Below, piece by piece: positions 1 to 64,000 of a stretch of DNA of 64,000 nucleotides. The DNA comes from Nocardia stercoris (GTDB lineage Bacteria; Actinomycetota; Actinomycetes; Mycobacteriales; Mycobacteriaceae): the NCBI RefSeq assembly GCF_003696265.1, contig NZ_RFFH01000001.1:682001-746000 (forward strand). The letters run 5' to 3'. Below the pieces are notes generated by a model that saw only the letters and a program-made list of their open reading frames with translations, ran no database searches and was not told where the DNA came from. Each line of letters begins with the position of its first letter. Within the stretch, counting starts at the first letter, position 1. Position numbers and translations under genes: made by a program.

Positions 1-191
1 TCGGGTAGAAAGCTGCCGAAACAGTCGAAGATTGCGCGCCCAGGCCGGTCGGCGTCCAGCACGCCGGCGCTGCGGCGCGGGTCGACAGTCCTTCGGAATT
101 GTCGGCTGGCGATTCCGCGCAGCGGTCCCGGCGGCTCGCTGGCGAACTTAAAGTGGTTGCAGTAGAACATTATTCAGGCTGGGGGGCGGCG
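1..191. other. left edge, no assignable gene
   Basis: No reading frame here can be recognised. The stretch may hold the promoter of the acetyltransferase gene and the edge of a gene outside the window. A purine-rich ggggggcggcg stretch lies directly before the ATG at 192 and is the likely ribosome binding site. Confidence 0.4.
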
Positions 192-1220
192 ATGGCGGTG
201 GTGGACAGAGTGAGTGGGGTGCTGCGGGCGCTCGGGTCCGGGGCCCAGCCCGAGCCGGCCGAGCCGGAGCTGCGATCCGCCGGTGAATCCCATCTGGCCG
301 GCATCGTCGAGCTGGCCGGCCGATGGCAGACGAGCGCGCCGGGGCGCGCCGCCGGCAAGGAGGGATTTCTGGTCTCCGGGTACGGGATCGACACCTATCG
401 GGCCTTGTTGTCGCGGGCGGAGCACTTCTTGGTGGCCGTGCTCGACGGGCAGGTGATCGGATTCCTGGTCGCCTACACCGATGCCGAGATCCAACCCGAG
501 GAAACACTGAACGTGCAGATCGCGGCGGAGCTGGGCAGCGTACTGGTGATCAAACAGGTGTGTGTCGACCCGCGGTTCGCCCGGCGCGGGCTCGCCCGCC
601 GGATGTACAGCACCGTGCTCTCCGCGAATCCCGACCTCCCGGTGGTGGCGGCTGTCGTCAGCGATCCGGTGAACGTGCCCTCGGCGCGGCTGCACCACGC
701 GATGGGGTTCGTTCCCTACCGCACGGTCACCGCGCCCGACGGAATCGAACGCACGATCTGGCTGAACCGCAAGCCGTCGACCACGGTGCTGTTGAAGCAG
801 TACGGATACGCGGTGGACCTGTACAAACATGAGGACACGCTCAACTGGAGCAAGCTCAACAACTTCTTCTACATCTCCGTTGCGTTGTTCACCGCCTACG
901 GTGTGCTGCAGAACACCTCCGGCTCCCGCCCGCACCTGCACGCCTTCCTGCTCGGAATCAGCGGGCTCGGCCTGCTCACATCCATCGGTTTCACACTCAC
1001 CCTGATCGCCGGCACGCACTACCTCGGTGCCCGCAAACACGTGGTCGGCGCACTCGAGGACCGGCTGGTCGAGGCCGGTGGCATCCGAGTCGTGACGGCC
1101 TCCCCGGTGGGAACCGATCAGGCCTGGCTGAAGCGGTCACCGACCCGATTCGTACTACGCGGCATTCCGATCCTGGTCGGCTTCGCTTGGCTCGCGGTCG
1201 GGATCGCCGGATTGCTGTGA
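192..1220 (+). CDS. GNAT N-acetyltransferase with C-terminal membrane domain
   Basis: Predicted GCN5-related acetyltransferase of about 342 residues. The N-terminal two thirds have the GNAT pattern: a strand with QVCVDPRFARRGLARRMY (acetyl-CoA loop R-x-x-G-x-A) and a later SARLHHAMGF segment typical of motif B. The C-terminal third has two hydrophobic helices near 870-1020, beginning FFYISVALFTAYG and LLGISGLGLLTS, and a third at the extreme C-terminus (ILVGFAWLAVGIAGLL). The enzyme is therefore probably membrane anchored, unlike most GNATs. The frame is open upstream to 99, but the ATG at 192 has the better ribosome binding site. The acceptor substrate is unknown. Confidence 0.75.
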   Translation: MAVVDRVSGVLRALGSGAQPEPAEPELRSAGESHLAGIVELAGRWQTSAPGRAAGKEGFLVSGYGIDTYRALLSRAEHFLVAVLDGQVIGFLVAYTDAEIQPEETLNVQIAAELGSVLVIKQVCVDPRFARRGLARRMYSTVLSANPDLPVVAAVVSDPVNVPSARLHHAMGFVPYRTVTAPDGIERTIWLNRKPSTTVLLKQYGYAVDLYKHEDTLNWSKLNNFFYISVALFTAYGVLQNTSGSRPHLHAFLLGISGLGLLTSIGFTLTLIAGTHYLGARKHVVGALEDRLVEAGGIRVVTASPVGTDQAWLKRSPTRFVLRGIPILVGFAWLAVGIAGLL

Positions 1221-1541
1221 GATTTCGGCCGCGAGCGGCTTCGGCCGCCGTCCCGACTCGACGGATGTGCAGGCGGACTTCGCATTTCACCATTGCCGGA
1301 GCATCCGGGCCTCGAATCGTCGGCAGCCGGCAATCATCGGTGGGCCATGCGGTTACGGTCGCGGTGTTCCGACCCGCGAGTGGGTGCGGGTCGGTAAGGG
1401 AATCCGGGCCGCGCGGCTGGTGTCGGCACGCTGCCGCGACGCGAAGGACTGGACCGGAGTCGAGTCGGACGCTACTCTCGACTCGATGATGATTTCCTCT
1501 GATCGCAGATTGGGGGTCCCGTTCGTCCAAGGTGAGTGCTG
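1221..1541. promoter_or_regulatory. intergenic region with an inverted repeat upstream of the MoxR cassette
   Basis: About 320 bases without a convincing gene. The notable structure is a perfect 8-bp inverted repeat, TCGAGTCG at 1460-1467 and CGACTCGA at 1479-1486, with an 11-base spacer. It lies about 55 bases before the first gene of the cassette. It may be an operator or an RNA hairpin; the sequence alone does not decide. Confidence 0.35.
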
Positions 1542-3053
1542 ATGCTCACTGCCGCGACGAACCGGGACGATTCCCGCCTTTCCTTCTGGCTGCGCGTGCG
1601 CGAATTCGCCGTGCCGCCGTCCATGATCGAGACCGCCACCGCTCGCCGTAGTGTCGGCGATTGGGTCGGTGCTTGTGCCGCAGCAGGTTTCGACGTCGAT
1701 ATCGACCTCCGTGCAGTGCGACGTACTCGGGGCCGCGAGCTCGCCGCCCGGGTGCGGGCAGACCTGCGGCACCTGGCGCCGGATCTGTTGCGATGGCATA
1801 TGCCGCGGATCGCCCCGGACGGGCTGCTCCGGCCGGGGCTGACCATCGCATTGGCTCGATACGATCCACCCGAACTCGAAAGCCACTGCAGCCGAACCGA
1901 TTCCCTGTACCTCGTGGCACGCACCGCACCCGCGTGGGCGGATGCGGGGCAGCGGATCAGCCTCGCGCTGTGGGACCGATCCCACACCGGGCCACCGGCC
2001 GGGCGGCATCCGCACGCCCGTCCGGACCGGCGTTTCCGCCTCGATCTACACCGCCACCTCTGGGATGCACGATGCAATGACGAGCTACTGATCCGTTCGG
2101 GGGCAGTGGAATTCGGTGTGGACTTCGGATCCGGCACACCGGCTGCCATGGCTACCGGAGAACTGCCTGCTGGGGTTGTCGGTGGGCTGTCTGTCGGACC
2201 TGAAAGGCCGAATTCCACCGCCTATGGTGGACCGATCACCCGGGCCGTAGCTGGGCTGCCGGAGCTACCTGATGGGTGTGCGGTCGGCACGTGGGCGGCC
2301 GAGGTGCGAACGTTGATTCGGGCCGACGGGCATCCCGGTCCGGTACTGGTGCGGTTGGGAGCGCGGCGGAGACTGGTGGTCGGGGTGGCATCCGGCGATG
2401 GCGATTCGCCGGAATTGGTTGTCCACCACCAATTTCCACGTGGTTCGGTTTCCTCGCTGCCGATCCTGCCCGAAGCGGCGACCTGGATGCTGCCCGATCT
2501 CGAACTGCTCCGTGCCGGTGCGATCACCGTCGATCGGCTGCATCCCCTTGTCGCACAGGCGCTCCGGCCGGTGGGCGTTCCTGCCGAGACCCGTTCGGCG
2601 GTGGGCTCTTCGGTTGCGCCGGGATCGGTGGAATGCCGGGGAGAACGGCACCGCATCGGGCTCGTCGACGGCGTGCTGTCCGCACTGGACCACGATCCCG
2701 ACGAGCTCCGCCGTGAGGAACTTCTGGTTGCGCTGACCGGCACGCCGCTGCCCTGCCTGCAGGTCATCGACCGCGCCCACCGGAGGCCGGATTGTCTTGC
2801 CGCCGTGCGGGAAAGGTTGAACCACGGTGACATCGACGGTGCGCTGGCCGTGGTCGAGGAACTGCTCGGCCCAGCCGCGGCCCTGCGGGACGGCGCGCTC
2901 CGCGACGACCTGGAAGCCGTCGCCCGCCGCCGAATCACCTACGGCTTGTTCCGCGCCGGCTTGTCGACCCCCGGCCCCTGGCCGACCGAAGCCCATCGTC
3001 TCCGCCGCCGCAACCGCGGCCGCTCTCACCCACGTCTCGCCACCACTCGCTGA
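1542..3053 (+). CDS. conserved hypothetical protein of MoxR/VWA cassette
   Basis: Product of about 503 residues with no domain I can name. It is rich in Arg, Pro and Ala, has no signal peptide or membrane helix, and ends in a basic tail (RRRNRGRSHPR). The start is taken at ATG 1542 because aaggtgag lies 5 bases before it; GTG 1536 in the same frame is possible. About 200 bases downstream come a MoxR ATPase and a zincin-VWA protein, so it is probably the third member of that module. Comparable MoxR/VWA systems remodel or load cofactors into protein complexes, but the client here is unknown. Confidence 0.6.
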   Translation: MLTAATNRDDSRLSFWLRVREFAVPPSMIETATARRSVGDWVGACAAAGFDVDIDLRAVRRTRGRELAARVRADLRHLAPDLLRWHMPRIAPDGLLRPGLTIALARYDPPELESHCSRTDSLYLVARTAPAWADAGQRISLALWDRSHTGPPAGRHPHARPDRRFRLDLHRHLWDARCNDELLIRSGAVEFGVDFGSGTPAAMATGELPAGVVGGLSVGPERPNSTAYGGPITRAVAGLPELPDGCAVGTWAAEVRTLIRADGHPGPVLVRLGARRRLVVGVASGDGDSPELVVHHQFPRGSVSSLPILPEAATWMLPDLELLRAGAITVDRLHPLVAQALRPVGVPAETRSAVGSSVAPGSVECRGERHRIGLVDGVLSALDHDPDELRREELLVALTGTPLPCLQVIDRAHRRPDCLAAVRERLNHGDIDGALAVVEELLGPAAALRDGALRDDLEAVARRRITYGLFRAGLSTPGPWPTEAHRLRRRNRGRSHPRLATTR

Positions 3054-3257
3054 TTGCCACAGTCTTTCGACCCGACCGTCCGTCCCGATCGACGCCGAGT
3101 CGGCGGCCCGCTGAGCCTGCCACGGGCAACCTTCGGCACCGACCATCCCTGTGATGCCCTACCGCCGCCCTCTCCGGTTTCCGTACCTCCCTCGGACGAT
3201 CTGTCCGAGGCCCTCCGCGTTGATCACGCGATTCCCCTCGACCCAAAGGTGATTCAT

Positions 3258-4493
3258 ATGTCTGCTGACACTCTCTGTGCTTCCACCGCCGCTGCCCAGC
3301 TCGATGTCGCTGCCGAGCTGCTCGACCTCCTGGGCGCGGTGACCACCGAGCCGCGCCCCAATATTCAGCTGGAAGCGCTGACCTTGGCCGTCGCCGCCGA
3401 CCTGCCGGTGCTGCTCTGGGGCCAACCGGGGATCGGGAAGACCGCCGCGTTGACTCAGCTCGCCGAGTCGCTGGATCTTCCGCTGACCACTGTGATCGCC
3501 AGTGTTCATGAGCCGTCGGACTTTTCGGGACTGCCTATCGTCGGGGACGATCCCGCTGTGCAGGGGGTGCCGATGGCGCCGCCGGATTGGGCGGTGCGGC
3601 TGGTGCGGGCGGGGCGCGGGCTGCTGTTCCTGGACGAGTTGTCGACGGCGCCGCCCGCAGTCCAGGCCGCATTGCTGCGGCTGGTGCTGGAACGCCGGAT
3701 CGGGTCGCTGCAGCTGCCGCCGGGGGTCCGGATCGTCGCGGCGGCCAACCCGCGCTCCTCGGCGGCCGACGGTTGGGAGCTGAGCCCGCCGCTGGCGAAC
3801 CGGTTCGTGCACCTGCAGTGGACCCATGAGCACGACGTGGTGGTGCGCGGCCTCGGCGGGACCTGGCCGCGGGCGACGCTCCCCACGTTGGACGCCGAAA
3901 AACTGACGGAGGCAGTGGAGTTCGCGCGTCGAGCGGTCTGCACGCTGCTCGGCGGGCGCCCGAAACTCGTCCATCAGATGCCGACCAGCGAGGCGCGCCG
4001 GGGCGGTGCCTGGGCATCGCCGCGCAGCTGGGACATGACGGTGCGGTTGATCGCGTTCGCCACCGCGGCAGGTGCCGAGCGGGACGTACTGTCCCTGCTC
4101 GTCCGCGGCGCCGTCGGCGACGGCCCCGGCTTCGAGCTCCTGACCAGCATCGACCGCATGGACCTGCCCGACCCGGAACTCCTGCTCGCCGATCCCGCCG
4201 CCGCCGAACTGCCCCGGCGCGGCGACCTCCGCCAGGCCGCACTCGACGCGGTGGTGGCCGCGGTCCGCCGGCGACCGGAGAAAGCCCGCTGGGACGCCGC
4301 CTGGGCACTGCTGGTCAAGGCCGCGGATTCCGGCGCACCGGACCTCGTAGTCGTCCCGGCCACCACCCTCGCCACCCTGCGCCGCGCCGACTGGACCGTC
4401 CCCGCCTCGATCGAACGCCTCGCGGGAATAGTGTCGGTTTCCCAGAGCGCCGACCGCGCCGCCGCCCGCGTCGTCGCACAGGTGGGCCGATGA
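3258..4493 (+). CDS. MoxR-type AAA+ ATPase
   Basis: AAA+ ATPase of 411 residues. Walker A is GQPGIGKT at about residues 55-62 and Walker B is LLFLDE with Asp near 126. A sensor-1-like AANPRSS stretch follows and then ANRFVH, as in MoxR and other helix-2-insert ATPases. The start is ATG 3258 behind aaaggtga; the frame runs open upstream to 3054 but has no better start. It overlaps the VWA gene by 4 bases (ATGA), so the two are translationally coupled. MoxR proteins usually work as chaperones with a VWA partner, which the next gene supplies. The long Ala-rich C-terminal half is specific to this subfamily. Confidence 0.88.
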   Translation: MSADTLCASTAAAQLDVAAELLDLLGAVTTEPRPNIQLEALTLAVAADLPVLLWGQPGIGKTAALTQLAESLDLPLTTVIASVHEPSDFSGLPIVGDDPAVQGVPMAPPDWAVRLVRAGRGLLFLDELSTAPPAVQAALLRLVLERRIGSLQLPPGVRIVAAANPRSSAADGWELSPPLANRFVHLQWTHEHDVVVRGLGGTWPRATLPTLDAEKLTEAVEFARRAVCTLLGGRPKLVHQMPTSEARRGGAWASPRSWDMTVRLIAFATAAGAERDVLSLLVRGAVGDGPGFELLTSIDRMDLPDPELLLADPAAAELPRRGDLRQAALDAVVAAVRRRPEKARWDAAWALLVKAADSGAPDLVVVPATTLATLRRADWTVPASIERLAGIVSVSQSADRAAARVVAQVGR

Positions 4494-5860
4494 GCCGCAC
4501 CGGAGCAGTAGACCCGTTGCCCCGCACCAGCGTTACAGGTGACGCTCGAGCCTCGGCCACCAGCGAGTCTGGGCCGACGGCCTCGAACGGCGCGCGTGCC
4601 GCTGAGCTGCCGGGTTCGAAACCCGCAGCGGCACAGTCGGCCTCGTGTTCGCTCGACTTCGACAAGCTGTATGCCGCTCGGCTGTTCGCGGTGCGGGCAC
4701 GACCGTATCTGGCTACCGCCCTGTACGCCCTGCACCTGGTGGAATCGAGCCGGGTGCCGACCATGGCGGTGGACCGCTACTGGCGGTGCTACGTGTCGCC
4801 CGCGTTCGTGCGGAGCCGGTCGGTCGAGGAGCTGGCTTCGGTTCTGGTGCACGAGGTTTCGCATCTGCTGCGGGACCACCATGGGCGCAGTGACCGGTTC
4901 GCGCGAGAGCACGGGCTCACCGGGCCGGGGGAGCGGCTGCGCATGAACCTCGCCGCGGACGCCGAGATCAACGACGACGTGTTCGGTGACGGGCTCGTGG
5001 TGCTCGACGACGCGGTTTTCCCGCAGACCCTGGGACTGCAGGCCGGCGGAACAATGGAGAGCTATCTGCGCGAGTTCCGGCTCGCGCCGGACCTGGGCGA
5101 CCTGGCATGGCTGGACTGCGGCAGCGGCGCCGACGGTCTGGACCGGGAGTGGGAACTGGGCCCCGACGGCGCGGACGGGCTCAGCGCGCAGGAACGCGAC
5201 GGGGTGCGATTCCGGGTGGCGCAGGCCGTTGTCGGGCGGCCCGGCGATGCCTCACGGAGTTGGCGGCGATGGGCGGAGGAGGCGCTGCACCCGCCGCAGC
5301 CGTGGCGGGCACTGCTGGCTGCCGCGGTCCGTTCCGCCACCGCGGCAGCCGGTTCCGGCGACGACTACACCTTCGGCCGGCCCGCCCGCCGGTCGGCTGG
5401 TGTACCCGGTGTCGTGCTGCCGAGTCTGCGGCGCACTCCGCCGCGGGTCAGCGTGCTCATCGACACCTCCGGATCCGTCAGCGACGTCGAATTGGGCAGT
5501 GCGCTACTGGAAACGGCGGCCGTCACCCGCGCGGTCGGTGGTCGCCGCGACCTGGTCACCGTCCTGTCGTGCGACGCCGCGGTCGGGCTCGTCCATCCGC
5601 TGTGCCGCGCCGAGGGGATACCGCTGGTGGGTGGCGGCGGAACCGATCTGCGCGCCGGTTTCACCAGAGCGCTACGCGCACAACCACGTCCGGATGTGCT
5701 GGTGGTGCTGACCGACGGCCAGACACCGTGGCCGGTCGCGCAGCCGGCGTGCCGGACCATCGTCGGATTGTTCCCCCGGTCGGGCTCTTGGAGCGAGAAC
5801 GACCCGGACTATGTGCCGGATCGCCCACCGAGCTGGGCTCGGGTGGTAGAGATCGGCTGA
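4490..5860 (+). CDS. zincin-like metallopeptidase/VWA-like protein (DUF2201 type)
   Basis: Protein of 456 residues with two recognisable parts. The N-terminal half has a zinc-protease signature HEVSH at residues 121-125 inside LASVLVHEVSHLLRDHH. The C-terminal half is a VWA-like domain with a MIDAS-type DTSGS motif starting at Asp325 and a later VVLTDGQTPW segment resembling the second metal-binding loop. This is the architecture of DUF2201 proteins, which pair with MoxR ATPases. The upstream ATGA overlap supports joint expression. The first 60 residues are low complexity and the true start could be later. Whether the HExxH site is proteolytic is not known from the family. Confidence 0.85.
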   Translation: MSRTGAVDPLPRTSVTGDARASATSESGPTASNGARAAELPGSKPAAAQSASCSLDFDKLYAARLFAVRARPYLATALYALHLVESSRVPTMAVDRYWRCYVSPAFVRSRSVEELASVLVHEVSHLLRDHHGRSDRFAREHGLTGPGERLRMNLAADAEINDDVFGDGLVVLDDAVFPQTLGLQAGGTMESYLREFRLAPDLGDLAWLDCGSGADGLDREWELGPDGADGLSAQERDGVRFRVAQAVVGRPGDASRSWRRWAEEALHPPQPWRALLAAAVRSATAAAGSGDDYTFGRPARRSAGVPGVVLPSLRRTPPRVSVLIDTSGSVSDVELGSALLETAAVTRAVGGRRDLVTVLSCDAAVGLVHPLCRAEGIPLVGGGGTDLRAGFTRALRAQPRPDVLVVLTDGQTPWPVAQPACRTIVGLFPRSGSWSENDPDYVPDRPPSWARVVEIG

Positions 5861-5995
5861 GGACCCGGAACGCAGCTGTCGCGTTCACGCCGCCGCGTTC
5901 ACAGCTCGTTTGCAGCAGATGCGGAGCGGGCACTAGGTACCGGTGTATACGCTGCGGCGGTCGAGGCGGTCCTTGGCGCGGGCTTTTGTGGACGG

Positions 5996-6766
5996 ATGAG
6001 AGTGGTGGTCATGAGATTTCGGCATCTGACCGTGGCGGCGGTCACGGCCCTGGGTGCACTGTCGGTAACGGGCTCGGCGGGGGCCGACACGACCGGGCCG
6101 GATGTGTCCTCGTGGCAGCACGTCAACGGCACCGGGGTGGACTGGAAGCAGGTGCGGGCCTCCGGAAACCAGTTCGCGATGTTGAAGGCGACCGAGGGCC
6201 TGGGCTATCTCAACCCGTACTTCGTGCAGGACAGCCTGGCCATGCGGACGGCCGGAGTCGCCCGGGGCACATATCATTTCGCGCACCCCGAGCTGTCGCC
6301 GGAGTTGCAGGCCGTCTACTATTCCGCGCTCGTGCTCGGCCAGAACGGGCCCCTCGACCTGCCGCCCGTGCTGGACCTGGAGACCACCGGCGGATTGGCC
6401 GCGCCCGAACTCGCGGATTGGACGCACCGGTACCTGCGGACGGTGCAGTCGCTGACCGGCCGCACCCCGATCATCTACACCTATCCCAATTTCTGGCGGA
6501 CCGCGATGGCCAACGCCACCGACTTCACGCAGTACCCGCTGTGGATCGCCGACTACAGCGGCAACGACGCTCCGGATGTCCCGGGCGGCTGGCCCACCTG
6601 GACCATCTGGCAGACCACCGATTCCGGCAACATCCCCGGCATCCCGGGCGCCACCGACGTGAACCAGTTCAACACCGCCGCAGCACCGTTCGCCACACTG
6701 GCCAACCTGGGCGGATCCGGCAGCGCGGGTAGTGCCGGGAGCGCGGGCAGCGCAGGCGGCTCGTAG
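5996..6766 (+). CDS. secreted GH25 lysozyme (muramidase)
   Basis: Glycoside hydrolase family 25 protein of 256 residues, predicted to cleave the MurNAc-GlcNAc bond of peptidoglycan. A Sec signal peptide covers about the first 30 residues, with cleavage near GSAGA-D. The mature part begins GPDVSSWQ (first catalytic-face Asp), continues with FAMLKATEG and GTYHFA, and has the LDLET motif with the catalytic Asp/Glu pair. The C-terminus is a short GSAGSAG repeat. ATG 6011 is an alternative start giving the same signal peptide. It is monocistronic between the VWA gene and the convergent DUF5313 gene, and may act in wall remodelling. Confidence 0.88.
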   Translation: MRVVVMRFRHLTVAAVTALGALSVTGSAGADTTGPDVSSWQHVNGTGVDWKQVRASGNQFAMLKATEGLGYLNPYFVQDSLAMRTAGVARGTYHFAHPELSPELQAVYYSALVLGQNGPLDLPPVLDLETTGGLAAPELADWTHRYLRTVQSLTGRTPIIYTYPNFWRTAMANATDFTQYPLWIADYSGNDAPDVPGGWPTWTIWQTTDSGNIPGIPGATDVNQFNTAAAPFATLANLGGSGSAGSAGSAGSAGGS

Positions 6767-6775
6767 CCGGGCGCG

Positions 6776-7150
6776 TCAAGCCCGTCCGTGGCGCAGTTCG
6801 TATGCGGCGCGCTCGACTTCGGCGCGCCGGCGCTCGGCGATGTCGGCGAGGTCGGGGTCGAGGCCGTGCTGGGTGAGGCGGTGGCGGCGGTAGACGTACA
6901 TGAGGGCGACGGCGAAGTAGATGAGCGGCAGGTAGAGCAGCGCCATCATCGACAGGCCCACCCACAGCGGGGCGGGGACGAGCAGGAACAGGGCCAGCAC
7001 CGGCAGGATCGGCACGAGGAATCGCGCCAGGTAGCGGGCGGCGGCGCCGCGGCCGGTGAGGTCCTCGATCACCCAGTCCGCCATCGACGGCGGCAGGGTG
7101 GCGCCGTAGATGTAGCGGATGCGCTGGACCGGGTCGGGTGTCTGGTTCAT
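6776..7150 (-). CDS. DUF5313-type small membrane protein
   Basis: Membrane protein of 124 residues with two adjacent transmembrane helices in the middle (FLVPILPVLALFLLVPAPLWV and MALLYLPLIYFAVALMYVY). The N-terminal segment is RIRYIYGATLPPSM and the C-terminal part is charged and probably cytoplasmic. This pattern matches the actinobacterial DUF5313 family, whose function is unknown. Its start overlaps the stop of the MarR gene by 4 bases, so the two form an operon read leftward. It may be a target or partner of that redox- or drug-responsive regulator, but nothing in the sequence proves it. Confidence 0.7.
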   Translation of the reverse strand: MNQTPDPVQRIRYIYGATLPPSMADWVIEDLTGRGAAARYLARFLVPILPVLALFLLVPAPLWVGLSMMALLYLPLIYFAVALMYVYRRHRLTQHGLDPDLADIAERRRAEVERAAYELRHGRA

Positions 7151-7617
7151 CGGTGCTCCCTCGATTCCGCTGCGCGCCGGGCGGCGGCATTGACGTCGGT
7201 GAGGACGTCGCGCAGGTGTTCCAGTTCGGCCAGGCTCACGCCGAGCCGGGCCACGACCGCCGGCGGGATGTTCTCCGCCTGTCGGCGCAGTTCGCGCCCC
7301 TCGGCGGTGAGGTCGATCAGCAGGTTGCGTTCGTCGCGCAGATCGCGGCGCCGGGAGACCAGCCCGGCCGACTCGAGTCGCTTGAGCAGCGGCGACAGGG
7401 TGGGTGGGTCCAGTTGCACGGCCTCACCGATCTCCTTGACCGACATCGGCGCCTCGCCCCACAGCGCCAGCATCACCAGATACTGCGGATGGGTGAGTCC
7501 GAGCGGTTCCAGCAGCGGCCGATAGACGGCGAGCACGGACCGATTGGCCACGGCCAGCGCGAAACACACCTGCTTCTCCAACCGCAGCGGATCGTCGACC
7601 GGGGTCTGTGTGCTCAT
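7147..7617 (-). CDS. MarR/OhrR-type transcriptional regulator
   Basis: Winged-helix regulator of 156 residues. The HTH lies in MSVKEIGEAVQLDPPTLSPL and the wing in SRRRDLRDERNLLIDLTAEG. Near the N-terminus KQVCFALAVANRS places a Cys where OhrR-type sensors carry the peroxide-reactive cysteine, so it may sense oxidants. The start is set at ATG 7617 (MSTQTPV); the upstream 12 codons of open frame lie in the operator-like region. A 7-bp inverted repeat just upstream suggests autorepression. It forms an operon with the DUF5313 gene. The inducer is unknown. Confidence 0.85.
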   Translation of the reverse strand: MSTQTPVDDPLRLEKQVCFALAVANRSVLAVYRPLLEPLGLTHPQYLVMLALWGEAPMSVKEIGEAVQLDPPTLSPLLKRLESAGLVSRRRDLRDERNLLIDLTAEGRELRRQAENIPPAVVARLGVSLAELEHLRDVLTDVNAAARRAAESREHR

Positions 7618-7637
7618 GCGTACTAACTTACGACACG

Positions 7638-7659
7638 AATAGTTAATGCACAAACTATT
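7638..7659. promoter_or_regulatory. MarR operator candidate
   Basis: Inverted repeat AATAGTT-N8-AACTATT (arms 7638-7644 and 7653-7659) in an AT-rich island 20 bases upstream of the MarR start. Size and position fit a MarR dimer site that would repress its own promoter. A neighbouring TAACT...AGTTA pair (7624-7645) overlaps it. Confidence 0.55.
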
Positions 7660-7699
7660 AGCCTGTTAAGTGATGCGCGACACCACCGGCCGCGTCAGC

Positions 7700-8707
7700 T
7701 CACGGCTGCAAGACCAGCCGAATCGGGTTGCCCTGCTTGGATTCCAGCATCTCGACCGCCTTCGGCGCCTCGGCCAGCGGCAGCACCGCGGACACCGAGC
7801 GCGCGAAGTCGATCCGGTGCAGCCGCACCAGACGCACCAGCTCCAGCACGTGTTCGGGCTCGGAACCGTAATGGCCGCGCAACTGCTGTTCGAGGTAGCT
7901 GAACAGGGTGCCGTAGGTGATGGTGATCGGCTTGTCGGTGAGCCCGACCAGAGTCAGCCGGCCCTTCCGGCCCAGGCAGCTGATCGCCTGTTCGCGGACC
8001 GGCGGCACCCCGGCGAAATCGAAGGCCGCGTCCAGCCCGTTCCCGCCGGTCGCCTGCCGGATCTGGGTCGACAGATCGGGGTCGGCGGGGTCGAAGGCGA
8101 GGTCCGCGCCGAATTCCAGGGCGCGCTCGCGGGCCGCCGGCAGTGGGTCGACCGCGATCAGCGGCGCGGCACCGGCCAGGCGCAGCAGCTGGATGCCGTG
8201 GGCGCCGAGGCCGCCGACACCCCAGACGCCGACCGCTTCGGCGGGCCGCACCTGCGCGGTGGCGGTGATCGCGGCCCACGGTGTCGACACTGCGTCGGGA
8301 ATGAAGCAGGCCTGTTCGAACGGGAGGTCGTCGGGGATCGGGACCAGGGTGTCGGTGGTGGCCACCGCGTATTCGGCCCAGCCGCCGTCGTAGTCGACGC
8401 CGCGGGTGTAAATGATCCCGTCGCGTTTCTCGCCGGCTTGCAGCAGTACGCGGTCGCCGACCGTGGCGGTGGCGCCGGGACCGAGCGCGTGCACCGTGCC
8501 CGCCACCTCGTGGCCGAGGGTCACGACGTCACCCTTCAGGTACAGCGGAGACAGTGAACCGCCGATGAGATGCACGTCGGACAGGCACACTCCGGCGGCC
8601 GCCACCTTGATCAGGACCTCACCGGGCCCCGGTTCGGGCGTCGGTATCTCGTCCATTTCCAGGTGGGGTGTGGGCTCGAGATGCAGTCGTCCGGCCAGCA
8701 TGGTCAT
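7700..8707 (-). CDS. zinc-type alcohol dehydrogenase (MDR superfamily)
   Basis: Medium-chain dehydrogenase/reductase of 335 residues. Catalytic zinc ligands are visible as GVCLSDVHLI (Cys) and LGHEVAGTV (His-Glu). The Rossmann motif is GVGGLGAHG. The usual four-cysteine structural zinc loop is missing: the segment after VGDRVLL reads QAGEKRDGIIYTRG without Cys. It should oxidise an alcohol or reduce an aldehyde with NAD(P). The start is at 8707, where ggaggag stands 3 bases before ATG. The alkane hydroxylase locus begins just upstream, so a role in processing fatty alcohols is plausible but inferred from position only. Confidence 0.85.
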   Translation of the reverse strand: MTMLAGRLHLEPTPHLEMDEIPTPEPGPGEVLIKVAAAGVCLSDVHLIGGSLSPLYLKGDVVTLGHEVAGTVHALGPGATATVGDRVLLQAGEKRDGIIYTRGVDYDGGWAEYAVATTDTLVPIPDDLPFEQACFIPDAVSTPWAAITATAQVRPAEAVGVWGVGGLGAHGIQLLRLAGAAPLIAVDPLPAARERALEFGADLAFDPADPDLSTQIRQATGGNGLDAAFDFAGVPPVREQAISCLGRKGRLTLVGLTDKPITITYGTLFSYLEQQLRGHYGSEPEHVLELVRLVRLHRIDFARSVSAVLPLAEAPKAVEMLESKQGNPIRLVLQP

Positions 8708-8821
8708 CAGCTCCTCCGGTGGTTCGGAACGGATTCAGCACACGCCCCGCAATCCTAATCCGGCGGGTGCCCGATCCGCCGCAACCGGCAGAGTTGATGA
8801 AAAGCGCTGTGCACCAGCTGG

Positions 8822-9427
8822 TTACACCGCGTCCTCCAGCAGGCTGCGGAGAACGCTGCCGATCTGAGTGACCGCCCGCTCGATGCTGCCGGTCGGCTGG
8901 AACAGGTGGCTCAGGGCCAGCCGCACCAGGATCTCGATCGTGGAGGTCAGTTCGTCGTCGTCGAGTCCGGGTAGCCGGTACTGCTCGCGCGCGACTGCCG
9001 TCAGCGCCCGGACGGCTCGGCCCAGGATGGGGTCGGGGTCGGAGATCAGGGCGGGCAGCAGCGTCGTATCGCTCTCGTTGCGCCCCGACAGCACGGCCTT
9101 CAGCAGTGGATTGTCGGCTCCGGTGCGGAGCGCGTACTCGGCGGCGGCGGTCATGCCGCCGGCCGGATCGTCCGGGTAGTCGACGAGCGTGGTGGCGATG
9201 CCGGTGAGGAACTCGTCGGTCTCGCGCGCGATCAGGGCGTCGGCGAGGTCCTGTTTGGTGCCGATCTCCTTGTACAGGACGGGCCGGCTGATCCCGACCG
9301 TCTTGGCCACCCGCGACATGTTGACCGCGCCCCAGCCTTCGGCGCACACGACATCGCGTGCGGCGTCGAGCATGCGGTCGCGCAGGAGGCGGCGCATCTC
9401 GGTCTGGAAGTTCGGCGATTCGGCCAT
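8822..9427 (-). CDS. TetR-family regulator next to alkB
   Basis: TetR repressor of 201 residues. The N-terminal HTH is AVNMSRVAKTVGISRPVLYKEIGTK, followed by an all-helical ligand domain. The start is taken at ATG 9427 (MAESPNFQ); the frame is open far upstream but that part overlaps alkB on the other strand. It is divergent from alkB with a 100-base regulatory region between them, the usual layout of TetR regulators of alkane hydroxylase. It probably represses alkB and responds to alkanes, fatty alcohols or acyl-CoA. An inverted repeat overlaps its own start codon. Confidence 0.85.
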   Translation of the reverse strand: MAESPNFQTEMRRLLRDRMLDAARDVVCAEGWGAVNMSRVAKTVGISRPVLYKEIGTKQDLADALIARETDEFLTGIATTLVDYPDDPAGGMTAAAEYALRTGADNPLLKAVLSGRNESDTTLLPALISDPDPILGRAVRALTAVAREQYRLPGLDDDELTSTIEILVRLALSHLFQPTGSIERAVTQIGSVLRSLLEDAV

Positions 9428-9516
9428 CGGCTCATGGTACAGCCGATGCCGGAGTGCTGCACCGTTGACAACTAGGCCATAAGTGTATTCACTGAGTACA
9501 GATTGGCTTGAGTTGT
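9425..9516. promoter_or_regulatory. tetR-alkB divergent promoter with three inverted repeats
   Basis: Three symmetric elements are visible. CATCGGCT-N8-AGCCGATG (9425-9448) includes the TetR start codon and could be an operator or a start-masking hairpin. AGTGTATTCACT (9482-9493) is a compact imperfect palindrome with 4-bp arms. ACAACT at 9468-9473 and AGTTGT at 9511-9516 are inverted arms around it. The AT-rich centre suggests that both promoters lie here. Confidence 0.5.
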
Positions 9517-9530
9517 AAACGGAGACGACA

Positions 9531-10754
9531 ATGACGACATCCCGTATCGGCGACCCGAAGGAGATCGCGGCACCCCCGTGGCGCGACCGCAAACGCCACC
9601 TGTGGCTCTTCGGCCTGGTCGCACCCACCGCCGCCCTGCTCGCGACCGGCCTGGTCGGATTGTTCGACCTGCTCGGCTGGCAGGCGGCCGCGCCGGTGTG
9701 GTGGTGGCTCGGCCCGATCCTGATCTACATCGCACTCCCGATCCTCGACCGCTTCTTCGGCCCCGACGGCCAGAATCCCCCCGAGGAGGTCATGGAGCAG
9801 TTGGAGAACGACAAGTACTACCGCTACTGCACCTACGCCTACATCCCGCTGCAGCTGATCAGCCTGGGCCTGGCGTGCTATCTATGGTCGGCAACGGACC
9901 TGTCCTGGCTCGGCATCGACGGCGGGCTGAGCCTGGTCTCGAAGATCGGCCTGGCCTTCACCATCGGCGCGATGGGCGGCATCGGCATCAACACCGCGCA
10001 CGAACTCGGCCACAAGAAGGACGAACTCGAACGCTGGCTGTCGAAAGTCACTCTGGCCCAGACCTTCTACGGTCACTTCTACATCGAGCACAATCGCGGC
10101 CACCACGTGCGGGTCGCCACCCCGGAGGATCCGGCCAGCGCCCGGTTCGGTGAGTCGCTGTGGGCGTTCCTGCCGCGCAGCATCTGGGGCAGCCTGCGCT
10201 CGTCCTGGGAGTTGGAGGCCGCGCGCCTGGCCCGAACGGGCAAGAGCCGCTTCTCCATTCACAACGACGTGCTCAACGCCTGGCTGATGTCGGTGGTGCT
10301 GTGGGGCGTGCTGATCGCGGTGTTCGGCCCGGTGATCGTGCCGTTCCTGCTGCTGCAGGCGGTGTACGGGTTCTCGCTGCTGGAGACGGTCAACTACCTC
10401 GAGCACTACGGCCTGATGCGGCAGAAGACCGCCGGCGGCCGCTACGTGCGCTGCGCCCCGGAGCACAGCTGGAACTCCGACCACATCGTCACCAACATTT
10501 TCCTGTACCACCTGCAGCGGCACAGCGACCACCACGCCAACCCGACCCGTCGCTACCAGACACTGCGCAGCATGGACGGTGCGCCGGAACTGCCCAGCGG
10601 GTACGCCAGCATGATCGGCCTGGCCTACCTGCCGCCGCTGTGGCGGCGGGTGATGGACCACCGCGTGCTCGACCACTACGCCGGCGATATCAACCTGGTC
10701 CACATCCAGCCCACGAAGCGCGCCCGGATCCTGGCGAAGCACGGGGTGGCCTGA
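9531..10754 (+). CDS. alkB: alkane 1-monooxygenase
   Basis: Integral-membrane non-heme diiron hydroxylase of 407 residues that converts medium-chain n-alkanes to 1-alkanols, taking electrons from rubredoxin. The histidine boxes are all present: HELGH from His157, EHNRGHH with His187/191/192, and QRHSDHH with His331/334/335, plus the family NYLEHYGL segment. Transmembrane helices fill the N-terminal 140 residues and the 260-290 region. The start follows ggagacgaca. Its stop overlaps the rubredoxin start (TGATG). Expression is probably controlled by the divergent TetR gene. Confidence 0.95.
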   Translation: MTTSRIGDPKEIAAPPWRDRKRHLWLFGLVAPTAALLATGLVGLFDLLGWQAAAPVWWWLGPILIYIALPILDRFFGPDGQNPPEEVMEQLENDKYYRYCTYAYIPLQLISLGLACYLWSATDLSWLGIDGGLSLVSKIGLAFTIGAMGGIGINTAHELGHKKDELERWLSKVTLAQTFYGHFYIEHNRGHHVRVATPEDPASARFGESLWAFLPRSIWGSLRSSWELEAARLARTGKSRFSIHNDVLNAWLMSVVLWGVLIAVFGPVIVPFLLLQAVYGFSLLETVNYLEHYGLMRQKTAGGRYVRCAPEHSWNSDHIVTNIFLYHLQRHSDHHANPTRRYQTLRSMDGAPELPSGYASMIGLAYLPPLWRRVMDHRVLDHYAGDINLVHIQPTKRARILAKHGVA

Positions 10755-10927
10755 TGCCGGTATTGCGCTGCCCCGTCTGCGATTACGTCTACGACGAGCG
10801 CCGCGGTGCGCCTCGGGAGGGGTTCCCGGCCGGTACGCCGTGGGCGTCGATCCCGGACGACTGGTGCTGCCCGGACTGCGGGGTCCGGGAGAAGGTCGAC
10901 TTCGAATCGGATCCCGGCGTGCTGTGA
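10754..10927 (+). CDS. rubredoxin partner of AlkB
   Basis: Small iron protein of 57 residues that carries electrons to AlkB. Two CxxC knuckles bind one iron: CPVC near residue 6 and CPDC near residue 39 (within DDWCCPDCG). The PxGTPWxSIPDDW core is typical of AlkG-type rubredoxins. Its start overlaps the alkB stop by one base, so it is coupled to alkB. Only one rubredoxin is present at this locus, whereas many Nocardia and Rhodococcus alkB operons have two, and no rubredoxin reductase gene is linked. Confidence 0.95.
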   Translation: MPVLRCPVCDYVYDERRGAPREGFPAGTPWASIPDDWCCPDCGVREKVDFESDPGVL

Positions 10928-10940
10928 TCGGCCCGTAGCG

Positions 10941-10974
10941 TCCGGGCCCGAATTCACTGCGGGCCCGGATTTTT
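10941..10974 (+). terminator. intrinsic terminator of alkB-rubredoxin operon
   Basis: Perfect 10-bp stem, TCCGGGCCCG at 10941-10950 and CGGGCCCGGA at 10960-10969, with a 9-base loop and a T-run directly after (10970-10974). It stands 14 bases behind the rubredoxin stop. Confidence 0.85.
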
Positions 10975-11060
10975 CGGCAGCGACCCGGTGCTACGCCGGG
11001 GGCGGAGACGGCGAAGACCGTGACCGCGGCGGTGCGGCGTGTGCGCACCGCCGCGGGGTC

Positions 11061-11891
11061 CTACTTGCCGACTCCGGTGGCCAGGGCGAAGATTCGATCC
11101 AGGACGACGGTGGGGGTGAGGGCGACGGCCGCGACCTGCACCTTGCCCGCCACGCTCGGCACGTACCGGGCCCGCGGGCGCTTGGCCGTCAGTGCCTTCT
11201 CCACCACGGCCACAACCGATTCCACCGGCGCCGCGATCTTGGGGACCCACTGCGACATCCGGCGCAGACCCGCCAGGTGCACCCGGTAGAGGTCGCGCTC
11301 CTGCGCGCTGAGGCCGGCGGTGGTGTCGTCGACCATCTCGGTCGCGCCGAACCAGAGGTCGGTGGCGATCGGGCCCGGTTCGATCAGCGAGGTGTGAATT
11401 CCCCACGGCCGCAGCTCGACTCGCAGCGCATCGGCCATCCCCTCCAGCGCGAACTTGGAGGAGTTGTAGGCGCCCGTGCCGGGTGTCGAGATCCGTCCGC
11501 TCAGCGACGAGACGAAGACGATGCGCCCCTTGGACTCCCGCAGCCGGGGCAGTACCGCCTGTGTCACCGCCACCGCGCCGAAGACGTTGACCTCGAACTG
11601 GTTTCGCAGCTCGTCGGGCCGGATCAGTTCCACCGGGCCGTCGGCCACGATCCCGGCGTTGTTGACCACCGCCGTCAGATCCGCGGGCAGTACGGCGTCC
11701 AGGGCCGCGATCTGCTGGGCATCGGTGACGTCCAGCTGCACCGGCACGATCCGCGGATCCAGTGCGGTGAGCGCGTCGCCGTCGGACGGCTTGCGCACCC
11801 CCGCGTACACCTGCCACCCCTGCTGTGCCATGCGCAGGCAGACCGCCTTGCCGATGCCCCGGCCCGCGCCGGTCACCAAAACAGAGTTCAT
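11061..11891 (-). CDS. short-chain dehydrogenase/reductase
   Basis: Classical SDR of 276 residues. The cofactor motif is TGAGRGIG at the N-terminus, followed by VNNAG, and the catalytic Ser...Tyr-x-x-x-Lys appears as VSSLSG and YNSSK. The substrate region contains PGPIATDLW. It should be an NAD(P)-dependent oxidoreductase of an alcohol, ketone or fatty-acyl compound; the substrate cannot be read from the sequence. It converges with the rubredoxin gene. The C-terminal 40 residues are hydrophobic (VQVAAVALTPTVVLDRIFAL), which suggests loose membrane association. Confidence 0.85.
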   Translation of the reverse strand: MNSVLVTGAGRGIGKAVCLRMAQQGWQVYAGVRKPSDGDALTALDPRIVPVQLDVTDAQQIAALDAVLPADLTAVVNNAGIVADGPVELIRPDELRNQFEVNVFGAVAVTQAVLPRLRESKGRIVFVSSLSGRISTPGTGAYNSSKFALEGMADALRVELRPWGIHTSLIEPGPIATDLWFGATEMVDDTTAGLSAQERDLYRVHLAGLRRMSQWVPKIAAPVESVVAVVEKALTAKRPRARYVPSVAGKVQVAAVALTPTVVLDRIFALATGVGK

Positions 11892-11943
11892 GCGCCGAGC
11901 CTAGTCGCGCACGCCGGTGACCCGGAGGCGGCGGACCGCCGCC

Positions 11944-11995
11944 GCCGACACGCCGCGCGATGTCCGGCATGCCGGGTTCGCCTCCTCCTGGATTC
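11944..11995 (+). repeat. shared upstream element, copy 1
   Basis: A 52-base element ending 43 bases before the secreted-protein gene at 12039. It recurs at 12453-12505 with about 80 percent identity. The core reads TGTCCGGC..GCCGGGTTCGCC, then TCC, then CCT.GATTC. A promoter for the same alternative sigma factor or a common operator is the simplest reading. Confidence 0.5.
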
Positions 11996-12038
11996 GTGTG
12001 GTCGGACAGCCCGGTCGGCGACTGCGGAGGTAGGTGCG

Positions 12039-12446
12039 ATGGCAATGCGGATCCTGCGGACCGGCGTCCCGGTGGCCGTCGCCGGGCTCGCCACGCTGCT
12101 GGTGACCGCCGCGCCCGGCACCGCGGCCGGATACAACATCGTGAGCGTCACCGGCATGGACTCGTCCGCGCACCTGGTCTACATCTGCGATCCCGCCACC
12201 GACGTGGTCACCATCAGGGTCGGCGTCTATCCACAGCCGAACACCACCGACGCCGTCGCCCCGCGTGCGCCGCAGGCCACCGGCAGTCAGTCCGGCGCCG
12301 TCTGCGACGGAACGCCGCAGACCGCGACCGTGTCGGTGGGCGGCGCACCGCTGCCTGCCGAGCGCTGGGTGCGGGTGCGCGTCGCGCTGGTCACCGGGGC
12401 GGGCGTCACGGCCGTGAAGCAGACACGCAAGGTGCTGATGCCCTAG
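12039..12446 (+). CDS. small exported protein of unknown function
   Basis: Secreted protein of 135 residues with a clear signal peptide ending near APGTAAG. The mature part is about 105 residues, probably all-beta, with two Cys (YICDP and AVCDG) likely to form a disulfide. The start is ATG 12039 behind cggagg. I do not recognise a family. It shares a 52-base upstream element with the lipase gene at 12609, so the two exported products may be co-regulated. Confidence 0.7.
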   Translation: MAMRILRTGVPVAVAGLATLLVTAAPGTAAGYNIVSVTGMDSSAHLVYICDPATDVVTIRVGVYPQPNTTDAVAPRAPQATGSQSGAVCDGTPQTATVSVGGAPLPAERWVRVRVALVTGAGVTAVKQTRKVLMP

Positions 12447-12452
12447 CGCGCG

Positions 12453-12505
12453 GCCGACACACCGAGCTGATGTCCGGCGGGCCGGGTTCGCCTCCCCCTA
12501 GATTC
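12453..12505 (+). repeat. shared upstream element, copy 2
   Basis: Second copy of the element at 11944-11995, differing by a 1-base indel and several substitutions. It ends 103 bases before the lipase ATG at 12609. Conservation is strongest in GCCGGGTTCGCCTCC and GATTC. Confidence 0.5.
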
Positions 12506-12608
12506 ACCGATCGGGTGGGGGCGACACTCGATTCAGCGCAGCACGCGACGGCCCGGGGCCGCAATCCGCTGGTTGCGCCGAATCGTCAACGGCGACAACG
12601 GAGGCCAG

Positions 12609-13832
12609 ATGCGAACAAGGGGAACGGCTCGGCGGACGCGGGTTCCGGTGGCGATCACAGCGGTCGTGCTGTCGGCGGTCGCCGTCGCGGGTCCGGCCGC
12701 CGCCGACGACACGGCCCCGGCCGGACTGGCCTTCTACACACCGTCCGCCGATCTGGTTGCGGGAGAACACGGTTCGGTGATCTGGATGCGCCCGATCGAC
12801 GGCGATCCGGCGCTGCCCGGTGCCCGCAACTGGCTGGTGCTGTACCGGTCGGTGGACATGCAGGGGCAGCCGGTCGCGGTGTCCGGCACGGTCGCGGTGC
12901 CCGACGGGACACCGCCCGCCGGCGGCTGGCCGCTGATCTCGTGGGCGCACGGCACCACCGGCGTCGCGGACGTGTGCGCGCCGTCGCGCGACACCGGAAC
13001 CGATTTCCCGGCCCACGACTACACCTCGCTGGTGCGCGAGACGCAGGCCCGCTTCGTCGCGGCCGGCTACGCGGTCGCCCAGACCGACTATCAGGGGCTC
13101 GGAACCCCCGGTGACCACGGCTATCTCATCGGCGAGGCCGAGCAGCGGGCGATCGCGGACATGGCGCTGGCCGCGCGCGAGGTGGCGCCCGAGATCGGTA
13201 CCCGGTGGGCGGCGGTCGGGCACTCGCAGGGCGGGCAGGGCGCGATCTTCACCGCCGCCCTGGCCCAGCAGTGGGCGCCGCGACTGCAGTTGCTCGGCGC
13301 GGTCGCCGAGGCACCCGCTTCGCATATCGGGCTGATCGCGCAGGTCGGCCCGCTCGCGGCCGCCGCCCAGGTCGATGTGCTGCCGAAGGCATCGAATGCC
13401 TTCCTGCCGTTGATCATTCGTGGCGCGCAGACGGTGGCGGACATCGATCCGGCCCGGTTCCTGACCCCGCTCGGGCAGGATCTGCTGCCGCAGGCCGGGG
13501 ATCGGTGCATCGCGCAACTGCGCGAGCCGGATTCGTGGGGTGGGCAGGGCGCCGGTGATCTGTTCCGCGCCGACGCCGACCCGTCCGCGCTGACCGCGGT
13601 GTTGAACGCCAACGACCCGAGCGGTCTCACGTTCACACCGCCGGTGCTGGTCGTGCAGGGCACCGCCGACACCACTGTTCCGGCGACGGGTACGGATGCG
13701 ATGGTCGCCCAGCAGCGCCTCGCCGGGCAGCCGGTGGAGTACCGCACCTACGCGGGGATCGATCATCGGGGCATTCTCGCGGCCTCCTACTCTGAGGCCC
13801 AGGCGTGGCTGGATGCCCGGTTCGGGCAGTGA
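12609..13832 (+). CDS. secreted lipase (LIP family, alpha/beta hydrolase)
   Basis: Exported esterase/lipase of about 407 residues related to secretory lipases (LIP family) common in Nocardia and mycobacteria. A signal peptide of about 38 residues ends AVAGPAAA-D. The nucleophile elbow is GHSQG within WAAVGHSQGGQGA, and the oxyanion region is LISWAHGTTG. A late Asp in VVQGTADTTVP and His in AGIDHRGIL complete the triad. ATG 12609 follows cggagg; an in-frame start at 12573 would add a hydrophilic leader and is less likely. It probably hydrolyses triacylglycerols or other esters outside the cell. Confidence 0.85.
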   Translation: MRTRGTARRTRVPVAITAVVLSAVAVAGPAAADDTAPAGLAFYTPSADLVAGEHGSVIWMRPIDGDPALPGARNWLVLYRSVDMQGQPVAVSGTVAVPDGTPPAGGWPLISWAHGTTGVADVCAPSRDTGTDFPAHDYTSLVRETQARFVAAGYAVAQTDYQGLGTPGDHGYLIGEAEQRAIADMALAAREVAPEIGTRWAAVGHSQGGQGAIFTAALAQQWAPRLQLLGAVAEAPASHIGLIAQVGPLAAAAQVDVLPKASNAFLPLIIRGAQTVADIDPARFLTPLGQDLLPQAGDRCIAQLREPDSWGGQGAGDLFRADADPSALTAVLNANDPSGLTFTPPVLVVQGTADTTVPATGTDAMVAQQRLAGQPVEYRTYAGIDHRGILAASYSEAQAWLDARFGQ

Positions 13833-13957
13833 TTTCCCGAACCTGCCCGTTCTGGACGAATGACCAGTAAGGTCGGTGGCGCGAAGTGAAGATCGCGGTG
13901 CCCGCGCGACGGCGAACAGCCGCCGCCGCGGGTCGCGGCGTGTGTGAAGGAGTACCC

Positions 13958-16030
13958 GTGACGATCCCTCGGCGCTCGGTCCTGACCGGGGCCGCGGCCC
14001 TCGGTGCCGCCACCGCGTTCGGCCGGCCCGCCCTGGCCGCCGCCCGACCGTTGCTGTCGCCCCGGCAGAGCGCGGACGGACAGGACTACCTGATCGGCAC
14101 CGGCATCGCCGACATGACCGGCGCCATCGCCGGCCAGGGCATGATGGGCTACTCCGAGGCCGACCAGGTCGCCGAGGGCCTGCTCGCGCGCTGCTTCGCG
14201 CGGGCCTACATCATCGGCGACCGGGTCACCGGCGACCGGGTGGTCTTCGTCAACGCCGACATCGCGTGCCTGTTCCAGTCGGTGTACCAGGCCGTGCTGC
14301 GGCAGCTCGCCCAGCGCTTCGGGGACCTGTACACCGAGCGCAATGTGAACGTCAACGCGTGCCACAACCACAACTCCTGTGGTGGTACCGCCCGCGAATA
14401 CGCGTATTCGCTTGCCGCGTACGGATTCCAGCAGAACTCCCACGACGCCGAGGTGGCGGGCATCGTCGCCGCGATCGTCGCCGCCCACGAGCGGCTCGCG
14501 CCCGGCACCATCCGGCTCGGGCACGGAGAACTCCACGACGCCAGCGCGAACCGCTCGCTGCAGGCCTTCGACCTGAACCCGGACGAGGACAAGAACGAGT
14601 TCCCGAACGCCATCGACCCGGCCGTCACTGTGCTCCGATTGAGTTGCGGCGGAGTCGATGTCGGTGCCATCACCTGGTTCGCCACCCATGGCACCTCGCT
14701 CACCGACAAGAACCGCCTGATCTCGATCGACAACAAGGGCTACGCGAGCTACCGCTGGGAACACGACGACAAGGGCCAGCGCTACCAGGACGGACTCGGG
14801 TTCGTCGCCGCGTTCCCGCAGACCAACGCCGGTGACATGACCCCCAACATCGGCCTCGGCAAATGGCATCCCAACGGGCCGACCGCCGACAACCGGGAGA
14901 ACTGCGCCCTCATCGGTGAGCGCCAATATCAGGCCGGCCGAGCCGTTTTCGACACCGCCCAGCCGATGAGCGCCGGCGGTGTGGACGCGGTCGTGCGCTA
15001 CATCGACCTCAGCGACATCGCCGTCGACGGCGCCTACACCCCCGACGGGCGGCCCGCGCGGACCACACCGGCCATGATGGGTGCCGCGGCGATGGCTACC
15101 AGCTCCGAGGACAACTGGTACACCCAGCTGCCGTTCCTGACCGAGGGCATGACGAACCCGGTGGTCGACGCACTGGGTGGCGCGGACGCGCCGATCGAGC
15201 AGTGGATGCGAGATGTGCAGGCGCCCAAGCTGATCCTCGCGCCGCTGGGCATCCTGCCGCCCCGGCCGTGGAACCCGCAGGTGATCGCGATCCAGATCAT
15301 GCGCATCGGTGACCTGGTGCTGGCCGCCGGACCGGGGGAGTACACGGTGGTGTCCGGCCTGCGGATCCGCCGGATCGTGGCCCGCGCCATGAATGTTCCG
15401 GTCGAGAACGTGCTGGTGCAGGGATACGCCAACGGCTACAACGGCTACGTCACCACTCCCGAGGAGTACGTGTCGCAGCAGTACGAAGGCGGCGAGACCC
15501 TGTACGGCCGCTGGACGCTGTCGGCATACCTGCAGGAATTCGACCGGCTCGCGCAGGCTTTGGCCGCCCGGAACCTGCTCGACCGGGGACCCGCGCCGCT
15601 CGACTGGACCATCGGGCTGCAGCCGTCGCTGCTGCCCGCCGTGCCGCCGGACGTGCCGGTCGCCGGCAAGTGGTTCGGTGATCTGATCACGCCGCCGCAG
15701 GCGAACGCGCAGACCGGTGACACGGTCGCGGTGGAATTCGCCGGCGCCCACCCGAACAACGACTTCCATACCGGCGGTTCGTATTTCGAGGTGCAGCGCG
15801 CGGACGGGGACGGGTGGACCCGGGTCCACGACGACAACGACTGGTGCACCGAACTGCACTGGTCGCGGCCCGACGGTCAGCCCGCGGCCTCGATCGTGCG
15901 AATCCAGTGGACCGTCCCGGAGGGCACTACCGCGGGCAGCCACCGGATCGTGTACTTCGGCGACGCACGCGATCCCGGTGGAGTCGTGACGCCGTTCACC
16001 GCCACCTCGCCCGAGTTCGCGGTCGCCTGA
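13958..16030 (+). CDS. Tat-exported neutral ceramidase
   Basis: Neutral/alkaline ceramidase of about 690 residues, which hydrolyses ceramide to sphingosine and fatty acid. The start is GTG 13958 behind gaaggag. A twin-arginine signal (PRRSVLTG, then an Ala-rich core ending ALAA) implies folded export. Family marks are GMMGYSEADQ near the N-terminus, the CHNHNSCGG motif with the nucleophile-position Ser140, a metal-binding FATHGTSL, and a C-terminal Ig-like domain ending EFAVA. It stands alone between the lipase and a convergent TetR gene. Ceramidases in Pseudomonas and mycobacteria act on host or environmental sphingolipids. Confidence 0.92.
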   Translation: MTIPRRSVLTGAAALGAATAFGRPALAAARPLLSPRQSADGQDYLIGTGIADMTGAIAGQGMMGYSEADQVAEGLLARCFARAYIIGDRVTGDRVVFVNADIACLFQSVYQAVLRQLAQRFGDLYTERNVNVNACHNHNSCGGTAREYAYSLAAYGFQQNSHDAEVAGIVAAIVAAHERLAPGTIRLGHGELHDASANRSLQAFDLNPDEDKNEFPNAIDPAVTVLRLSCGGVDVGAITWFATHGTSLTDKNRLISIDNKGYASYRWEHDDKGQRYQDGLGFVAAFPQTNAGDMTPNIGLGKWHPNGPTADNRENCALIGERQYQAGRAVFDTAQPMSAGGVDAVVRYIDLSDIAVDGAYTPDGRPARTTPAMMGAAAMATSSEDNWYTQLPFLTEGMTNPVVDALGGADAPIEQWMRDVQAPKLILAPLGILPPRPWNPQVIAIQIMRIGDLVLAAGPGEYTVVSGLRIRRIVARAMNVPVENVLVQGYANGYNGYVTTPEEYVSQQYEGGETLYGRWTLSAYLQEFDRLAQALAARNLLDRGPAPLDWTIGLQPSLLPAVPPDVPVAGKWFGDLITPPQANAQTGDTVAVEFAGAHPNNDFHTGGSYFEVQRADGDGWTRVHDDNDWCTELHWSRPDGQPAASIVRIQWTVPEGTTAGSHRIVYFGDARDPGGVVTPFTATSPEFAVA

Positions 16031-16120
16031 CCGGAACCGCTCGCCGGGGTCCCCGGTGTCGGATCGCCCCATCGGGCGGGGCGTGATGACGCGCGCCGCC
16101 AGGCCCGGCGTGGGCCGGGC

Positions 16121-16771
16121 TCAGCCCGTGGCGGATGTGCGGCCCGCGCGCAGTGCCGCGTAGCGCGGTTCCAAGCCCGCGACGAACGCGCCCATGGCGA
16201 GTTCGAAACTCTCCGAGTCGATTTCTTCTGCCCGGCCACGCAGCAGGTGGGCGCCCTGCTTCAGGTGCGGGTAACGGTCGTAGAGCGTGACGTCGTCGCT
16301 GAAGCCGCTGGAGAAAGAGCTCACCGTCGAGCCGACCACCACGTAGCGGGCGGCGGCGCCGATCATGGTGGCGGTGCGCGGCGGCCAGCCGGCCCGGACC
16401 AGGCCACCGTAGACGTCGTCGGCGACGCGCAGGTTTTCCTCGCGGGCGCCCGGGCCGGCGGCCAGGTAGGGCACGAAATTGGGGTGGCGGACCAGTGCCG
16501 CGCGGTAGGAGCGCGCCCAGTCCATCAGTGCCGTACGCCAATCCGCGGTGTCGAAGAAGGTGGTGTCGATATCGGCGGTGATGCCGTCGGCGATGTCGTC
16601 GAGCAGGTCGTCCTTGGTGGGGTAGTGGCCGTAGAGCGAGGCGGCCTGCACGCCGAGTTCGGCGCCGAGCTTGCGCATGGACAGGTCGGCGAGCCCGTCG
16701 CGGTCGATCAGGTCCAGCGCTGCGGTGCGGATGCGTTCGCGGCTGAGCAGTGGTACCCGGGGCCTGCCCAT
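16121..16771 (-). CDS. TetR-family regulator (TetR C-terminal domain type)
   Basis: Repressor of 216 residues. The HTH is DLSMRKLGAELGVQAASLYGHYPTKDDLL and the C-terminal half resembles the classical TetR ligand domain (DDVYGGLVRAGWPP...). The start is at 16771, with ggaggtgacc 2 bases before ATG; 23 further codons upstream have no ribosome site. It is divergent from the acyl-CoA dehydrogenase at 16919, with an AT-rich imperfect repeat between them. It is probably the local regulator of that fatty-acid gene. Confidence 0.82.
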   Translation of the reverse strand: MGRPRVPLLSRERIRTAALDLIDRDGLADLSMRKLGAELGVQAASLYGHYPTKDDLLDDIADGITADIDTTFFDTADWRTALMDWARSYRAALVRHPNFVPYLAAGPGAREENLRVADDVYGGLVRAGWPPRTATMIGAAARYVVVGSTVSSFSSGFSDDVTLYDRYPHLKQGAHLLRGRAEEIDSESFELAMGAFVAGLEPRYAALRAGRTSATG

Positions 16772-16858
16772 CGGGTCACCTCCTGCGCTGTCGAATCCGG
16801 CCTGGTCGCGGCCACGGTTGTGGCTCGGCCACGGTATCACCCGGGGCTGCGCGTGCCG

Positions 16859-16882
16859 TAATAACCGAACGCTGTTAGATTA
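16859..16882. promoter_or_regulatory. TetR operator candidate before acyl-CoA dehydrogenase
   Basis: Imperfect inverted repeat TAATAAC-N8-GTTAGATTA in the only AT-rich patch of this intergenic region. Just downstream is a 7-bp hairpin CGGGCGC-A-GCGCCCG (16884-16898). The location between divergent tetR and fadE-like genes suits a shared operator. Confidence 0.4.
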
Positions 16883-16918
16883 TCGGGCGCAGCGCCCGAA
16901 GCTCACAAGGAGAGACCC

Positions 16919-18076
16919 ATGCGCAGGACCGTTTTCAACGAGGACCACGAGGCGTACCGCGAGACCGTGCGGGCGTTCATCGAGTCCGAAGTCGTCCCCG
17001 TCCACGACAAGTGGCTCGAGGACGGCATCGCGCCGCGCGAGTTCTACTACAAGCTCGGTGAGCTGGGCGTCTTCGGCATCGAGGTGGACGAGGAGTACGG
17101 CGGCGCCGGCATCGAGTCGTTCAAGTTCGAGGCGATCCTGCTCGAGGAGACCATGCGCGCGGGTGTGTCGCTGGGTGGCTCCGGCGTGCACGTCGGCCTG
17201 TGCCTGCCTTACCTGAAGAAGCTGGCCACCGACGAGCAGAAGAAGCGCTGGTTCCCGGGCTTCGTCAGCGGTGAGATCATGTTCGCCATCGCCATGACCG
17301 AGCCGGGCACCGGTTCCGACCTGGCCGGTATGCGCACCACCGCCAAGCTGTCCGAGGATGGCTCGCACTACGTGCTCAACGGTTCCAAGACATTCATCAC
17401 CGGTGGTGTGCACGCCGACCGCGTGATCGTGTGCGCCCGCACCGCCGCGCCGCTGGAAACCGACCGCCGCCACGGCATCTCGCTGCTGGTCGTCGACACC
17501 AAGTCCGAGGGCTGGACCATCGGCCGCAAGCTGGACAAGATGGGCCTGCGGACCTCCGACACCGCCGAGCTGAACTTCACCGACGTGAAGGTCCCGGTCG
17601 AGGACCTGCTGGGTGAGGAGCACAAGGGCTTCTCCTACCTGGGCCAGAACCTGCCCCAGGAGCGCCTGTCGATCGCCGTCGGCGCCTACGCGCAGGCCAA
17701 GGCCGCCATCCGCTTCGCCAAGGAGTACACCCAGCAGCGCGCGGTGTTCGGCAAGCCGGTCGCCGAGTTCCAGAACACCAAGTTCGAGCTGGCCGCCTGT
17801 CAGGCCGAGGTCGACGCCGCCGAGGCGGTCGTGGACCGCGGTCTCGAGGCCCTCGACGCCGGTGAGCTGACCCCGGTCGACGCCGCGTCCGCCAAGCTGT
17901 TCTGCACCGAGGTCGCGCACCGCGTCATCGACCGCTGCCTGCAGCTGCACGGCGGCTACGGCTTCATCAACGAGTACCCGATCGCTCGCCTGTACGCCGA
18001 CAACCGCGTCAACCGCATCTACGGCGGCACGAACGAGATCATGAAGACGATCATCGCCCGCGGCATGGGTCTGTAA
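16919..18076 (+). CDS. acyl-CoA dehydrogenase
   Basis: FAD-dependent acyl-CoA dehydrogenase of 385 residues for the first beta-oxidation step. Signatures are AMTEPGTGSDLAG, LNGSKTFITGG, QQRAVFGKPVAEFQ and LHGGYGFINEYPIARLYAD. The position of the MCAD catalytic Glu is Gly here (YGGTNEIMK). A Glu is instead present at residue 248 in QERLSIA, the position used in isovaleryl-CoA and long-chain enzymes, so a long- or branched-chain substrate is likely. Start behind aaggagag. A large hairpin follows the stop. The TetR gene upstream is the probable regulator. Confidence 0.92.
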   Translation: MRRTVFNEDHEAYRETVRAFIESEVVPVHDKWLEDGIAPREFYYKLGELGVFGIEVDEEYGGAGIESFKFEAILLEETMRAGVSLGGSGVHVGLCLPYLKKLATDEQKKRWFPGFVSGEIMFAIAMTEPGTGSDLAGMRTTAKLSEDGSHYVLNGSKTFITGGVHADRVIVCARTAAPLETDRRHGISLLVVDTKSEGWTIGRKLDKMGLRTSDTAELNFTDVKVPVEDLLGEEHKGFSYLGQNLPQERLSIAVGAYAQAKAAIRFAKEYTQQRAVFGKPVAEFQNTKFELAACQAEVDAAEAVVDRGLEALDAGELTPVDAASAKLFCTEVAHRVIDRCLQLHGGYGFINEYPIARLYADNRVNRIYGGTNEIMKTIIARGMGL

Positions 18077-18089
18077 GGACTTCCAGCAC

Positions 18090-18138
18090 AACGACTGCGG
18101 CCGACCGGATTCGAATCCCGGTCGGCCGCAGTCGTTTT
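18090..18138. terminator. 19-bp hairpin terminator, repeat copy 1
   Basis: Perfect 19-bp arms (18090-18108 and 18118-18136) around the 9-base loop attcgaatc, followed by tttt. It lies 14 bases behind the acyl-CoA dehydrogenase stop. Nearly the same sequence recurs as the palindrome at 19101-19156, so it also belongs to a repeat family. Confidence 0.75.
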
Positions 18139-18245
18139 CGGATACCGGCCGCTGCCCTCGGATGCCGATCCGATTCGCCCACACCGTGATCGACGGCGCC
18201 GAGCCGCGCCGGCACGGGGCAGCCGCGGGTGCAATTGCCGCGAAA
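18139..18245 (-). repeat. 110-bp dispersed repeat, minus copy
   Basis: Reverse complement of the sequence at about 20034-20142, with roughly 85 percent identity (for example CGGATCGGCATCCGAGGGCA on the minus strand). No protein is convincingly encoded in either copy. Both copies border hairpins and bracket the tiny-protein and toxin-antitoxin region. Confidence 0.6.
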
Positions 18246-18657
18246 CATCCCCACGTCGAAGTGGTGAACATCACATCAGATCGAATTGCGATGGCCCACG
18301 AAGGCATCGGGTCCGCCAGTCCATGACTGGGAATATTCCCGACAATGGGGATGTCAGCCACACACCGGCAAATCATCGGATGACACGTTATGGCGGCGGA
18401 CTATCCAGCTCCCGCATTCAATGAGTGCGGAAAAATTCTCGAACTACGGCCGCGCGGAATATTTCCGAACCCCGTGCAACGGACGGCGAATCCGGGCACC
18501 GGCGCGGTTCCCCGCATCGCACCGCAACCGCCGCGGGCCGAAACAGCCTCGGAATCAGGGTGATCCGGCTCGACGGCAGGGCTACCCTGGCCCGGTCGGG
18601 TGAGTGTTACCCGGCACGCATCCGATGATGCGTCATTTATTTCGAGGAAGTGAGAAC
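18246..18657. other. AT-richer intergenic region
   Basis: About 410 bases with no supportable gene, visibly less GC-rich than the surroundings (stretches such as gggaatattcccgacaatgg). It probably contains the promoter of the tandem tiny-protein genes. Confidence 0.4.
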
Positions 18658-18822
18658 ATGGGTTCCGGTGTGATCCAAAACCTCTCGACATTCAGCGGCG
18701 ACGTCGGCCAGGCCGCGTGGCAAATCGTCGCGGACCTGATCTTCAATCTGGGCCCGACGGGATCGGCGGCCGGTGCCACCATTTCCAGCACCGGTGTGGC
18801 TATCTCGTCGATTCTGCCCTGA
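18658..18822 (+). CDS. tiny amphipathic protein A
   Basis: Protein of 54 residues beginning MGSGVIQNLSTFSGDVG and rich in Gly, Ala, Ser and Ile. It has no signal peptide, no Cys and few charges, with an amphipathic middle (QAAWQIVADLIFNLG). The start is supported by cgaggaag before ATG 18658, a leader nearly identical to that of the next gene. Tandem leaderless tiny proteins of this style recall PorA/PorH channel peptides of corynebacteria, but the resemblance is only in size, arrangement and composition. I cannot name a family. Confidence 0.55.
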   Translation: MGSGVIQNLSTFSGDVGQAAWQIVADLIFNLGPTGSAAGATISSTGVAISSILP

Positions 18823-18884
18823 CCGAATAATTCGTTTCTGCTATTGCGTCGTGCACGCATCTTTACTGCGAGGAAGTAACAACA

Positions 18885-19091
18885 ATGGGAACTGGATCAG
18901 GCCTCGTCGACCTCGGCTCGGCACTGGGCGGCGCCGCATCCTCCGACCTGCTCACCGGCGGCAACGCACTCGTCTCCGGGCTCAGTAGCGGGCTGTCGAA
19001 CACCGGCACCATGTTCTTCGGCGACGTGGGCGCGCTGCTGGGTGTCATCGGATCGTTCTCGGCGGTCGGCGGACCGGCAACCGCCTCCTAG
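18885..19091 (+). CDS. tiny amphipathic protein B
   Basis: Protein of 68 residues, paralogous in style to the 54-residue protein 62 bases upstream. It starts MGTGSGLVDLGSALGG and contains TMFFGDVGALLGVIGSF, comparable with the TFSGDVG segment of the first. It is Gly/Ser/Leu rich, with no Cys and no signal peptide. The leader cgaggaagtaacaacaATGGG matches the first gene's leader, which points to duplication. A 56-base palindrome follows its stop. Possible roles are a cell-wall channel subunit or a surface-active peptide; function is unproven. Confidence 0.55.
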   Translation: MGTGSGLVDLGSALGGAASSDLLTGGNALVSGLSSGLSNTGTMFFGDVGALLGVIGSFSAVGGPATAS

Positions 19092-19100
19092 CGCCTGGCA

Positions 19101-19156
19101 CGAAAACAACTGCGGCCGACCGGGATTCGAATCCCGGTCGGCCGCAGTCGTTTTCG
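19101..19156. terminator. 56-base near-perfect palindrome (bidirectional terminator), repeat copy 2
   Basis: 27 of 28 positions pair across the centre between 19128 and 19129. The ends are cgaaaac and gttttcg, giving a T-run on both strands. It sits between the convergent tiny-protein and toxin genes, as expected for a bidirectional terminator. It shares an exact 34-base stretch (19125-19158) with 18109-18142. Confidence 0.75.
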
Positions 19157-19164
19157 GACCTGTT

Positions 19165-19683
19165 CTACTTGGGCTTGGACGTGTACTCGCCCCACTTGTC
19201 GACTGCCTGTTCGAGGCTCAGTGCCGCGACGTCGGCGGGTGCCATACCAGCGGTGTAGATCAATCGTTGCGCCAGCCAATCCGGTACAGCTTCTCGGATC
19301 GGTTCCGGTGCAACCGAATCGGCGTCGACGCCGCGCCCGAGATGCAGCATCACATCGCTCAACTTGCTGAATTCGGGTAAACGGCTGGCTGCGGCGATAA
19401 TTCGGGTCGTCGCCTCTGCGTACACCGCCGCGTCGGCACGCGCACCAACAGCCCAGATCTCGCAGATCTCGATTGTTGCCCGATCCACGACGCGGTACAC
19501 GATTCGCCAAGTGTTCCTGCCGACTACGAGTTTGCGGAAACCCGTGAGCTCGCCGCCCAGCGGGTAGCCGGCCAGCGGGGATTCCTGTAGAAGGAGAACC
19601 TTTTTGAGGACTTTCGGAACTGCGTCCGGGCCGATTTTTCGGAGGTCGTCGATCGCTGCGTCGGTGAACAGGATCTCGGTCAT
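19165..19683 (-). CDS. RelE/ParE-type toxin with C-terminal extension
   Basis: Protein of 172 residues. The first 85 or so match the RelE/ParE toxin fold: AAIDDLRKIGPDAVPKVLKKV, then LTGFRKLVVGRNTWRIVYRVV, then IEICEIWAVGARAD. RelE-type toxins usually cleave mRNA on the ribosome. Typical members are 85-100 residues, so the additional 80-residue tail (DWLAQRLIYTAGM...WGEYTSKPK) is unusual. It lies 3 bases behind the antitoxin gene. Whether the extension is an extra domain or a partner interface is open. Confidence 0.8.
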   Translation of the reverse strand: MTEILFTDAAIDDLRKIGPDAVPKVLKKVLLLQESPLAGYPLGGELTGFRKLVVGRNTWRIVYRVVDRATIEICEIWAVGARADAAVYAEATTRIIAAASRLPEFSKLSDVMLHLGRGVDADSVAPEPIREAVPDWLAQRLIYTAGMAPADVAALSLEQAVDKWGEYTSKPK

Positions 19684-19686
19684 CGG

Positions 19687-19995
19687 CTACTCGTCGTCGT
19701 CCTGTTCGGCGAGGGACTCCCGCGTTAATCCGAAGGCGGTCAGGACATCGTCGAGTGATGTTCTCCGCCCGGAATCCGTGGCTGCCCGCGCGAGTACCAG
19801 AGCCAGGTCGCGAAGGTCGGACTCCGCCTGGTCCAGTTCGGCCAGCCGGGCCATGCTGACGACTGCGGCCACCGGGCGATGGTGGCGCGTAACCACCAGG
19901 TCGGCGCCATGCTCGGCGTCGGCAACCAAGCCCGCCACGCCGCGCTGTGCCGCGTCGGTAACGCTCAGCTCACGGGTGTTCCGCAGGATTGTCAT
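19687..19995 (-). CDS. Phd/YefM-type antitoxin
   Basis: Antitoxin of 102 residues with an N-terminal DNA-binding region (MTILRNTRELSVTDAAQRGVAGLV) and DLVVTRHHRPVAAVVSMARLAELD, the hallmark of the Phd/YefM fold. The acidic C-terminus (LAEQDDDE) would wrap and neutralise the toxin. It is first in the operon and probably autoregulates. The upstream patch tacagaaaactagctagatttt (around 20004-20030) is AT-rich and likely contains the promoter and operator. Confidence 0.85.
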   Translation of the reverse strand: MTILRNTRELSVTDAAQRGVAGLVADAEHGADLVVTRHHRPVAAVVSMARLAELDQAESDLRDLALVLARAATDSGRRTSLDDVLTAFGLTRESLAEQDDDE

Positions 19996-20033
19996 GTCTC
20001 AACTGTACAGAAAACTAGCTAGATTTTAAAGGG

Positions 20034-20142
20034 GTGGATGCTTCGCGGCAATTCCACGCCCGCCCGCGTCGGCACAGCGCGGCGTCGTCGATCACGATGT
20101 GGGCGAATCGGATCGGCATCCGAGGGCAGCGGCCGGTATCCG
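20034..20142 (+). repeat. 110-bp dispersed repeat, plus copy
   Basis: Plus-orientation copy of the repeat at 18139-18245. Identity is highest from 20088 to 20142. It leads straight into the hairpin at 20130-20159, as the minus copy leads into the hairpin at 18090-18138. No gene is evident in it. Confidence 0.6.
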
Positions 20143-20159
20143 AAAGTGGATACCGGCCG
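20130..20159. terminator. 12-bp hairpin
   Basis: CGGCCGGTATCC (20130-20141) pairs with GGATACCGGCCG (20148-20159) around the loop gaaagt. It follows the 3' end of the minus-strand exported-protein gene at 20181 and may terminate it. Confidence 0.65.
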
Positions 20160-20180
20160 TGGCGCGTTATCGCCCTCCGC

Positions 20181-20714
20181 TCACTGCGCCGACAGGCTGC
20201 TCACCAGTTGGCTCAGCATGGCGCCCATATTGCCCAGGCCCAGGCTGGTCAGAAGGTTCTGCAGGCCGACGGCGGGCTGGGCGGGGGCCGGTGGGGTGCA
20301 GGTGGGGGAGGTTTGGTCGAGGACGGTGACGGCGGTGGGGCCGATCAGGCTGGTGCCGGTGGATCCGGTGACCAGGAGCCACAGGTCGTGGGTGCCGCTG
20401 GTGGTGGGGGTCCAGCTGACGGTGGCGTCCTGGCCGGCGGTGGCGGTTTGCAGGGCGCCGATCGCGGTGGCCGTGGAGATGTTCGCGCCGTCGAGGAATT
20501 CGTACTGCGTGATGCCGACCGGGAAGTTCGCGGCCGAGACGGTCAGGTTATAGGTGCTGTTGGCACAGTAGGCGGTGGTGCCGCCGGTGGCCGAGACACC
20601 ACCCGAGACGGTCAGCGGCGAGGTATCGGCGGCGGCGATGGTGGCCAGCGAGACGACCGCGAGTGCACAGGTGGAAGTGAGTAGCCCGGCCCGGACCACA
20701 GTAGGACGATTCAT
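20181..20714 (-). CDS. exported Ig-like protein of unknown function
   Basis: Secreted protein of about 177 residues. The signal peptide is MNRPTVVRAGLLTSTCALAVVS... ending near TIAAA-D. The mature region looks like one Ig/FN3-like beta domain (NLTVSAANFPVG..., DATVSWTPTTSGTHDLWLLV) with two Cys likely bonded. A Pro linker and a short hydrophobic C-terminal helix (QNLLTSLGLGNMGAMLSQLVSSL) follow. The start is 20714 behind ggagcag; ATG 20717 is equivalent. This layout recurs in Nocardia surface proteins; function is unknown. Confidence 0.65.
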   Translation of the reverse strand: MNRPTVVRAGLLTSTCALAVVSLATIAAADTSPLTVSGGVSATGGTTAYCANSTYNLTVSAANFPVGITQYEFLDGANISTATAIGALQTATAGQDATVSWTPTTSGTHDLWLLVTGSTGTSLIGPTAVTVLDQTSPTCTPPAPAQPAVGLQNLLTSLGLGNMGAMLSQLVSSLSAQ

Positions 20715-20856
20715 CATCTGCTCCTGGATCGCTGAGAACACACGAACATCTGTCGTCCCGAGTATCGCTGTGGTATTGCGCGCCGTTAGACCAAACCACC
20801 TCGGCCGGGCGGTTCGGGCGTAATGGCCGGGTCGGATTGCGCGGATTTCGCTGCGG

Positions 20857-21279
20857 TCAGTTCACGCTCACGTGGGCGCGAGCGAACGCACCGAGCTGCT
20901 GGTCGTCCAGATAGGGCAGCAGGTCGCGCTCGCCGATGGTGCCGATCAGCTGCCGGTCCTCCACGACGGGGAGGTGATCGACGCGATTGGTGTTCATGGT
21001 CTCGACCACTTCGGCGGCGTCGGCCTTGGAATCGACCCAGCGCGGGGTACCGCTGTGGCAGAGCATGCCGACCGTGGTGCGATCCGGCGGCAGATTGGCC
21101 GCCAGGCAGCGCAGCACGATGTCACGGTAGGTGATGATCCCGCACATGCGGTCGTTCTCGTCGGCCACGACCAGGGCGTCGAGCCCTCGCGCGGCCATGA
21201 TCCGCGCGGCATTGGTCACGGTCTGTTCCTTGGATATCCACTGGGCACCGGGTCGCATGAGGTCCCTGGCGGTCGTCAT
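20857..21279 (-). CDS. tandem CBS-domain protein (Hrp1-like)
   Basis: Soluble protein of 140 residues made of two CBS repeats: ARDLMRPGAQWISKEQTVTNAARIM...ALVVADENDRMCGIITYRDI and VGMLCHSGTPRWVDSKADAAEVV...HLPVVEDRQLIGTIGERDL. Stand-alone CBS pairs bind adenosyl ligands and often act as energy or stress sensors. The size and layout match hypoxic response protein 1 of mycobacteria. Start at 21279 behind gaggaggcg. No partner gene is adjacent. Confidence 0.85.
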   Translation of the reverse strand: MTTARDLMRPGAQWISKEQTVTNAARIMAARGLDALVVADENDRMCGIITYRDIVLRCLAANLPPDRTTVGMLCHSGTPRWVDSKADAAEVVETMNTNRVDHLPVVEDRQLIGTIGERDLLPYLDDQQLGAFARAHVSVN

Positions 21280-21387
21280 CACTGCGCCTCCTCGGGGTGG
21301 TGGCACTGCTTGTCGAATAGGTGGACATCCATATTCTTCGCCGCGCTACCGTGGCGAGCAAGGTACGGCCACCCAGCCGCACAGGCC

Positions 21388-22071
21388 TCAGGGCAGCGGC
21401 TGGGCGTCCCGCTGGCGCAGCAGGTAGGCCATGAGCCCGGCCTCCTCGCTCTGGGTGGCCAGCATGCCGCGGATCGATTCCTTCACCGCGCCCTTGGTGA
21501 CGATCGCGTCAGCGGCCTTGGCCATGCTGATCCCGCCCAGATGGTGGCGGTACATCAGTTGCAGGAACAGCACGTCCGCGTCCCGGCCGCGCGCGGCGCT
21601 CAGCTTGTCCAACTCGGCCTGACTGGCCATGCCGGGCATGGCCGCGACCGCCATCCCCGGCATGGCCGTCCCGGAGCTCGGCGCAGTCCCGTGGCGGTCG
21701 GCGACGGCGTCGGGCGAGTCGTGCATCCACGCCATGGGATGCGCGGAGGTGGGGGAGACATTGGCCAGCCGCAGCCAGCCCAGCATGGTGCCGACCTCGA
21801 GTTCCTGGGCCTGCATGATCTGGTTCGCCAGCTGCCGCACCCCGGGATCGGCACTCGGGTCCAGCCGCTGCGCCAACAGGATCGCCTGCTGGTGGTGGGT
21901 GCTCATGTCCTGCGCGAACCCGATCTCGTCTGCCGTGAGAATCGGTGCGGGCGAAGGATGTTCGGGCACGATCAGCGGGCGCAGCGCGGCGCCCATCACC
22001 AGCAGCACGAGCGCGGTCATCAGATAGGCGGCGGGCCGCAGCGCCCGGCCGCCCCACGTCGGTAGCCGCAC
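21388..22071 (-). CDS. DUF305 membrane-anchored protein
   Basis: Protein of 227 residues with an N-terminal membrane anchor (AAYLMTALVLLVMGAALRPL) and an extracytoplasmic DUF305 domain. Two four-helix signature motifs are clear: FAQDMSTHHQQAILLAQ and FLQLMYRHHLGGISMAKAA. The His pairs and a Met-rich insertion (TAMPGMAVAAMPGM) suggest metal, perhaps copper, binding. It starts with GTG one base behind the LVIVD gene's stop, so the pair is translationally coupled. The function of DUF305 is not established. Confidence 0.85.
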   Translation of the reverse strand: MRLPTWGGRALRPAAYLMTALVLLVMGAALRPLIVPEHPSPAPILTADEIGFAQDMSTHHQQAILLAQRLDPSADPGVRQLANQIMQAQELEVGTMLGWLRLANVSPTSAHPMAWMHDSPDAVADRHGTAPSSGTAMPGMAVAAMPGMASQAELDKLSAARGRDADVLFLQLMYRHHLGGISMAKAADAIVTKGAVKESIRGMLATQSEEAGLMAYLLRQRDAQPLP

Positions 22072-22072
22072 G

Positions 22073-23653
22073 TTACGAACCCACGGTCGACTGCTGGTCC
22101 GGCGGAACCGAATACACGTCGTTGCCGAGATCGAGCACCATGAACCCGTTGTCGTTGCAGGTGGTCCACAGCTGGCTGCCGTGCCATTCGGGCGCGGACA
22201 TGCACCAGTCGGTGGACAGGTCGCCCAGCGCCAGATCGCCGATGCGAGAAGAGAGCGCCTTGGCCGGGTCGAACCGGCCGGTCAGCATCGAGCGCGCCAC
22301 CGAGAAGCCCTCGATGATCGGCGGCCCGATCAGGGAGGCGAGCGCGTGCGGCGAATTCAGCAGCTGCAGGTTCTGGCCCTTGCGCGCCGGCGGGTTGTAG
22401 TAGGCGATCTCGCGGACGTGCATCGGGTCCTTGATGTCGAAGACCCGGATGCCCGAGGACTCCCAGCCGCAGGCCAGGGCGGTCGGGTCGTCGGGGCGGT
22501 CCGCCGCGCAGTAGTGCGGGTCGTAGGAGAAGACCGAGCCGCCCATGGCCGAGGCCACCAGGCTGTCCTGGTGGTCGGGCAGGTTGATCTCCAGCTTGAT
22601 CTTGTTGACCACCTGCGGATGGGTGTCGTCGGAGATGTCGACGAGTTTCACACCGCCGGAAGAGGCTTCGTCGACGGTGAACAGGTACGGCTTGCCGTCG
22701 TAGGTGACCGGAATGCTGTGCTGGGTCGCGAAACCGTCGGTCCAGAACACTCGGCCGATGTGGTTGACCTGGGGGTTCGGGTCGCGGCGCTGCACGGCGC
22801 TGACGTCGAGGGTGGTGAAGCCGCCCAGGGCCGAGATGTACAGCCGGTTGCCGTCGGGGCTCACGCCCATGCCGTGCTCTTCGAGGCCGGTGAGGCCCTG
22901 CCAGATCACGTGCGGGTTCGCCGGATCGGTGAGGTCGATCGCGCTCAGGAAGCCGGGGACCAGACCGGAGACCCAGTAGGTGTTGCCGTCGGGGGAGAAG
23001 CCGCCCTCGTGCGACGTGATCGGCAGCGGCATACCGAGATTCGTGCCCGGGCCGGGGTTCAGCAGCCGCGGGTGCGCGCAGTCGGAGACGTCGTAGACCG
23101 ACAGGTAGCCCGCACCCTCCAGGAACGGAACGGCGGCGCCCACCAACAGCTTTCGCACCGGGTTGACCTTCAGGGTCTCCCAGGTGCCGCCGACCATGGC
23201 CGGTTCGTTCAGGGTCGCGGTGTGCACCGGGTTCGCGGGGTCGGAGGCGTCGATGACCTGGACGCCGGCGTCGGCCCGCAGCGTGTCGCCCGGGAAGAAC
23301 GTTCCGGTGTAGGAGCAGTGGTCGTAGGTGACCGAGGTGATCCCGCCGCCCTGACTGTTCTCGTAGCCGCCGACCAGGGACATGTTGCAGGTGTAGCCCT
23401 GGGTGCTGCGCCCGCTGTCGCGATCCGCGGCGGGCACGTCGCCCTGCAGGCCGTTCTCCGGCGCGGAGCCGGGACCGCAGTCGGCCCGTGGGACCGCGGT
23501 CGTGCCCACGTCGAAGAACTGCTGGACCTGATTCATGATGTCGGACTGCAGATCCGCCGACGCTTGGGAGCCCGGGAGTGCGGCGATGCCGAGTACGGTC
23601 GCCGCCGCGAGGGCGAATGTCTTGGACCGTCGCAGCTTCGTCGAACCTCGCAT
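22073..23653 (-). CDS. exported LVIVD-type beta-propeller protein
   Basis: Secreted protein of 526 residues. The signal peptide ends near GSQASA-D. The body is built of propeller blades with the pattern VQVIDASDPANPVH, LSVYDVSDCAHPRLL, SAIDLTDPANPHVIW, VKLVDISDDTHPQVV and IRVFDIKDPMHVREI, typical of LVIVD repeats. Several Cys suggest disulfides. It is the first gene of a two-gene operon with the DUF305 gene. LVIVD propellers are extracellular and usually of unknown ligand; pairing with a metal-type DUF305 protein hints at metal or redox work at the cell surface. Confidence 0.8.
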   Translation of the reverse strand: MRGSTKLRRSKTFALAAATVLGIAALPGSQASADLQSDIMNQVQQFFDVGTTAVPRADCGPGSAPENGLQGDVPAADRDSGRSTQGYTCNMSLVGGYENSQGGGITSVTYDHCSYTGTFFPGDTLRADAGVQVIDASDPANPVHTATLNEPAMVGGTWETLKVNPVRKLLVGAAVPFLEGAGYLSVYDVSDCAHPRLLNPGPGTNLGMPLPITSHEGGFSPDGNTYWVSGLVPGFLSAIDLTDPANPHVIWQGLTGLEEHGMGVSPDGNRLYISALGGFTTLDVSAVQRRDPNPQVNHIGRVFWTDGFATQHSIPVTYDGKPYLFTVDEASSGGVKLVDISDDTHPQVVNKIKLEINLPDHQDSLVASAMGGSVFSYDPHYCAADRPDDPTALACGWESSGIRVFDIKDPMHVREIAYYNPPARKGQNLQLLNSPHALASLIGPPIIEGFSVARSMLTGRFDPAKALSSRIGDLALGDLSTDWCMSAPEWHGSQLWTTCNDNGFMVLDLGNDVYSVPPDQQSTVGS

Positions 23654-23822
23654 GACGGATCCCCCGCGATCTAGCTAGCCGGACGAGTCAGATCGCGCAA
23701 CGCCGCGCTCCGCGGGACCGGAGGGCCCGCGCTGGCTCAGGGGAAACGTTAAGTGAATCGCGATTCTTGCGCGGGCGATTCCGGGAAAACCTGTTCCACT
23801 TTCTCGGCTCTCCGGCGACATG

Positions 23823-23848
23823 ATCGTTGTACGATGCGCCCGTATCGT
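23823..23848. promoter_or_regulatory. inverted repeats before acyl-CoA dehydrogenase 2
   Basis: ATCGT-N3-ACGAT (23823-23835) and ACGAT-N8-ATCGT (23831-23848) share one arm and give three alternating half-sites about 60 bases before the gene at 23907. The spacing suggests binding of a dimeric repressor. No regulator gene is adjacent. Confidence 0.4.
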
Positions 23849-23906
23849 TAACTGCCGGGTTGCGTGCCCGGTGGGCGCGCCCGGCACCCGAAGCTAGGCA
23901 CCGCCC

Positions 23907-25064
23907 ATGTCCGAACTCTTCCCGCACTACCGTGCGAGCTGGGAAACCGAGGCCCACCGCGACCTCCGCAAACACGCCGCCGAATTCCTGCGCAAGGAGT
24001 CGACCCCCAATCAGGACCGCTGGGCCGCCCAGCATCAGGTCGACCGCGAACACTGGAACAAGCTGGGCGACGCCGGTTTGCTCGGCCTGGACCTGCCCGA
24101 GCAATATGGCGGCGCGGCAGGAGATTTCGGTTTCTCCGCCGTGGTCGCCGAAGAACTGGCGCTCGCCTGCGACTCCGCGTCGGGCTGGATCGTCCACTCA
24201 CCCATCGCCGCGCACTATCTCGCCCGCTACGGCAACGAGGAGCAGCGGCAACGCTGGCTGCCCGGCGTGATCAGCGGTGACCTCGTGCTGGCCATCGCCA
24301 TGACCGAGCCCGGCACCGGATCGGATCTGCAGGCGGTCAAGACCACCGCGCTCCGCGACGGCGACCACTACGTGATCAACGGGTCGAAGACGTTCATCTC
24401 CAACGGATCCCACTGCGACCTGGTGGTCGTGGTGGCCAAGACCGACCCGAGCCAGGGCGCGGCCGGCGTCTCGCTGATCGTCGCCGAGACCGACACCCCG
24501 GGTTTCGAACGCGGCCGAGTGCTGGAGAAGGTCGGCCAGCACGGGCAGGACACACGTGAGCTGTTCTTCGCCGATATGCGGGTGCCGGTCACGAATCTCC
24601 TCGGCGCCCAGGAAGGTTTGGGCTTCTATCAGCTCATGGAGCAACTGGCCCGCGAACGCCTGATCATCGCGTCGGTGTGCGCCGGGATGGCCGAACTGGC
24701 GGTGCTGGAAGCGGTCCGATACACCAAGCAGCGCGAGGCTTTCGGCCGCGAACTGTGGAAGTTCCAGCACAATCGCTTCGAACTCGCCGAACTCAAGGCC
24801 GAGGTATTGGCCATCAAGACCACCGTCGACCACGCGGTGCAGGTCTACATCGACGGCGACAACAGCCCGGACATCGCCTCGATGGCCAAGCTGGTCGCCG
24901 CGGACAAGGGTGTGGCCGTGGTGGATCGGTGCGTCCAGTTCTTCGGCGGCTACGGCTACATGATGGAGTACCCGATCGCCCGCATGTACGCGGCGGCGCG
25001 CGTGAACAAGATCTACGGCGGCACCTCGGAGATCATGAAGGAGATCATCTCTCGGGCCATGTAA
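23907..25064 (+). CDS. acyl-CoA dehydrogenase
   Basis: Second acyl-CoA dehydrogenase of 385 residues, about half identical to the one at 16919. Motifs are AMTEPGTGSDLQA, INGSKTFISNG, KQREAFGRELWKFQ and FFGGYGYMMEYPIARMYA. As in the first, the MCAD Glu position is Gly (YGGTSEIMK) and a Glu occupies the alternative base position, Glu250 in RERLIIA. It is monocistronic, with possible operator repeats upstream and a strong hairpin behind it. The exact acyl substrate is unknown. Confidence 0.92.
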   Translation: MSELFPHYRASWETEAHRDLRKHAAEFLRKESTPNQDRWAAQHQVDREHWNKLGDAGLLGLDLPEQYGGAAGDFGFSAVVAEELALACDSASGWIVHSPIAAHYLARYGNEEQRQRWLPGVISGDLVLAIAMTEPGTGSDLQAVKTTALRDGDHYVINGSKTFISNGSHCDLVVVVAKTDPSQGAAGVSLIVAETDTPGFERGRVLEKVGQHGQDTRELFFADMRVPVTNLLGAQEGLGFYQLMEQLARERLIIASVCAGMAELAVLEAVRYTKQREAFGRELWKFQHNRFELAELKAEVLAIKTTVDHAVQVYIDGDNSPDIASMAKLVAADKGVAVVDRCVQFFGGYGYMMEYPIARMYAAARVNKIYGGTSEIMKEIISRAM

Positions 25065-25067
25065 CGC

Positions 25068-25100
25068 ACTGCGCCGCATCGGTATCCACCGATGCGGCGC
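25068..25100. terminator. bidirectional terminator hairpin
   Basis: GCGCCGCATCGG (25071-25082) pairs perfectly with CCGATGCGGCGC (25089-25100), loop tatcca. It lies between convergent genes. The 5' flank and arm cactgcgccgcatcgg recur exactly in the terminator at 31956. Confidence 0.75.
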
Positions 25101-25109
25101 GGGTGGGTC

Positions 25110-26588
25110 CTACTGTCCGTCGCGCATCGCGATCAGCCCGGGGAGTACACCCAGATACGCGGTGCCGTCCGGGCCGAGAGCGATTCCGGCGTAGTTGTTG
25201 TTGAAGCCGGGACCGGTGCCGGTCAACTGTTTCCACACCGTCGCGCCGGTGCGGAAGTCCAGCGCGGTCAGGTACCACGGGTCACCGGGTTCGGTGCCCT
25301 TGGTGTAGGTGTAGATCAGACCGGTGGCCAGCGACAACTTCGGCACCACCGTGGGGGCCGCTTCGGTCGTATTGCTCCAGACCTGATGACAGCCGTCGGT
25401 GTCGATATCGATGCGGGCGAAACCCGGGGTCGTGGTCTTGCCCAGCAGCGCGGCCTCGGGACCGGTATAGCCGTAGTTGTTCTCGACGACCAGCGAATTG
25501 CCGGCGCTGATCAGCGAGTTCTCGGTGTCGCTCGCGCCCGCCGCGAACACCGGGACGGCGCAGACCTGCCGTTGCGCGGCGTCCGGCGCGGTGCGGTAGA
25601 CGACGACGTTCATCGGGTCGGCGTTGTCGGTGATGGCGACGTATCCGCCCGGCAGGATGGTCGGGGTGGTGCCGGTGCCGTCGTCGACCTGGCCGGGTTT
25701 GCGCTGACCGCTGTTGGCGTAGGTGGTTCGCCAAGTGATCGACGGTGTGCCGTCGGGGCCCGCGTCGAACCGCAGCAGTTCCCGGTTGGTGGCGATGTAG
25801 ACGTCGCCGTCGGTGCCGACCGCGAACGAGTTCTCGATCTCGCCGTCGGCGCCCTCGCCGAGTCGGATCACCTGTGTCGCACCGGTGTTCAGGTCCAGCG
25901 TGCCGACCAGGCCGTCGGTGCGGGTGACGAACCAGAGCAGGCCGTTGCTGTCGGGCAGCGCCGAGTTGAAGGTCTCGCCGGGGCGCAGCAGGCCGGTGAG
26001 GTCGAAGTCCGAGACCGCGGTGAAGCCGTCGCCGCCGCTGTTCTCGGCGAAGACACGAATGTGGCCGTCGCGAGCGGCGATCACGGCGCGGTCCTGGTCG
26101 TCGAGGTAGAAGTAGGCGCCGCCGGTGAAGTTGCCGAAGGCCCCGGGCTTCAGGAACGCACCCGGATCGCCCGGTAATGCGGTGCGGCCCAGCACATTCA
26201 GGCTGACCGGGTCGAGCAGGTAGAGCCCGGGGTTCGGGCCGATACAGGTGGTCACGATGCGGCCGGCGCGGTCGAAGGTGATCGAGCCGCACTCGCCGCC
26301 GATCACCGCCGACACCACCTGGATGTCGTGCCCGAGCGGCCCGGGGGCACTGTTGGTGTTGCTCATCCACCCGTCGTCGTGGATCCCGGACCGGCCGTTC
26401 GTGGCGAGATAGGGGTGCTGCGGCACCGGCGGCACACTCGTGATCGGTTGCGCCACAGCCGCAGTGCCGATGAATCCGGGTGGCGCGGCGGGCACCTCCG
26501 GAATCGGCAGCGCGGCAGCGGTTCCGGCAACGGCGGCGAGCAGTCCGGCGGCGCCGCCGATCAGGCTGCCGCGAAAGCTATTTCGCAC
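25110..26588 (-). CDS. exported beta-propeller protein
   Basis: Secreted protein of 492 residues with a signal peptide (RGSLIGGAAGLLAAVAGTAAA). The mature chain repeats short blades with DG-containing turns, such as LDDQDRAVIAARDGHIRVF, VGTDGDVYIATNRELLRF and LGPDGTAYLGVLPG, typical of YVTN/PQQ-like propellers. Four Cys are scattered. It is the last gene of a three-gene operon (dehalogenase, sulfatase, propeller) and its start overlaps the sulfatase stop by 11 bases. A partner role for the sulfatase or binding of its substrate is possible. Confidence 0.75.
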   Translation of the reverse strand: MRNSFRGSLIGGAAGLLAAVAGTAAALPIPEVPAAPPGFIGTAAVAQPITSVPPVPQHPYLATNGRSGIHDDGWMSNTNSAPGPLGHDIQVVSAVIGGECGSITFDRAGRIVTTCIGPNPGLYLLDPVSLNVLGRTALPGDPGAFLKPGAFGNFTGGAYFYLDDQDRAVIAARDGHIRVFAENSGGDGFTAVSDFDLTGLLRPGETFNSALPDSNGLLWFVTRTDGLVGTLDLNTGATQVIRLGEGADGEIENSFAVGTDGDVYIATNRELLRFDAGPDGTPSITWRTTYANSGQRKPGQVDDGTGTTPTILPGGYVAITDNADPMNVVVYRTAPDAAQRQVCAVPVFAAGASDTENSLISAGNSLVVENNYGYTGPEAALLGKTTTPGFARIDIDTDGCHQVWSNTTEAAPTVVPKLSLATGLIYTYTKGTEPGDPWYLTALDFRTGATVWKQLTGTGPGFNNNYAGIALGPDGTAYLGVLPGLIAMRDGQ

Positions 26589-28218
26589 CGATACCGTCCC
26601 GCAGGAAATCGAAGATCTGCTCGCCGAAGGGCTTTGCGGTCTGTGTGTTGTAATCGTTCCATCCGTCCTGCTGGGCCTGCTGAAGATAGTCGGGCAGTGG
26701 TTCGTGGAGCTCGGAGTCGATCGCCTGGTCGTGCAGCCGGCTCATGGTGTCGCGCAGGCCGCTTCCGATGGCGGCGATATTGTCGAGCTCGAGCCGGCCG
26801 CCGTCGGTCGAGTAGTCGTAGAGTTCGTATTCCTCCGGCGCGGTGGTGTCGATCTGCGGGCAGCCCGGCACCCAGTGCGAGTAGCGGACGAACTTCGCGT
26901 CGGCGGTCCGCAGCGCGATCACATGCCCGGGCGCGTTGTCGTCGAACCGAACCGCGGCCTCCTCGATGGAGTGTTCGTCGGTGGTGTGCAGCACCCAGGG
27001 TCGGCCGACGGCGCCCGAATCCCTTGCGACAGCGGCGATGTCGTGCCTCCGGGCGAGGTGCGCGTACCGGCCGTCGGACCGCCAGCCGTTGCCGCCGGTG
27101 CCGATGGTCAGCAGTAGTGCGGCCAGATCGATACTGGAGGTCAGCTGTTGCCGGGTGCCCGGGGCCGGGGTGAGCAGACCGCGCGGGTCGTAGACGAACA
27201 GCGGTACCCGGATCGCCTCGTCGTAGGCGCCGCCGCCCTTGCCGTGCAGGCCGTGTGAGCCGGCGTAGTCGCCGTGGTCGGAGGTGAAGACCACCACGGT
27301 GTTCGCGGCGACATCGGGCTGCGACTCCAATTCGGTGAGTACGCGCCCGATCTGGATGTCCACCTGCTGCTGGAACCACAGGTAGAGGTTGCGCATGTCG
27401 ATCCACTCCTGGTCGGCACCGGGCGTGCCGTAGGGGGCCAGCCCGAAGGTCGCCGCCGACACCTGGACCAGCGCGGTCTGCAGGCGGGGCTTGCGCGAGA
27501 GTTGCTCCAGGGACTCGAAATTGGCGGGAAGGTTGTTGATCCAGCGCGGAATGTTGTTCTGCGCCAGCGTGCGTCGCGTCCAGCGCGGCCACCATTGGAT
27601 GTCGTGCGGGTTGACCAGCGACACCGTCGTGCACCAAGGCCCTTGTGTCGCTTCACTGTGGAAGAAATCGACGAACTGGTCGACGATCCGCCCGTCCATC
27701 TGCAGCCCCTGCTCGGGCGCGCCGTTGGGGGAGGGGTAGGTGCCGCCGTCGAACCCGTAGCGGTCCAGGCCGCCCGGGTTGGTGTCGGCGTAGTGGCCCA
27801 GATGCCATTTGCCCCACCAGGAGGTGCGGTAGCCCTGCTCGCGCAGCATCGATCCCCAGGTCGGGAAGCCCGCGGCCAGTTCGGATTGCGAGGTCGCCAG
27901 CACGCCGGTCTGGTGCGAGTACAGGCCCGTGACGAGGGCGCCGCGCGCGGGTGTGCAGTCGTTGGCGGCGGTGTAGTGGTTCTCGAACGACACCGACTTG
28001 TTCCGCAGCGCGGCGATATTCGGCAGGATCGTGTCCAGGACGCTCAGCTCGGGGAACCACATGGGTGTGCGCATCTCGTCGACGATGACGACGAGGATAT
28101 TGGGCTTGTCCGGATGCAGATCCATCCGCCTGGGCGTCGCGGCCGCGGGGCCGGCGGCGGTGACCGCGGCGGCTCCGGCGACCGCGCCGGTGCCGAAGAA
28201 CCCTCGTCGGTTGATCAT
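26578..28218 (-). CDS. Tat-exported type I sulfatase
   Basis: Sulfatase of 546 residues. The formylglycine motif is CTPAR with Cys88, in the required C-x-P-x-R form, followed by GALVTG. Metal and catalytic segments include NILVVIVDEMRTP, WWGKWHLGHY and FTSDHGDYAGSHGLHGKGG. The signal is twin-arginine (NRRGFFG...ATPRR). It overlaps the dehalogenase gene upstream (ATGA) and the propeller gene downstream. It should hydrolyse a sulfate or related ester outside the cell after FGE maturation; no FGE gene is in the window. The alkaline-phosphatase superfamily also includes phosphonate hydrolases with this motif. Confidence 0.9.
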   Translation of the reverse strand: MINRRGFFGTGAVAGAAAVTAAGPAAATPRRMDLHPDKPNILVVIVDEMRTPMWFPELSVLDTILPNIAALRNKSVSFENHYTAANDCTPARGALVTGLYSHQTGVLATSQSELAAGFPTWGSMLREQGYRTSWWGKWHLGHYADTNPGGLDRYGFDGGTYPSPNGAPEQGLQMDGRIVDQFVDFFHSEATQGPWCTTVSLVNPHDIQWWPRWTRRTLAQNNIPRWINNLPANFESLEQLSRKPRLQTALVQVSAATFGLAPYGTPGADQEWIDMRNLYLWFQQQVDIQIGRVLTELESQPDVAANTVVVFTSDHGDYAGSHGLHGKGGGAYDEAIRVPLFVYDPRGLLTPAPGTRQQLTSSIDLAALLLTIGTGGNGWRSDGRYAHLARRHDIAAVARDSGAVGRPWVLHTTDEHSIEEAAVRFDDNAPGHVIALRTADAKFVRYSHWVPGCPQIDTTAPEEYELYDYSTDGGRLELDNIAAIGSGLRDTMSRLHDQAIDSELHEPLPDYLQQAQQDGWNDYNTQTAKPFGEQIFDFLRDGIGAK

Positions 28219-29153
28219 TCGGTGCTCCCTTCGGTGGTGGGTGTGGCGGCGATGAACTCGGTGATCACGGTGGCCAGGTCGGGACCGCGGTCCTCCTGCA
28301 GGAAGTGACCGGCGCCGGTGATCGTGGTGTGCGGCTGTCCGGCGGCGCCGGGCACCTTCTCCCGGAAGACGCGGTCGCCGCCCTTGGTGATCGGGTCACC
28401 GTCGGAGAAGGCGGTGAGCAGCGGTTTCCCGAACTGCGCCAGCCGTTCCCACGCCGCGCTGTTCGCCGGCCCGGCGGGGTCGTCGGGGCGGGTGGGGACC
28501 AGTAGCGGGAAGACTCGCGCACCGGCCTTGTAGGTCTCGTCCGGGAACGGGGCGTCGTAGCCGGCGATCACGTCGGGGGTGAGCTGGGTGCGGCAGCCGC
28601 CCGCGACGATCCCGCCGACCGGGAATTCCGTTGTCTCTTGGGAGAACCGCTGCCAGGCGGCGAACGCCTCGGTGAGTTTCACGCTGCCGGTGGGCAGGCC
28701 GGCATTGGCGACCACCACCCGGGCGAACCGGTCCGGATGTTCGGCGACCAGGCGCAGGCCGATCAGTCCGCCCCAGTCCTGGCAGACCAGGGTGATTCCG
28801 CGCAGATCCAGCCGGTCGAACAGCGCCTCCCGGACCCATTCGACGTGGCGGGCATAGGTGTAGTCGGCGCGTTCGGCGGGCTTGTCGCTGCGGCCGAATC
28901 CGATCAGATCCGGTGCCACACAACGAAATCCGGCTCGCACGAGCACCGGGATCATGCTGCGGTACAGGAAACTCCAGGACGGCTCGCCGTGCATGAGCAG
29001 CACGACCGCGCCGCCGCGGGGGCCTTCGTCGAGATAGTGCAGCCGCAGGTGAGTATCGCTCCCGTCTCCGGCCGCGACGTCGGTGTAATGGGGCTCGAAG
29101 GGGAAGTCCGGCAGGTCGGCGAACCGCTCGTCGGGTGTTCGCAATACATGCAT
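28215..29153 (-). CDS. haloalkane dehalogenase-like alpha/beta hydrolase
   Basis: Alpha/beta hydrolase of 312 residues similar to subfamily I haloalkane dehalogenases. The oxyanion segment is LMHGEPSWSFLYR, and the nucleophile is Asp126 in VCQDWGG rather than Ser, as in dehalogenases and epoxide hydrolases. The late acid is in SDGDP and the base in GAGHFLQED. The start is ATG 29153; the upstream open frame overlaps the divergent TetR gene. It is first in an operon with the sulfatase and propeller genes. Natural substrates of such enzymes in actinobacteria are often unknown. Confidence 0.85.
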   Translation of the reverse strand: MHVLRTPDERFADLPDFPFEPHYTDVAAGDGSDTHLRLHYLDEGPRGGAVVLLMHGEPSWSFLYRSMIPVLVRAGFRCVAPDLIGFGRSDKPAERADYTYARHVEWVREALFDRLDLRGITLVCQDWGGLIGLRLVAEHPDRFARVVVANAGLPTGSVKLTEAFAAWQRFSQETTEFPVGGIVAGGCRTQLTPDVIAGYDAPFPDETYKAGARVFPLLVPTRPDDPAGPANSAAWERLAQFGKPLLTAFSDGDPITKGGDRVFREKVPGAAGQPHTTITGAGHFLQEDRGPDLATVITEFIAATPTTEGSTE

Positions 29154-29173
29154 GTCGCAGACCCTAGATGTAT

Positions 29174-29190
29174 TTGCACTGTGCGTGCAA
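29174..29190. promoter_or_regulatory. TetR operator candidate, TTGCAC-N5-GTGCAA
   Basis: A 17-base perfect-arm inverted repeat (29174-29179 and 29185-29190) between the divergent dehalogenase operon and tetR gene. Spacing and location are as expected for a TetR dimer site controlling both directions. Confidence 0.6.
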
Positions 29191-29220
29191 TTAAAAGTTC
29201 TCTGTGTAGGGTTGTCAGTG

Positions 29221-29778
29221 ATGGACGGTCGTACAGCACGGGCAGCGAAGAACCGCCAGGCGGTCCTCGACGCCGCCCTGGCGCTCATCGACGAAGGCGA
29301 CCTGCACCCCACGGCGCAGGCGGTCGCCGAGCGCGCGGGAGTCGCGACCCGATCGTTGTACCACCACTTTCACGATCTGGAGACGCTCTACCTCAGCGCC
29401 GCGCAGACCCAGATCGCGCGGCACTGGGGGGTGCTGTTGGATCCGGTGACCGGTGAGCTGGGTGCGCGGATCGACGCGCTGGTCACTGTGCGAGCGAAGC
29501 TGTACGAAGGGGTCACGAACGTCCGCCGCGCCGCGGTGCTCCGGGAACACGAATCCGTCGTGCTCTCCGAGCGCATGAACGAGAGCCGCGCGGCCTTACG
29601 CGCGCATCTGCGGACGAATCTGCCCGAGCTCGAAGCGCTCGGGCAGGCCGAACGCGAGGCGGTGTTCGCGATGGGCTCGTGGGAGACCTGGGATGTGCTG
29701 CGCCGGCATCAAGGCTTGACGGCTGACGCGGCCCGGGCGGCGGTCGTCGCGGTCCTCACCCGCATGCTCGGAGCGTGA
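29221..29778 (+). CDS. TetR-family regulator of dehalogenase operon
   Basis: Repressor of 185 residues with HTH PTAQAVAERAGVATRSLYHHFHDLETLY and a helical C-terminal domain. The start is ATG 29221 (MDGRTAR); GTG three bases earlier is possible. It is divergent from the dehalogenase-sulfatase-propeller operon with an operator-like repeat between them, so it probably controls that operon and itself. The ligand is unknown. Confidence 0.82.
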   Translation: MDGRTARAAKNRQAVLDAALALIDEGDLHPTAQAVAERAGVATRSLYHHFHDLETLYLSAAQTQIARHWGVLLDPVTGELGARIDALVTVRAKLYEGVTNVRRAAVLREHESVVLSERMNESRAALRAHLRTNLPELEALGQAEREAVFAMGSWETWDVLRRHQGLTADAARAAVVAVLTRMLGA

Positions 29779-29809
29779 AACGGATGGACGTGAAAGCCTT
29801 CGGGCGGCA

Positions 29810-30484
29810 TCACTTTCCGGGATGCCAGGCGACCGTGCCCTGCAGCAGATAGGCCACCTGGCGTTTCGTTCCGGTCGCGACCTCGGCGAGGGTACTGGTC
29901 TCGTCCCGGCTCCCACCGCCCGACAGCACCTCGAGCGCGCTGTCGAGTGACACGGTGAGCAGGGTGACCAGCATGGTCGCGAGCATCTTGATGTCTTTGG
30001 CCGGCCACTGATTGATCGGCGCGTTGCGCGCGAGCAGCGTCGCGGTCTGATTCACCAGCACGCGCAGTTCGGCGCGAATCAGTCGCCGGACGGCGATATT
30101 GCCGGCGGTACGCTGCCGGACGACGAATCCGACGTACCGATGTTCCCGGCGGGCATACGCGAGGATCAGGTCGACGACCGTCGACAGCACCTCGGTCGCG
30201 TCGAATCCCGGCGGTCCGTCCATGGTGGCGAGCTGTTCCCGGAACCGGCGAAACGATTCCTCCACCACGGCGACGCCCAGCGATTCCATCGAATCGAAGT
30301 AGCGGTAGAAGGCGGAGGGGGCCAGGCCGGCCGTGCCGGCGACCTTGCGCAGGCTCAGCCCTTCGAACGAGTCGCCTGCCGCGACCAGGTCGAGAGCCGC
30401 CTCGATCAGTGCCGAGCGGCTGTCGTGGCGCCGCTGTGCCTGAGTGCGCTGACCGGGGCCGTCGCTTCCGTCCGCCGCGACCAT
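29810..30484 (-). CDS. DesT-like TetR regulator
   Basis: TetR-family protein of 224 residues. The HTH is LSLRKVAGTAGLAPSAFYRYFDSMESLG, with the SAFYRYF ending characteristic of FabR/DesT-type sensors of unsaturated acyl-CoA. The C-terminal half has RRLIRAELRVLVNQTATLLA. The start is 30484 behind aggaggtg. It is divergent from a membrane desaturase gene. Two copies of GAAC-N4-GTTC lie in the intervening DNA. By analogy with DesT it should sense acyl-CoA composition and repress the desaturase-rubredoxin operon. Confidence 0.82.
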   Translation of the reverse strand: MVAADGSDGPGQRTQAQRRHDSRSALIEAALDLVAAGDSFEGLSLRKVAGTAGLAPSAFYRYFDSMESLGVAVVEESFRRFREQLATMDGPPGFDATEVLSTVVDLILAYARREHRYVGFVVRQRTAGNIAVRRLIRAELRVLVNQTATLLARNAPINQWPAKDIKMLATMLVTLLTVSLDSALEVLSGGGSRDETSTLAEVATGTKRQVAYLLQGTVAWHPGK

Positions 30485-30499
30485 GCCGGCCCACCTCCT

Positions 30500-30511
30500 G
30501 AACAATCGTTC
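30500..30511. promoter_or_regulatory. DesT-like operator, site 1
   Basis: GAAC-AATC-GTTC, 15 bases before the regulator's start codon. It matches site 2 in both arms. Position suits autoregulation. Confidence 0.65.
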
Positions 30512-30585
30512 CGTTTAATCAATGTGGCGCCGGTCACAAATAATGGACAAATCATGTAGTCCACCGGCGCCTGCTCCAAAATCAT

Positions 30586-30597
30586 GAACATTCGTTC
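30586..30597. promoter_or_regulatory. DesT-like operator, site 2
   Basis: GAAC-ATTC-GTTC, 17 bases before the desaturase start codon. Together with site 1 it suggests that one regulator acts on both promoters. Confidence 0.65.
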
Positions 30598-30614
30598 TCT
30601 AACTTGGAGCAGAG

Positions 30615-31691
30615 ATGAGACTAGCGACCAGGCTACCAGCGGAGCGTGCTCTCGCCCGCGCGGACGCCGACCGGATTGCCGAGATCAGAGGGGCGATCAT
30701 GCGGATCGGCGACGACTGGCGGGCCCGGCATCCGTGGCTGACCGCACACCAGGACCAGATCGGATTCGCCATCTTCCTGGGCGCGATCGCCGGCGTGCTC
30801 GCGGACGGCTACCTCTACGCGATCGGTGTCCTGCCCTGGTGGGTGGTCGTCCCGGTCACCGCGTTCTGGCTGTCACTGCTCCACGAACTCGAGCACGACC
30901 TGATCCACTCGATGTACTTCCGCAACAACCGGTTCCTGCACAACCTCACGATGGGCGGGGTGTGGTTCTTCCGCCCGAGCACGATCAACCCGTGGCTGCG
31001 GCGACGGCTGCACCTGCACCACCACGACGTGTCGGGCACCGACTCCGACCTGGAGGAACGCGGCCTCACCAACGGTGAGCGCCTGGGTGCGCACCGGTGG
31101 GTGACCCTGGCCGACTCGATGCTGGGCATCTACCTCAAGCCGTTCCGCATGCGCCGCATCGTCGCCGACTACATCCGCCACGAGGCCCGCAGCCGCGCGG
31201 AGGCGCAGCAGCTCGCCCGGGCGAACATGCTCGCCTACTTCCCGCTCGGTGCCTTCCACTACGGGCTGTGGCACCTGTTCGTCATCGTGAACGTGGTCGA
31301 GCTCGTGGCCGGCCCGCTGTCGCTGCCCGGCCTCGGCGTGCTCGACTTCCTGGCCGTGACGATCTTGGCGCCCAACATGATTCGCACGTTCTCGCTGCAT
31401 TTCGTCAGCTCCAACCTGCACTACTTCGGTGATGTCGAGGCGCACAACGTGATGCAGCAGACCCAGGTGTGGACCGCGTGGTGGCTCAAGCCCTTCCACG
31501 CGCTGTGCTTCAACTTCGGTGAGACGCACGCCATCCACCACTTCCTGGTGCGGGACACTTTCTACATCCGCGAGGCGATCAAGCGTCAGTGCCACCCGGT
31601 GCTGCGCGCGAACAGTGTGCGCTTCAACGACTTCGGCACCTTCCGGCGCGCCAACCGCTACGCTCTCGTGCCCGCCACCGTCGAACCCTGA
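30615..31691 (+). CDS. membrane fatty acid desaturase/hydroxylase
   Basis: Diiron membrane enzyme of 358 residues with three histidine clusters: HELEH from His90, HLHHH at 133-137, and HAIHH at 305-309. Hydrophobic helix pairs lie before the first and between the second and third clusters. This is the fatty acid desaturase superfamily, which also includes hydroxylases and is distantly related to AlkB. A short rubredoxin gene follows 75 bases downstream and may be the electron donor. The regulator upstream is DesT-like, which favours a desaturase role in adjusting membrane lipids. The acyl substrate and double-bond position are not readable. Confidence 0.88.
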   Translation: MRLATRLPAERALARADADRIAEIRGAIMRIGDDWRARHPWLTAHQDQIGFAIFLGAIAGVLADGYLYAIGVLPWWVVVPVTAFWLSLLHELEHDLIHSMYFRNNRFLHNLTMGGVWFFRPSTINPWLRRRLHLHHHDVSGTDSDLEERGLTNGERLGAHRWVTLADSMLGIYLKPFRMRRIVADYIRHEARSRAEAQQLARANMLAYFPLGAFHYGLWHLFVIVNVVELVAGPLSLPGLGVLDFLAVTILAPNMIRTFSLHFVSSNLHYFGDVEAHNVMQQTQVWTAWWLKPFHALCFNFGETHAIHHFLVRDTFYIREAIKRQCHPVLRANSVRFNDFGTFRRANRYALVPATVEP

Positions 31692-31766
31692 TCCAGCGTC
31701 CACCGACTCGGCCCCGACGCCGCCCGGCGCCGGGGCCCGAGTTCCGTTCCCTCCCGAGGTAATCCA

Positions 31767-31946
31767 GTGCACAGCACGCTCGCCCAATTGTGGATCTGCA
31801 CCACGTGCGGCGCGATCTACGACCCCGCCGAAGGCGACCCCGACAGCGGCATCGCCCCCGGAACCGCCTTCGAGGACATTCCCGCCGACTGGGTCTGCCC
31901 GGTCTGCGGCGCCCGCAAGGCCGACTTCGTTCCGTACGAAGACTGA
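31767..31946 (+). CDS. rubredoxin partner of the desaturase
   Basis: A 59-residue rubredoxin. GTG 31767 is preceded by gaggt at a 6-base spacing. Two knuckles, CTTC near residue 11 and CPVC near residue 44, bind iron, and the core has [15 protein letters not shown]. It probably feeds electrons to the membrane enzyme just upstream. It is distinct from the AlkB-linked rubredoxin at 10754, so the window contains two separate diiron-enzyme/rubredoxin pairs. Confidence 0.93.
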
Positions 31947-31955
31947 TCGGAAACG

Positions 31956-31994
31956 CACTGCGCCGCATCGGCATTCATCCGATACGGCGCAGTG
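31956..31994. terminator. bidirectional terminator hairpin
   Basis: Arms of 16 bases (31956-31971 and 31979-31994) with one G-U style mismatch, loop cattcat. It is located between convergent rubredoxin and zinc-ribbon genes. The left arm is identical to that at 25067-25082. Confidence 0.75.
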
Positions 31995-32006
31995 GTAGAG
32001 CCGGTC

Positions 32007-32657
32007 CTACTGGCGGTGACCGCAATTCGAGCAGAACACCGAACCGGGAGCCTGCTGGGTGCCGCATTCGGTGCAGTGCGCGGACGGGGCCAGTGAGGTG
32101 CCGCAGGCGCCGCAGAACTTGCCGCCGGTGGTCGGGGTGTTGCAGGTCGGGCAATTCACCCGGGCCGGCGCGCCCATGTCGATGTTCTGCACGTAGTTCT
32201 GCTGGTAGGCGGCCTCGCGGATCTGGACGCCGCGCGCCTCGGCCTGCGCCTGGGCGATCTGGTGCGCGACCAGCGGCGAGCACTGGGTGCACTGGCCGAC
32301 CTGCTCGTTCCAGCAGACCTGGGTACACACCCACGAACCGCAGCCGCCACACAGGCGGAAACCCTGCTTCACGGCGTCGACGGCCTTCGCGAACGCCTTG
32401 TCCTTGGTGCTGGAACCCTGACCACCCCAATTGTTGGAGAAGTCCTCGGCCGCGTTGGAAACCTTGTCCAGCGCCCGGAACTGGTCACCGAACAGGTCGC
32501 GTACGACGCGCAGCGCGCCGCGGCCACGTGAGAAGTAGTTCTGCTCGAACGGCGACCGGAACGTGGTCCGGCAGCGATCGCAGTGGAACTCCCATTGGAA
32601 TCCGTTGTCGTTGGATTCGTCGGTGTAGTAGCTGGTGAATACTACCGGTCCGGGCAT
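32007..32657 (-). CDS. multi-zinc-ribbon protein
   Basis: Protein of about 216 residues with a CxxC-rich layout: CDRC near the N-terminus, CGGCGSWVCTQVC and CTQC in the middle, then three more knuckle pairs toward the C-terminus (CPTC...CGAC, CTEC...CSNC). It is predicted to bind several zinc ions. The central Ala/Gln segment may be a coiled coil. The start is 32657 behind gagga. It is divergent from the TIGR04222/MNIO operon. No enzymatic domain is visible; a scaffold or chaperone role is possible. Confidence 0.75.
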   Translation of the reverse strand: MPGPVVFTSYYTDESNDNGFQWEFHCDRCRTTFRSPFEQNYFSRGRGALRVVRDLFGDQFRALDKVSNAAEDFSNNWGGQGSSTKDKAFAKAVDAVKQGFRLCGGCGSWVCTQVCWNEQVGQCTQCSPLVAHQIAQAQAEARGVQIREAAYQQNYVQNIDMGAPARVNCPTCNTPTTGGKFCGACGTSLAPSAHCTECGTQQAPGSVFCSNCGHRQ

Positions 32658-32798
32658 GTTTCGATGTTCCTCGTAGTCGGCGAGCACGATGACGGGCCGG
32701 CCGAGGCTGTACCCGTACGGGTTTCATCGTCGCATGGTGCCCGGCGGACCGGCGCGCGATACTGAGTGCGCTGTACGGGTAACAGGGAGGGACGCAGG

Positions 32799-33770
32799 AT
32801 GGGCGACGGCCACCGACCGGAGGTGCGGTTCACCGCGGACGCCGGTGACACCTGGGGAATTCCCGGGCCTACCTTCACGATGCTGTACCTCGACGCGGTG
32901 GTGTGTGGCATCGCGATAGCGATCCTGCTGCGCGCGGTGCTGCTGCGCTGGCGGTCGCCGTCGGGCAACGCCACGCCACCGAACCCGATCGAGGTCGGCA
33001 TGCTGGTCTCCGATCAGCGCGCGGTCGTGGCCGGACTGGCCTACCTGCGCGGCTACGGCCTGGTCGACTCGACCGGCGCGCCCACCACGCCCGGCCCGCA
33101 CCCGCAACGGGATCCGGAGTTCGTGCACGAGCTCTACGACCGGCTCGCCACCGAGCGGCGGCTGCCCCGCCTGGTGGCCCGGATGAGCTACCAGCTGGTC
33201 GAACTGCGCGAATCGATGGCGAGCCGCGGCTATCTCTACGGCAAGGCCGATCGGAAACTGCTGCGGCTGGCCGCGCTTCCGGTACTGCTGGTGCTGGCCG
33301 TGGGCGTGGCCCGGCTGATCGCCGGCATCACCAACGACAAGCCGGTCACCTACCTGATCCTGCTGCTGATCCCGCTGTTCGTCACCTGGCCGCTGGTGGT
33401 ACGGATGCCGCGTGTCACGCCGGCCGGGCGCAAGTGGCTGGCCGCCGCCCGGCAGCAGAATCAGCATCTGCGCCTGCAGAATTCGCCCTCCTTCGCCACC
33501 TACGGGCCGGCGAGCGCCGCCATGGCGGCCGCGCTGTTCGGCCCGATGCTGCTGGTCATGCTGGACCCGGAGCTGGCGCGCGCCACCGCGGCCATGGTCG
33601 TCGGCGGTGGCGGTGGTGGTGGCTGGAGCGGATCCTCGTCGGGGGACTCGTGCAGTTCCAGCAGCAGCTGCGGGTCGAGTTGTAGTTCGAGTAGCTGCGG
33701 CAGTTCGAGTAGCTGCGGATCCAGTTGCTCCAGTTCCAGTTGCGGGTCGAGCAGTAGTTGCGGGGGATGA
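32799..33770 (+). CDS. TIGR04222-type membrane protein with Cys/Ser-rich tail
   Basis: Protein of 323 residues. The N-terminal part matches the TIGR04222 pattern: a membrane helix (YLDAVVCGIAIAILLRAVLL), a soluble segment, and a helix pair (LAALPVLLVLAVGVARLI and VTYLILLLIPLFVTWPLVV). The C-terminal 55 residues are low complexity: a Gly run, then eight Cys in a Ser/Gly background with a 15-residue unit SSCSSSSCGSSSSCG repeated twice. The stop overlaps the MNIO gene (ATGA). The tail looks like a substrate for Cys modification by the adjacent enzyme; this is inference. Start ATG 32799 behind agggaggga. Confidence 0.85.
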   Translation: MGDGHRPEVRFTADAGDTWGIPGPTFTMLYLDAVVCGIAIAILLRAVLLRWRSPSGNATPPNPIEVGMLVSDQRAVVAGLAYLRGYGLVDSTGAPTTPGPHPQRDPEFVHELYDRLATERRLPRLVARMSYQLVELRESMASRGYLYGKADRKLLRLAALPVLLVLAVGVARLIAGITNDKPVTYLILLLIPLFVTWPLVVRMPRVTPAGRKWLAAARQQNQHLRLQNSPSFATYGPASAAMAAALFGPMLLVMLDPELARATAAMVVGGGGGGGWSGSSSGDSCSSSSSCGSSCSSSSCGSSSSCGSSCSSSSCGSSSSCGG

Positions 33771-35320
33771 GCCGGTTTCGGGCCGCGTCCGGTGCTCCGA
33801 TCGCGCCTGCCGCGCTCGGAATCGGTTGGCGGCCGGAGATTTCCGGTGTGGTGGCGGCGCTGGACGGGCTCGGGTTCTGTGAGGTGATCACCGAGACTCT
33901 CCCGTGGACGCGATCTCGCCGGTCGCTGGCGATCACCGTACCGGACGAGCTTGCCGCGCTACGGGATCGGGGCGTGCCGGTGATCCCGCACGGCGTCGCG
34001 CTCTCGCTCGGCGGCGCCGAACCGGTCGACCCCGATCGGGTGCGGCGCACGGCCGCCGCCGCCCGGGCACTGCGAGCGCCGCTGGTGAGCGAGCACATCG
34101 CGTTCGTGCGCGCCGGCGGGGTGGAGGCCGGGCACCTGCTGCCGGTGCCCCGAACCCGGGCGGCCCTGGATGCGTTGGCGGACAACATCTCTCGAACCCG
34201 CGATGAACTCGACGTGCCGTTGGCGCTGGAGAACATCGCGACCCTGTTCGACTGGCCCGGCGACGAATACACCGAGGCGGAGTTCCTGACCGAACTGGTG
34301 GAACGCACCGGCGTGCTCCTGCTGATCGACATCGCGAACGTCTACGCCAACGCCCGCAACCGCGGCCGCGACCCCCTCGCGGAACTCACCCGCCTGCCGG
34401 TGGACCGAATCGCCTACTGCCACATAGCCGGCGGACACGTCGCCGGCGGCCGCTACCACGACACCCACACCGACCCGGTGCCACCGGAGGTCCTGGACCT
34501 GGCCGCGGAATTCACCGCCACCCATCCGGTTCCGCTGCTGCTGGAACGTGACGGCAACTACCCGCCCGCCCCGGAACTGCTGGCCGAACTCGACGCCATC
34601 GCCGCGGCAACCGGCCGCCCGCGGATCACCGCGACCGCCTGGACGCGTTTCGCCGCAGGACAACAGAATTCGATCCAGACCCTCGACTACCGTGCCACCG
34701 CAACGGAATCGGCAGCGATCGCCGGTGCCGAACTCGGAACCACTGCCGGGGACATAGCGCCGCCGAACCAGGTGGGTGTCGTGGGTTCTGCTGTCGCGGG
34801 GGAGGTAGTGCCGTCAGCGCACGTCGGTGCTGCGGATGCCGTAGTCGCGGTGGATGAATGCCGGTCCTCTGGCGCAGCCGGCTCCGGTCCGCAAGTCCTC
34901 GCTACCGCCCGGCCCGCGGCGGCAGTTTCCGTCGCGGCGGCGCCTCACGGCGGGCCCGGCCCCGCGGAGCAGGACGCGATCGACCCGGCAGTGGCCGGGC
35001 CATCGGACCTCGCGGCCGAGCAGGAGGCGCTGGTGCTCACCCTGGTCGCCGGCGGTGAATTCCGTCCCGGCTTCGACCGCGGCGCCGTCTCGGCCACCGC
35101 ACATGCCCTGCTGCGCAAGCGAGCCGGTGAGGTCGCCCAGCGCTTTCCGGTACTGGTCGCCGGGTGCGGCCCGGACTTCACCGACCGCTACATCGCCTGG
35201 GCAGCACACCGTCCCAAGATCAGCACAGTCGCCGATGCCGCGGCCTTCGCGGCCGAGCACGGGCTGGCGGCGCCGTCGGCACGGTCTCGGTCGGCGTGGA
35301 GCCGGTTCCGCCGCGGTTGA
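33767..35320 (+). CDS. MNIO (DUF692) family metalloenzyme
   Basis: Protein of 517 residues. The N-terminal 290 residues form a DUF692 TIM barrel with the expected metal ligands: His75 (PHGV), His110 (SEHIAF), Glu155 (LENIATL), Asp188 and Asn191 (IDIANVYANARN), His219 and His224 (CHIAGGH), His231 (HDTHTD) and a late Glu in LLERDGN. MNIO enzymes use iron and oxygen to remodel Cys or other residues in peptide substrates. A disordered Ala-rich linker (about 300-405) leads to a C-terminal helical domain seen in actinobacterial relatives (SATAHALLRKRAGEVAQRFP). Start ATG 33767 overlaps the Cys-tailed membrane protein. Confidence 0.9.
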   Translation: MSRFRAASGAPIAPAALGIGWRPEISGVVAALDGLGFCEVITETLPWTRSRRSLAITVPDELAALRDRGVPVIPHGVALSLGGAEPVDPDRVRRTAAAARALRAPLVSEHIAFVRAGGVEAGHLLPVPRTRAALDALADNISRTRDELDVPLALENIATLFDWPGDEYTEAEFLTELVERTGVLLLIDIANVYANARNRGRDPLAELTRLPVDRIAYCHIAGGHVAGGRYHDTHTDPVPPEVLDLAAEFTATHPVPLLLERDGNYPPAPELLAELDAIAAATGRPRITATAWTRFAAGQQNSIQTLDYRATATESAAIAGAELGTTAGDIAPPNQVGVVGSAVAGEVVPSAHVGAADAVVAVDECRSSGAAGSGPQVLATARPAAAVSVAAAPHGGPGPAEQDAIDPAVAGPSDLAAEQEALVLTLVAGGEFRPGFDRGAVSATAHALLRKRAGEVAQRFPVLVAGCGPDFTDRYIAWAAHRPKISTVADAAAFAAEHGLAAPSARSRSAWSRFRRG

Positions 35321-35360
35321 GAGCAATGACACCGGGTGCCGAAGATCGTTCGTCACTACG

Positions 35361-36221
35361 ATGGACGAGGTGTTGCACACCGAGCCCAGTCGGACCGCGC
35401 TGGCCACTGCTTACGCCCGCGCCTTTCATCAGATCGCGCCTGAGCCGAGGGTTTTCATCGATCCGCTGGCGATTCCGATCTGCGGGCTGACGGCTGCCGA
35501 GCTGACGGACCGGGATACCGCCAACCTGAGAAAGGTCACTGATCCGGCGCCGCGACGGAATCGGCGGATGTTCTTGGCGGCGCGAGCTCGGTTCGCGGAG
35601 GAGGTTGTGCAGCAGGCGGTGGCGGGCGGGGTTCGGCAGGTCGCCGTGCTGGGGGCGGGGCTGGATACGTTCGCCTACCGGAATCCGTATCCGGGGGTGC
35701 GGGTGGTGGAGGTCGATCACCCGAACACGCAGGAGTGGAAGCGCGAGCGGCTGGCGTCGGCGGGCATCGAGATTCCCGATTCGATGTCGTTCGCGCCGGT
35801 GGACTTCGAAACCGGAACGCTCGGTGCGGGATTGGCTGCGGTGGGCTGGTCGCGGACCGAGCCCGCGGCGTTCGTCTGGCTCGGCGTGGTCATGTACCTG
35901 GAACCGGCGACGGTCCGCGAGACGCTGGGATTCCTTGCGGCACAGGATGCCCCGGTGCACGTGGTCGCCGACTACCTGCAGCCGCCCGACGCCTCCACCC
36001 CGGCCGTCGTCCTCGAGCGGGCCGCCGCGATCGCGGCCATGGGCGAACCGTTCCAGGCCTACTTCAGCCCGGACGACATGGCTGCGGAGCTGCGGGCCGC
36101 CGGTTTCACCGGCATCGACGACCACGGCGCCGCCGAGCTGCTGGTGCGGTACGGCGCCATCCACCAGGCGTCCCCGGGCCGACGCTGGAGCGAACCGCAC
36201 GTCGTCCACGCGAGCAAGTGA
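35361..36221 (+). CDS. SAM-dependent methyltransferase (LCMT/TIGR00027 type)
   Basis: Class I methyltransferase of 286 residues. The glycine motif is VAVLGAGLDTFAYR and the acidic SAM-ribose position is VVEVDHPNTQEWKRERL, both typical of the leucine carboxyl methyltransferase-like family abundant in Nocardia and mycobacteria. Early segments TALATAYARAFHQ and FIDPLA also fit. It lies 40 bases behind the MNIO gene on the same strand. It could be part of that operon as a tailoring enzyme, or simply a neighbour. Start ATG 35361. Confidence 0.85.
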   Translation: MDEVLHTEPSRTALATAYARAFHQIAPEPRVFIDPLAIPICGLTAAELTDRDTANLRKVTDPAPRRNRRMFLAARARFAEEVVQQAVAGGVRQVAVLGAGLDTFAYRNPYPGVRVVEVDHPNTQEWKRERLASAGIEIPDSMSFAPVDFETGTLGAGLAAVGWSRTEPAAFVWLGVVMYLEPATVRETLGFLAAQDAPVHVVADYLQPPDASTPAVVLERAAAIAAMGEPFQAYFSPDDMAAELRAAGFTGIDDHGAAELLVRYGAIHQASPGRRWSEPHVVHASK

Positions 36222-36222
36222 A

Positions 36223-36272
36223 AACGCCCGCGGGGCCGCCGATTTCCGTAGAACCGGCGCCCTGCGGGCGTT
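36223..36272. terminator. bidirectional terminator
   Basis: Arms aacgcccgcggggc (36223-36236) and gccctgcgggcgtt (36259-36272), 13 of 14 pairs, between the convergent methyltransferase and F0 operon. It supports a genuine end of the F0 operon at 36291. Confidence 0.65.
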
Positions 36273-36290
36273 CGAATGAAATCTAACTGA

Positions 36291-36863
36291 TCAGTTCCAG
36301 CGGGACTGGTTGCGCCGCGATCCGGGCGCGGATTCGGCCAGTGACTCGAGCTCGTGGATGAAGCGATCCACGCTCTCGGCCTGGGACTGTGGCGCCGCGA
36401 GCAGCACCCGCACCTTCTCCTCGGTGCGTTCCAGCATCGACAAGGTCATCTCGGTGGTGAGGTCGCGGACCAGCTGGCGCCGGTACTGGTTGATCTGTTC
36501 CCGGCCGTGCCGGCGCACCCGCTCCACCTCCTCGGCGGCCGCGTCCCGCATCTGGGCGATGATGAACTCGGCGTCGGCCTGCGCGTCCGCGCGCAGTTCC
36601 TCCAACTCCTTCTGCGCCTCGGCGATCGCGCTCTCGTAGGCCTTGCGGGCGGACGCCAGCCGGGCAGCGGCCTCGGTCGAATCCGCGAGCTGGGCGGCGA
36701 CGGCATCCTGCGTCTTCGCCATCGCCTTGCGGACCACCGGGGCGACGTATCGCATGATCACGAAAAGGATGACCGCGAAACCGAACAGCTGGCTGATGAA
36801 GACCGGCCACTCGATGCTGATGTGGTAGACACCCGCTGCCAGCAGGCCACTGCTGTCTTTCAT
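36291..36863 (-). CDS. F0 subunit b' (b half of a b-delta type protein, delta missing)
   Basis: Membrane-anchored stalk subunit of 190 residues. A single N-terminal helix (FISQLFGFAVILFVIMRYV) is followed by a long charged coiled coil. QLFGFAVI...APVV and the coil match the N-terminal half of mycobacterial AtpH, which is normally a b-delta fusion of about 445 residues. Here the frame ends after the b part and no delta sequence lies beyond; a terminator follows. It overlaps atpF (ATGA). It can still pair with AtpF as a b-b' dimer, but the OSCP/delta contact to F1 is absent. Confidence 0.82.
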   Translation of the reverse strand: MKDSSGLLAAGVYHISIEWPVFISQLFGFAVILFVIMRYVAPVVRKAMAKTQDAVAAQLADSTEAAARLASARKAYESAIAEAQKELEELRADAQADAEFIIAQMRDAAAEEVERVRRHGREQINQYRRQLVRDLTTEMTLSMLERTEEKVRVLLAAPQSQAESVDRFIHELESLAESAPGSRRNQSRWN

Positions 36864-37387
36864 GAACTGGCCCGTCCTGTCTGTGGCCCGGACCCGCTCC
36901 CGGCCCGCCCGTCGTCCCCGCCGGTCACTCGATCGGCCAGGGTCTGTGCGAGCGGCTCGACCGTCGCCCGCAGTTCGGCCGCCACCTGGTCGGCCTCGGA
37001 TCGCAGTTGCGCCGCCGATTCCGCAAGGGCGGCATCCGCTTCCGCTTGGGCCTGGCCCCGCATCTCGTCGATGATGGCCCGACCCTCCGCACGCGCCTGG
37101 TTGCGGATGTCGGCCGCTTCCGCGCGCGCCTTGTCCAGTGCTTCCTGATACCGCGCCTCCGCCTCGGCGAAGATCTGCTTGGCTTCCTTGGCGTTCTCCG
37201 CCGTTTCCGCCACCCGGGCGTCACGTTCGTCGAGGACCCGCCGGATCGGCGGCACGACGAACACCCAGATGACCGCGAGTACCACCAGGAAGATCAGCAG
37301 CTCGGCGAAGAAGGTGCCGTTGGGGATCAGGAAGTTACCGTCCGCCAGTACATCCGCACCGGCGGACGGAACCGACCGTGCAGCCAT
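36860..37387 (-). CDS. atpF: ATP synthase F0 subunit b
   Basis: Peripheral stalk subunit of 175 residues. NFLIPNGTFFAELLIFLVVLAVIWVFVVPPI is the membrane helix region and closely follows mycobacterial AtpF (shared NFLIPNGTFF). A long heptad-rich coil follows, with a Gly/Ser-rich tail. It lies 5 bases behind atpE and overlaps the b' gene by 4 bases. It is a component of the proton-conducting F0 sector. Confidence 0.88.
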   Translation of the reverse strand: MAARSVPSAGADVLADGNFLIPNGTFFAELLIFLVVLAVIWVFVVPPIRRVLDERDARVAETAENAKEAKQIFAEAEARYQEALDKARAEAADIRNQARAEGRAIIDEMRGQAQAEADAALAESAAQLRSEADQVAAELRATVEPLAQTLADRVTGGDDGRAGSGSGPQTGRASS

Positions 37388-37392
37388 GGCGC

Positions 37393-37671
<279 letters not shown>

Positions 37672-37723
37672 TTACTGCGATCGGTGTGGCACCGATCAGG
37701 TTTGTGCCGGTGAACCTTTCGGC

Positions 37724-38497
37724 TCAGTGGTCGTGCTCTCGCGCCATCGACTGACTGAAATAGAGGACCGTCAGGAGCGAGAAAATGAAGGCCTGGATCG
37801 CGCCGACGAAGAGATCGAACAGTTTCCACACCGCGTTGGGGCCCCAGCTGATCCAGTACGGAAACAGGGTGATGACCGAGATCATGACGCCACCGGCGAA
37901 CATGTTCCCGAACAGCCGCAGCGACAACGAGAGTGGTTTCGCGATCTCTTCGATCACATTGATGAGGACCATCGGGCCCCAGCCCGTGTGGCCTTTCAAC
38001 AATTGTTTGACGTGCGTGAGCGGCCCGCGACGGTAGACACCGGCCAGCTGATAGAAGAGAAAAACGAACAGGGCCAAGGCATAGACGAAGTTGACGTCCG
38101 ACGCCGGCGGTGCGATGAATTCGCCCTTGCCGTACTGCATCGGCAACGCCGACAACCAGTTCGACAGCAGAATGAAGGTGAACAGCGTGACCGCGAGCGG
38201 CAGGACGAACGGCGCGACCTTCATGCCGATGGCGTCCTCCACCTGCTGGCGCATCTGGGTGGTGACGGTCTCGAAGAACAACTGGGCGCCGTTGGGGACG
38301 CCGGAGGTGACCTTGATCCGCACGTAGAACGCCAGCGACAGCACGATGAGCGCGGCGACCAGCGTTGATACGATGGTGTCGACGTTGAACTCCATGCCCA
38401 GCAGGTGGGCGACGGCGTGATCGCCGACCTTGATCTTGGGTTCGTCGGGCGCGCTGTCGGCGAGCCAGGCGGTGGACGCGGCGAGCTGAACGGTCAT
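37724..38497 (-). CDS. atpB: ATP synthase F0 subunit a
   Basis: Integral membrane stator subunit of 257 residues forming the proton half-channels. The essential Arg is present in [17 protein letters not shown], and the C-terminal helix has [19 protein letters not shown]. Start ATG 38497 overlaps the atpI stop by one base (TGATG); the open frame upstream is inside atpI. All features of an active a subunit are preserved. Confidence 0.92.
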
Positions 38498-38874
38498 CAC
38501 GACTGGCGCATCGCTTTCACTTCGGGGATGACGGTGGTCAGAATCATCGTCACCTGGAATACGGCGAGGCCGACGAAGAGCCCGATGCCGTCGGGCCGGG
38601 TCAGGAAGCCGACCAGGATTGCGAGAGCAGTCAATCCGAACAGGCGCACGGCCGACGACAGGGCCAGCTGTTGCTTGCTCGGCGTCTCGGACGAGGTGAC
38701 CCGGACGACCGAGGTCCAGGTGAGTTGGGCATTGACCCAGCCGAGTGCGAGGCCGACGCAACACAGTGCGCCGAACAGCAATCGATGCAGGGGGCCGGCG
38801 GCGATCAGAACGAGTATCCCGAAAGCGGTCGCCATAATGGCGGCTCTGCGTATTCGGAGCCTTCTGACATCCAC
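38497..38874 (-). CDS. atpI: ATP synthase AtpI-like protein
   Basis: Small hydrophobic protein of about 125 residues with four predicted helices ([68 protein letters not shown]). It occupies the atpI position, first in the F0 operon; AtpI assists c-ring assembly. The GTG at 38874 has gggcggtg before it; a TTG at 38889 is an alternative. The family is poorly conserved, so the call rests on layout and topology. Confidence 0.7.
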
Positions 38875-38889
38875 TGTGACACCGCCCAA

Positions 38890-39582
38890 TCGATCATCCC
38901 ACTGTCGTGGGGTCTTGATTATCGGTCAGCATACAACGGTCATAGGCGGTGTGGGGCAGGCTTTTTGATCTTATGGGAATGATCGAATTCGCGGATTGTT
39001 CGCCGAATATGTAGCAGCACAACGACATTCTCTGATACAAAAATTTACGGTGTTTCCGGCCCGATCGGTCCCGTGATTCCCTTTTTTCGATCTTGTCCGG
39101 GTCGCGGCGGGCCGACGCAGCTGCGGCGTTGTGCCCCGGGCGGTTCGGTGCGGCCGACCGGAAACTTGCCGGACCCGTCGGTCGGTTGTAGTCCGCTGTG
39201 TCCGATGTGATCCAGATCTCATTCGTACGCGGGCCGGTTGCCGGAAGGTTCCGGTTCCTCCGGTCAGTCCTGGTGGCCGGGACGGTTTTCTGTGGCACCG
39301 GGGTGGACGTAGGGGGGTCCCGGCGCGGACCGGTCGGTGTTGTCCCGCAGCGGGTTCCGGGCCGCCGAGAACGAATCTTCGCAGCTCCGCATGCATTCGG
39401 ACCGTTTGCTCCGGATTGCGCGGGTACGGTGTGTCGGTCCCGTGCGTGTCGCGGACGCCACGCCGGTAACCCGACCCCATCTGCGGTGCATCGGTTTCGT
39501 TCCGGCCCCACATCGACTATTAATGCTATGTGCTGTTCCCCTGCCTGATGACTAGGCTGCCGCTCGACCACGAGGAGGAGTT
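38890..39582. other. 690-base intergenic region
   Basis: No credible gene. The left third (38900-39070) is AT-rich for this genome, with tttttgatcttatgg and tacaaaaatttacgg, and should hold the F0 operon promoter reading left. The rest is GC-rich without clear structure. Confidence 0.4.
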
Positions 39583-40809
39583 GTGACCAACGATTCGCTC
39601 GGGGGCGAGATCTCGCAACTTGCCCTCCGCGTCGAGAACGCGCGCAACCGGATGGTCTACCAGTTCGACCCGGCGCTCACCGACGCCCTCTCCGAGGACG
39701 AACTGCGCGCCGAACGTGAACTGGCCGAACGCATCCGGGAACAGGAGCGTGACCAGCGCTGGAAGCATGTACAAGCGGCGGCCGAGGCCTCGGACCAGGC
39801 ACGGGCCACCTCACAGAAGATCGCCAAGGCCGATATGCGTGACCTTTTGACCGCCCGCAAGGCACTCGCCGCGCAGCGTCGCGAGTCCAGTCCCCACGCC
39901 AAACTGGCCTCGCTGTACAAACATCGGGCCTGGTCGCAGCGCGCGCTCGCCTTCGTGGTGATCTGCGGCATGCTCTGGTCCGCGGTCAACGTGCAGCACA
40001 ACATCGCGCCGGGCGGCGCCTCGGATCCGTTGTACTGGTTCAGCTATCTGCTCGAGGCGATGATCTCGCTCTGCCTCGTGATCGTGATGATCGGCAACAA
40101 CAAGATCGCCGAATGGGGTGTGCTCGACAATCGGCGCCGCGTCGTCATCGCCGAAATGTCGCTGCTGTCACTGACCGTCGGCCTGAACACCTACCCGTAC
40201 CTGCGCTCCGGCGACTGGTACGACGTCGGCGTGCACGCGGTCGCACCGGTCATGATCGGTGTCGCGCTGCTCATCCACGACGCGGCCAGCGCCGGCTACG
40301 GCTTGGCCATCGTGCGGGCCACCCTGCAGGTGCAGGATCTGCCCGACCCGAGCGAGCACATCCGGCGCACCATGGCGCCGCCGCAGTTCATGAACTTCAT
40401 GCGCGCCCAGGCCGGTCCGCCGCAGTCCACCGCCGAGGTGATGCGCCCGCAGGCCGCGCTCAAGGCCGCCGAGCCTACCGTGGAGGCCACCGCCACCCGG
40501 GTCAGCGACGTGGAGGCCACCGAGGTCGCCGAGGTGTCCGACCTCGGCAAGTCCGACTCGACGTTCCGGTCCACCGGTTTCGGTGCGGGCCTGGGCAGCA
40601 GCACCAATGGCAGCGGAAAGCGAAAGTCCGCCAAGCCGTCCGAATCCGATAGCGACTCGTCCGGCTCGACGGACGAGAACGGCGCGCAGTACGACACCGG
40701 GCAGTTCCGGATCGCGGAATCCCTCGAGCAGGAGCTCGCGGAGATGCGGGCGGAGCGCCGGCGGGCTCGGGCCAAGAAACAGCGCACCTCGGTCACCGCC
40801 GACGACTGA
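39583..40809 (+). CDS. SpdB/DUF2637-like membrane protein
   Basis: Protein of 408 residues. An N-terminal charged coiled coil (residues 20-115, RERELAERIREQERDQRW...) leads to four predicted membrane helices (ALAFVVICGMLWSAVNV, LEAMISLCLVIVMIG, VIAEMSLLSLTVGLNTYPYL, AVAPVMIGVALLIHDAAS), then a disordered Ser-rich tail and a final basic coil. The four-helix block resembles DUF2637/SpdB proteins linked to plasmid transfer in actinobacteria, but no transfer genes are nearby. GTG 39583 follows gaggaggag. Function unknown. Confidence 0.6.
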   Translation: MTNDSLGGEISQLALRVENARNRMVYQFDPALTDALSEDELRAERELAERIREQERDQRWKHVQAAAEASDQARATSQKIAKADMRDLLTARKALAAQRRESSPHAKLASLYKHRAWSQRALAFVVICGMLWSAVNVQHNIAPGGASDPLYWFSYLLEAMISLCLVIVMIGNNKIAEWGVLDNRRRVVIAEMSLLSLTVGLNTYPYLRSGDWYDVGVHAVAPVMIGVALLIHDAASAGYGLAIVRATLQVQDLPDPSEHIRRTMAPPQFMNFMRAQAGPPQSTAEVMRPQAALKAAEPTVEATATRVSDVEATEVAEVSDLGKSDSTFRSTGFGAGLGSSTNGSGKRKSAKPSESDSDSSGSTDENGAQYDTGQFRIAESLEQELAEMRAERRRARAKKQRTSVTADD

Positions 40810-40935
40810 CGGTTCCGCAGGCCGGCTGCGTGACCACCCAGGCCGTCCGGTTCGGGCACAGCTCGAACCGGACGGCCTGTTCTCGTCGGCCGGTCGCGGA
40901 TGCGGTCCGCGCGCTCGTGCGGCAGGGTGGACCCT

Positions 40936-41586
40936 GTGCACAGCATCGTGATGGACCGGGTCGGCGTGAGTCAGGGCGGGGTCGCCGTCCTGGCCGACGT
41001 CGACGCCGTACTGCCGGCCGGGCGCTGCACGGCGATCGTCGGCGCCAGCGGCACCGGAAAGACAACCCTGTTGCGCCTGCTGAACCGGCTCGCCGAGCCG
41101 GACATCGGCATGATCGCCCTCGACGGTGTACCGATCGCCGATCTGGAGGTTCGGGACCTGCGGCGCCGCGTCGGCTTGGTCGCGCAGACCGCCACGCTGC
41201 TGGCCGAATCCGTCGGTGACGAGATCCGGGTCGGCCGGCCCGACCTGACCGCCGCACAGGTCACCGAGCTGCTCGCGCAGGTCGGCCTGCCCGAGGCGTT
41301 CGCGTTCCGGCTGTGCGCCGAACTGTCCGGGGGAGAGGCGCAGCGGGTGTGTCTGGCGCGGGGGCTGGCCGTCGAACCGGAATGGTTACTGCTCGACGAG
41401 CCCACCTCCGCACTCGACGCGGACGCGGCGGCGATGATCCGCGCCGTCGTGCGCCGGCACTGCGACCGCGGCGGCGGTGTGGTGCTGGTCAGTCACGACA
41501 GCGGATTCACTGGCGCCACAGCCGATTCCGTACTGCACCTGGACGGCGGGCGGTTGCAGCCGCTGGGCTCCGGGGGATTCGAGTGA
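40936..41586 (+). CDS. ABC transporter ATPase, FetA-like
   Basis: ATP-binding subunit of about 216 residues. Walker A is GASGTGKTT, the signature [15 protein letters not shown], and Walker [12 protein letters not shown]. The GTG at 40936 is taken as start; ATG 40951 is also possible. It overlaps the membrane gene that follows (GTGA). The pair matches the YbbL-YbbM (FetAB) exporter, described as moving iron out of the cell and aiding oxidative-stress resistance. No iron-regulator site was seen. Confidence 0.82.
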
Positions 41587-42383
41587 ACGGGGTGAATCCC
41601 GGTCTGGCGGTGCCGGACTGGACCGGTGTCGCGGCCTCGCTGCTGCTGGTCGCGGTGGCCGCGCTCATCGCCTACCGGCAGCGGCTGCGGGTCACCCGGG
41701 AACTGCTGGTGGCGGCGGCCCGGGCCGGTGTGCAGCTCGTGGCGGTCGGTGCCCTGCTGCTGGTGCTGTTCCGGCACGCGGGGCTGCCCGGTGCGCTGGC
41801 GTGGGTGGTGGTGATGATCGTGATCGCCGGGCAGGTCGCCGGCCGCCGCGGCGCCGGGCTGCCCGGGGCGATCACCGCGGCCACCGTCGGTGTCGCGGCC
41901 GGTTCGGTCGTCACGCTCGGCGCCCTGGTGCTGCTGGGGGTGATCTCCACCCAGGCCCGGGTCGTGGTGCCGGTCGGCGGGATGATCGTGTCCGGATCCA
42001 TGCAGGCGTGCGGGATCGCGCTGCGCCGCCTGGCCGAGGACGCTCGCCGCGGCCGCGCCCAGGTCGAGGCCCGATTGTGTCTGGGCCTGTCCACCACAGC
42101 GGCCTTCCTGCCGTTCCGCCGTTCCGCACTGCGCACCGCGCTGGTGCCCTCGATCGACGCCACCAAAGTGGTCGGCCTGATCAGTCTCCCCGGGGCCATG
42201 ACCGGCCTCATCCTGGCGGGCGTGGACCCGCTCACCGCCATCCGCTACCAGATCGTGGTCATGTACATGCTGTTGGCCGCGGGCGCGCTCGCCGCACTCA
42301 CCGCCGCCCGCGTGGCCGAGCGCGGCCTGTTCGACGACGGCCAGCGACTGGTGGTGCTGCCGGCGGAGAACAACCGCGGCTGA
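41583..42383 (+). CDS. ABC transporter permease, FetB-like (UPF0014)
   Basis: Membrane subunit of 266 residues with about seven helices. The family segment [20 protein letters not shown] and the conserved [26 protein letters not shown] stretch identify UPF0014/FetB. Its GTG start overlaps the ATPase stop. With the ATPase it forms a compact two-gene exporter, probably for ferrous iron. Confidence 0.85.
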
Positions 42384-42400
42384 GCACCGGGCCGGATCGG

Positions 42401-43780
42401 TCAGTGCGCGGCGAGGGCGTCGGCCCAGCGGCGGTGGGTGGCGTCGATGACGTAGGTGTGGGCGTGCCGGTAGCCGCCGGGGACCGGAACCGCGTCGTGG
42501 ACGTGGCCGGGATCGGTTCCCGCGGTGTGGATGTGCTCGATGACCTCGGGGTCGTGTGCCGGCCAGCAGCGGGCCGCGACGGCCGTGCCGAGCGCGGCCA
42601 GGGCGGCCAGGACGGACCAGGTCACCGTGTAACCGGTTGTGGTGGTGAGGATTCCGGCGATCGGGTAGGCCAGCAGCCAGCACAGGTGGGAGAGCGAGAA
42701 CTGGGCCGCGAAGATCGGTGCGCGGTCGGCCGGAGCCGTGGAGCGGCGCAGGACCCGGCCGGTCGGGGTGAGGATCATGGCGGTGCCGATGCCGATCAGC
42801 GCCCACACGGCGAGGGCGACGGGCCAGCGCGGGCCGTCGGTTCCGATGCGGGACAGCGCGATTGCCGCGACGATCGCGGACAGGAGGGTCGCGGCGCCGG
42901 TCAGCATCAACGGGCGTTCACCGCGGGCGTCCAGGAACCGGGGCAGCAGCAGGGCCACGATCATGGTGCCGAAACCGTTGGCGGCCAACAGGATGCCCAC
43001 ATCCGCCGAGCTGCCGCCGACCGCGTCGCGGACGTAGGTGACGGTGTCGACCATGACCACCGCGCCCACGGCGGCGACGGCCAGGTTCAGTCCCATCAGC
43101 CCGCGCAGCCGCGGAGTGGCGGCGAAGGCGCGCAGACCGGCCGTGGTGCGCGCCCACACCCGGGTGTCGCCACCGCGCGCGGCGTCCGGGATTCGCGTGC
43201 TCACCACCAGCGCGGCCGAGGCGGCGAAACCGACTGTGGTGCCGAGGAACATCCAATGGAAGCTGATCACGCTCAACAGCGCCGCTGCCAGCAACGGGCT
43301 GAGCAGGCTTTCCATGGTCGAGGCGAGCTGGGATGCGGACAGTGCGCGGGTGTAGTCCCGCTCGTCGGGCAGGACGTCGGGCAGCACCGCCTGGAAGGCC
43401 GGCGTGAATGCCGCCGACGCCGCTTGTAGCACCGCGATCAGCACATAGATCTCCCACACCTGATCCACGAACGGCAGCGCGATCACGGTGGCCGCGCGCA
43501 CCACGTCGAGACTCACCAGCAACAGCCGCCGGGGCACCCGGGTGGCCCATGCGGCGGCGACCGGTGCGACGCTGACATAGGCGACCATCTTGATCGTCAG
43601 CGCCGTCCCCAGCACCGCGGCCGACCGCGCACCCGCCAGCTGGTAGGCGAGCAGACCGAGAGCAACGGTGGTCAAGCCGGTGCCGAACAGCGCGGCGAGC
43701 TGCGCGGTGAACAGGTGGCGGTAGTCGCGGTGGGCGAACAGCGCCGCCACGGATGGCTTGGGTACGGCCGGCTCGGGCAC
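42401..43780 (-). CDS. MFS exporter with His-rich C-terminus
   Basis: Twelve-helix major facilitator of about 460 residues. The N-terminal half has RDYRHLFTAQLAALFGTGL and the cytoplasmic loop motif WATRVPRRLLLVSLD. The C-terminal tail carries many His (EVIEHIHTAG, GHVHDAV, YRHAHTYV), suggesting nickel/cobalt or zinc binding. It faces an ArsR/KmtR-like sensor, which supports metal efflux. I place the start at GTG 43780, which has gaggag at the right distance; a GTG at 43804 without ribosome site would overlap the operator region. Confidence 0.85.
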   Translation of the reverse strand: MPEPAVPKPSVAALFAHRDYRHLFTAQLAALFGTGLTTVALGLLAYQLAGARSAAVLGTALTIKMVAYVSVAPVAAAWATRVPRRLLLVSLDVVRAATVIALPFVDQVWEIYVLIAVLQAASAAFTPAFQAVLPDVLPDERDYTRALSASQLASTMESLLSPLLAAALLSVISFHWMFLGTTVGFAASAALVVSTRIPDAARGGDTRVWARTTAGLRAFAATPRLRGLMGLNLAVAAVGAVVMVDTVTYVRDAVGGSSADVGILLAANGFGTMIVALLLPRFLDARGERPLMLTGAATLLSAIVAAIALSRIGTDGPRWPVALAVWALIGIGTAMILTPTGRVLRRSTAPADRAPIFAAQFSLSHLCWLLAYPIAGILTTTTGYTVTWSVLAALAALGTAVAARCWPAHDPEVIEHIHTAGTDPGHVHDAVPVPGGYRHAHTYVIDATHRRWADALAAH

Positions 43781-43799
43781 CGGGAACTCCTCGGGATAC

Positions 43800-43828
43800 G
43801 GCACAATAAGTGCTCATGTACGCACATA
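43800..43828. promoter_or_regulatory. ArsR/KmtR operator candidate
   Basis: Imperfect palindrome ATNANGTGC-N8-GCACNTNAT (about 43804-43829) between the divergent exporter and sensor genes, overlapping the sensor start. ArsR-family sensors typically bind such AT-flanked repeats and release them when metal binds. Confidence 0.55.
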
Positions 43829-44163
43829 ATGCTAGCGCGCACTGGGCGGAGTTGCCCGACCCGGAGTTGGTGGATACCGCCGCCACCGCGCTGCGCATGC
43901 TGTCGGACCCGACCCGGCTGCGACTGTTGTGGCTGCTCAGCGGCACCGAACTGGATGTGACGACACTGGCCGCGCGCGTCGAACTGGCCCGCCCGGCCGT
44001 CTCCCAGCACCTGGCCAAGCTCGAACTCGCCGGTCTCGTGTTGCGCCGACGCAACGGCCGTCGGATGCTCTACCGCACGCGCGGCGGTCACGTCCGCCGC
44101 ATGCTCGTGGAAGCGCTCAACGCCGCCGAGCATCAGGTCCGGGGTCTACCCGAGCACGACTAG
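43816..44163 (+). CDS. ArsR/SmtB metal sensor, KmtR-like
   Basis: Winged-helix repressor of 115 residues. The HTH is VTTLAARVELARPAVSQHLAKLELAGL and the wing LRRRNGRRMLYR. The N-terminus MYAHNASAH and C-terminal HVRRMLVEALNAAEHQ carry His residues placed as in KmtR, a nickel/cobalt sensor of mycobacteria that also begins MYA. There is little leader sequence, so the mRNA may be leaderless. It should repress the divergent His-tailed exporter. Metal identity is inferred. Confidence 0.82.
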   Translation: MYAHNASAHWAELPDPELVDTAATALRMLSDPTRLRLLWLLSGTELDVTTLAARVELARPAVSQHLAKLELAGLVLRRRNGRRMLYRTRGGHVRRMLVEALNAAEHQVRGLPEHD

Positions 44164-44567
44164 CGGGCTCGGTCGGCGCGCCGGACCACGAACCGCAGCC
44201 CGGACCAGACCTCGTCGAGGGCGGCAACCTTGTTGTCCACCAAGCCCGCCGCCAGGCCGAACTCCCGGACGAACCGCTCGGTGAGATCGGTGGCGATTCC
44301 GGCGGAGGCTTTCGGCCGGCCGATCCACAGGCCCCCGGATTCGGTCAGCACGGACCGCCAGCGATCGAAGGAACCGGTGAGTGTGGCCGTGTCCGGGCAG
44401 AACCCGACGACGACGTCGTAGGGGTCGCGGCCCGCCCGGCGGTGGACGGTCACCGCATCCGGTAAGGGGCCCAGATCGAATCCGGCGGGCGGATTCGCCA
44501 GCAGGACTCGCGACCCGTCGGTGATACCGAGTTTGCGGGCGAGTGGAGTGCCCGAGTAGCCGGCCAT
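44160..44567 (-). CDS. DUF3052 family protein
   Basis: Cytoplasmic protein of 135 residues. MAGYSGTPLARKLGITDGSRVLLANPP is the characteristic DUF3052 opening, and the C-terminus DNKVAALDEVWSGLRFVVRR is also conserved. The fold is probably alpha/beta. The start is ATG 44567. It converges with the ArsR gene, with stops overlapping by 4 bases. Family function unknown. Confidence 0.8.
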   Translation of the reverse strand: MAGYSGTPLARKLGITDGSRVLLANPPAGFDLGPLPDAVTVHRRAGRDPYDVVVGFCPDTATLTGSFDRWRSVLTESGGLWIGRPKASAGIATDLTERFVREFGLAAGLVDNKVAALDEVWSGLRFVVRRADRAR

Positions 44568-44577
44568 GCCGGCGAGG

Positions 44578-45015
44578 TTACCGCGAGTGACGCGCCAGCA
44601 TCTGGCTCGCGGCCTGGGAGGTGGCACTGCCGTTCTGCTGCGCGGCCAGCAGGTCGCGGATCTCGGCCAGTAGTTCCAGTTCGGTGGGCTTGGCGGCCTC
44701 GGCCGGTCCGCCGAAGCGCTTGACCAGGCTATTCATCGGCAGGATCAGCACGAAGTACAGCACGGCCGCGACCATGACGAAATCGATGCCGGCGCTCACG
44801 ATCGGGCCGAGGGCCACGAAGGTCGCGGGCTTCCCTGAGATCAGCTGGATTCCGAAGCCGTACTGGGAGTTGCCGCCCATGACCGCGAGCAGTGGCTCGA
44901 CCACACCCTTGGTAACCGAGCTGACCACGGCGGTGAACGCGGCACCCATGACCACGGCGACCGACAGGTCGATCACGTTGCCGCGCATCAGGAATTTTTT
45001 GAAGCCCTGGAACAT
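44578..45015 (-). CDS. mscL: large-conductance mechanosensitive channel
   Basis: Channel subunit of 145 residues that opens under membrane tension to release solutes. FQGFKKFLMRGNVIDLSVAVVMGAAFTAVVSSVTKGVVEPLL is the amphipathic helix plus TM1 (gate residues in the VAVVMGAAF stretch), TM2 is IDFVMVAAVLYFVLILPMNSLVKRF, and a C-terminal coil ends the chain (ELELLAEIRDLL). Start ATG 45015. It lies 10 bases upstream of the DUF3052 gene and may be co-transcribed with it. Confidence 0.95.
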   Translation of the reverse strand: MFQGFKKFLMRGNVIDLSVAVVMGAAFTAVVSSVTKGVVEPLLAVMGGNSQYGFGIQLISGKPATFVALGPIVSAGIDFVMVAAVLYFVLILPMNSLVKRFGGPAEAAKPTELELLAEIRDLLAAQQNGSATSQAASQMLARHSR

Positions 45016-45171
45016 GGTCGAACTCACTTCTCCGGTCGGTCGGTCTGCTTGTGCGGCAGACAGTCTAGGGCCGGAGCAGTGACGCAGCAAATCGAGGGCT
45101 ACCGCGATGTGGAACTCCGGTCGAACGTCTGGAGTTTAGACCGGTATTGCCGTGACCGCGCGGACGACGAC

Positions 45172-45224
45172 GGGCCCGGTGTCCGAATTCCCCTCGCCAC
45201 GAAGAGAATTCGGACACCGGGCCC
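45172..45224. terminator. 19-bp terminator hairpin
   Basis: Perfect 19-bp arms (45172-45190 and 45206-45224) with a 15-base loop, directly behind the yceI-type gene's 3' end. There is no strong T-run, so it may also stabilise the mRNA. Confidence 0.65.
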
Positions 45225-45238
45225 GGTGTGGTGGCCGA

Positions 45239-45778
45239 TTACTTGGGCTCGACCAGCTGGATGTCGAGCTCGACGACGATCTTGTCGCTGACGACGGCGT
45301 TCGGCAGGCCGGTGGCTACCTCGAAGTCGGAGCGCTTGATGGAACCCGTTGCGCTGAAACCGATGTGGTTGTCGCCGGTGGCGGGAGCGAGCTGCAGGCC
45401 GCCCCACTCGACCTCCAGGGTGATCGGCTTGGTGACGCCACCGATGGTGACATCGCCGGTCACCTCGAAGTCCTCCGAGATGCGCAGCGGCTCGTGCGCG
45501 GTGAAGGTGAGGGTGGGCTTGTTCTCGACGTCGAGGATGTCGGCGGCGCGGACGTGGTTGTCGCGGGCCTCGTTGCCGGTGTCGAGGGAGTCGAGGTGGA
45601 CGGTGGCCGACACGGTCGCCAGGCCGTCCTCGCCGACCACGAAGCTGGTCTCGAAGCGGTTGAAACGGCCGCGGACCTTGGAGATGCCCAGGTGGCGGGT
45701 GGTGAACAGGACGGCGGAGTGGTAGGGGTCCAGCTCCCAGCTGCCGGTCTTCAGGGTGGTCTGCTCGGTTGAGGTCAT
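45239..45778 (-). CDS. YceI family lipid-binding protein
   Basis: Lipocalin-like protein of 179 residues. SWELDPYHSAVLFTTRHLGISKVRGRFNRF is the classic YceI start, with later EARDNHVRAADILDVENKPTLTFTA and FSATGSIKRSDFEV. YceI proteins bind polyprenyl or amphipathic lipids. There is no signal peptide, so it is cytoplasmic, as in many actinobacteria. A 22-base palindrome sits 10 bases before the start codon and is probably an operator for an unlinked regulator. Confidence 0.92.
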   Translation of the reverse strand: MTSTEQTTLKTGSWELDPYHSAVLFTTRHLGISKVRGRFNRFETSFVVGEDGLATVSATVHLDSLDTGNEARDNHVRAADILDVENKPTLTFTAHEPLRISEDFEVTGDVTIGGVTKPITLEVEWGGLQLAPATGDNHIGFSATGSIKRSDFEVATGLPNAVVSDKIVVELDIQLVEPK

Positions 45779-45788
45779 GGCATCAGCT

Positions 45789-45810
45789 TAAGCGGACTGC
45801 GGTCCGCTTA
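45789..45810. promoter_or_regulatory. 22-base palindromic operator before yceI gene
   Basis: TAAGCGGAC-N4-GTCCGCTTA, perfect 9-bp arms, located between promoter and start codon of the YceI gene. The size suits a TetR-like dimer pair. No regulator gene is adjacent. Confidence 0.65.
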
Positions 45811-46003
45811 GCTAGTCCGAATCGAGTGGCATACGTCTCACCCCTCGATTCGAGCCGCGTAACGATCCGCGCCTCGCGCCGACGATCCAGGTGGCGAAAT
45901 ACCGGGTGCCGAACGGTGATGTGTTGCGGCAGTCTGGATTCCGACGCCCGTCACGAACGGCGGGATCGCGACCGGCGGCACTGGGCCGCAGGGAGGGGGC
46001 ACG

Positions 46004-46837
46004 GTGCGAACAGGCTGGCGGGCTGCGGGACCGGCGCTGACCGGGGTGATGACGCTGCTGATCGGTGCGGTGACCCTGACCGGGTGTACGTCCGCGGCCG
46101 GCGCGGGGGCCGACGACCGCGTGGCACCGGCCGCCACGGTGACCGCGCTCACCACCGGCTTCGCGCGCCTGCAGGCCGGCCTGGACGGCAGCGCCGGTCT
46201 CGCGATCGCGCCGGTCGGCGGCAGATCGGTACTGCGCCTGGGTGATTGGACCACGGGCGCCGCCTGGTCCACGATCAAGGTGCCGTTGGCGGTGGCGGCG
46301 TTGCGCAACCGGCCCGGCGAGGAACGCGACGACGCGGAAGCCGCGATCACGGTGTCGGACAACGACGCCGCCGAACGCCTGTGGCTCTCCCTGGGCGACG
46401 CCGGACAGGCCGCGAACGCGGTGCAGTCGGTGCTGCGCGAGGGCGGCGACGAGACGACCGTCGTGCAGCAGTATCCGTTCGGCGAAACCTCCTGGGCGCT
46501 CACCGATCAGGTGCGCTTCGCGGCCCACCTGCCCTGCCTACCGCAGGCGGGCCCCGTTGTGGGGTTGATGGATTCGATCGATCCCGGCCAGAGCTGGGGG
46601 CTCGGCGGACTACCTAGGGTGTCGTTCAAGGGCGGCTGGGGACCCGACGACCGCACCGGCGCCTATCTGGCACGCCAGTTCGGCCTGGTGCCGACCCTGA
46701 CCGGCACGGTCGCGGTCGCCGTTGCGGCACAACCGAAGTCGGGCAGCTTCGACGACGCGGTCACCATGCTGAACCAGATGACCGCACTGCTCGAGAAGTA
46801 CGTGTCCGACCTCTACGGCGGGCTGTGCCGGTCGTGA
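46004..46837 (+). CDS. serine beta-lactamase-like lipoprotein
   Basis: Lipoprotein of 277 residues: the lipobox is LTGC around residue 27. The remainder shows penicillin-recognising enzyme motifs: SxxK as STIKVP, SDN as VSDNDAAE, and a KxG-type FKGGWG. These suggest the class A beta-lactamase fold. In mycobacteria and Nocardia similar lipoproteins exist whose hydrolytic role is unproven. The family Omega-loop Glu is not obvious. GTG 46004 lies behind gggaggggg. Confidence 0.75.
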   Translation: MRTGWRAAGPALTGVMTLLIGAVTLTGCTSAAGAGADDRVAPAATVTALTTGFARLQAGLDGSAGLAIAPVGGRSVLRLGDWTTGAAWSTIKVPLAVAALRNRPGEERDDAEAAITVSDNDAAERLWLSLGDAGQAANAVQSVLREGGDETTVVQQYPFGETSWALTDQVRFAAHLPCLPQAGPVVGLMDSIDPGQSWGLGGLPRVSFKGGWGPDDRTGAYLARQFGLVPTLTGTVAVAVAAQPKSGSFDDAVTMLNQMTALLEKYVSDLYGGLCRS

Positions 46838-46861
46838 CCGGGAGTGTGGGCCGGTCACGAC
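46831..46861. terminator. bidirectional hairpin between convergent genes
   Basis: GTCGTGACCGG (46831-46841) pairs with CCGGTCACGAC (46851-46861), loop gagtgtggg. The left arm includes the lipoprotein stop codon. Confidence 0.55.
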
Positions 46862-46873
46862 CGGGGGAGTAGC

Positions 46874-48172
46874 TCAGGACAGCGGCCCGAGCACCCGGTC
46901 TACATAGGGATTCGCGAAGCGCCCGGCCGGGTCGAACCGGCGCCGGACCTCCTGGAACCGGTCCCACTCCGGGTATTTCGGCCGCAGGGTCTCGGCGGTC
47001 TGGAAATGCCGCTTGCCCCAGTGCGGGCGGCCGCCGAAGCTGTCGAACACCGCCTCGCAGGCCCGGAAATAGGGCTCGTACTCCATGCCCTGGTACTGGT
47101 GTACCGCCACGTAGCAGGTGTCGCGGCCGCCGGCGGGCGAGAGGAAGGCGTCATCGCCGGCGACCCACCGCACCTCCATCGGCATGGGGGTGTCGAACGT
47201 CCGCGAGATGCGGGCGATCTCGCGCACCGCCTCGACCGAATGTTCGCGCGGCAGCGCGTATTCCATCTCGGTGAAGCGGATCGTGCGCGGCGAGGCGAAC
47301 ACCCGGTACGAGCGGTCGACCACCCGGCGGTAGCTGCCGGCGCGGGCAGCGGTCCGGTGTACCCACGGGATCAGCGCGGGGTAGCGCCGGCCCGCGCGCG
47401 CCATCGCATCGAAGGCGGTGTTGGCCAGCAAGATGTCCTCGAGGTAGGTCATCGTGGCGCTGCGCGGCACCTCGGGCAGGTCGACCCGGTTGTTGCGCTT
47501 GGTCATCGCCATCGGGCTGTGCGGGAACAGGAAGAACTCGAAATGGTCGTTGCCGTCGACATATCCGTCGAGGTCGCCCAGGACCTCGTCGATGTGGACC
47601 GGACGCTCCACGGCCTCCAGGACGAACGAGGGCACCATCTGCAGGGTGACGGCCGTGATCACGCCCAGCGCGCCGACGCTGACCCGGGCGGCCCGCCAGG
47701 CGTCGGGGTCGTTCTCGGCGTTCACCTCGACGGTGGTGCCGTCGGCGCGCATCACCTCCACCGAGTGGACGGCCGCGGACAGGTTCGGCAGGGTGGCGCC
47801 GGTGCCGTGGGTGCCGGTGGCCTGAGCTCCGGCCACGCTCTGCACGTCGATGTCACCGAGGTTCGGGAAGGCCAGGCCGACCGCGTGGGTGCCGGCCGAG
47901 ACCGCGGCCAGTGTGGCGCCGGCCTCGACCCGGACCAGGCCGGTGGCCGCGTCGGTGCTGACGATCCGCGACATGTTCTCGAGGCTGAGCAGGGTGCCGT
48001 CGGTGAGAACGGTGTCGGTGAACGAATGACCTGCTCCGACCACCCGCACGGTGGCATCGGTTTCGTCGGCCTTTTTCAGTAGGCCGGCGAGTTCGTCGAG
48101 TGAGCGTGGAGCGGCGATCGTGGTGGGAGCGCACCGTTGATCGCCCGCCCAGTTCACCCAAGAGTTGGTCAT
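46874..48172 (-). CDS. FAD-linked sugar-lactone oxidase (D-arabinono/L-gulono-lactone type)
   Basis: Flavoprotein of 432 residues of the ALO family. The FAD-binding part has VRVVGAGHSFTD, then ATGTHGTGA, then VSVGALGVITAVTLQ; the catalytic cap ends with the family motif RPHWGKRHF and RRFDPAGRFANPYVDRVLG. The closest known role is L-gulono-1,4-lactone dehydrogenase of mycobacteria. A TetR gene lies just upstream on the same strand and may regulate it. Confidence 0.88.
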   Translation of the reverse strand: MTNSWVNWAGDQRCAPTTIAAPRSLDELAGLLKKADETDATVRVVGAGHSFTDTVLTDGTLLSLENMSRIVSTDAATGLVRVEAGATLAAVSAGTHAVGLAFPNLGDIDVQSVAGAQATGTHGTGATLPNLSAAVHSVEVMRADGTTVEVNAENDPDAWRAARVSVGALGVITAVTLQMVPSFVLEAVERPVHIDEVLGDLDGYVDGNDHFEFFLFPHSPMAMTKRNNRVDLPEVPRSATMTYLEDILLANTAFDAMARAGRRYPALIPWVHRTAARAGSYRRVVDRSYRVFASPRTIRFTEMEYALPREHSVEAVREIARISRTFDTPMPMEVRWVAGDDAFLSPAGGRDTCYVAVHQYQGMEYEPYFRACEAVFDSFGGRPHWGKRHFQTAETLRPKYPEWDRFQEVRRRFDPAGRFANPYVDRVLGPLS

Positions 48173-48227
48173 GTGACCAGATTCTAGGGCGTCGTCAGCG
48201 ATTCGTCAGCACTTCGGATCCGATTGG

Positions 48228-48908
48228 TCAGCGCTTGCGGGCCGCGAAGCACGCCGCCTTGGCCGCGCGGACCTCGTCGTCGGTCAACGCCGGCACGGTC
48301 AGTGGCAGTCGCGGGCGGCCGTCGGCCCGGATGCTGTCCAGCAGCATCGGCACATAGCGGCGCCAGGCGTCGGGCCGGACGGACCGCACCAGGGTCCCCA
48401 TCGCCTCGATCATGTTCACCAGGGCGAAGAAATCGGTGGCTGTCACGCCGTCGCGCAGCTCGCCGGCCTGCAGCGCGCGACCGATCAGCATTTCCATGGC
48501 CGGTCGGATCCGGTCCCGCATCGACTCGAAACGTTCGTTCGCGTCCGGCAATTCGAACAGCACCTCGCCGAAACCACGATTGGCCGCGGTGTGCTCGCAC
48601 ACCCACTCGAAGATCTCCACCACGCTCGCCCACGGATCGGGATTGCGGTAGGCCTGCTCGACCGCCTCCGCCATCGCGTTCACATTGCGCTCCAGCACTT
48701 CCGCGATCAGTTCGCGCTTGTTCGCGAACCGGCGGTAGACGGTACCGACGCCGACCTGCGCGGCCTCGGCCACATCGTCGAGGGTGACTTCCAATCCGCG
48801 TTCGGCGAACAGGCGGGCGCCCGCCTCCAGGATGCGCTGCTGGTTGCGGGCGGCGTCCGCACGCAAACGCCGAGGTGGGGCGACTGTGGGAGCGGTGTTC
48901 ACCGCCAC
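48228..48908 (-). CDS. TetR-family regulator
   Basis: Repressor of 226 residues with HTH VTLDDVAEAAQVGVGTVYRRFANKRELIAEV and a helical ligand domain. It precedes the sugar-lactone oxidase gene on the same strand by 55 bases, so both may be one unit. The ligand is unknown. The C-terminus is basic (AAKAACFAARKR). Confidence 0.82.
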   Translation of the reverse strand: MAVNTAPTVAPPRRLRADAARNQQRILEAGARLFAERGLEVTLDDVAEAAQVGVGTVYRRFANKRELIAEVLERNVNAMAEAVEQAYRNPDPWASVVEIFEWVCEHTAANRGFGEVLFELPDANERFESMRDRIRPAMEMLIGRALQAGELRDGVTATDFFALVNMIEAMGTLVRSVRPDAWRRYVPMLLDSIRADGRPRLPLTVPALTDDEVRAAKAACFAARKR

Positions 48909-48974
48909 ATGGTAGCAACGGAACGATTTAAGCGGAGGTGATCCCTCCGTTGAATTCCGCTCCGTGGGACACCT

Positions 48975-49178
48975 TCAACGGTCCTCCGGCGGGGTCAAGC
49001 CCACCGCCGCGCCGATCACCGCGAGCACCACCGTCACCGCCCCGCCCGCCGCCCGCAACAACCGCGCCCGCGGCACCGGATCGAATTCACCCAGATCGGA
49101 ACCGTCGAGCTCGCAGCGGACAACCGGCAACCGCCGGTCACCGTCGAAATCGCGGTAGGGCTCGAGATCTGCCGCCAT
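48975..49178 (-). CDS. small membrane protein, unknown
   Basis: Protein of 67 residues: a soluble N-terminal half (MAADLEPYRDFDGDRRLPVV) and one C-terminal membrane helix (AAGGAVTVVLAVIGAAVGL). ATG 49178 is preceded by aggagtga. No family is recognised. It is divergent from the CrcB cassette. Confidence 0.55.
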   Translation of the reverse strand: MAADLEPYRDFDGDRRLPVVRCELDGSDLGEFDPVPRARLLRAAGGAVTVVLAVIGAAVGLTPPEDR

Positions 49179-49348
49179 CGTCACTCCTGTCGGAAACCGG
49201 GCCCGCCGGACCCGGCGAACTGCGGGAGAAGCCTGCGGAGAAGCACGGAAGGTGACGCGTCGAAAGCGGAACAGGACATTACTAGCCACGATCGCGACCA
49301 CCTACGATGACTCGGCAGTGATCGGCAAGCAGACGAACTTCGGAGTGG

Positions 49349-49849
49349 GTGAACGTGAACGGCAGACGGAAATCCGGGCGACCCGAACGAGGTCCGCTCA
49401 CCGTCGCCGGCGTCGAACCGGCCGTGCTCGCGGCGGTCTCGGTCGGCGGCGCGATCGGGGCCCTGGGCCGATACGGGCTCAGCCTGCTGATCCGATCGAC
49501 CTATCCGATACCGTGGGCGACCTTCGTCACGAACGTCTCCGGGTGCTTCGCGATCGGCGTGCTCATGGTGTTCGTCACCGAGGTCCGCTTCACCCGGTCC
49601 GGCGAGCCCGCGCTGCCGTCCCGGCTGACCCGGCCGTTCCTCGGCGTGGGTGTACTCGGTGGTTACACCACGTTTTCCACCTACGCCGTCGAGGTTCGTA
49701 GACTCCTGGAATCGGGTGCGGTGGCACGGGCCTTCCTCTATCTCGGGGGATCCGTGGTTACCGGGCTCACCGCGGTGGTACTCGGTATTGCCGCGGGACG
49801 ACTGACAACCGGAACAGCACGACGATTGGGGGCACGAGATGAGCAGTGA
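49349..49849 (+). CDS. crcB: fluoride channel subunit CrcB (1)
   Basis: Four-helix Fluc subunit of 166 residues. Signatures are GGAIGALGRYGLSLL, WATFVTNVSGCFAIGVLM and GGYTTFSTYAVEV (the phenylalanine-box region). Dual-topology or paired CrcB proteins form fluoride-specific channels. GTG 49349 or 49355 are both possible. It overlaps the DUF190 gene by 11 bases; the second crcB follows, so the channel is probably a heterodimer. No fluoride riboswitch could be recognised upstream. Confidence 0.9.
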   Translation: MNVNGRRKSGRPERGPLTVAGVEPAVLAAVSVGGAIGALGRYGLSLLIRSTYPIPWATFVTNVSGCFAIGVLMVFVTEVRFTRSGEPALPSRLTRPFLGVGVLGGYTTFSTYAVEVRRLLESGAVARAFLYLGGSVVTGLTAVVLGIAAGRLTTGTARRLGARDEQ

Positions 49850-50258
49850 GGCATCGAAGTCCGCCGAGACGACGGCACCGGTGGTGCAGATCGTCACCGA
49901 GGCCGACGCGTGGCAACCGGATCCGCGCTGGCGGCCCGCCGCCCGGCTCACGATCCTGCTGGGCGAGGACGACAACTTTCACCACCGCCCGCGCTATCAC
50001 GAGATCGTCCGCCGCGCGCGCGAAGCCGGGCTCGCCGGCGCCAGCGTCTGGCGCGGCGTCGAAGGCTACGGCGCCACCTCGCGCATCCACACCACCCGGC
50101 TGCTCGACCTCGCCGAGAACCTGCCGGTCATGGTCATGATCATCGACGACTCCGAACGGCTGCGCGGATTCGTCACCGCCAACGCCGAACTGTTCGACAC
50201 CGGCACCGTCGCGCTTTCCCCGGTCCAGGTCTGGGAAGCCGCCGGGGACCGCGGATGA
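49839..50258 (+). CDS. DUF190 family protein
   Basis: Cytoplasmic protein of 139 residues with LTILLGEDDNFHHRPRYHEIVRRAREAGLAGASVWRGVEGYG, the DUF190 signature, related to PII-like folds. It lies between and overlaps both crcB genes (11 and 4 bases). DUF190 genes recurrently accompany crcB and may regulate the channel or respond to fluoride; the mechanism is not established. Confidence 0.88.
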   Translation: MSSEASKSAETTAPVVQIVTEADAWQPDPRWRPAARLTILLGEDDNFHHRPRYHEIVRRAREAGLAGASVWRGVEGYGATSRIHTTRLLDLAENLPVMVMIIDDSERLRGFVTANAELFDTGTVALSPVQVWEAAGDRG

Positions 50259-50617
50259 CGGCCGTACTGGTGATCGTGGGCGCGATGATCGGCGCACCGA
50301 CCCGGTATCTGGTGGACCGCGGCGTCGCCGCCCGCTGGGACACCCTCTTCCCCTTCGGCACCTTCGTGGTGAACATCGCCGGCTCGGCGATCCTCGGCGC
50401 AGTGATCGGCGCCAGCGCCGGACACCTCACCTATGCGCTGCTCGGCACCGGATTCTGCGGTGCCCTCACGACTTTCAGCACCTTCGGTTACGAGACCGTG
50501 CGCTTGGCCGAGGCCCGTGCGTACCGCTACGCCCTGGCGAATATCGTGGTCGGGGTGAGCGCCGGTCTCGCCGCCGCGTACGCCGGTGCGGTTCTGGCAC
50601 AGTGGATGTGGTCCTGA
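50255..50617 (+). CDS. crcB: fluoride channel subunit CrcB (2)
   Basis: Second Fluc subunit of 120 residues with GAMIGAPTRYLVDR, FGTFVVNIAGSAILGAV and CGALTTFSTFGYETV. It differs in sequence from the first, consistent with a two-gene heterodimer. Start ATG 50255 overlaps the DUF190 stop (ATGA). Confidence 0.92.
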   Translation: MTAVLVIVGAMIGAPTRYLVDRGVAARWDTLFPFGTFVVNIAGSAILGAVIGASAGHLTYALLGTGFCGALTTFSTFGYETVRLAEARAYRYALANIVVGVSAGLAAAYAGAVLAQWMWS

Positions 50618-50664
50618 TGCTGATGACCGGCCGGGATCGGGTGATACGAAGGGGAGGCCCGCCC

Positions 50665-52299
50665 ATGGCCCACGATCGAGCCGGCCGACCGGCCCGGCCC
50701 AGCGATCTGGACGATATCGCGCAGCTGGTGACGGCCTACTTCAGCCGGATCCCCGATCCGGCCGATCCGGCGCAACTCGTGGCCTTCGGCACCTCCGGGC
50801 ACCGGGGTTCCAGCCTCGACTGCCAGTTCAACGAGGCCCATATCCTGGCCATCACCCAGGCCATCATCGAATACCGGGCAACCCGCGGGATCACCGGTCC
50901 GGTCTACCTCGCGCGGGACACGCACGCGCTGTCCGAGCCCGCCTGGACCACCGCGCTCGAGGTGCTCGCGGCCAACAACGTGACCGCGATCATCGACGCC
51001 CGTGACCGCTACACGCCCACGCCGGCGCTGAGTCACGCTGTGCTGCGGCACAATCGGGGCGGGACCCGGCACCAGGCCGACGGCATCGTGGTCACCCCGT
51101 CGCACAATCCGCCGCGCGACGGCGGCTTCAAATACAACCCGCCGCACGGCGGCCCGGCCGACACCGTGGCCACCGAGGCCATCGCCGCCCGCGCCAACGA
51201 GCTGCTGCGCACCGGTCTGGCCGGGGTCGAGCGGACCACACTCGCCAACGCGCTCACCACGGTGCAGCGCTACGACTATCTCGACCACTACATCAGCGAC
51301 CTGCCGAACGTGCTGAACCTCGACGCCATCCGCGGCGCCGGGATCCGGCTGGGCGCCGACCCCATGGGCGGCGCCAGCGTCGACTACTGGGAGGAGATCG
51401 GGCAGCGTTACGACCTCGAACTCGAAGTCGTCAACCCGTTCGTCGACCCCACCTGGCGGTTCATGACCCTCGACGGCGACGGCCGGATCCGGATGGACCC
51501 GTCCTCCCGGTACGCGATGGCGTCGCTGGTCAACATCCGCGACGACTACGACATCTCGATCGGCAACGACGCCGACGCCGACCGGCACGGCATCGTCACT
51601 CCCGATGCGGGGCTGATGAATCCGAACCACTTCCTGGCCGTGGCGATCGACTATCTGATCGCCAACCGGATGGGCTGGGACGCGCTCACCAAGATCGGCA
51701 AGACCGCGGTCACCTCCGGGATGGTGGACCGGGTGGTCGGGGTCCTGGGCCGCCAGGTCTACGAGGTGCCGGTCGGGTTCAAATGGTTCGTGCCCGGATT
51801 GTTCTCCGGCTCACTGGCTTTCGGTGGTGAGGAAAGCGCCGGCGCGTCCTTCCTGCGCATGGACGGCACCGTCTGGACCACCGACAAGGACGGCATCCTG
51901 CTGGCCCTGCTGGCCGCCGAGATCGCCGCAGTCACCGGCCAGAGCCCGTCGGCCCAGTACGCCGACCTGGAGAAGCGGTACGGCAGCCCCGCCTATGCCC
52001 GCATCGACGCGGCCGCCACCCCGGCGCAGAAGTCCCGCCTCGCCGCCCTGTCCCCGGACGACGTGACCGCCACCGAAGTGGCCGGCGAGCAGGTCGTCTC
52101 GATCCAGACCCGGGCCCTGGGCAACGGCGCCCCACTGGGCGGCGTCAAGGTCTGCACCGAGAACGCCTGGTTCGCCGCCCGTCCGTCGGGCACCGAGGAC
52201 AAATACAAGATCTACGCCGAATCCTTCGCGGGGCCCGAGCATCTGGCCCAGGTGCAGGCGGCGGCGGAAGAGGTCGTCGGCCGGGCACTGCAGGGGTGA
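50665..52299 (+). CDS. pgm: phosphoglucomutase (alpha-D-glucose-phosphate specific)
   Basis: Enzyme of 544 residues interconverting glucose 1- and 6-phosphate. The phosphoserine is Ser146 in VVTPSHNPPRDGG, the Mg site is GNDADADRHG, the sugar-binding loop is FGGEESAG, and the phosphate-binding tail is ARPSGTEDKYK. The N-terminal GTSGHRGSS is also typical. Start ATG 50665 behind ggggagg. It supplies glucose 1-phosphate for glycogen, trehalose and cell-wall polysaccharides. Confidence 0.95.
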   Translation: MAHDRAGRPARPSDLDDIAQLVTAYFSRIPDPADPAQLVAFGTSGHRGSSLDCQFNEAHILAITQAIIEYRATRGITGPVYLARDTHALSEPAWTTALEVLAANNVTAIIDARDRYTPTPALSHAVLRHNRGGTRHQADGIVVTPSHNPPRDGGFKYNPPHGGPADTVATEAIAARANELLRTGLAGVERTTLANALTTVQRYDYLDHYISDLPNVLNLDAIRGAGIRLGADPMGGASVDYWEEIGQRYDLELEVVNPFVDPTWRFMTLDGDGRIRMDPSSRYAMASLVNIRDDYDISIGNDADADRHGIVTPDAGLMNPNHFLAVAIDYLIANRMGWDALTKIGKTAVTSGMVDRVVGVLGRQVYEVPVGFKWFVPGLFSGSLAFGGEESAGASFLRMDGTVWTTDKDGILLALLAAEIAAVTGQSPSAQYADLEKRYGSPAYARIDAAATPAQKSRLAALSPDDVTATEVAGEQVVSIQTRALGNGAPLGGVKVCTENAWFAARPSGTEDKYKIYAESFAGPEHLAQVQAAAEEVVGRALQG

Positions 52300-52388
52300 A
52301 CGCGAACTTCGCTGCCACGGAGCGGTGAGCTGGTGTCAGTCGGAATGCCGATGCCGGTGGCTCGGTTGTCCTCGAGCGTGATCGAGCG

Positions 52389-53648
52389 GTGTACGTGGTG
52401 AGCAGGGGCAGGGCGGAACGGCTGCCAACCGAGATCTGGGTGATGGTCGGGGCCGGGTTTCTGATCGCGCTCGGATTCGGGCTCGTGGCACCCGTGCTGC
52501 CGCAGTACGCGCGCAGCTTCGGCGTGGGGGTGGCCGCGGCATCCGGAATCGTGAGTGCGTTCGCGCTGATGCGGTTGCTGTTCGCGCCGGTCAGCGGACG
52601 GTTGGTACAGCGGCTCGGTGAACCGCGGATCTATCTGAGCGGGGTACTGATCGTCGCGGTCTCCACCGGGGCTTGCGCTGTGGCACAGAGCTATTGGCAG
52701 CTGATCGTGCTGCGCGCGCTCGGCGGGGTGGGATCCACCATGTTCACGGTGTCCTCGCTCGGACTGGTGATTCGGCTGTCGCCGCCGGGACAACGCGGGC
52801 GGGTGTCCGGGTTGTGGTCGACCAGTTTTCTGATCGGGTCGCTCGGCGGACCGTTGATCGGTGGCGCACTGGCCGGGCTCGGGTTGCGGGCGCCGTTCGT
52901 GATCTACGCGATCGCCCTGGTCGCGGCCACGGCCGTCGTGTACTTCTCGCTGCGGAATTCACGCCTGAGCGACCGGCCGACCGTGCGCCCGGCCGCGGTG
53001 CTCGGCTTCGGGACCGCATTGCGCCGACCCGCCTACCGGGCGGTGCTGGTGTCGAACTTCGTGAACGGGGTGGCTGTCCTCGGTGTGCGGACCGCGCTGC
53101 TGCCGCTGGTGGTGGTGGAGACCCTGCATCGCTCGCGCGGGATGGCCGGGGTCGCGCTGACCGCCTTCGCCGCCGGCAATGCCGCTGTGCTGTTCCTGGC
53201 CGGACGCTGGTCGGATCGCTGGGGACGTAAGCCGTTCATGATCGCCGGCTGTCTGGTCTGCGCGGCCGGCACCGCCGGGGTGGGCATCGCGCCGGAGCTG
53301 TGGGCGCTGCTGGCCGCTTCGTTCGTCGGGGGAGTGGGATCGGGGCTGTTCACGCCGGCACAGCAGGCGACGGTCGCCGATGTGCTCGGCCCGGACGCCC
53401 GCGGCGGGCCGGTGCTGGCCGGATATCAGATGGCCGGGGACCTCGGGACCGTGCTGGGCCCGATCGTGATCGGCGCGCTGGTGCAGCGGGTGTCGTTCGA
53501 ATTCGGGTTCGTGGTGACGGGTGTCCTCCTGGTGACCGCGGCGGTGTGGTGGGCTCTGGTACCGGAACCGACGGCGCGCATCACGACACCACACGATTCA
53601 CCCGTCGACGCGGCAGCCCATCCGGTCGACGCCGGATCGGGCACCTGA
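52389..53648 (+). CDS. MFS transporter
   Basis: Twelve-helix transporter of 419 residues. The loop 2-3 motif is GRLVQRLGEPRIYLSG and the second-half equivalent is AGRWSDRWGRKPFMIAG. The fifth-helix FLIGSLGGPLIGGALAG matches drug:H+ antiporters, so multidrug export is likely. GTG 52389. It stands alone, 90 bases behind pgm. Confidence 0.85.
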   Translation: MYVVSRGRAERLPTEIWVMVGAGFLIALGFGLVAPVLPQYARSFGVGVAAASGIVSAFALMRLLFAPVSGRLVQRLGEPRIYLSGVLIVAVSTGACAVAQSYWQLIVLRALGGVGSTMFTVSSLGLVIRLSPPGQRGRVSGLWSTSFLIGSLGGPLIGGALAGLGLRAPFVIYAIALVAATAVVYFSLRNSRLSDRPTVRPAAVLGFGTALRRPAYRAVLVSNFVNGVAVLGVRTALLPLVVVETLHRSRGMAGVALTAFAAGNAAVLFLAGRWSDRWGRKPFMIAGCLVCAAGTAGVGIAPELWALLAASFVGGVGSGLFTPAQQATVADVLGPDARGGPVLAGYQMAGDLGTVLGPIVIGALVQRVSFEFGFVVTGVLLVTAAVWWALVPEPTARITTPHDSPVDAAAHPVDAGSGT

Positions 53649-53711
53649 TCCAGTGCGCGATCGCCGGGTCCGGATGTGGCGCCGGGGGAGATTTTTGGCA
53701 GAGTGGCGGGC

Positions 53712-54446
53712 GTGAATTCCTCCGGAGCGAAATACACCCCGCGCCCGATGTCCAACCGAACCACCTATGCGCTCGGCGCGGTAGCGGTGGCGGTGGTAGT
53801 CGTGCTGGTGGCCTACTTCATGCACTCCTCCGGCGGCGGCGCCGCGGCCAAGGTCCGCGACGACGGCTACGGCGCAGCACACGACACCTCGGTGAGCGCG
53901 CTGCTCGATTCCGACGGCGCGATCGTGCTGGGCAAGTCGAATGTGAAGACCATCGACGTATTCGAGGACCCGATGTGCCCGTCGTGCGGTGCGCTGGAAC
54001 ACATCTACGGTCAGGAGATCGCGCATCGCATCGACGACGGGAAGCTCGCCGTGCGGTACCGCCTGGTGAACTTCCTGGACCCGCGGTCGAGCAGCAAGGA
54101 CTACTCGACCCGCGCGATCGCCGCCAACGAATGCGTGGCCGGTGACGGTGACGGGCCGCTGTATTCGCGCTTCCACCAGGCCATGTTCACCACCGAACAG
54201 CCCACCGAAGGCGGCGGCAAAACCGACGAGCAGATCGCCGCGGTCGCGAAGTCGGCCGGCGCCTCCGCCGATGTGGTCACCTGCATCACGAAGAAGGAGC
54301 GGGTCGACACCGCCCGCGCTCACGCCGACGCCGCCCTGGCCGCATTGAAGAAGGCCGCCGGCGATGTCGCCACGCCGACCGTGTTGAACAACGGCAAAGA
54401 GGTCGACGTGAACGACTCCGACTGGGTGGTGAAGGCGGCGCAGTAG
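53712..54446 (+). CDS. DsbA-like thiol-disulfide protein, membrane anchored
   Basis: Thioredoxin-fold protein of about 244 residues. An N-terminal membrane anchor (TTYALGAVAVAVVVVLVAYFM) precedes an extracytoplasmic domain with the redox motif CPSC in VFEDPMCPSCGALEHIYG. Two further Cys (NECVAG, VTCITKK) may form a structural disulfide. It resembles mycobacterial DsbA-like oxidoreductases. The start may be GTG 53712 or ATG 53748. It is expected to help fold exported proteins. Confidence 0.85.
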   Translation: MNSSGAKYTPRPMSNRTTYALGAVAVAVVVVLVAYFMHSSGGGAAAKVRDDGYGAAHDTSVSALLDSDGAIVLGKSNVKTIDVFEDPMCPSCGALEHIYGQEIAHRIDDGKLAVRYRLVNFLDPRSSSKDYSTRAIAANECVAGDGDGPLYSRFHQAMFTTEQPTEGGGKTDEQIAAVAKSAGASADVVTCITKKERVDTARAHADAALAALKKAAGDVATPTVLNNGKEVDVNDSDWVVKAAQ

Positions 54447-54982
54447 CCGCCCGGCGGGTCGAGCGAGCCGCGTGGCTGCGGGGTCGCCGGCCCGCCTTGT
54501 TCGACACCGCGGTCGGTCTCGCGCCGCCGCCGCTCACCGTGCGGATCGAGTTCACCGACCCGGCGCCGGCCGATCTCGCGCAGCCGGGCCGGGTCCACCC
54601 GGTCGGCGGCATCCAGCAGTGTGTGTTCGATATCGTCCACCAGCTCCCTGGGCAAATCTCGCGCGACCTCGGCGATGACGCGCGTCTGCGCGAGGTCGAT
54701 CCGCCCCGACGTGAACGCCACCCGCGTGCGCGGCAACCCGTCGAGCGCGACACCCACCGCGATCAACAGTGCGGCCCACCGCACTTCGACCCGCACCGCG
54801 GCCGCCGCCTCCCGCGCCGCCCCCTCACCGCCGCCCGGACTGCCCACCCGCCGCCGGCGATACAACTCGCGCACCGCCAGCACCTCGGCCGCCTGCGCGT
54901 ACGCCGCCGCCCCATGCGCCCGCCGGATCGCGCCGAGCACCTCGGAATCACTCATCGCCTGCAGCTCACCGGTATCGAACAT
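54447..54982 (-). pseudogene. truncated DUF222 (13E12-repeat) gene
   Basis: The first 165 codons match the N-terminal DUF222 domain of HNH endonuclease-like 13E12 repeat proteins (MFDTGELQAMSDSEVLGAIR, RVAFTSGRIDLAQTRVIAEVARDLPRELVDDIE). Full-length members are about 400-500 residues and end in an HNH domain. Here the frame runs on only into the antisense of the DsbA gene (to 54320), and the HNH part is absent. It is probably a relic of a mobile repeat family. Confidence 0.75.
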
Positions 54983-55109
54983 GTGTTCGATGATAGCCCC
55001 CTGACCGGCCCCGCACCACCCCTGTCCAGGCGATTTGGTTTGTCAGCAACAGGTCGTGTAACTTTATCCAGGCCAGCGGGGAACACCCCAAAGGCAAACA
55101 AAAGAACAT

Positions 55110-55182
55110 GGGGCTATGGCGCAGCTGGTAGCGCACCACACTGGCAGTGTGGGGGTCAGGGGTTCGAGTCCCCTTAGCTCCA
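55110..55182 (+). tRNA. tRNA-Ala (GGC)
   Basis: Complete cloverleaf: acceptor GGGGCTA/TAGCTCC with discriminator A, D arm GCGCAGCTGGTAGCGC, anticodon stem CCACA/TGTGG with loop CTGGCAG giving anticodon GGC, and T arm AGGGG-TTCGAGT-CCCCT. CCA is not encoded beyond the A. A strong terminator follows. Confidence 0.95.
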
Positions 55183-55192
55183 CCTATTAATG

Positions 55193-55233
55193 CAGGTCAG
55201 GCCCGATTTGATATCGGGCCTGACCTGTTTTTA
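55193..55233 (+). terminator. terminator of tRNA-Ala
   Basis: Perfect 15-bp arms (55193-55207 and 55213-55227) with a 5-base loop and a T-run (tttttattt). Confidence 0.9.
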
Positions 55234-55408
55234 TTTCACCTGCCCCGCGTTTACCCCACGGTTTCGATTGAAACGAATCGGGCCCTGCCGCCGCATGGGC
55301 GAAGATGTGTCGCGGGATTCGTCCAGTTCTGGCGGGCGGCTATGATCGTGTTTCTGGTCGATACCGGTTCGCGCGCATGGTGCCCGCCGACGAATATTCC
55401 CTTCTAGA

Positions 55409-55669
55409 TCAGTTGCCGGCGACCGGATCCCGCAGCAGGCGCCAGCGGGTCATCCCGGACCCGAACCCGAGTTCCTGGGGCAGGTCTTCCCGCCCGATAC
55501 CGGTGACCAGCACGAACAGGATTCCTTGCAGCACCAGGCGGCTGTCCATCTGCGCGGGCCTGGGTGTTCCGGCCGGTTTCACCGGCAGTAGCGGTTCGAC
55601 AACCGCCCACAACTCGTCGTCCACGATCCAGGGTGCTGCTGCGACGAAACATGCTGCACAACAACACAA
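55409..55669 (-). pseudogene. IS5-type transposase fragment
   Basis: About 86 codons match only the N-terminal DUF4096 region of IS5-family transposases (WIVDDELWAVVEPLLPVKP, QGILFVLVTGIGREDLPQELGFGSGMTRWRLLRD). The DDE catalytic part is missing. A short palindrome GGAGCTC-TTA-GAGCTCC is nearby (about 55698-55714). It is the relic of an insertion next to a tRNA gene. Confidence 0.8.
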
Positions 55670-55963
55670 CTCAGCGCAAGCCGACCGAACCTGTCAGGAG
55701 CTCTTAGAGCTCCTACTTACCTGGCAACGGTTGGCGGATCCGTAACCAGACGCCTTTAGAGCTCTTGGGCGGCAAGGCCACCCGATAGGCTGGTGTTGGC
55801 GCGGTGACACTGACCGTGGGTGGGTTCGGCCGCGGTGACTCCCTACTCCAACATGGACCGTCTGTGAGGGCATCTGAAAACTTCGGCGTCAGTCAGTAGC
55901 CTTCTCGTCGCTGGCGGGGCATCGTCGCCGTCATCGCGATGTGGACCATCTCGGCTGCGGGGA
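55670..55963. other. intergenic remnant DNA
   Basis: No gene supported. The stretch contains repeated gagctc motifs around the transposase relic and probably marks decayed mobile DNA. Confidence 0.35.
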
Positions 55964-57013
55964 TCATGGTTGCCCGAGGACCGGGGCGATCCGGTCGATC
56001 TGGTTCGTCCAAACCCCACCGGTGTAGCCGTCGGGCAGCCGCGACAGATCCTGCGTCGAGTCGAATCCGCTGGAGAACTCCGCACTGCCGCTGCCCTTCT
56101 CGACGACCACGACTGTGTCGTTGCTCTTCATACGATCGAGGAAGATGCCCGGCCATCCCCACAGCCAGCTCGCGAACTTGTCCGGGAGCAGCAGCTGGGT
56201 ATGTTTGCACGAATCCGGGACATGTCCGGTCCAGCCCACCGCGGCATACTGCAAGACACAACGTTCGATGATCGCCTTCGACATCACACGCAAGTTCGGA
56301 AGTTGTTGCCGCAGTGCATCGATGGATCGATCACCGCCCTCGACGGTGAGTGGTTGCCGGCGGCCCGGTGGGAGCGCCGAGAGCGCTCGGGCGAGTAGCG
56401 TCCCGTCGCTCGGGTCGTTGCTCTTCATGTCGACGAGCAGGTGCCGGTCCGGGAAGGCGGCCAGGACCTCATCCAACGACGGTATCGGCCCCATGCCCTG
56501 ATCGCGGAACGGGAAGGTGTTGCCGCCGTCGGCGGTGTAGCCGTAACCGATGTCCAGCGTGCGGAGCTGGTCGAGTGTGTAGTCTGTGGTCACCCCGGTC
56601 CCGTTGGTGCGGCATTCCAGGTGATTGTCGTGAAAGACGGCGAAGCGGTTGTCCTTGGTGCGCTGTACATCGAATTCCACGATCTGAGCGCCCACTCGGA
56701 ATGCCGCGGCCATCGACTCGATGGTGTTTTCCAGGTAGCGGTGGGTCGGCGGCAGCATCCGAGCGGCCGTGCAGGTCTGGTTCGTCAAGCCGTCCGCAGA
56801 AAATGCTTGCTGGAGACCGCCATTGGCGAGAATGAACGGCTTGCCGTCCGACCGGCCGGCGATTGCGGTGCTGTTGTCGAAGAACATGAACGCTGCGAGC
56901 AGTACGAGACAGACGGTGACCGCGCCGAGAACCCGCCGGATCCGAGATCGCCTCCCGCGCTTCGGGTTCAGTGTGCTATCCGATGGCCGTGACGGTGGCG
57001 GCCGGTGCGCCAC
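55964..57013 (-). CDS. glycerophosphodiester phosphodiesterase-like protein
   Basis: GDPD-family protein with an N-terminal membrane anchor (VLGAVTVCLVLLAAFMFFD) and an extracytoplasmic domain. Active-site features are ENTIESMAAAFRVGAQIVEFDVQRTKDNRFAVFHDNHLE, giving the Glu, Asp and His residues of the family, and a later LLVDMKSN. It should release glycerol phosphate from phosphodiesters. The start is uncertain: GTG 57013 overlaps the upstream gene by 46 bases and may be coupled. The extra 100-residue C-terminus with Cys pairs is unusual. Confidence 0.75.
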   Translation of the reverse strand: MAHRPPPSRPSDSTLNPKRGRRSRIRRVLGAVTVCLVLLAAFMFFDNSTAIAGRSDGKPFILANGGLQQAFSADGLTNQTCTAARMLPPTHRYLENTIESMAAAFRVGAQIVEFDVQRTKDNRFAVFHDNHLECRTNGTGVTTDYTLDQLRTLDIGYGYTADGGNTFPFRDQGMGPIPSLDEVLAAFPDRHLLVDMKSNDPSDGTLLARALSALPPGRRQPLTVEGGDRSIDALRQQLPNLRVMSKAIIERCVLQYAAVGWTGHVPDSCKHTQLLLPDKFASWLWGWPGIFLDRMKSNDTVVVVEKGSGSAEFSSGFDSTQDLSRLPDGYTGGVWTNQIDRIAPVLGQP

Positions 57014-57246
57014 ACCAGCATTCGCAGTGCCATCAGCGACAACAGCGCCGGCACCACGAATTCGGTGAACGACACCACCACGTCGTACGGGTCGGTCTGC
57101 CACGGGCTCACCGCACGCACGCTCTTGGCCTGCGTCGTGGTCCAGGTCAAGGCAACGAAGCCCACCCCCGCCACGAAGGAGCCGGTCAGCGCCGGGTTCA
57201 CCGCCCTGACGGCCCGGCTCTCGACCGCTTCCACCTGTGCCTCCAT
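56968..57246 (-). CDS. small membrane protein next to padR
   Basis: Protein of 92 residues with two helices (ALTGSFVAGVGFVALTWTTT and FTEFVVPALLSLMALRMLVW). ATG 57246 has gaaaggag upstream. It is divergent from a PadR regulator with palindromes between them, and overlaps the GDPD gene. It may be the PadR target. No family recognised. Confidence 0.6.
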   Translation of the reverse strand: MEAQVEAVESRAVRAVNPALTGSFVAGVGFVALTWTTTQAKSVRAVSPWQTDPYDVVVSFTEFVVPALLSLMALRMLVWRTGRHRHGHRIAH

Positions 57247-57292
57247 ATCGGTACTGCTCCTTTCGACCAGGCAGGGCTGGTCGCCACCGGCA

Positions 57293-57311
57293 TAGTACAT
57301 TCCGCGTACTA
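57293..57311. promoter_or_regulatory. PadR operator candidate
   Basis: TAGTAC-N7-GTACTA between the divergent small membrane gene and padR, with further partial tactac/gtagt arms around 57310-57340. Position suggests control of both directions. Confidence 0.5.
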
Positions 57312-57371
57312 CGTGGCGTGAACTACGCAATGTGTACTAGTCTGCGATGAGGGTCGAACGAGGAGGTTGTG

Positions 57372-57671
57372 ATGCTCGCCAACGACGCACAGATATTGGT
57401 CCTGTGCGCACTCGCGGAGGGTCCGTTGCACGGCTACGCGATAAACGCCGCGATCGAGCAATTCGCCGGTGAGCGACTGGGACCGGGCAGTCTGTACGGG
57501 GCTTTGGCGCGACTGGAGGCCAAAGGGCTGATCGAGGCGATGGACGGTGTCGGCCGGCAGCGCCCGGTGCGCCTGACTCCTCAGGGCACCGCGTTGCTGG
57601 AACGGGAACTGCGGGCCATGGCCGAGGTGTCGAGGACCGGGCTGCGACGGCTGGGGGTGAGCCCGGCGTGA
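57372..57671 (+). CDS. PadR-family regulator
   Basis: Winged-helix protein of about 99 residues: ILVLCALAEGPLHGYAINAAIEQF and LGPGSLYGALARLEAKGLIEAMDG are the PadR HTH and recognition regions. Short PadR-s2 members sense hydrophobic compounds or envelope stress and control transporters. Start behind gaggagg; GTG 57369 is equally possible. It overlaps the membrane gene that follows (GTGA). Confidence 0.85.
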   Translation: MLANDAQILVLCALAEGPLHGYAINAAIEQFAGERLGPGSLYGALARLEAKGLIEAMDGVGRQRPVRLTPQGTALLERELRAMAEVSRTGLRRLGVSPA

Positions 57672-58441
57672 TCACCTGCACGCGCGTTCTGGTGCGGATG
57701 TTGTATCCGCGCCCCTACCGTGACCGGTGGGGCGAGGATCTCTGCGAGGCGGCGCAGGCCGAAGGGTGGCGATCCTGGCCGAATCTGGTGGTGAGCGCGG
57801 TCACCATCTGGCTGCAGCCGGCGATCTGGCCGTCCGGCCATCGCGGGCAAAGGTCCGCTCGTACGGCGGCGATGATGCTCGCGGTCGCCGGGTGCGGATG
57901 GTTCCTCGCGAATCTCATCACCGAGGACGCCGACCCCTTCCTCAGGCGCGTGCTTCAAGTCTGCTCGATGGGCCTGCTGGCGGGATGCGCCCTGGTGACA
58001 CCGGTGCCACACCCGAACCCGGCCGCGCTGGCGGCGGTGGTGCGACGGTCCGTCCGGTACTTCGCCGTTCCGGCGATGCTGATCGGGGCCGTGGTGTTGA
58101 TCGTGCACGGCGGGGTGCTGCCCTCGATACCGCCGCTGCCGATCCGGCCCGCCGTCGTGGGATTGTGGTGGGCCGGCTGGCTACTGGCGGTCGGCGCCGG
58201 CTCACGAGCCCTGGCCAATATCCGGCCGGAATCCGCCATCGCACCGGGTGGCCGCCGAGTAGGCGTGGGTGGCGCGATCCTGGCCGGAGTGGCGGTGATG
58301 GCCGGTGCGGTCATGGTGACTGCCGCGTTCTCCGGTGCCGGAGTGGATCCGTTCGCGGCCGTCTGCGGCATGTTCACGCTGACGTTCGCGTTTGCGGGAG
58401 CTGCGGCACTCTGCGAGCTCCCGGGCCTGACCGACGACTGA
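57668..58441 (+). CDS. multi-helix membrane protein in padR operon
   Basis: Membrane protein of 257 residues with about six helices. The opening (YPRPYRDRWGEDLCEAAQAEG) resembles the cytoplasmic N-terminus of PadR-linked permease-like proteins. It is translationally coupled to padR (GTGA). Its 3' 110 bases are duplicated at 59215-59323. Function unknown. Confidence 0.65.
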   Translation: MITCTRVLVRMLYPRPYRDRWGEDLCEAAQAEGWRSWPNLVVSAVTIWLQPAIWPSGHRGQRSARTAAMMLAVAGCGWFLANLITEDADPFLRRVLQVCSMGLLAGCALVTPVPHPNPAALAAVVRRSVRYFAVPAMLIGAVVLIVHGGVLPSIPPLPIRPAVVGLWWAGWLLAVGAGSRALANIRPESAIAPGGRRVGVGGAILAGVAVMAGAVMVTAAFSGAGVDPFAAVCGMFTLTFAFAGAAALCELPGLTDD

Positions 58442-58540
58442 CCACCCCTGGACACCCGAAATCATCTCGCCGGCGGCAACGAGCGGTATTCACCACTTCC
58501 CACCGGCGGACAGCACACGATCGAAGGACTGGATATCGCT

Positions 58541-58978
58541 ATGGGACAACGAATCACCGTCGGCGCCTTGCTGGGGACGCTCGCAGCGGGCGCACTCGCC
58601 GCGCTCGCCCCCAGCGCCGCAGCGCAGGATCTCGCCCCAGGCGTCTCCTGCGACGCACAGGGCTACTGCCACAATGACACCGACGACATCTACTACATCA
58701 CGGGGCAGGTGAGCTGCTCCGACTTGTCGACCGGCCCGTTCTCGGGCTATGTGGACCGTCACAGTGCGACGATGATCGCCTTGCTCTGCCCGGACGATTC
58801 CATCCCCGGGACGATGGAACAGGGACCGCCGACAATTGGACCCGATGGCACCATGCAACCGGGCATGATGACCCAATCCCCCAGTACCACAACGATCAAC
58901 GACGTGGTGTCCATTCAATGGCAGACCGCTACCGTGGACAACGACCGGAAGCTTGGTCCGCACGGCAGTTTGTCGTAG
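58541..58978 (+). CDS. exported protein of unknown function
   Basis: Secreted protein of 145 residues with signal peptide [23 protein letters not shown] and four Cys in the mature part (VSCDAQGYCHND, VSCSDLS, LLCPDD) suggesting two disulfides. The C-terminal half is Pro/Thr/Met rich. No family recognised. It interrupts the otherwise linked membrane-protein and prenyltransferase sequence. Confidence 0.65.
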   Translation: MGQRITVGALLGTLAAGALAALAPSAAAQDLAPGVSCDAQGYCHNDTDDIYYITGQVSCSDLSTGPFSGYVDRHSATMIALLCPDDSIPGTMEQGPPTIGPDGTMQPGMMTQSPSTTTINDVVSIQWQTATVDNDRKLGPHGSLS

Positions 58979-59214
58979 CGGTCACCGGCGAAGCGCAAGC
59001 GCGACACCGAGATAGCGAACTCGCTCTCCGCTGCCGATGGTTCCTGTCGCTTCGAGCAGAACTCAGCCGCAGGCCGGCCCGGTGCGATCGGGAACCCGCC
59101 GACCTCGACACCGGGCGCCGGGCTGACCGGATCGGTGCCGCCGATTCGACGCCCGGTCTCCGCTCGCGTTGTCAGCCGGTCAGCCGGTCAGGCCGCGCCG
59201 GGCTCGCACCGTTC

Positions 59215-59417
59215 CGACGCCGGGGTGGATCCGTTCGCGGCCGTCTGCGGCATGTTCACGTTGACGTTCGCGTTTGCGGGAGCTGCGGGACTGTGCAAGC
59301 TCCCGGGCCTGACCGACGACTGACCGCACAACAGAACAGGGCATGCCGTCATGCGAATCACCGGCCCGGTCTACGCGCTCTACACCCGCCGCCTGCGTCG
59401 CCGGCTCGAGGGGTCGT
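59215..59417 (+). pseudogene. fossil junction: membrane-gene 3' end fused to prenyltransferase 5' end
   Basis: 59215-59323 repeats the last 110 bases of the gene at 57668-58441, including the stop. 59324-59417 then repeats the ribosome site and first 60 bases of the prenyltransferase gene at 60453 before breaking off at a TAG. It records an ancestral arrangement in which the two genes were neighbours, or a tandem duplication that later decayed. Confidence 0.8.
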
Positions 59418-59611
59418 AGCCGGTCGGCGCGATGCCCCAGCCCTCCCAGTCGAGCGTTCACTGGACACACCCAGTCCCGCCTCGCAGTCCTCCCCCGTGC
59501 GGGGATGTGGTGATTCCAGTCGCGGGAGGGATCCCCCAGGTAGGGCCTGGGCGGCATGCCCTGTGGTGTCAGCGAGAAGCGTCAGCAGAACACACCCTAA
59601 GGAAAGAGACG

Positions 59612-60298
59612 ATGCGCCCCATGAACCGCCTAATGATCTCCATTATTGCGTGCGGGCTAGCGGTAGCGGGTCTGTCGGCCTGCTCCGACACCTCGCCGCA
59701 CAAGACCAAGTCGGTGACCTACCAGGAGAGCTCGCCAGTGCACACGCTGGTGATCAAGGGCAATGTCGGCGATATCAAGGTGAGTGGTGAGGGCACGTCG
59801 GTAAACGTGACCGAGCAGCACCGCTTCCAGAGCGTCGATCCGGTCACCTCCCACGCGCTGACCGACGGCACTCTCACGCTGAGCTACACCTGCAACGATG
59901 CGCAGTGCACAGTGGACTACACGGTGGTGGTCCCGGCCGGTACGGAGGTGCAGATCAGCGACAGCACCGGCGACATCACTCTCGCCAAGCTGGCCGGCAC
60001 GGTCGACGCGACCACCGGCGTCGGCAAGATCACCGCGGACGGCCTCTCCGGGCCGCAGGCCCACCTCACCACCGACACCGGTGATGTGATGGCGACCTTC
60101 ACCGCGAGCCCGTCCTCGGTGGTGGCCCAGGCCTCCACCGGTGACGTCAAGATCGCCGTGCCCCACACCGCCAAGTACGCGGTCGACGGGCACGCCACCA
60201 CCGGCGAGGTGCATGTGGACGTGCCGCAGGACGCAGGCTCCGCCGACACGATCACCGCCAAGGTCGGGACGGGCAATGTGACGGTCGCCGATGCATGA
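59612..60298 (+). CDS. DUF4097-like lipoprotein
   Basis: Lipoprotein of 228 residues (lipobox LSAC near residue 23). The mature chain is a series of short beta repeats with GDI/GNV turns (VIKGNVGDIKVSGEGTSVNV, DSTGDITLAKLAGTVDATTGVGKI, STGDVKIAVP, TTGEVHVDVP), typical of DUF4097/adhesin-like right-handed beta helices. It probably acts at the cell surface. ATG 59612 behind aaggaaagag. Confidence 0.8.
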   Translation: MRPMNRLMISIIACGLAVAGLSACSDTSPHKTKSVTYQESSPVHTLVIKGNVGDIKVSGEGTSVNVTEQHRFQSVDPVTSHALTDGTLTLSYTCNDAQCTVDYTVVVPAGTEVQISDSTGDITLAKLAGTVDATTGVGKITADGLSGPQAHLTTDTGDVMATFTASPSSVVAQASTGDVKIAVPHTAKYAVDGHATTGEVHVDVPQDAGSADTITAKVGTGNVTVADA

Positions 60299-60452
60299 GC
60301 GGGTTGACCGTCTTGGTGTTCGGGGGTCCTCCTCGAGTCGTCCGGCAGGCTATCAGCTGCACAGAGAGACTGGGGACATGATCGGTTCTGCGATCGACCG
60401 ACCCCCGGGCACCCGAAATCACCCTTCCCACAACAGAACAGGACATGCCGGC

Positions 60453-61229
60453 ATGCGGATCACCGACCCGGTCTACGCGCTCTACACCCGCCGCCTGCGT
60501 CGCCGGCTCGAGGGCGCCTCGCTGCCGCGGCACATCGGACTGATCATGGACGGCAACCGCCGCTGGGCCCGCAAACAAGGGCTGGCCGACACCCGGCTGG
60601 GGCACCGATACGGTGCCGAGCATGCCGAGCAGGTCCTGCGCTGGTGTGAAAGCCTCGATATTCGCCACGTGACAGTTTTCCTGTGCTCTACCGAGAACCT
60701 GCAGAACCGGCAGAACGACGAGATCGACTTCCTCATGCAGGTGGTCGAGGACCTGGTTGCCGACCGGCTCGGACGTCCGGATTCCGGGTGGCGACTGCAT
60801 ACCGCGGGGTCGCTAGATCTGCTGCCCGGCACCACCGCCGCCGCCCTGAAACAGGCGGTGGAGACCACCCGCACGTGCGACAGCGGGTCGCACGTCACCC
60901 TCGCGATCGGCTACGGCGGCCGTCAGGAGATCATCGACGCCTTCCGCGACCTGCTCCATGACGGTGCCGCCGCCGGAAAGACGATCAGCGAGATCGCCGA
61001 CACCCTGACCACCGACGACCTCGCCGCACACCTCTACACCGCTGATCAACCCGATCCGGACCTGGTCATCCGCACCAGCGGCGAACAGCGCCTGTCCAAC
61101 TTCCTGCTGTGGCAAACCGCTTACGCCGAACTGTATTTCTGTGAGGCGTACTGGCCGGCCTTCCGCGAGATCGACTTCCTGCGCGCACTCCGCAACTACG
61201 CCGACCGCAACCGCAGGTACGGGGCCTGA
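60453..61229 (+). CDS. uppS: cis-prenyl (polyprenyl diphosphate) transferase
   Basis: Z-type prenyltransferase of 258 residues. IGLIMDGNRRWARKQG includes the essential Asp33, and the C-terminal signature is VIRTSGEQRLSNFLLWQTAYAELYF. It lengthens allylic diphosphates with isopentenyl diphosphate; actinobacteria carry several paralogs that make short Z-prenyl or decaprenyl products. Its immediate start region has a decayed copy at 59324. Product length cannot be read. Start ATG 60453. Confidence 0.88.
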   Translation: MRITDPVYALYTRRLRRRLEGASLPRHIGLIMDGNRRWARKQGLADTRLGHRYGAEHAEQVLRWCESLDIRHVTVFLCSTENLQNRQNDEIDFLMQVVEDLVADRLGRPDSGWRLHTAGSLDLLPGTTAAALKQAVETTRTCDSGSHVTLAIGYGGRQEIIDAFRDLLHDGAAAGKTISEIADTLTTDDLAAHLYTADQPDPDLVIRTSGEQRLSNFLLWQTAYAELYFCEAYWPAFREIDFLRALRNYADRNRRYGA

Positions 61230-61469
61230 GGCCGAGGCGGCATCGGGCCGTCTGACACAGCGGACGAGGTCGCTGTTCGAGGTCATGACAGATCTGGTCT
61301 GTGTCTCGGTTCTCGCACATCCGGTGCTCCGCGAATCCACGGTGCTTCAGCACCTTCGACCTGTCCAGGACACGGGTCGCTGGAGCCGTCGACCTTGCCC
61401 GAAGATTCGCACCGGCTTCCAGTCCGCGAGCGTGGCTTTGACCGCGGCCCTGTGCGTAGCGTGGGCGAG
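61230..61469. other. intergenic, nothing recognised
   Basis: About 240 bases without a supportable gene or structure. Confidence 0.3.
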
Positions 61470-61897
61470 GTGAGTTTGCCGGGGTGGTGGCTGGATTCGG
61501 ATCTATTCGTGACCGACGAGTACCTCGATGCCGACGGCACGAGCCGGAACCGCGTTGTGCGCTACTGGCTCGCGACCATGTCCGGCCGGGCATCGGACGA
61601 TCCCGGCTCTTCGACGGATGGGCAGCCAAAGCGCCGATCACGGACCTGTTCACCGTCAGAACCGGCGACACCGGCGGCCAGTTCGGAAACCGCGCCAGTT
61701 GAGCATCCGCAACGTCGGGAGCGTGGTGTCGGTGACTGCGGCACTGCGTTCCGGTGTGGTGGTGCTGGTCTATCCCGGGGCACGGTCTGGCACCCGACGA
61801 TGTGGACGCCGCCTACGAGCTGGTGACCGAACACATGCGGCGGCGGCTCTCGACGCTGTCGCAGCGCCAGCGCCAGCGGTATCCGGTGATCGGCTGA
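61470..61897 (+). pseudogene. frameshifted relic of unknown gene
   Basis: Coding-like stretches occur in different frames: LPGWWLDSDLFVTDEYLDAD from GTG 61470, then FDGWAAKAPITDLFTVRTGDTG, then SVVSVTAALRSG, then DDVDAAYELVTEHMRRRLSTL ending at TGA 61895-61897. The order suggests one former gene broken by at least two frameshifts. No family is recognised. Confidence 0.45.
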
Positions 61898-61913
61898 GTG
61901 CGGATATGGGGAA

Positions 61914-61940
61914 GCCCCGGGGACTAGCCTGCCCCGGGGC
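61914..61940 (-). terminator. terminator behind the tRNA-like RNAs
   Basis: Minus-strand GCCCCGGGG and CCCCGGGGC (9 bp) around a 9-base loop, followed by TTCCCC. It lies just downstream of RNA 2 and could end its transcript. Confidence 0.55.
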
Positions 61941-61948
61941 CTCGGTCT

Positions 61949-62110
61949 GCCGCCGAATTGCGTTGTGCCGACACATTTAAGGACGGAGTGAGTCTGAAGT
62001 GACGCGGCGCTCTACGATTGAGCTACGGCCCATTGGTGGCTGAGCCGGCGGGAGTTGAACCCGCAACCTCCACGCTGACAATCCGTTCTCTCGATTCGGC
62101 ACACGGCGGC
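61949..62110 (-). ncRNA. Y-RNA-like (permuted tRNA-like) RNA 2
   Basis: On the minus strand the tRNA parts occur in permuted order. T arm GCGGG-TTCAACT-CCCGC, acceptor 3' strand CGGCTCA, loop GCCACCAA, acceptor 5' strand TGGGCCG (7 bp), D arm GCTC/GAGC, then the anticodon-stem strand CCGCG, which pairs back to CGTGG before the T arm. Outer helices ACGGA/TCCGT, TGTGCCGA/TCGGCACA and GCCGCCG/CGGCGGC close the molecule. The D loop has one G fewer than usual. A CCA is encoded inside the acceptor loop. The topology is that of bacterial Y RNAs (YrlA type). Confidence 0.65.
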
Positions 62111-62259
62111 GAATGCTGAAGCTGGAGCGATAATGTGAGATTGAGTGGGTGGCGACGCCTCTACCGATTGGGCTACCCCACCAGGAGTGGTGGGGGAAGG
62201 ACTCGAACCTTCACTGGACCGCTGTACCCGTCACATCGAACTTCGGTTTCAGCTTGCGC
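62109..62259 (-). ncRNA. Y-RNA-like (permuted tRNA-like) RNA 1
   Basis: Same architecture as RNA 2, read on the minus strand 40 bases behind the unknown gene at 62298. T arm GAAGG-TTCGAGT-CCTTC, acceptor CCCCACC, short loop, GGTGGGG (7 perfect pairs), D arm GCC...AATCGGTAGA...GGC, and anticodon-like stem GTCGC with GCGGT. Outer pairs ATGTGA/TCACAT and an imperfect 12-base helix (62248-62259 with 62109-62120) close it. No normal cloverleaf can be drawn in linear order. Either a Y RNA with a tRNA-mimic module or a truly permuted tRNA gene. Confidence 0.65.
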
Positions 62260-62297
62260 TCCTTGCGCGACACCGAGATTAGACGGTGTGGCCGCGC

Positions 62298-63029
62298 TCA
62301 GCCAAACAAATATCCGAAGACGCTCTCGCCCAGCTTGCGCTGCGTGATCTCGGTGTTGTTGGCCTCCTCGCGCGCGAACTTCACCGCCTGCTGCAGCTTC
62401 TCCACCCGGTCGGTGAGCTCGTTGACCCGCTTGGCCGGCAGCGCGCCGGAGAACTTGATGGTCCGCCAGTAACCGACCACCACGTCCTCGTGGTACACCT
62501 CGACCTGCGCCGGATGCTTCTCCGTCGCTTCGGCTTTCACGTGGTTGCGGGGAATCTTCTTGGTGCGCACCGTCTGCACCGGCTCGGTGGCGTAGCAGTC
62601 GGCCGAGGAGTCGTACTCCCAGGACTCCGAGGCGTCGAGCACCGGCAGCTTGCGCACGAAGGTGTGCAGATCCACCAGCTGCTTCTCCAGGAACAGCAGG
62701 TAGGTGACAGGCGCGCCCTCGATCAGGGTGCGGCCGTCGACCACCACATCGGCGGTGGCCGCGCAGTTGGCCCAGTCCTTGGTGGCGACGACGTCGAAGA
62801 GTTTGGTCAGGATGTCGGCCGTGGTCGCGAGGACCTCCTCGGACTTCACCTGTACGCGCGTCGACTCGGGCGGCAGCTGCTCGCCCTCCTCGTCCTTGGG
62901 GCGGTAGGTGCGCGAAATTCCGCTCAACAAAGGATTCTTGCCCAGCTTGTGGTGGGCCTCGGTGAGATCGGAGAAGGTGCGGGACTTGATCCCTTTCTCG
63001 ACGGCGACAATCTGATTCAAACGTGTCAT
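62298..63029 (-). CDS. conserved actinobacterial protein of unknown function
   Basis: Protein of 243 residues beginning MTRLNQIVAVEKGIKSRTFSD. It has conserved-looking blocks (LLSGISRTYRPKDEEGEQLPPES, FDVVATKDWANCAATADVVVDG, LLFLEKQLVDLHTFV, KIPRNHVKAEATEKHPAQVEVY, YWRTIKFSGALPAKRVNELTDRVEKL). It resembles a protein widespread in Streptomyces and relatives, perhaps the family named DUF7873; this is tentative. No catalytic motif is visible. Start ATG 63029. Directly downstream on the same strand are the two tRNA-like RNAs, which suggests a functional link. Confidence 0.7.
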   Translation of the reverse strand: MTRLNQIVAVEKGIKSRTFSDLTEAHHKLGKNPLLSGISRTYRPKDEEGEQLPPESTRVQVKSEEVLATTADILTKLFDVVATKDWANCAATADVVVDGRTLIEGAPVTYLLFLEKQLVDLHTFVRKLPVLDASESWEYDSSADCYATEPVQTVRTKKIPRNHVKAEATEKHPAQVEVYHEDVVVGYWRTIKFSGALPAKRVNELTDRVEKLQQAVKFAREEANNTEITQRKLGESVFGYLFG

Positions 63030-63450
63030 GCCGGCACTGTAGCGGCGATACCTGCGGCCGCCCAGCGGTTTTCGACCTGGGACGCGAGTTGTGCTGTCCC
63101 GGAGCCTGTCTCGGCGCGATAGTGGATTCTTCATGCCTTGTTATCGGTTTGCGGGCGGCCTGAGAGCTGCCACGTCCACCGGGGACGTGGTCACGGTGCG
63201 TGCCGAGCTGGAATCCGACGACCGCGCACAGTCGTGGTGACGGCCGCGGCAGGTATGGCTCGCGGCGCCTCCGAGGATCAGGGTCGGCTCGGGTAGCGGA
63301 GCCCGATGGCCGTGCAGCGCTCCTTGTCCGGGGGGCACGTGGTGGTGGTGTTGGCAACACTGAGGCAACCCTGACCGCGGCATCGGCTATATTCCTGTTG
63401 AGCTTCGTCGCCGCCGAGTCCTGGCCCGACACCGGGAAAGCATGTGAGGG
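63030..63450. other. intergenic, nothing recognised
   Basis: About 420 bases between divergent genes. Small open frames here look like chance frames. The region must hold promoters for both sides. Confidence 0.35.
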
Positions 63451-63819
63451 ATGAATGCGATGGACCTGCCCACAACGGTGGTAGCGATTTACGACATCGG
63501 CCGCGTGGAAGCGCGAAAGGTGGCCGAGTTCCGGTTGGCTGATGACGGGCGGGCGGTACTCACTGTCATCGATCCTGACGGTTGTCTACTCGCCGAGCAA
63601 TGGTATGCGCGAGGTGTCAAGCTCTATGAGCCGATCGGCAGGATCGGGCCGGGCGAGGGTACGCGGTTCTTGCGCGCGTTACTCGAGACGCCGGGGATGA
63701 GCTACTACCGCGTTGTCGACGAAAGTCCGCGGGCGCCCACTGATCCTCCTGTTGCGCACCCATGGGGGAAGTCGCGGGAAACTGGTCCGGGGGATTCGCC
63801 GCCGCGACTACAGCCATGA
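63451..63819 (+). CDS. hypothetical protein
   Basis: Protein of 122 residues (or 119 from ATG 63460). The first 90 residues look like a compact alpha/beta domain (TTVVAIYDIGRVEARKVAEFRLADDGRAVLTVIDPDG...); the tail is Pro-rich. It overlaps the next gene (ATGA), so the two form an operon. No family recognised. Confidence 0.5.
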   Translation: MNAMDLPTTVVAIYDIGRVEARKVAEFRLADDGRAVLTVIDPDGCLLAEQWYARGVKLYEPIGRIGPGEGTRFLRALLETPGMSYYRVVDESPRAPTDPPVAHPWGKSRETGPGDSPPRLQP

Positions 63820-64000
63820 CGGACGGTGTGTCCCCGGTCGTCCGCAACATCGTCGAACGCGTGTCCAAGACATTGGAATCGGGCGCGCAATCGTTCGCGC
63901 GCACCTATCAGCGCTCCAGCAGCGCTGCCAGAGCCGACGCGCGTGTGCTCCGTGACGCCGACTCGAGCAGTACGGGTCTGTTCAAAGAAGCCCTCCCCGT
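63816..64000 (+). CDS. hypothetical protein, truncated by window end
   Basis: The open frame starts MTDGVSPVVRNIVERVSKTLESGA and runs to the last base without a stop. It has an amphipathic helical opening and Ser/Ala-rich sequence. It is translationally coupled to the gene before it. Too little is visible to name it. Confidence 0.5.
   Translation, partial: MTDGVSPVVRNIVERVSKTLESGAQSFARTYQRSSSAARADARVLRDADSSSTGLFKEALP

Follow-up and report, generated by a model that had tools for sequence, protein, structure and literature searches.

A gene of the DUF7873 family (PF25283) and, directly downstream of it, an RNA lie on the minus strand of the window, by which we mean the whole stretch of 64,000 nucleotides of Nocardia stercoris DNA that was analysed. 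The gene (62298..63029, 243 amino acids from an ATG), whose product is the predicted protein partner of the RNA, matches its Pfam family with an E value of 4.7e-118 and 393.7 bits against a cut-off of 27, and it is a full-length member, as positions 1-242 of 244 are covered. The family is listed as being of unknown function and the name DUF7873 is absent from the open-licence papers searched. The protein is predicted to fold with confidence (pLDDT 87.5), but its model had no match among solved structures or viral ones at E <= 0.001, a second look included, so RNA binding is not readable from its fold.

Direct reading of the RNA (61949-62255) and an anchor search independent of any folding model agree that, twice in a row, a T arm and the 3' strand of an acceptor stem are followed by the complementary 5' strand and a D arm. 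Unit 1 (62112..62255) consists of a basal stem and the first circularly permuted tRNA-like head (62157..62212), in which the T arm GAAGG-TTCGAGT-CCTTC (62212-62196) is followed by the acceptor 3' strand CCCCACC (62195-62189), a 6-nt linker, the acceptor 5' strand GGTGGGG (62182-62176), U8-A9 and the D arm (62173-62157). Unit 2 (61949..62111) is likewise a basal stem with the second permuted head (62009..62064), made of the T arm (62064-62048), the acceptor 3' strand CGGCTCA (62047-62041), the linker GCCACCAA (62040-62033), the acceptor 5' strand TGGGCCG (62032-62026) and the D arm (62023-62009). The acceptors pair over 7 bp in both heads, and tRNA numbering fits them, with a 5-bp T stem, the 7-bp acceptor, U8-A9 and a D arm with its loop. 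In both units the anticodon stem is without an anticodon loop and continues into the long basal stem. Two tandem circularly permuted tRNA-like units with 7-bp acceptors had been proposed in a sequence-only reading of this DNA, and direct reading, the anchor finder and covariation all confirm them.

The same reading spoke of two RNAs. The two units stand, though probably not as separate molecules, because the gap of about 5 nt between the two basal stems makes one transcript likely. One promoter-like element before the RNA and one hairpin after it would also argue for a single transcript. The candidate promoter (62276..62305) is composed of TTGGCT (62305-62300), 18 nt and TAATCT (62281-62276), with a predicted start near 62269, and a 5' hairpin, GCGCAAGGAGCGC (62256..62268), is found in the six sequences of the genus that were compared. 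The likely end of the transcript is a G+C-rich hairpin, GCCCCGGGG...CCCCGGGGC (61914..61940), and the relatives compared have a hairpin of changed sequence at the same place. This hairpin has no U run and was not listed in a terminator scan of the window, which gave no terminator with a U run; a scan of the window for consensus promoters found no site. Among 86 anchored sequences of 94, 27 have a TANNNT hexamer positioned at -14 to -12 relative to the RNA, and 35 have one anywhere in the preceding 23 nt, compared with 44 of 850 control stretches; the Streptomyces loci listed are without this element.

Structure, covariation and the anchor search

Folding of single sequences is weaker evidence for the structure than covariation and anchors. 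Unit 1 folds with a z score of -1.66 (11 of 200 shuffles fold as well) and unit 2 with -3.24 (1 of 200 shuffles is as good), the minimum-energy fold of unit 2 being without the T and D arms. Among six sequences of the genus, acceptors and basal stems differ in a compensatory way, and two sets of 26 sequences each (A5 for unit 1 and A6 for unit 2), drawn from Actinomycetota, Chloroflexota, a Deinococcales assembly, phages and a plasmid, were compared for covariation. In unit 1, 90.7% of the cells are paired and 18 of the 37 pairs have two-sided changes, with a covariation score of 0.313 (shuffled versions 0.140, slid versions at most 0.083); compensatory change is present in five of the six helices, and the D stem is invariant. 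In unit 2, where 90.5% of the cells are paired, two-sided changes are found in 38 of the 46 pairs, the score is 0.561 against 0.210 (shuffled) and at most 0.141 (slid), and all eight helices show compensatory change. The sequence-only reading had made its claim depend on conservation of the outer, basal helices, and these are both conserved and covarying.

The anchor finder, which uses anchors only and linkers below 40, was applied to 72,000 downstream plus-strand bases of 80 DUF7873 loci. At a score of at least 14.5 it gave 133 modules behind DUF7873, with at least one module in 72 and at least two in 59 of the 80 loci, as against nine modules in 1.83 Mb of background and none in 360 kb of dinucleotide shuffles. 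When the score was raised to at least 16, there were 122 modules in the 72 kb behind DUF7873 and none in the 1.83 Mb of background. The permuted modules are not a product of chance, and the structure of the RNA is real and old.

It is known that permuted tRNA genes of algae and archaea have the 3' half before the 5' half with a short linker between them, an order shared by the RNA of the window, and a permuted tRNA gene was the rival which the sequence-only reading considered. Here cleavage of the transcript within the acceptor linker and ligation on the anticodon side would yield ordinary tRNAs, and an RtcB gene is indeed present in the genome. Some linkers also start with N73-CCA (20 of the 71 first and 22 of the 71 second modules); with such numbers CCA does not seem to be conserved after position 73, but bacteria may add it. 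No anticodon loop is left in the heads, which have long covarying outer stems in continuation of the anticodon stem instead, and ARAGORN found no tRNA at 61949-62255. We consider maturation into ordinary tRNAs very improbable. The RtcB gene (C34:446595-447731) and the TROVE gene of the genome are on different contigs, which gives no indication of a Salmonella-type RNA repair operon.

Relation to YrlA and to Ro60

No Rfam family reaches its gathering score on the RNA of the window. With a lax threshold the best-scoring matches were to YrlA (RF02553), 35.0 bits at 61977-62089 (E 6.4e-6) and 25.2 bits at 62129-62237 (E 0.0044), both below the gathering score of 69 bits; the YrlA-type layout proposed from the sequence is right, and both units score with the model. 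The tmRNA models RF04321 and RF00023 gave 17.9 and 16.3 bits and did not reach the gathering score of 47. The RNA shares with the permuted (two-piece) tmRNA of RF04321 a circularly permuted tRNA-like end and differs from it in this low score and in possessing two heads. In 12 DUF7873 loci searched at gathering score Rfam gave only tRNAs, one tRNA-Sec and one tmRNA, and among the open-licence titles and abstracts found on bacterial Y RNA, YrlA and permuted or tRNA-like RNAs we recognised none on the window's RNA, though single members may already be among the YrlA RNAs described.

With YrlA the RNA has in common the permuted T arm, acceptor and D arm, the looped acceptor and the long basal stem. 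Tandem occurrence is also possible for YrlA, as in locus L242 described below and in Salmonella, where yrlBA is presented in PMC7790460 as a tandem YrlA-type arrangement. The explanation preferred in the sequence-only reading was that the two units are bacterial Y RNAs of the YrlA type, which bind Ro60/Rsr; as such they would tether it to PNPase. Besides the shared layout and the two YrlA matches, this explanation has in its favour that a TROVE gene is present in the genome. The sequence-only reading had noted that the window has no TROVE/Rsr gene, which is true, and its proposal to search the genome for a TROVE-domain gene and RtcB was followed, with both being found. The TROVE (Ro60) gene (C1:196.2-197.9 kb) is situated about 546 kb from the RNA of the window and has a YrlA of its own immediately upstream (42.5 bits), gene and YrlA together being at G000:C1:196208-198013. 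That the matches in the window are below the gathering score speaks against Y RNAs, but the Ro60-linked YrlA is below it too.

In a sample of 150 genomes of the genus, more than 100 bits with a covariance model of unit 1 was taken as a strong RNA match. Such a match is present in 38 genomes, PF25283 in 62 and TROVE in 65. DUF7873 was found in all 38 genomes with a strong RNA match and in 24 of the 112 others (p 1.8e-19). TROVE is not associated with the RNA (18 of 38 genomes, compared with 47 of 112 without a strong match; p 0.58), 20 of the 38 having no TROVE match, nor is it associated with DUF7873 (25 genomes with both, p 0.62). The RNA of the window is therefore unlike YrlA in that its partner gene is DUF7873 and not TROVE, and also in being two-headed in what is likely one transcript and below the Rfam gathering score. 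As the RNA tracks DUF7873, and the separate Ro60 gene has its own YrlA, two Ro60/Rsr-bound Y RNAs are an unlikely explanation. The label of Y RNA is half right, the architecture being the same and the partner different. The best reading of the RNA is that of a Ro60-free YrlA relative, and a relation by descent would be plausible. These data indicate that the permuted tRNA mimic of Y RNAs exists also apart from Ro60.

Tandem pairs of RNAs that score as YrlA, spaced by about 155 nt, were observed in L242:1453-1777 and L243:837-1160 (minus strand), in both cases with PhoX on the other side. In L242, which belongs to another genus, the pair is directly upstream of a TROVE gene, an arrangement that also favours Y RNAs as an explanation for tandem units; in L243 no TROVE was found in the two frames tested.

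Association of the RNA with DUF7873

The identity of the RNA and its partnership with DUF7873 are well supported, and a protein family of unknown function thereby gains a likely RNA partner. In 37 of the 38 genomes of the genus with a strong match, a gap of 46-86 nt separates the RNA from the end of the DUF7873 match, which precedes it on the same strand; the exception is G165 with a gap of 2,438 nt. In G043, G008 and G057 the match to DUF7873 is limited to a 3' part of the gene, and a stop is in frame around the match in G078, G148 and G165. All 24 genomes of the genus with DUF7873 and no strong RNA match have a weaker match behind the gene (best 21-52 bits), one of these loci, L219, being interrupted by a contig end. 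They belong to a second type of locus (L217-L241). Of their 23 readable loci, 22 have no T-loop motif ahead of the first basal stem's 3' strand; in the remaining one, L236, such a motif is inside the basal stem itself. In the loci of this type that were inspected by eye, what stands in the place of head 1 is at most a plain hairpin, and both the sequence of the basal stem and head 2 are kept. Retention of the basal stem where head 1 is lost suggests that the basal stem would be the part that binds the protein and the heads the business end.

In 16 of these 24 loci (L223-L238) we observed a linear tRNA-like gene after unit 2 and before the final hairpin. Its body is nearly invariant and its anticodon varies between species (GTT, CTC, TCG, GTA, CTG, ATC, GAT and TCC, with one 6-nt loop), and by eye the 1:72 pair is often mismatched.

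Of 7,999 candidates scored, 7,510 were homologues of DUF7873. For the distribution beyond the genus, the best 80 named loci, out of at least 565 loci found, were examined. The closest of these 80 is from Nocardia sp. alder85J (99% identity), and they include Nocardia, Kibdelosporangium, Streptomyces, Ktedonobacter, Herpetosiphon and Sorangium as well as Deinococcales, Acidobacteria and Armatimonadetes assemblies. Both the gene and the RNA are present in all 80 sources, with the RNA directly downstream of DUF7873 in 75. In the other five, four Herpetosiphon and one Chloroflexi assembly, the RNA is situated elsewhere in the genome (86.8-125.8 bits); no RNA was found in the 8.7-12.7 kb around DUF7873 and no DUF7873 match within 3 kb around the RNA. 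The presence of both in every source, even where the RNA is apart from the gene, points to an RNA capable of acting in trans.

An RNA which usually follows the gene at 46-86 nt on the same strand could also be a cis-acting regulator of DUF7873, either a 3' UTR or an attenuator. In the five genomes just mentioned, however, an RNA with a full-length model match is encoded away from the gene, and in the four of Herpetosiphon it stands behind a TACAAT element; before the RNA of locus L251 this takes the form TTGCCC-17-TACAAT, a site of which one is expected by chance. Regulation in cis thus has hardly any probability as an explanation. The 18 gene groups listed as recurring most often beside the 80 loci include, apart from readings of DUF7873 in other frames, no other gene that occurs under more than seven genus labels or in more than 14 loci. 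With no neighbour that recurs widely, the pair of DUF7873 and RNA seems to be complete in itself.

Of 296 genomes of the phylum, six have DUF7873 and five have the RNA above 100 bits, and these five are all positive for DUF7873, which is adjacent. The sixth genome with DUF7873 (G335, L241) has a match of 32.6 bits behind the gene. Two weaker matches without DUF7873 (50.2 and 48.1 bits) in this sample, the loci L242 and L243 described above, score as tandem YrlA pairs. Together with the named loci, this gives joint occurrence of gene and RNA in assemblies labelled Actinomycetota, Chloroflexota, Deinococcales, Acidobacteria, Armatimonadetes and Sorangium.

DUF7873 was also detected in 73 of 50,697 phage records and in four plasmid records, of which 11 phage records and one plasmid were examined. 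At least one permuted module is present downstream of DUF7873, on the same strand, in all 11 phage loci. The match to the RNA model is clear in L198-L202, L204 and L245 and weak in L246-L248 (E 0.0003-0.005), and L203 has a module recognised by its anchors (model E 0.19). In L204 the pair is 1.8 kb downstream, and in the plasmid locus both units are present. Phages with the pair are those of actinobacteria, cyanobacteria, Vibrio, Klebsiella and Rhizobium. Such a spread over many taxa and phages makes the pair purifiable and testable from many sources.

Possible role of the tRNA-like heads

We consider it probable, with some reservation, that a single RNA, about 330 nt long and carrying its two permuted tRNA-like heads on basal stems that are conserved, forms an RNP with DUF7873 which offers tRNA mimics as bait or tether to tRNA-handling enzymes. 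The lack of head 1 in the second type of locus, and of a consensus promoter and a U-run terminator in the window, speaks against it. Since the genomes and phages examined that have the DUF7873 gene also have the RNA, the two likely form a particle; its role would be that of a tRNA decoy or tether. DUF7873 would bind the basal stems, which persist in loci whose head 1 is a plain hairpin. Many tRNA enzymes read the T loop, D arm and acceptor, and heads which keep the T loop, the D arm and a 7-bp acceptor could be mistaken for tRNA in spite of having neither an anticodon loop nor a conserved CCA, features that translation requires. It is for these reasons that we infer a function as tRNA mimic; a decoy or tether is one of several roles which such a mimic could have. 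The plan would be the same as that of YrlA, with DUF7873 possibly in the place of Ro60. According to PMC8394870, the basal stem of YrlA holds Rsr and its tRNA-like part binds PNPase, and according to PMC7790460 a decoy role against an anticodon nuclease has been proposed for YrlA. With the pair in hand, the purpose of bacterial tRNA mimics becomes directly testable.

A protein and an RNA without a widely recurrent neighbour could also be a toxin-antitoxin or defence module, in which a DUF7873 effector is held in check by the adjacent RNA and the heads sense enemies that cleave or bind tRNA. The patchy distribution in the genus (62 of 150 genomes) and the presence on phage and plasmid records are in accordance with this. 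In type III toxin-antitoxin systems, however, the antitoxin is an RNA of tandem repeats upstream of the toxin gene, and the RNA described here is downstream of DUF7873 or, as in the four Herpetosiphon genomes, apart from it and in trans. PADLOC gave no match, and DUF7873 is unusually conserved, with 74-78% identity to the members from Chloroflexota and Deinococcales among the matches listed. A toxin-antitoxin or defence module is therefore rather unlikely, and we prefer the RNP with tRNA mimics as bait or tether.

Annotated tRNA genes are present in the stretch of eight of the 11 phage loci, and copies of the pair so close to tRNA genes suggest tRNA defence or processing as its field of action. 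A wider interpretation, which is no more than tentative and on balance doubtful, would be that of a widespread and so far unrecognised RNP machine of bacteria and phages that exists beside Ro60-YrlA. In it a tRNA counterfeit, borne by phages near their tRNA genes, would bait or gate enzymes that attack tRNA, or the ribosome, and one branch of Nocardia would have gained the linear tRNA-like gene as a third element, with an anticodon swapped between species.

In the Gordonia phage Phendrix (L198:1072-1600) a tmRNA match of 89 bits was observed in the same tRNA cluster, where the record's feature table has none. In the Klebsiella jumbo phage (L245:2829-2972) the D arm of the first head is TGGCGGAATTGGTAGACGC, which we take to be similar to that of tRNA-Leu, so the heads may mimic different tRNAs in different hosts.
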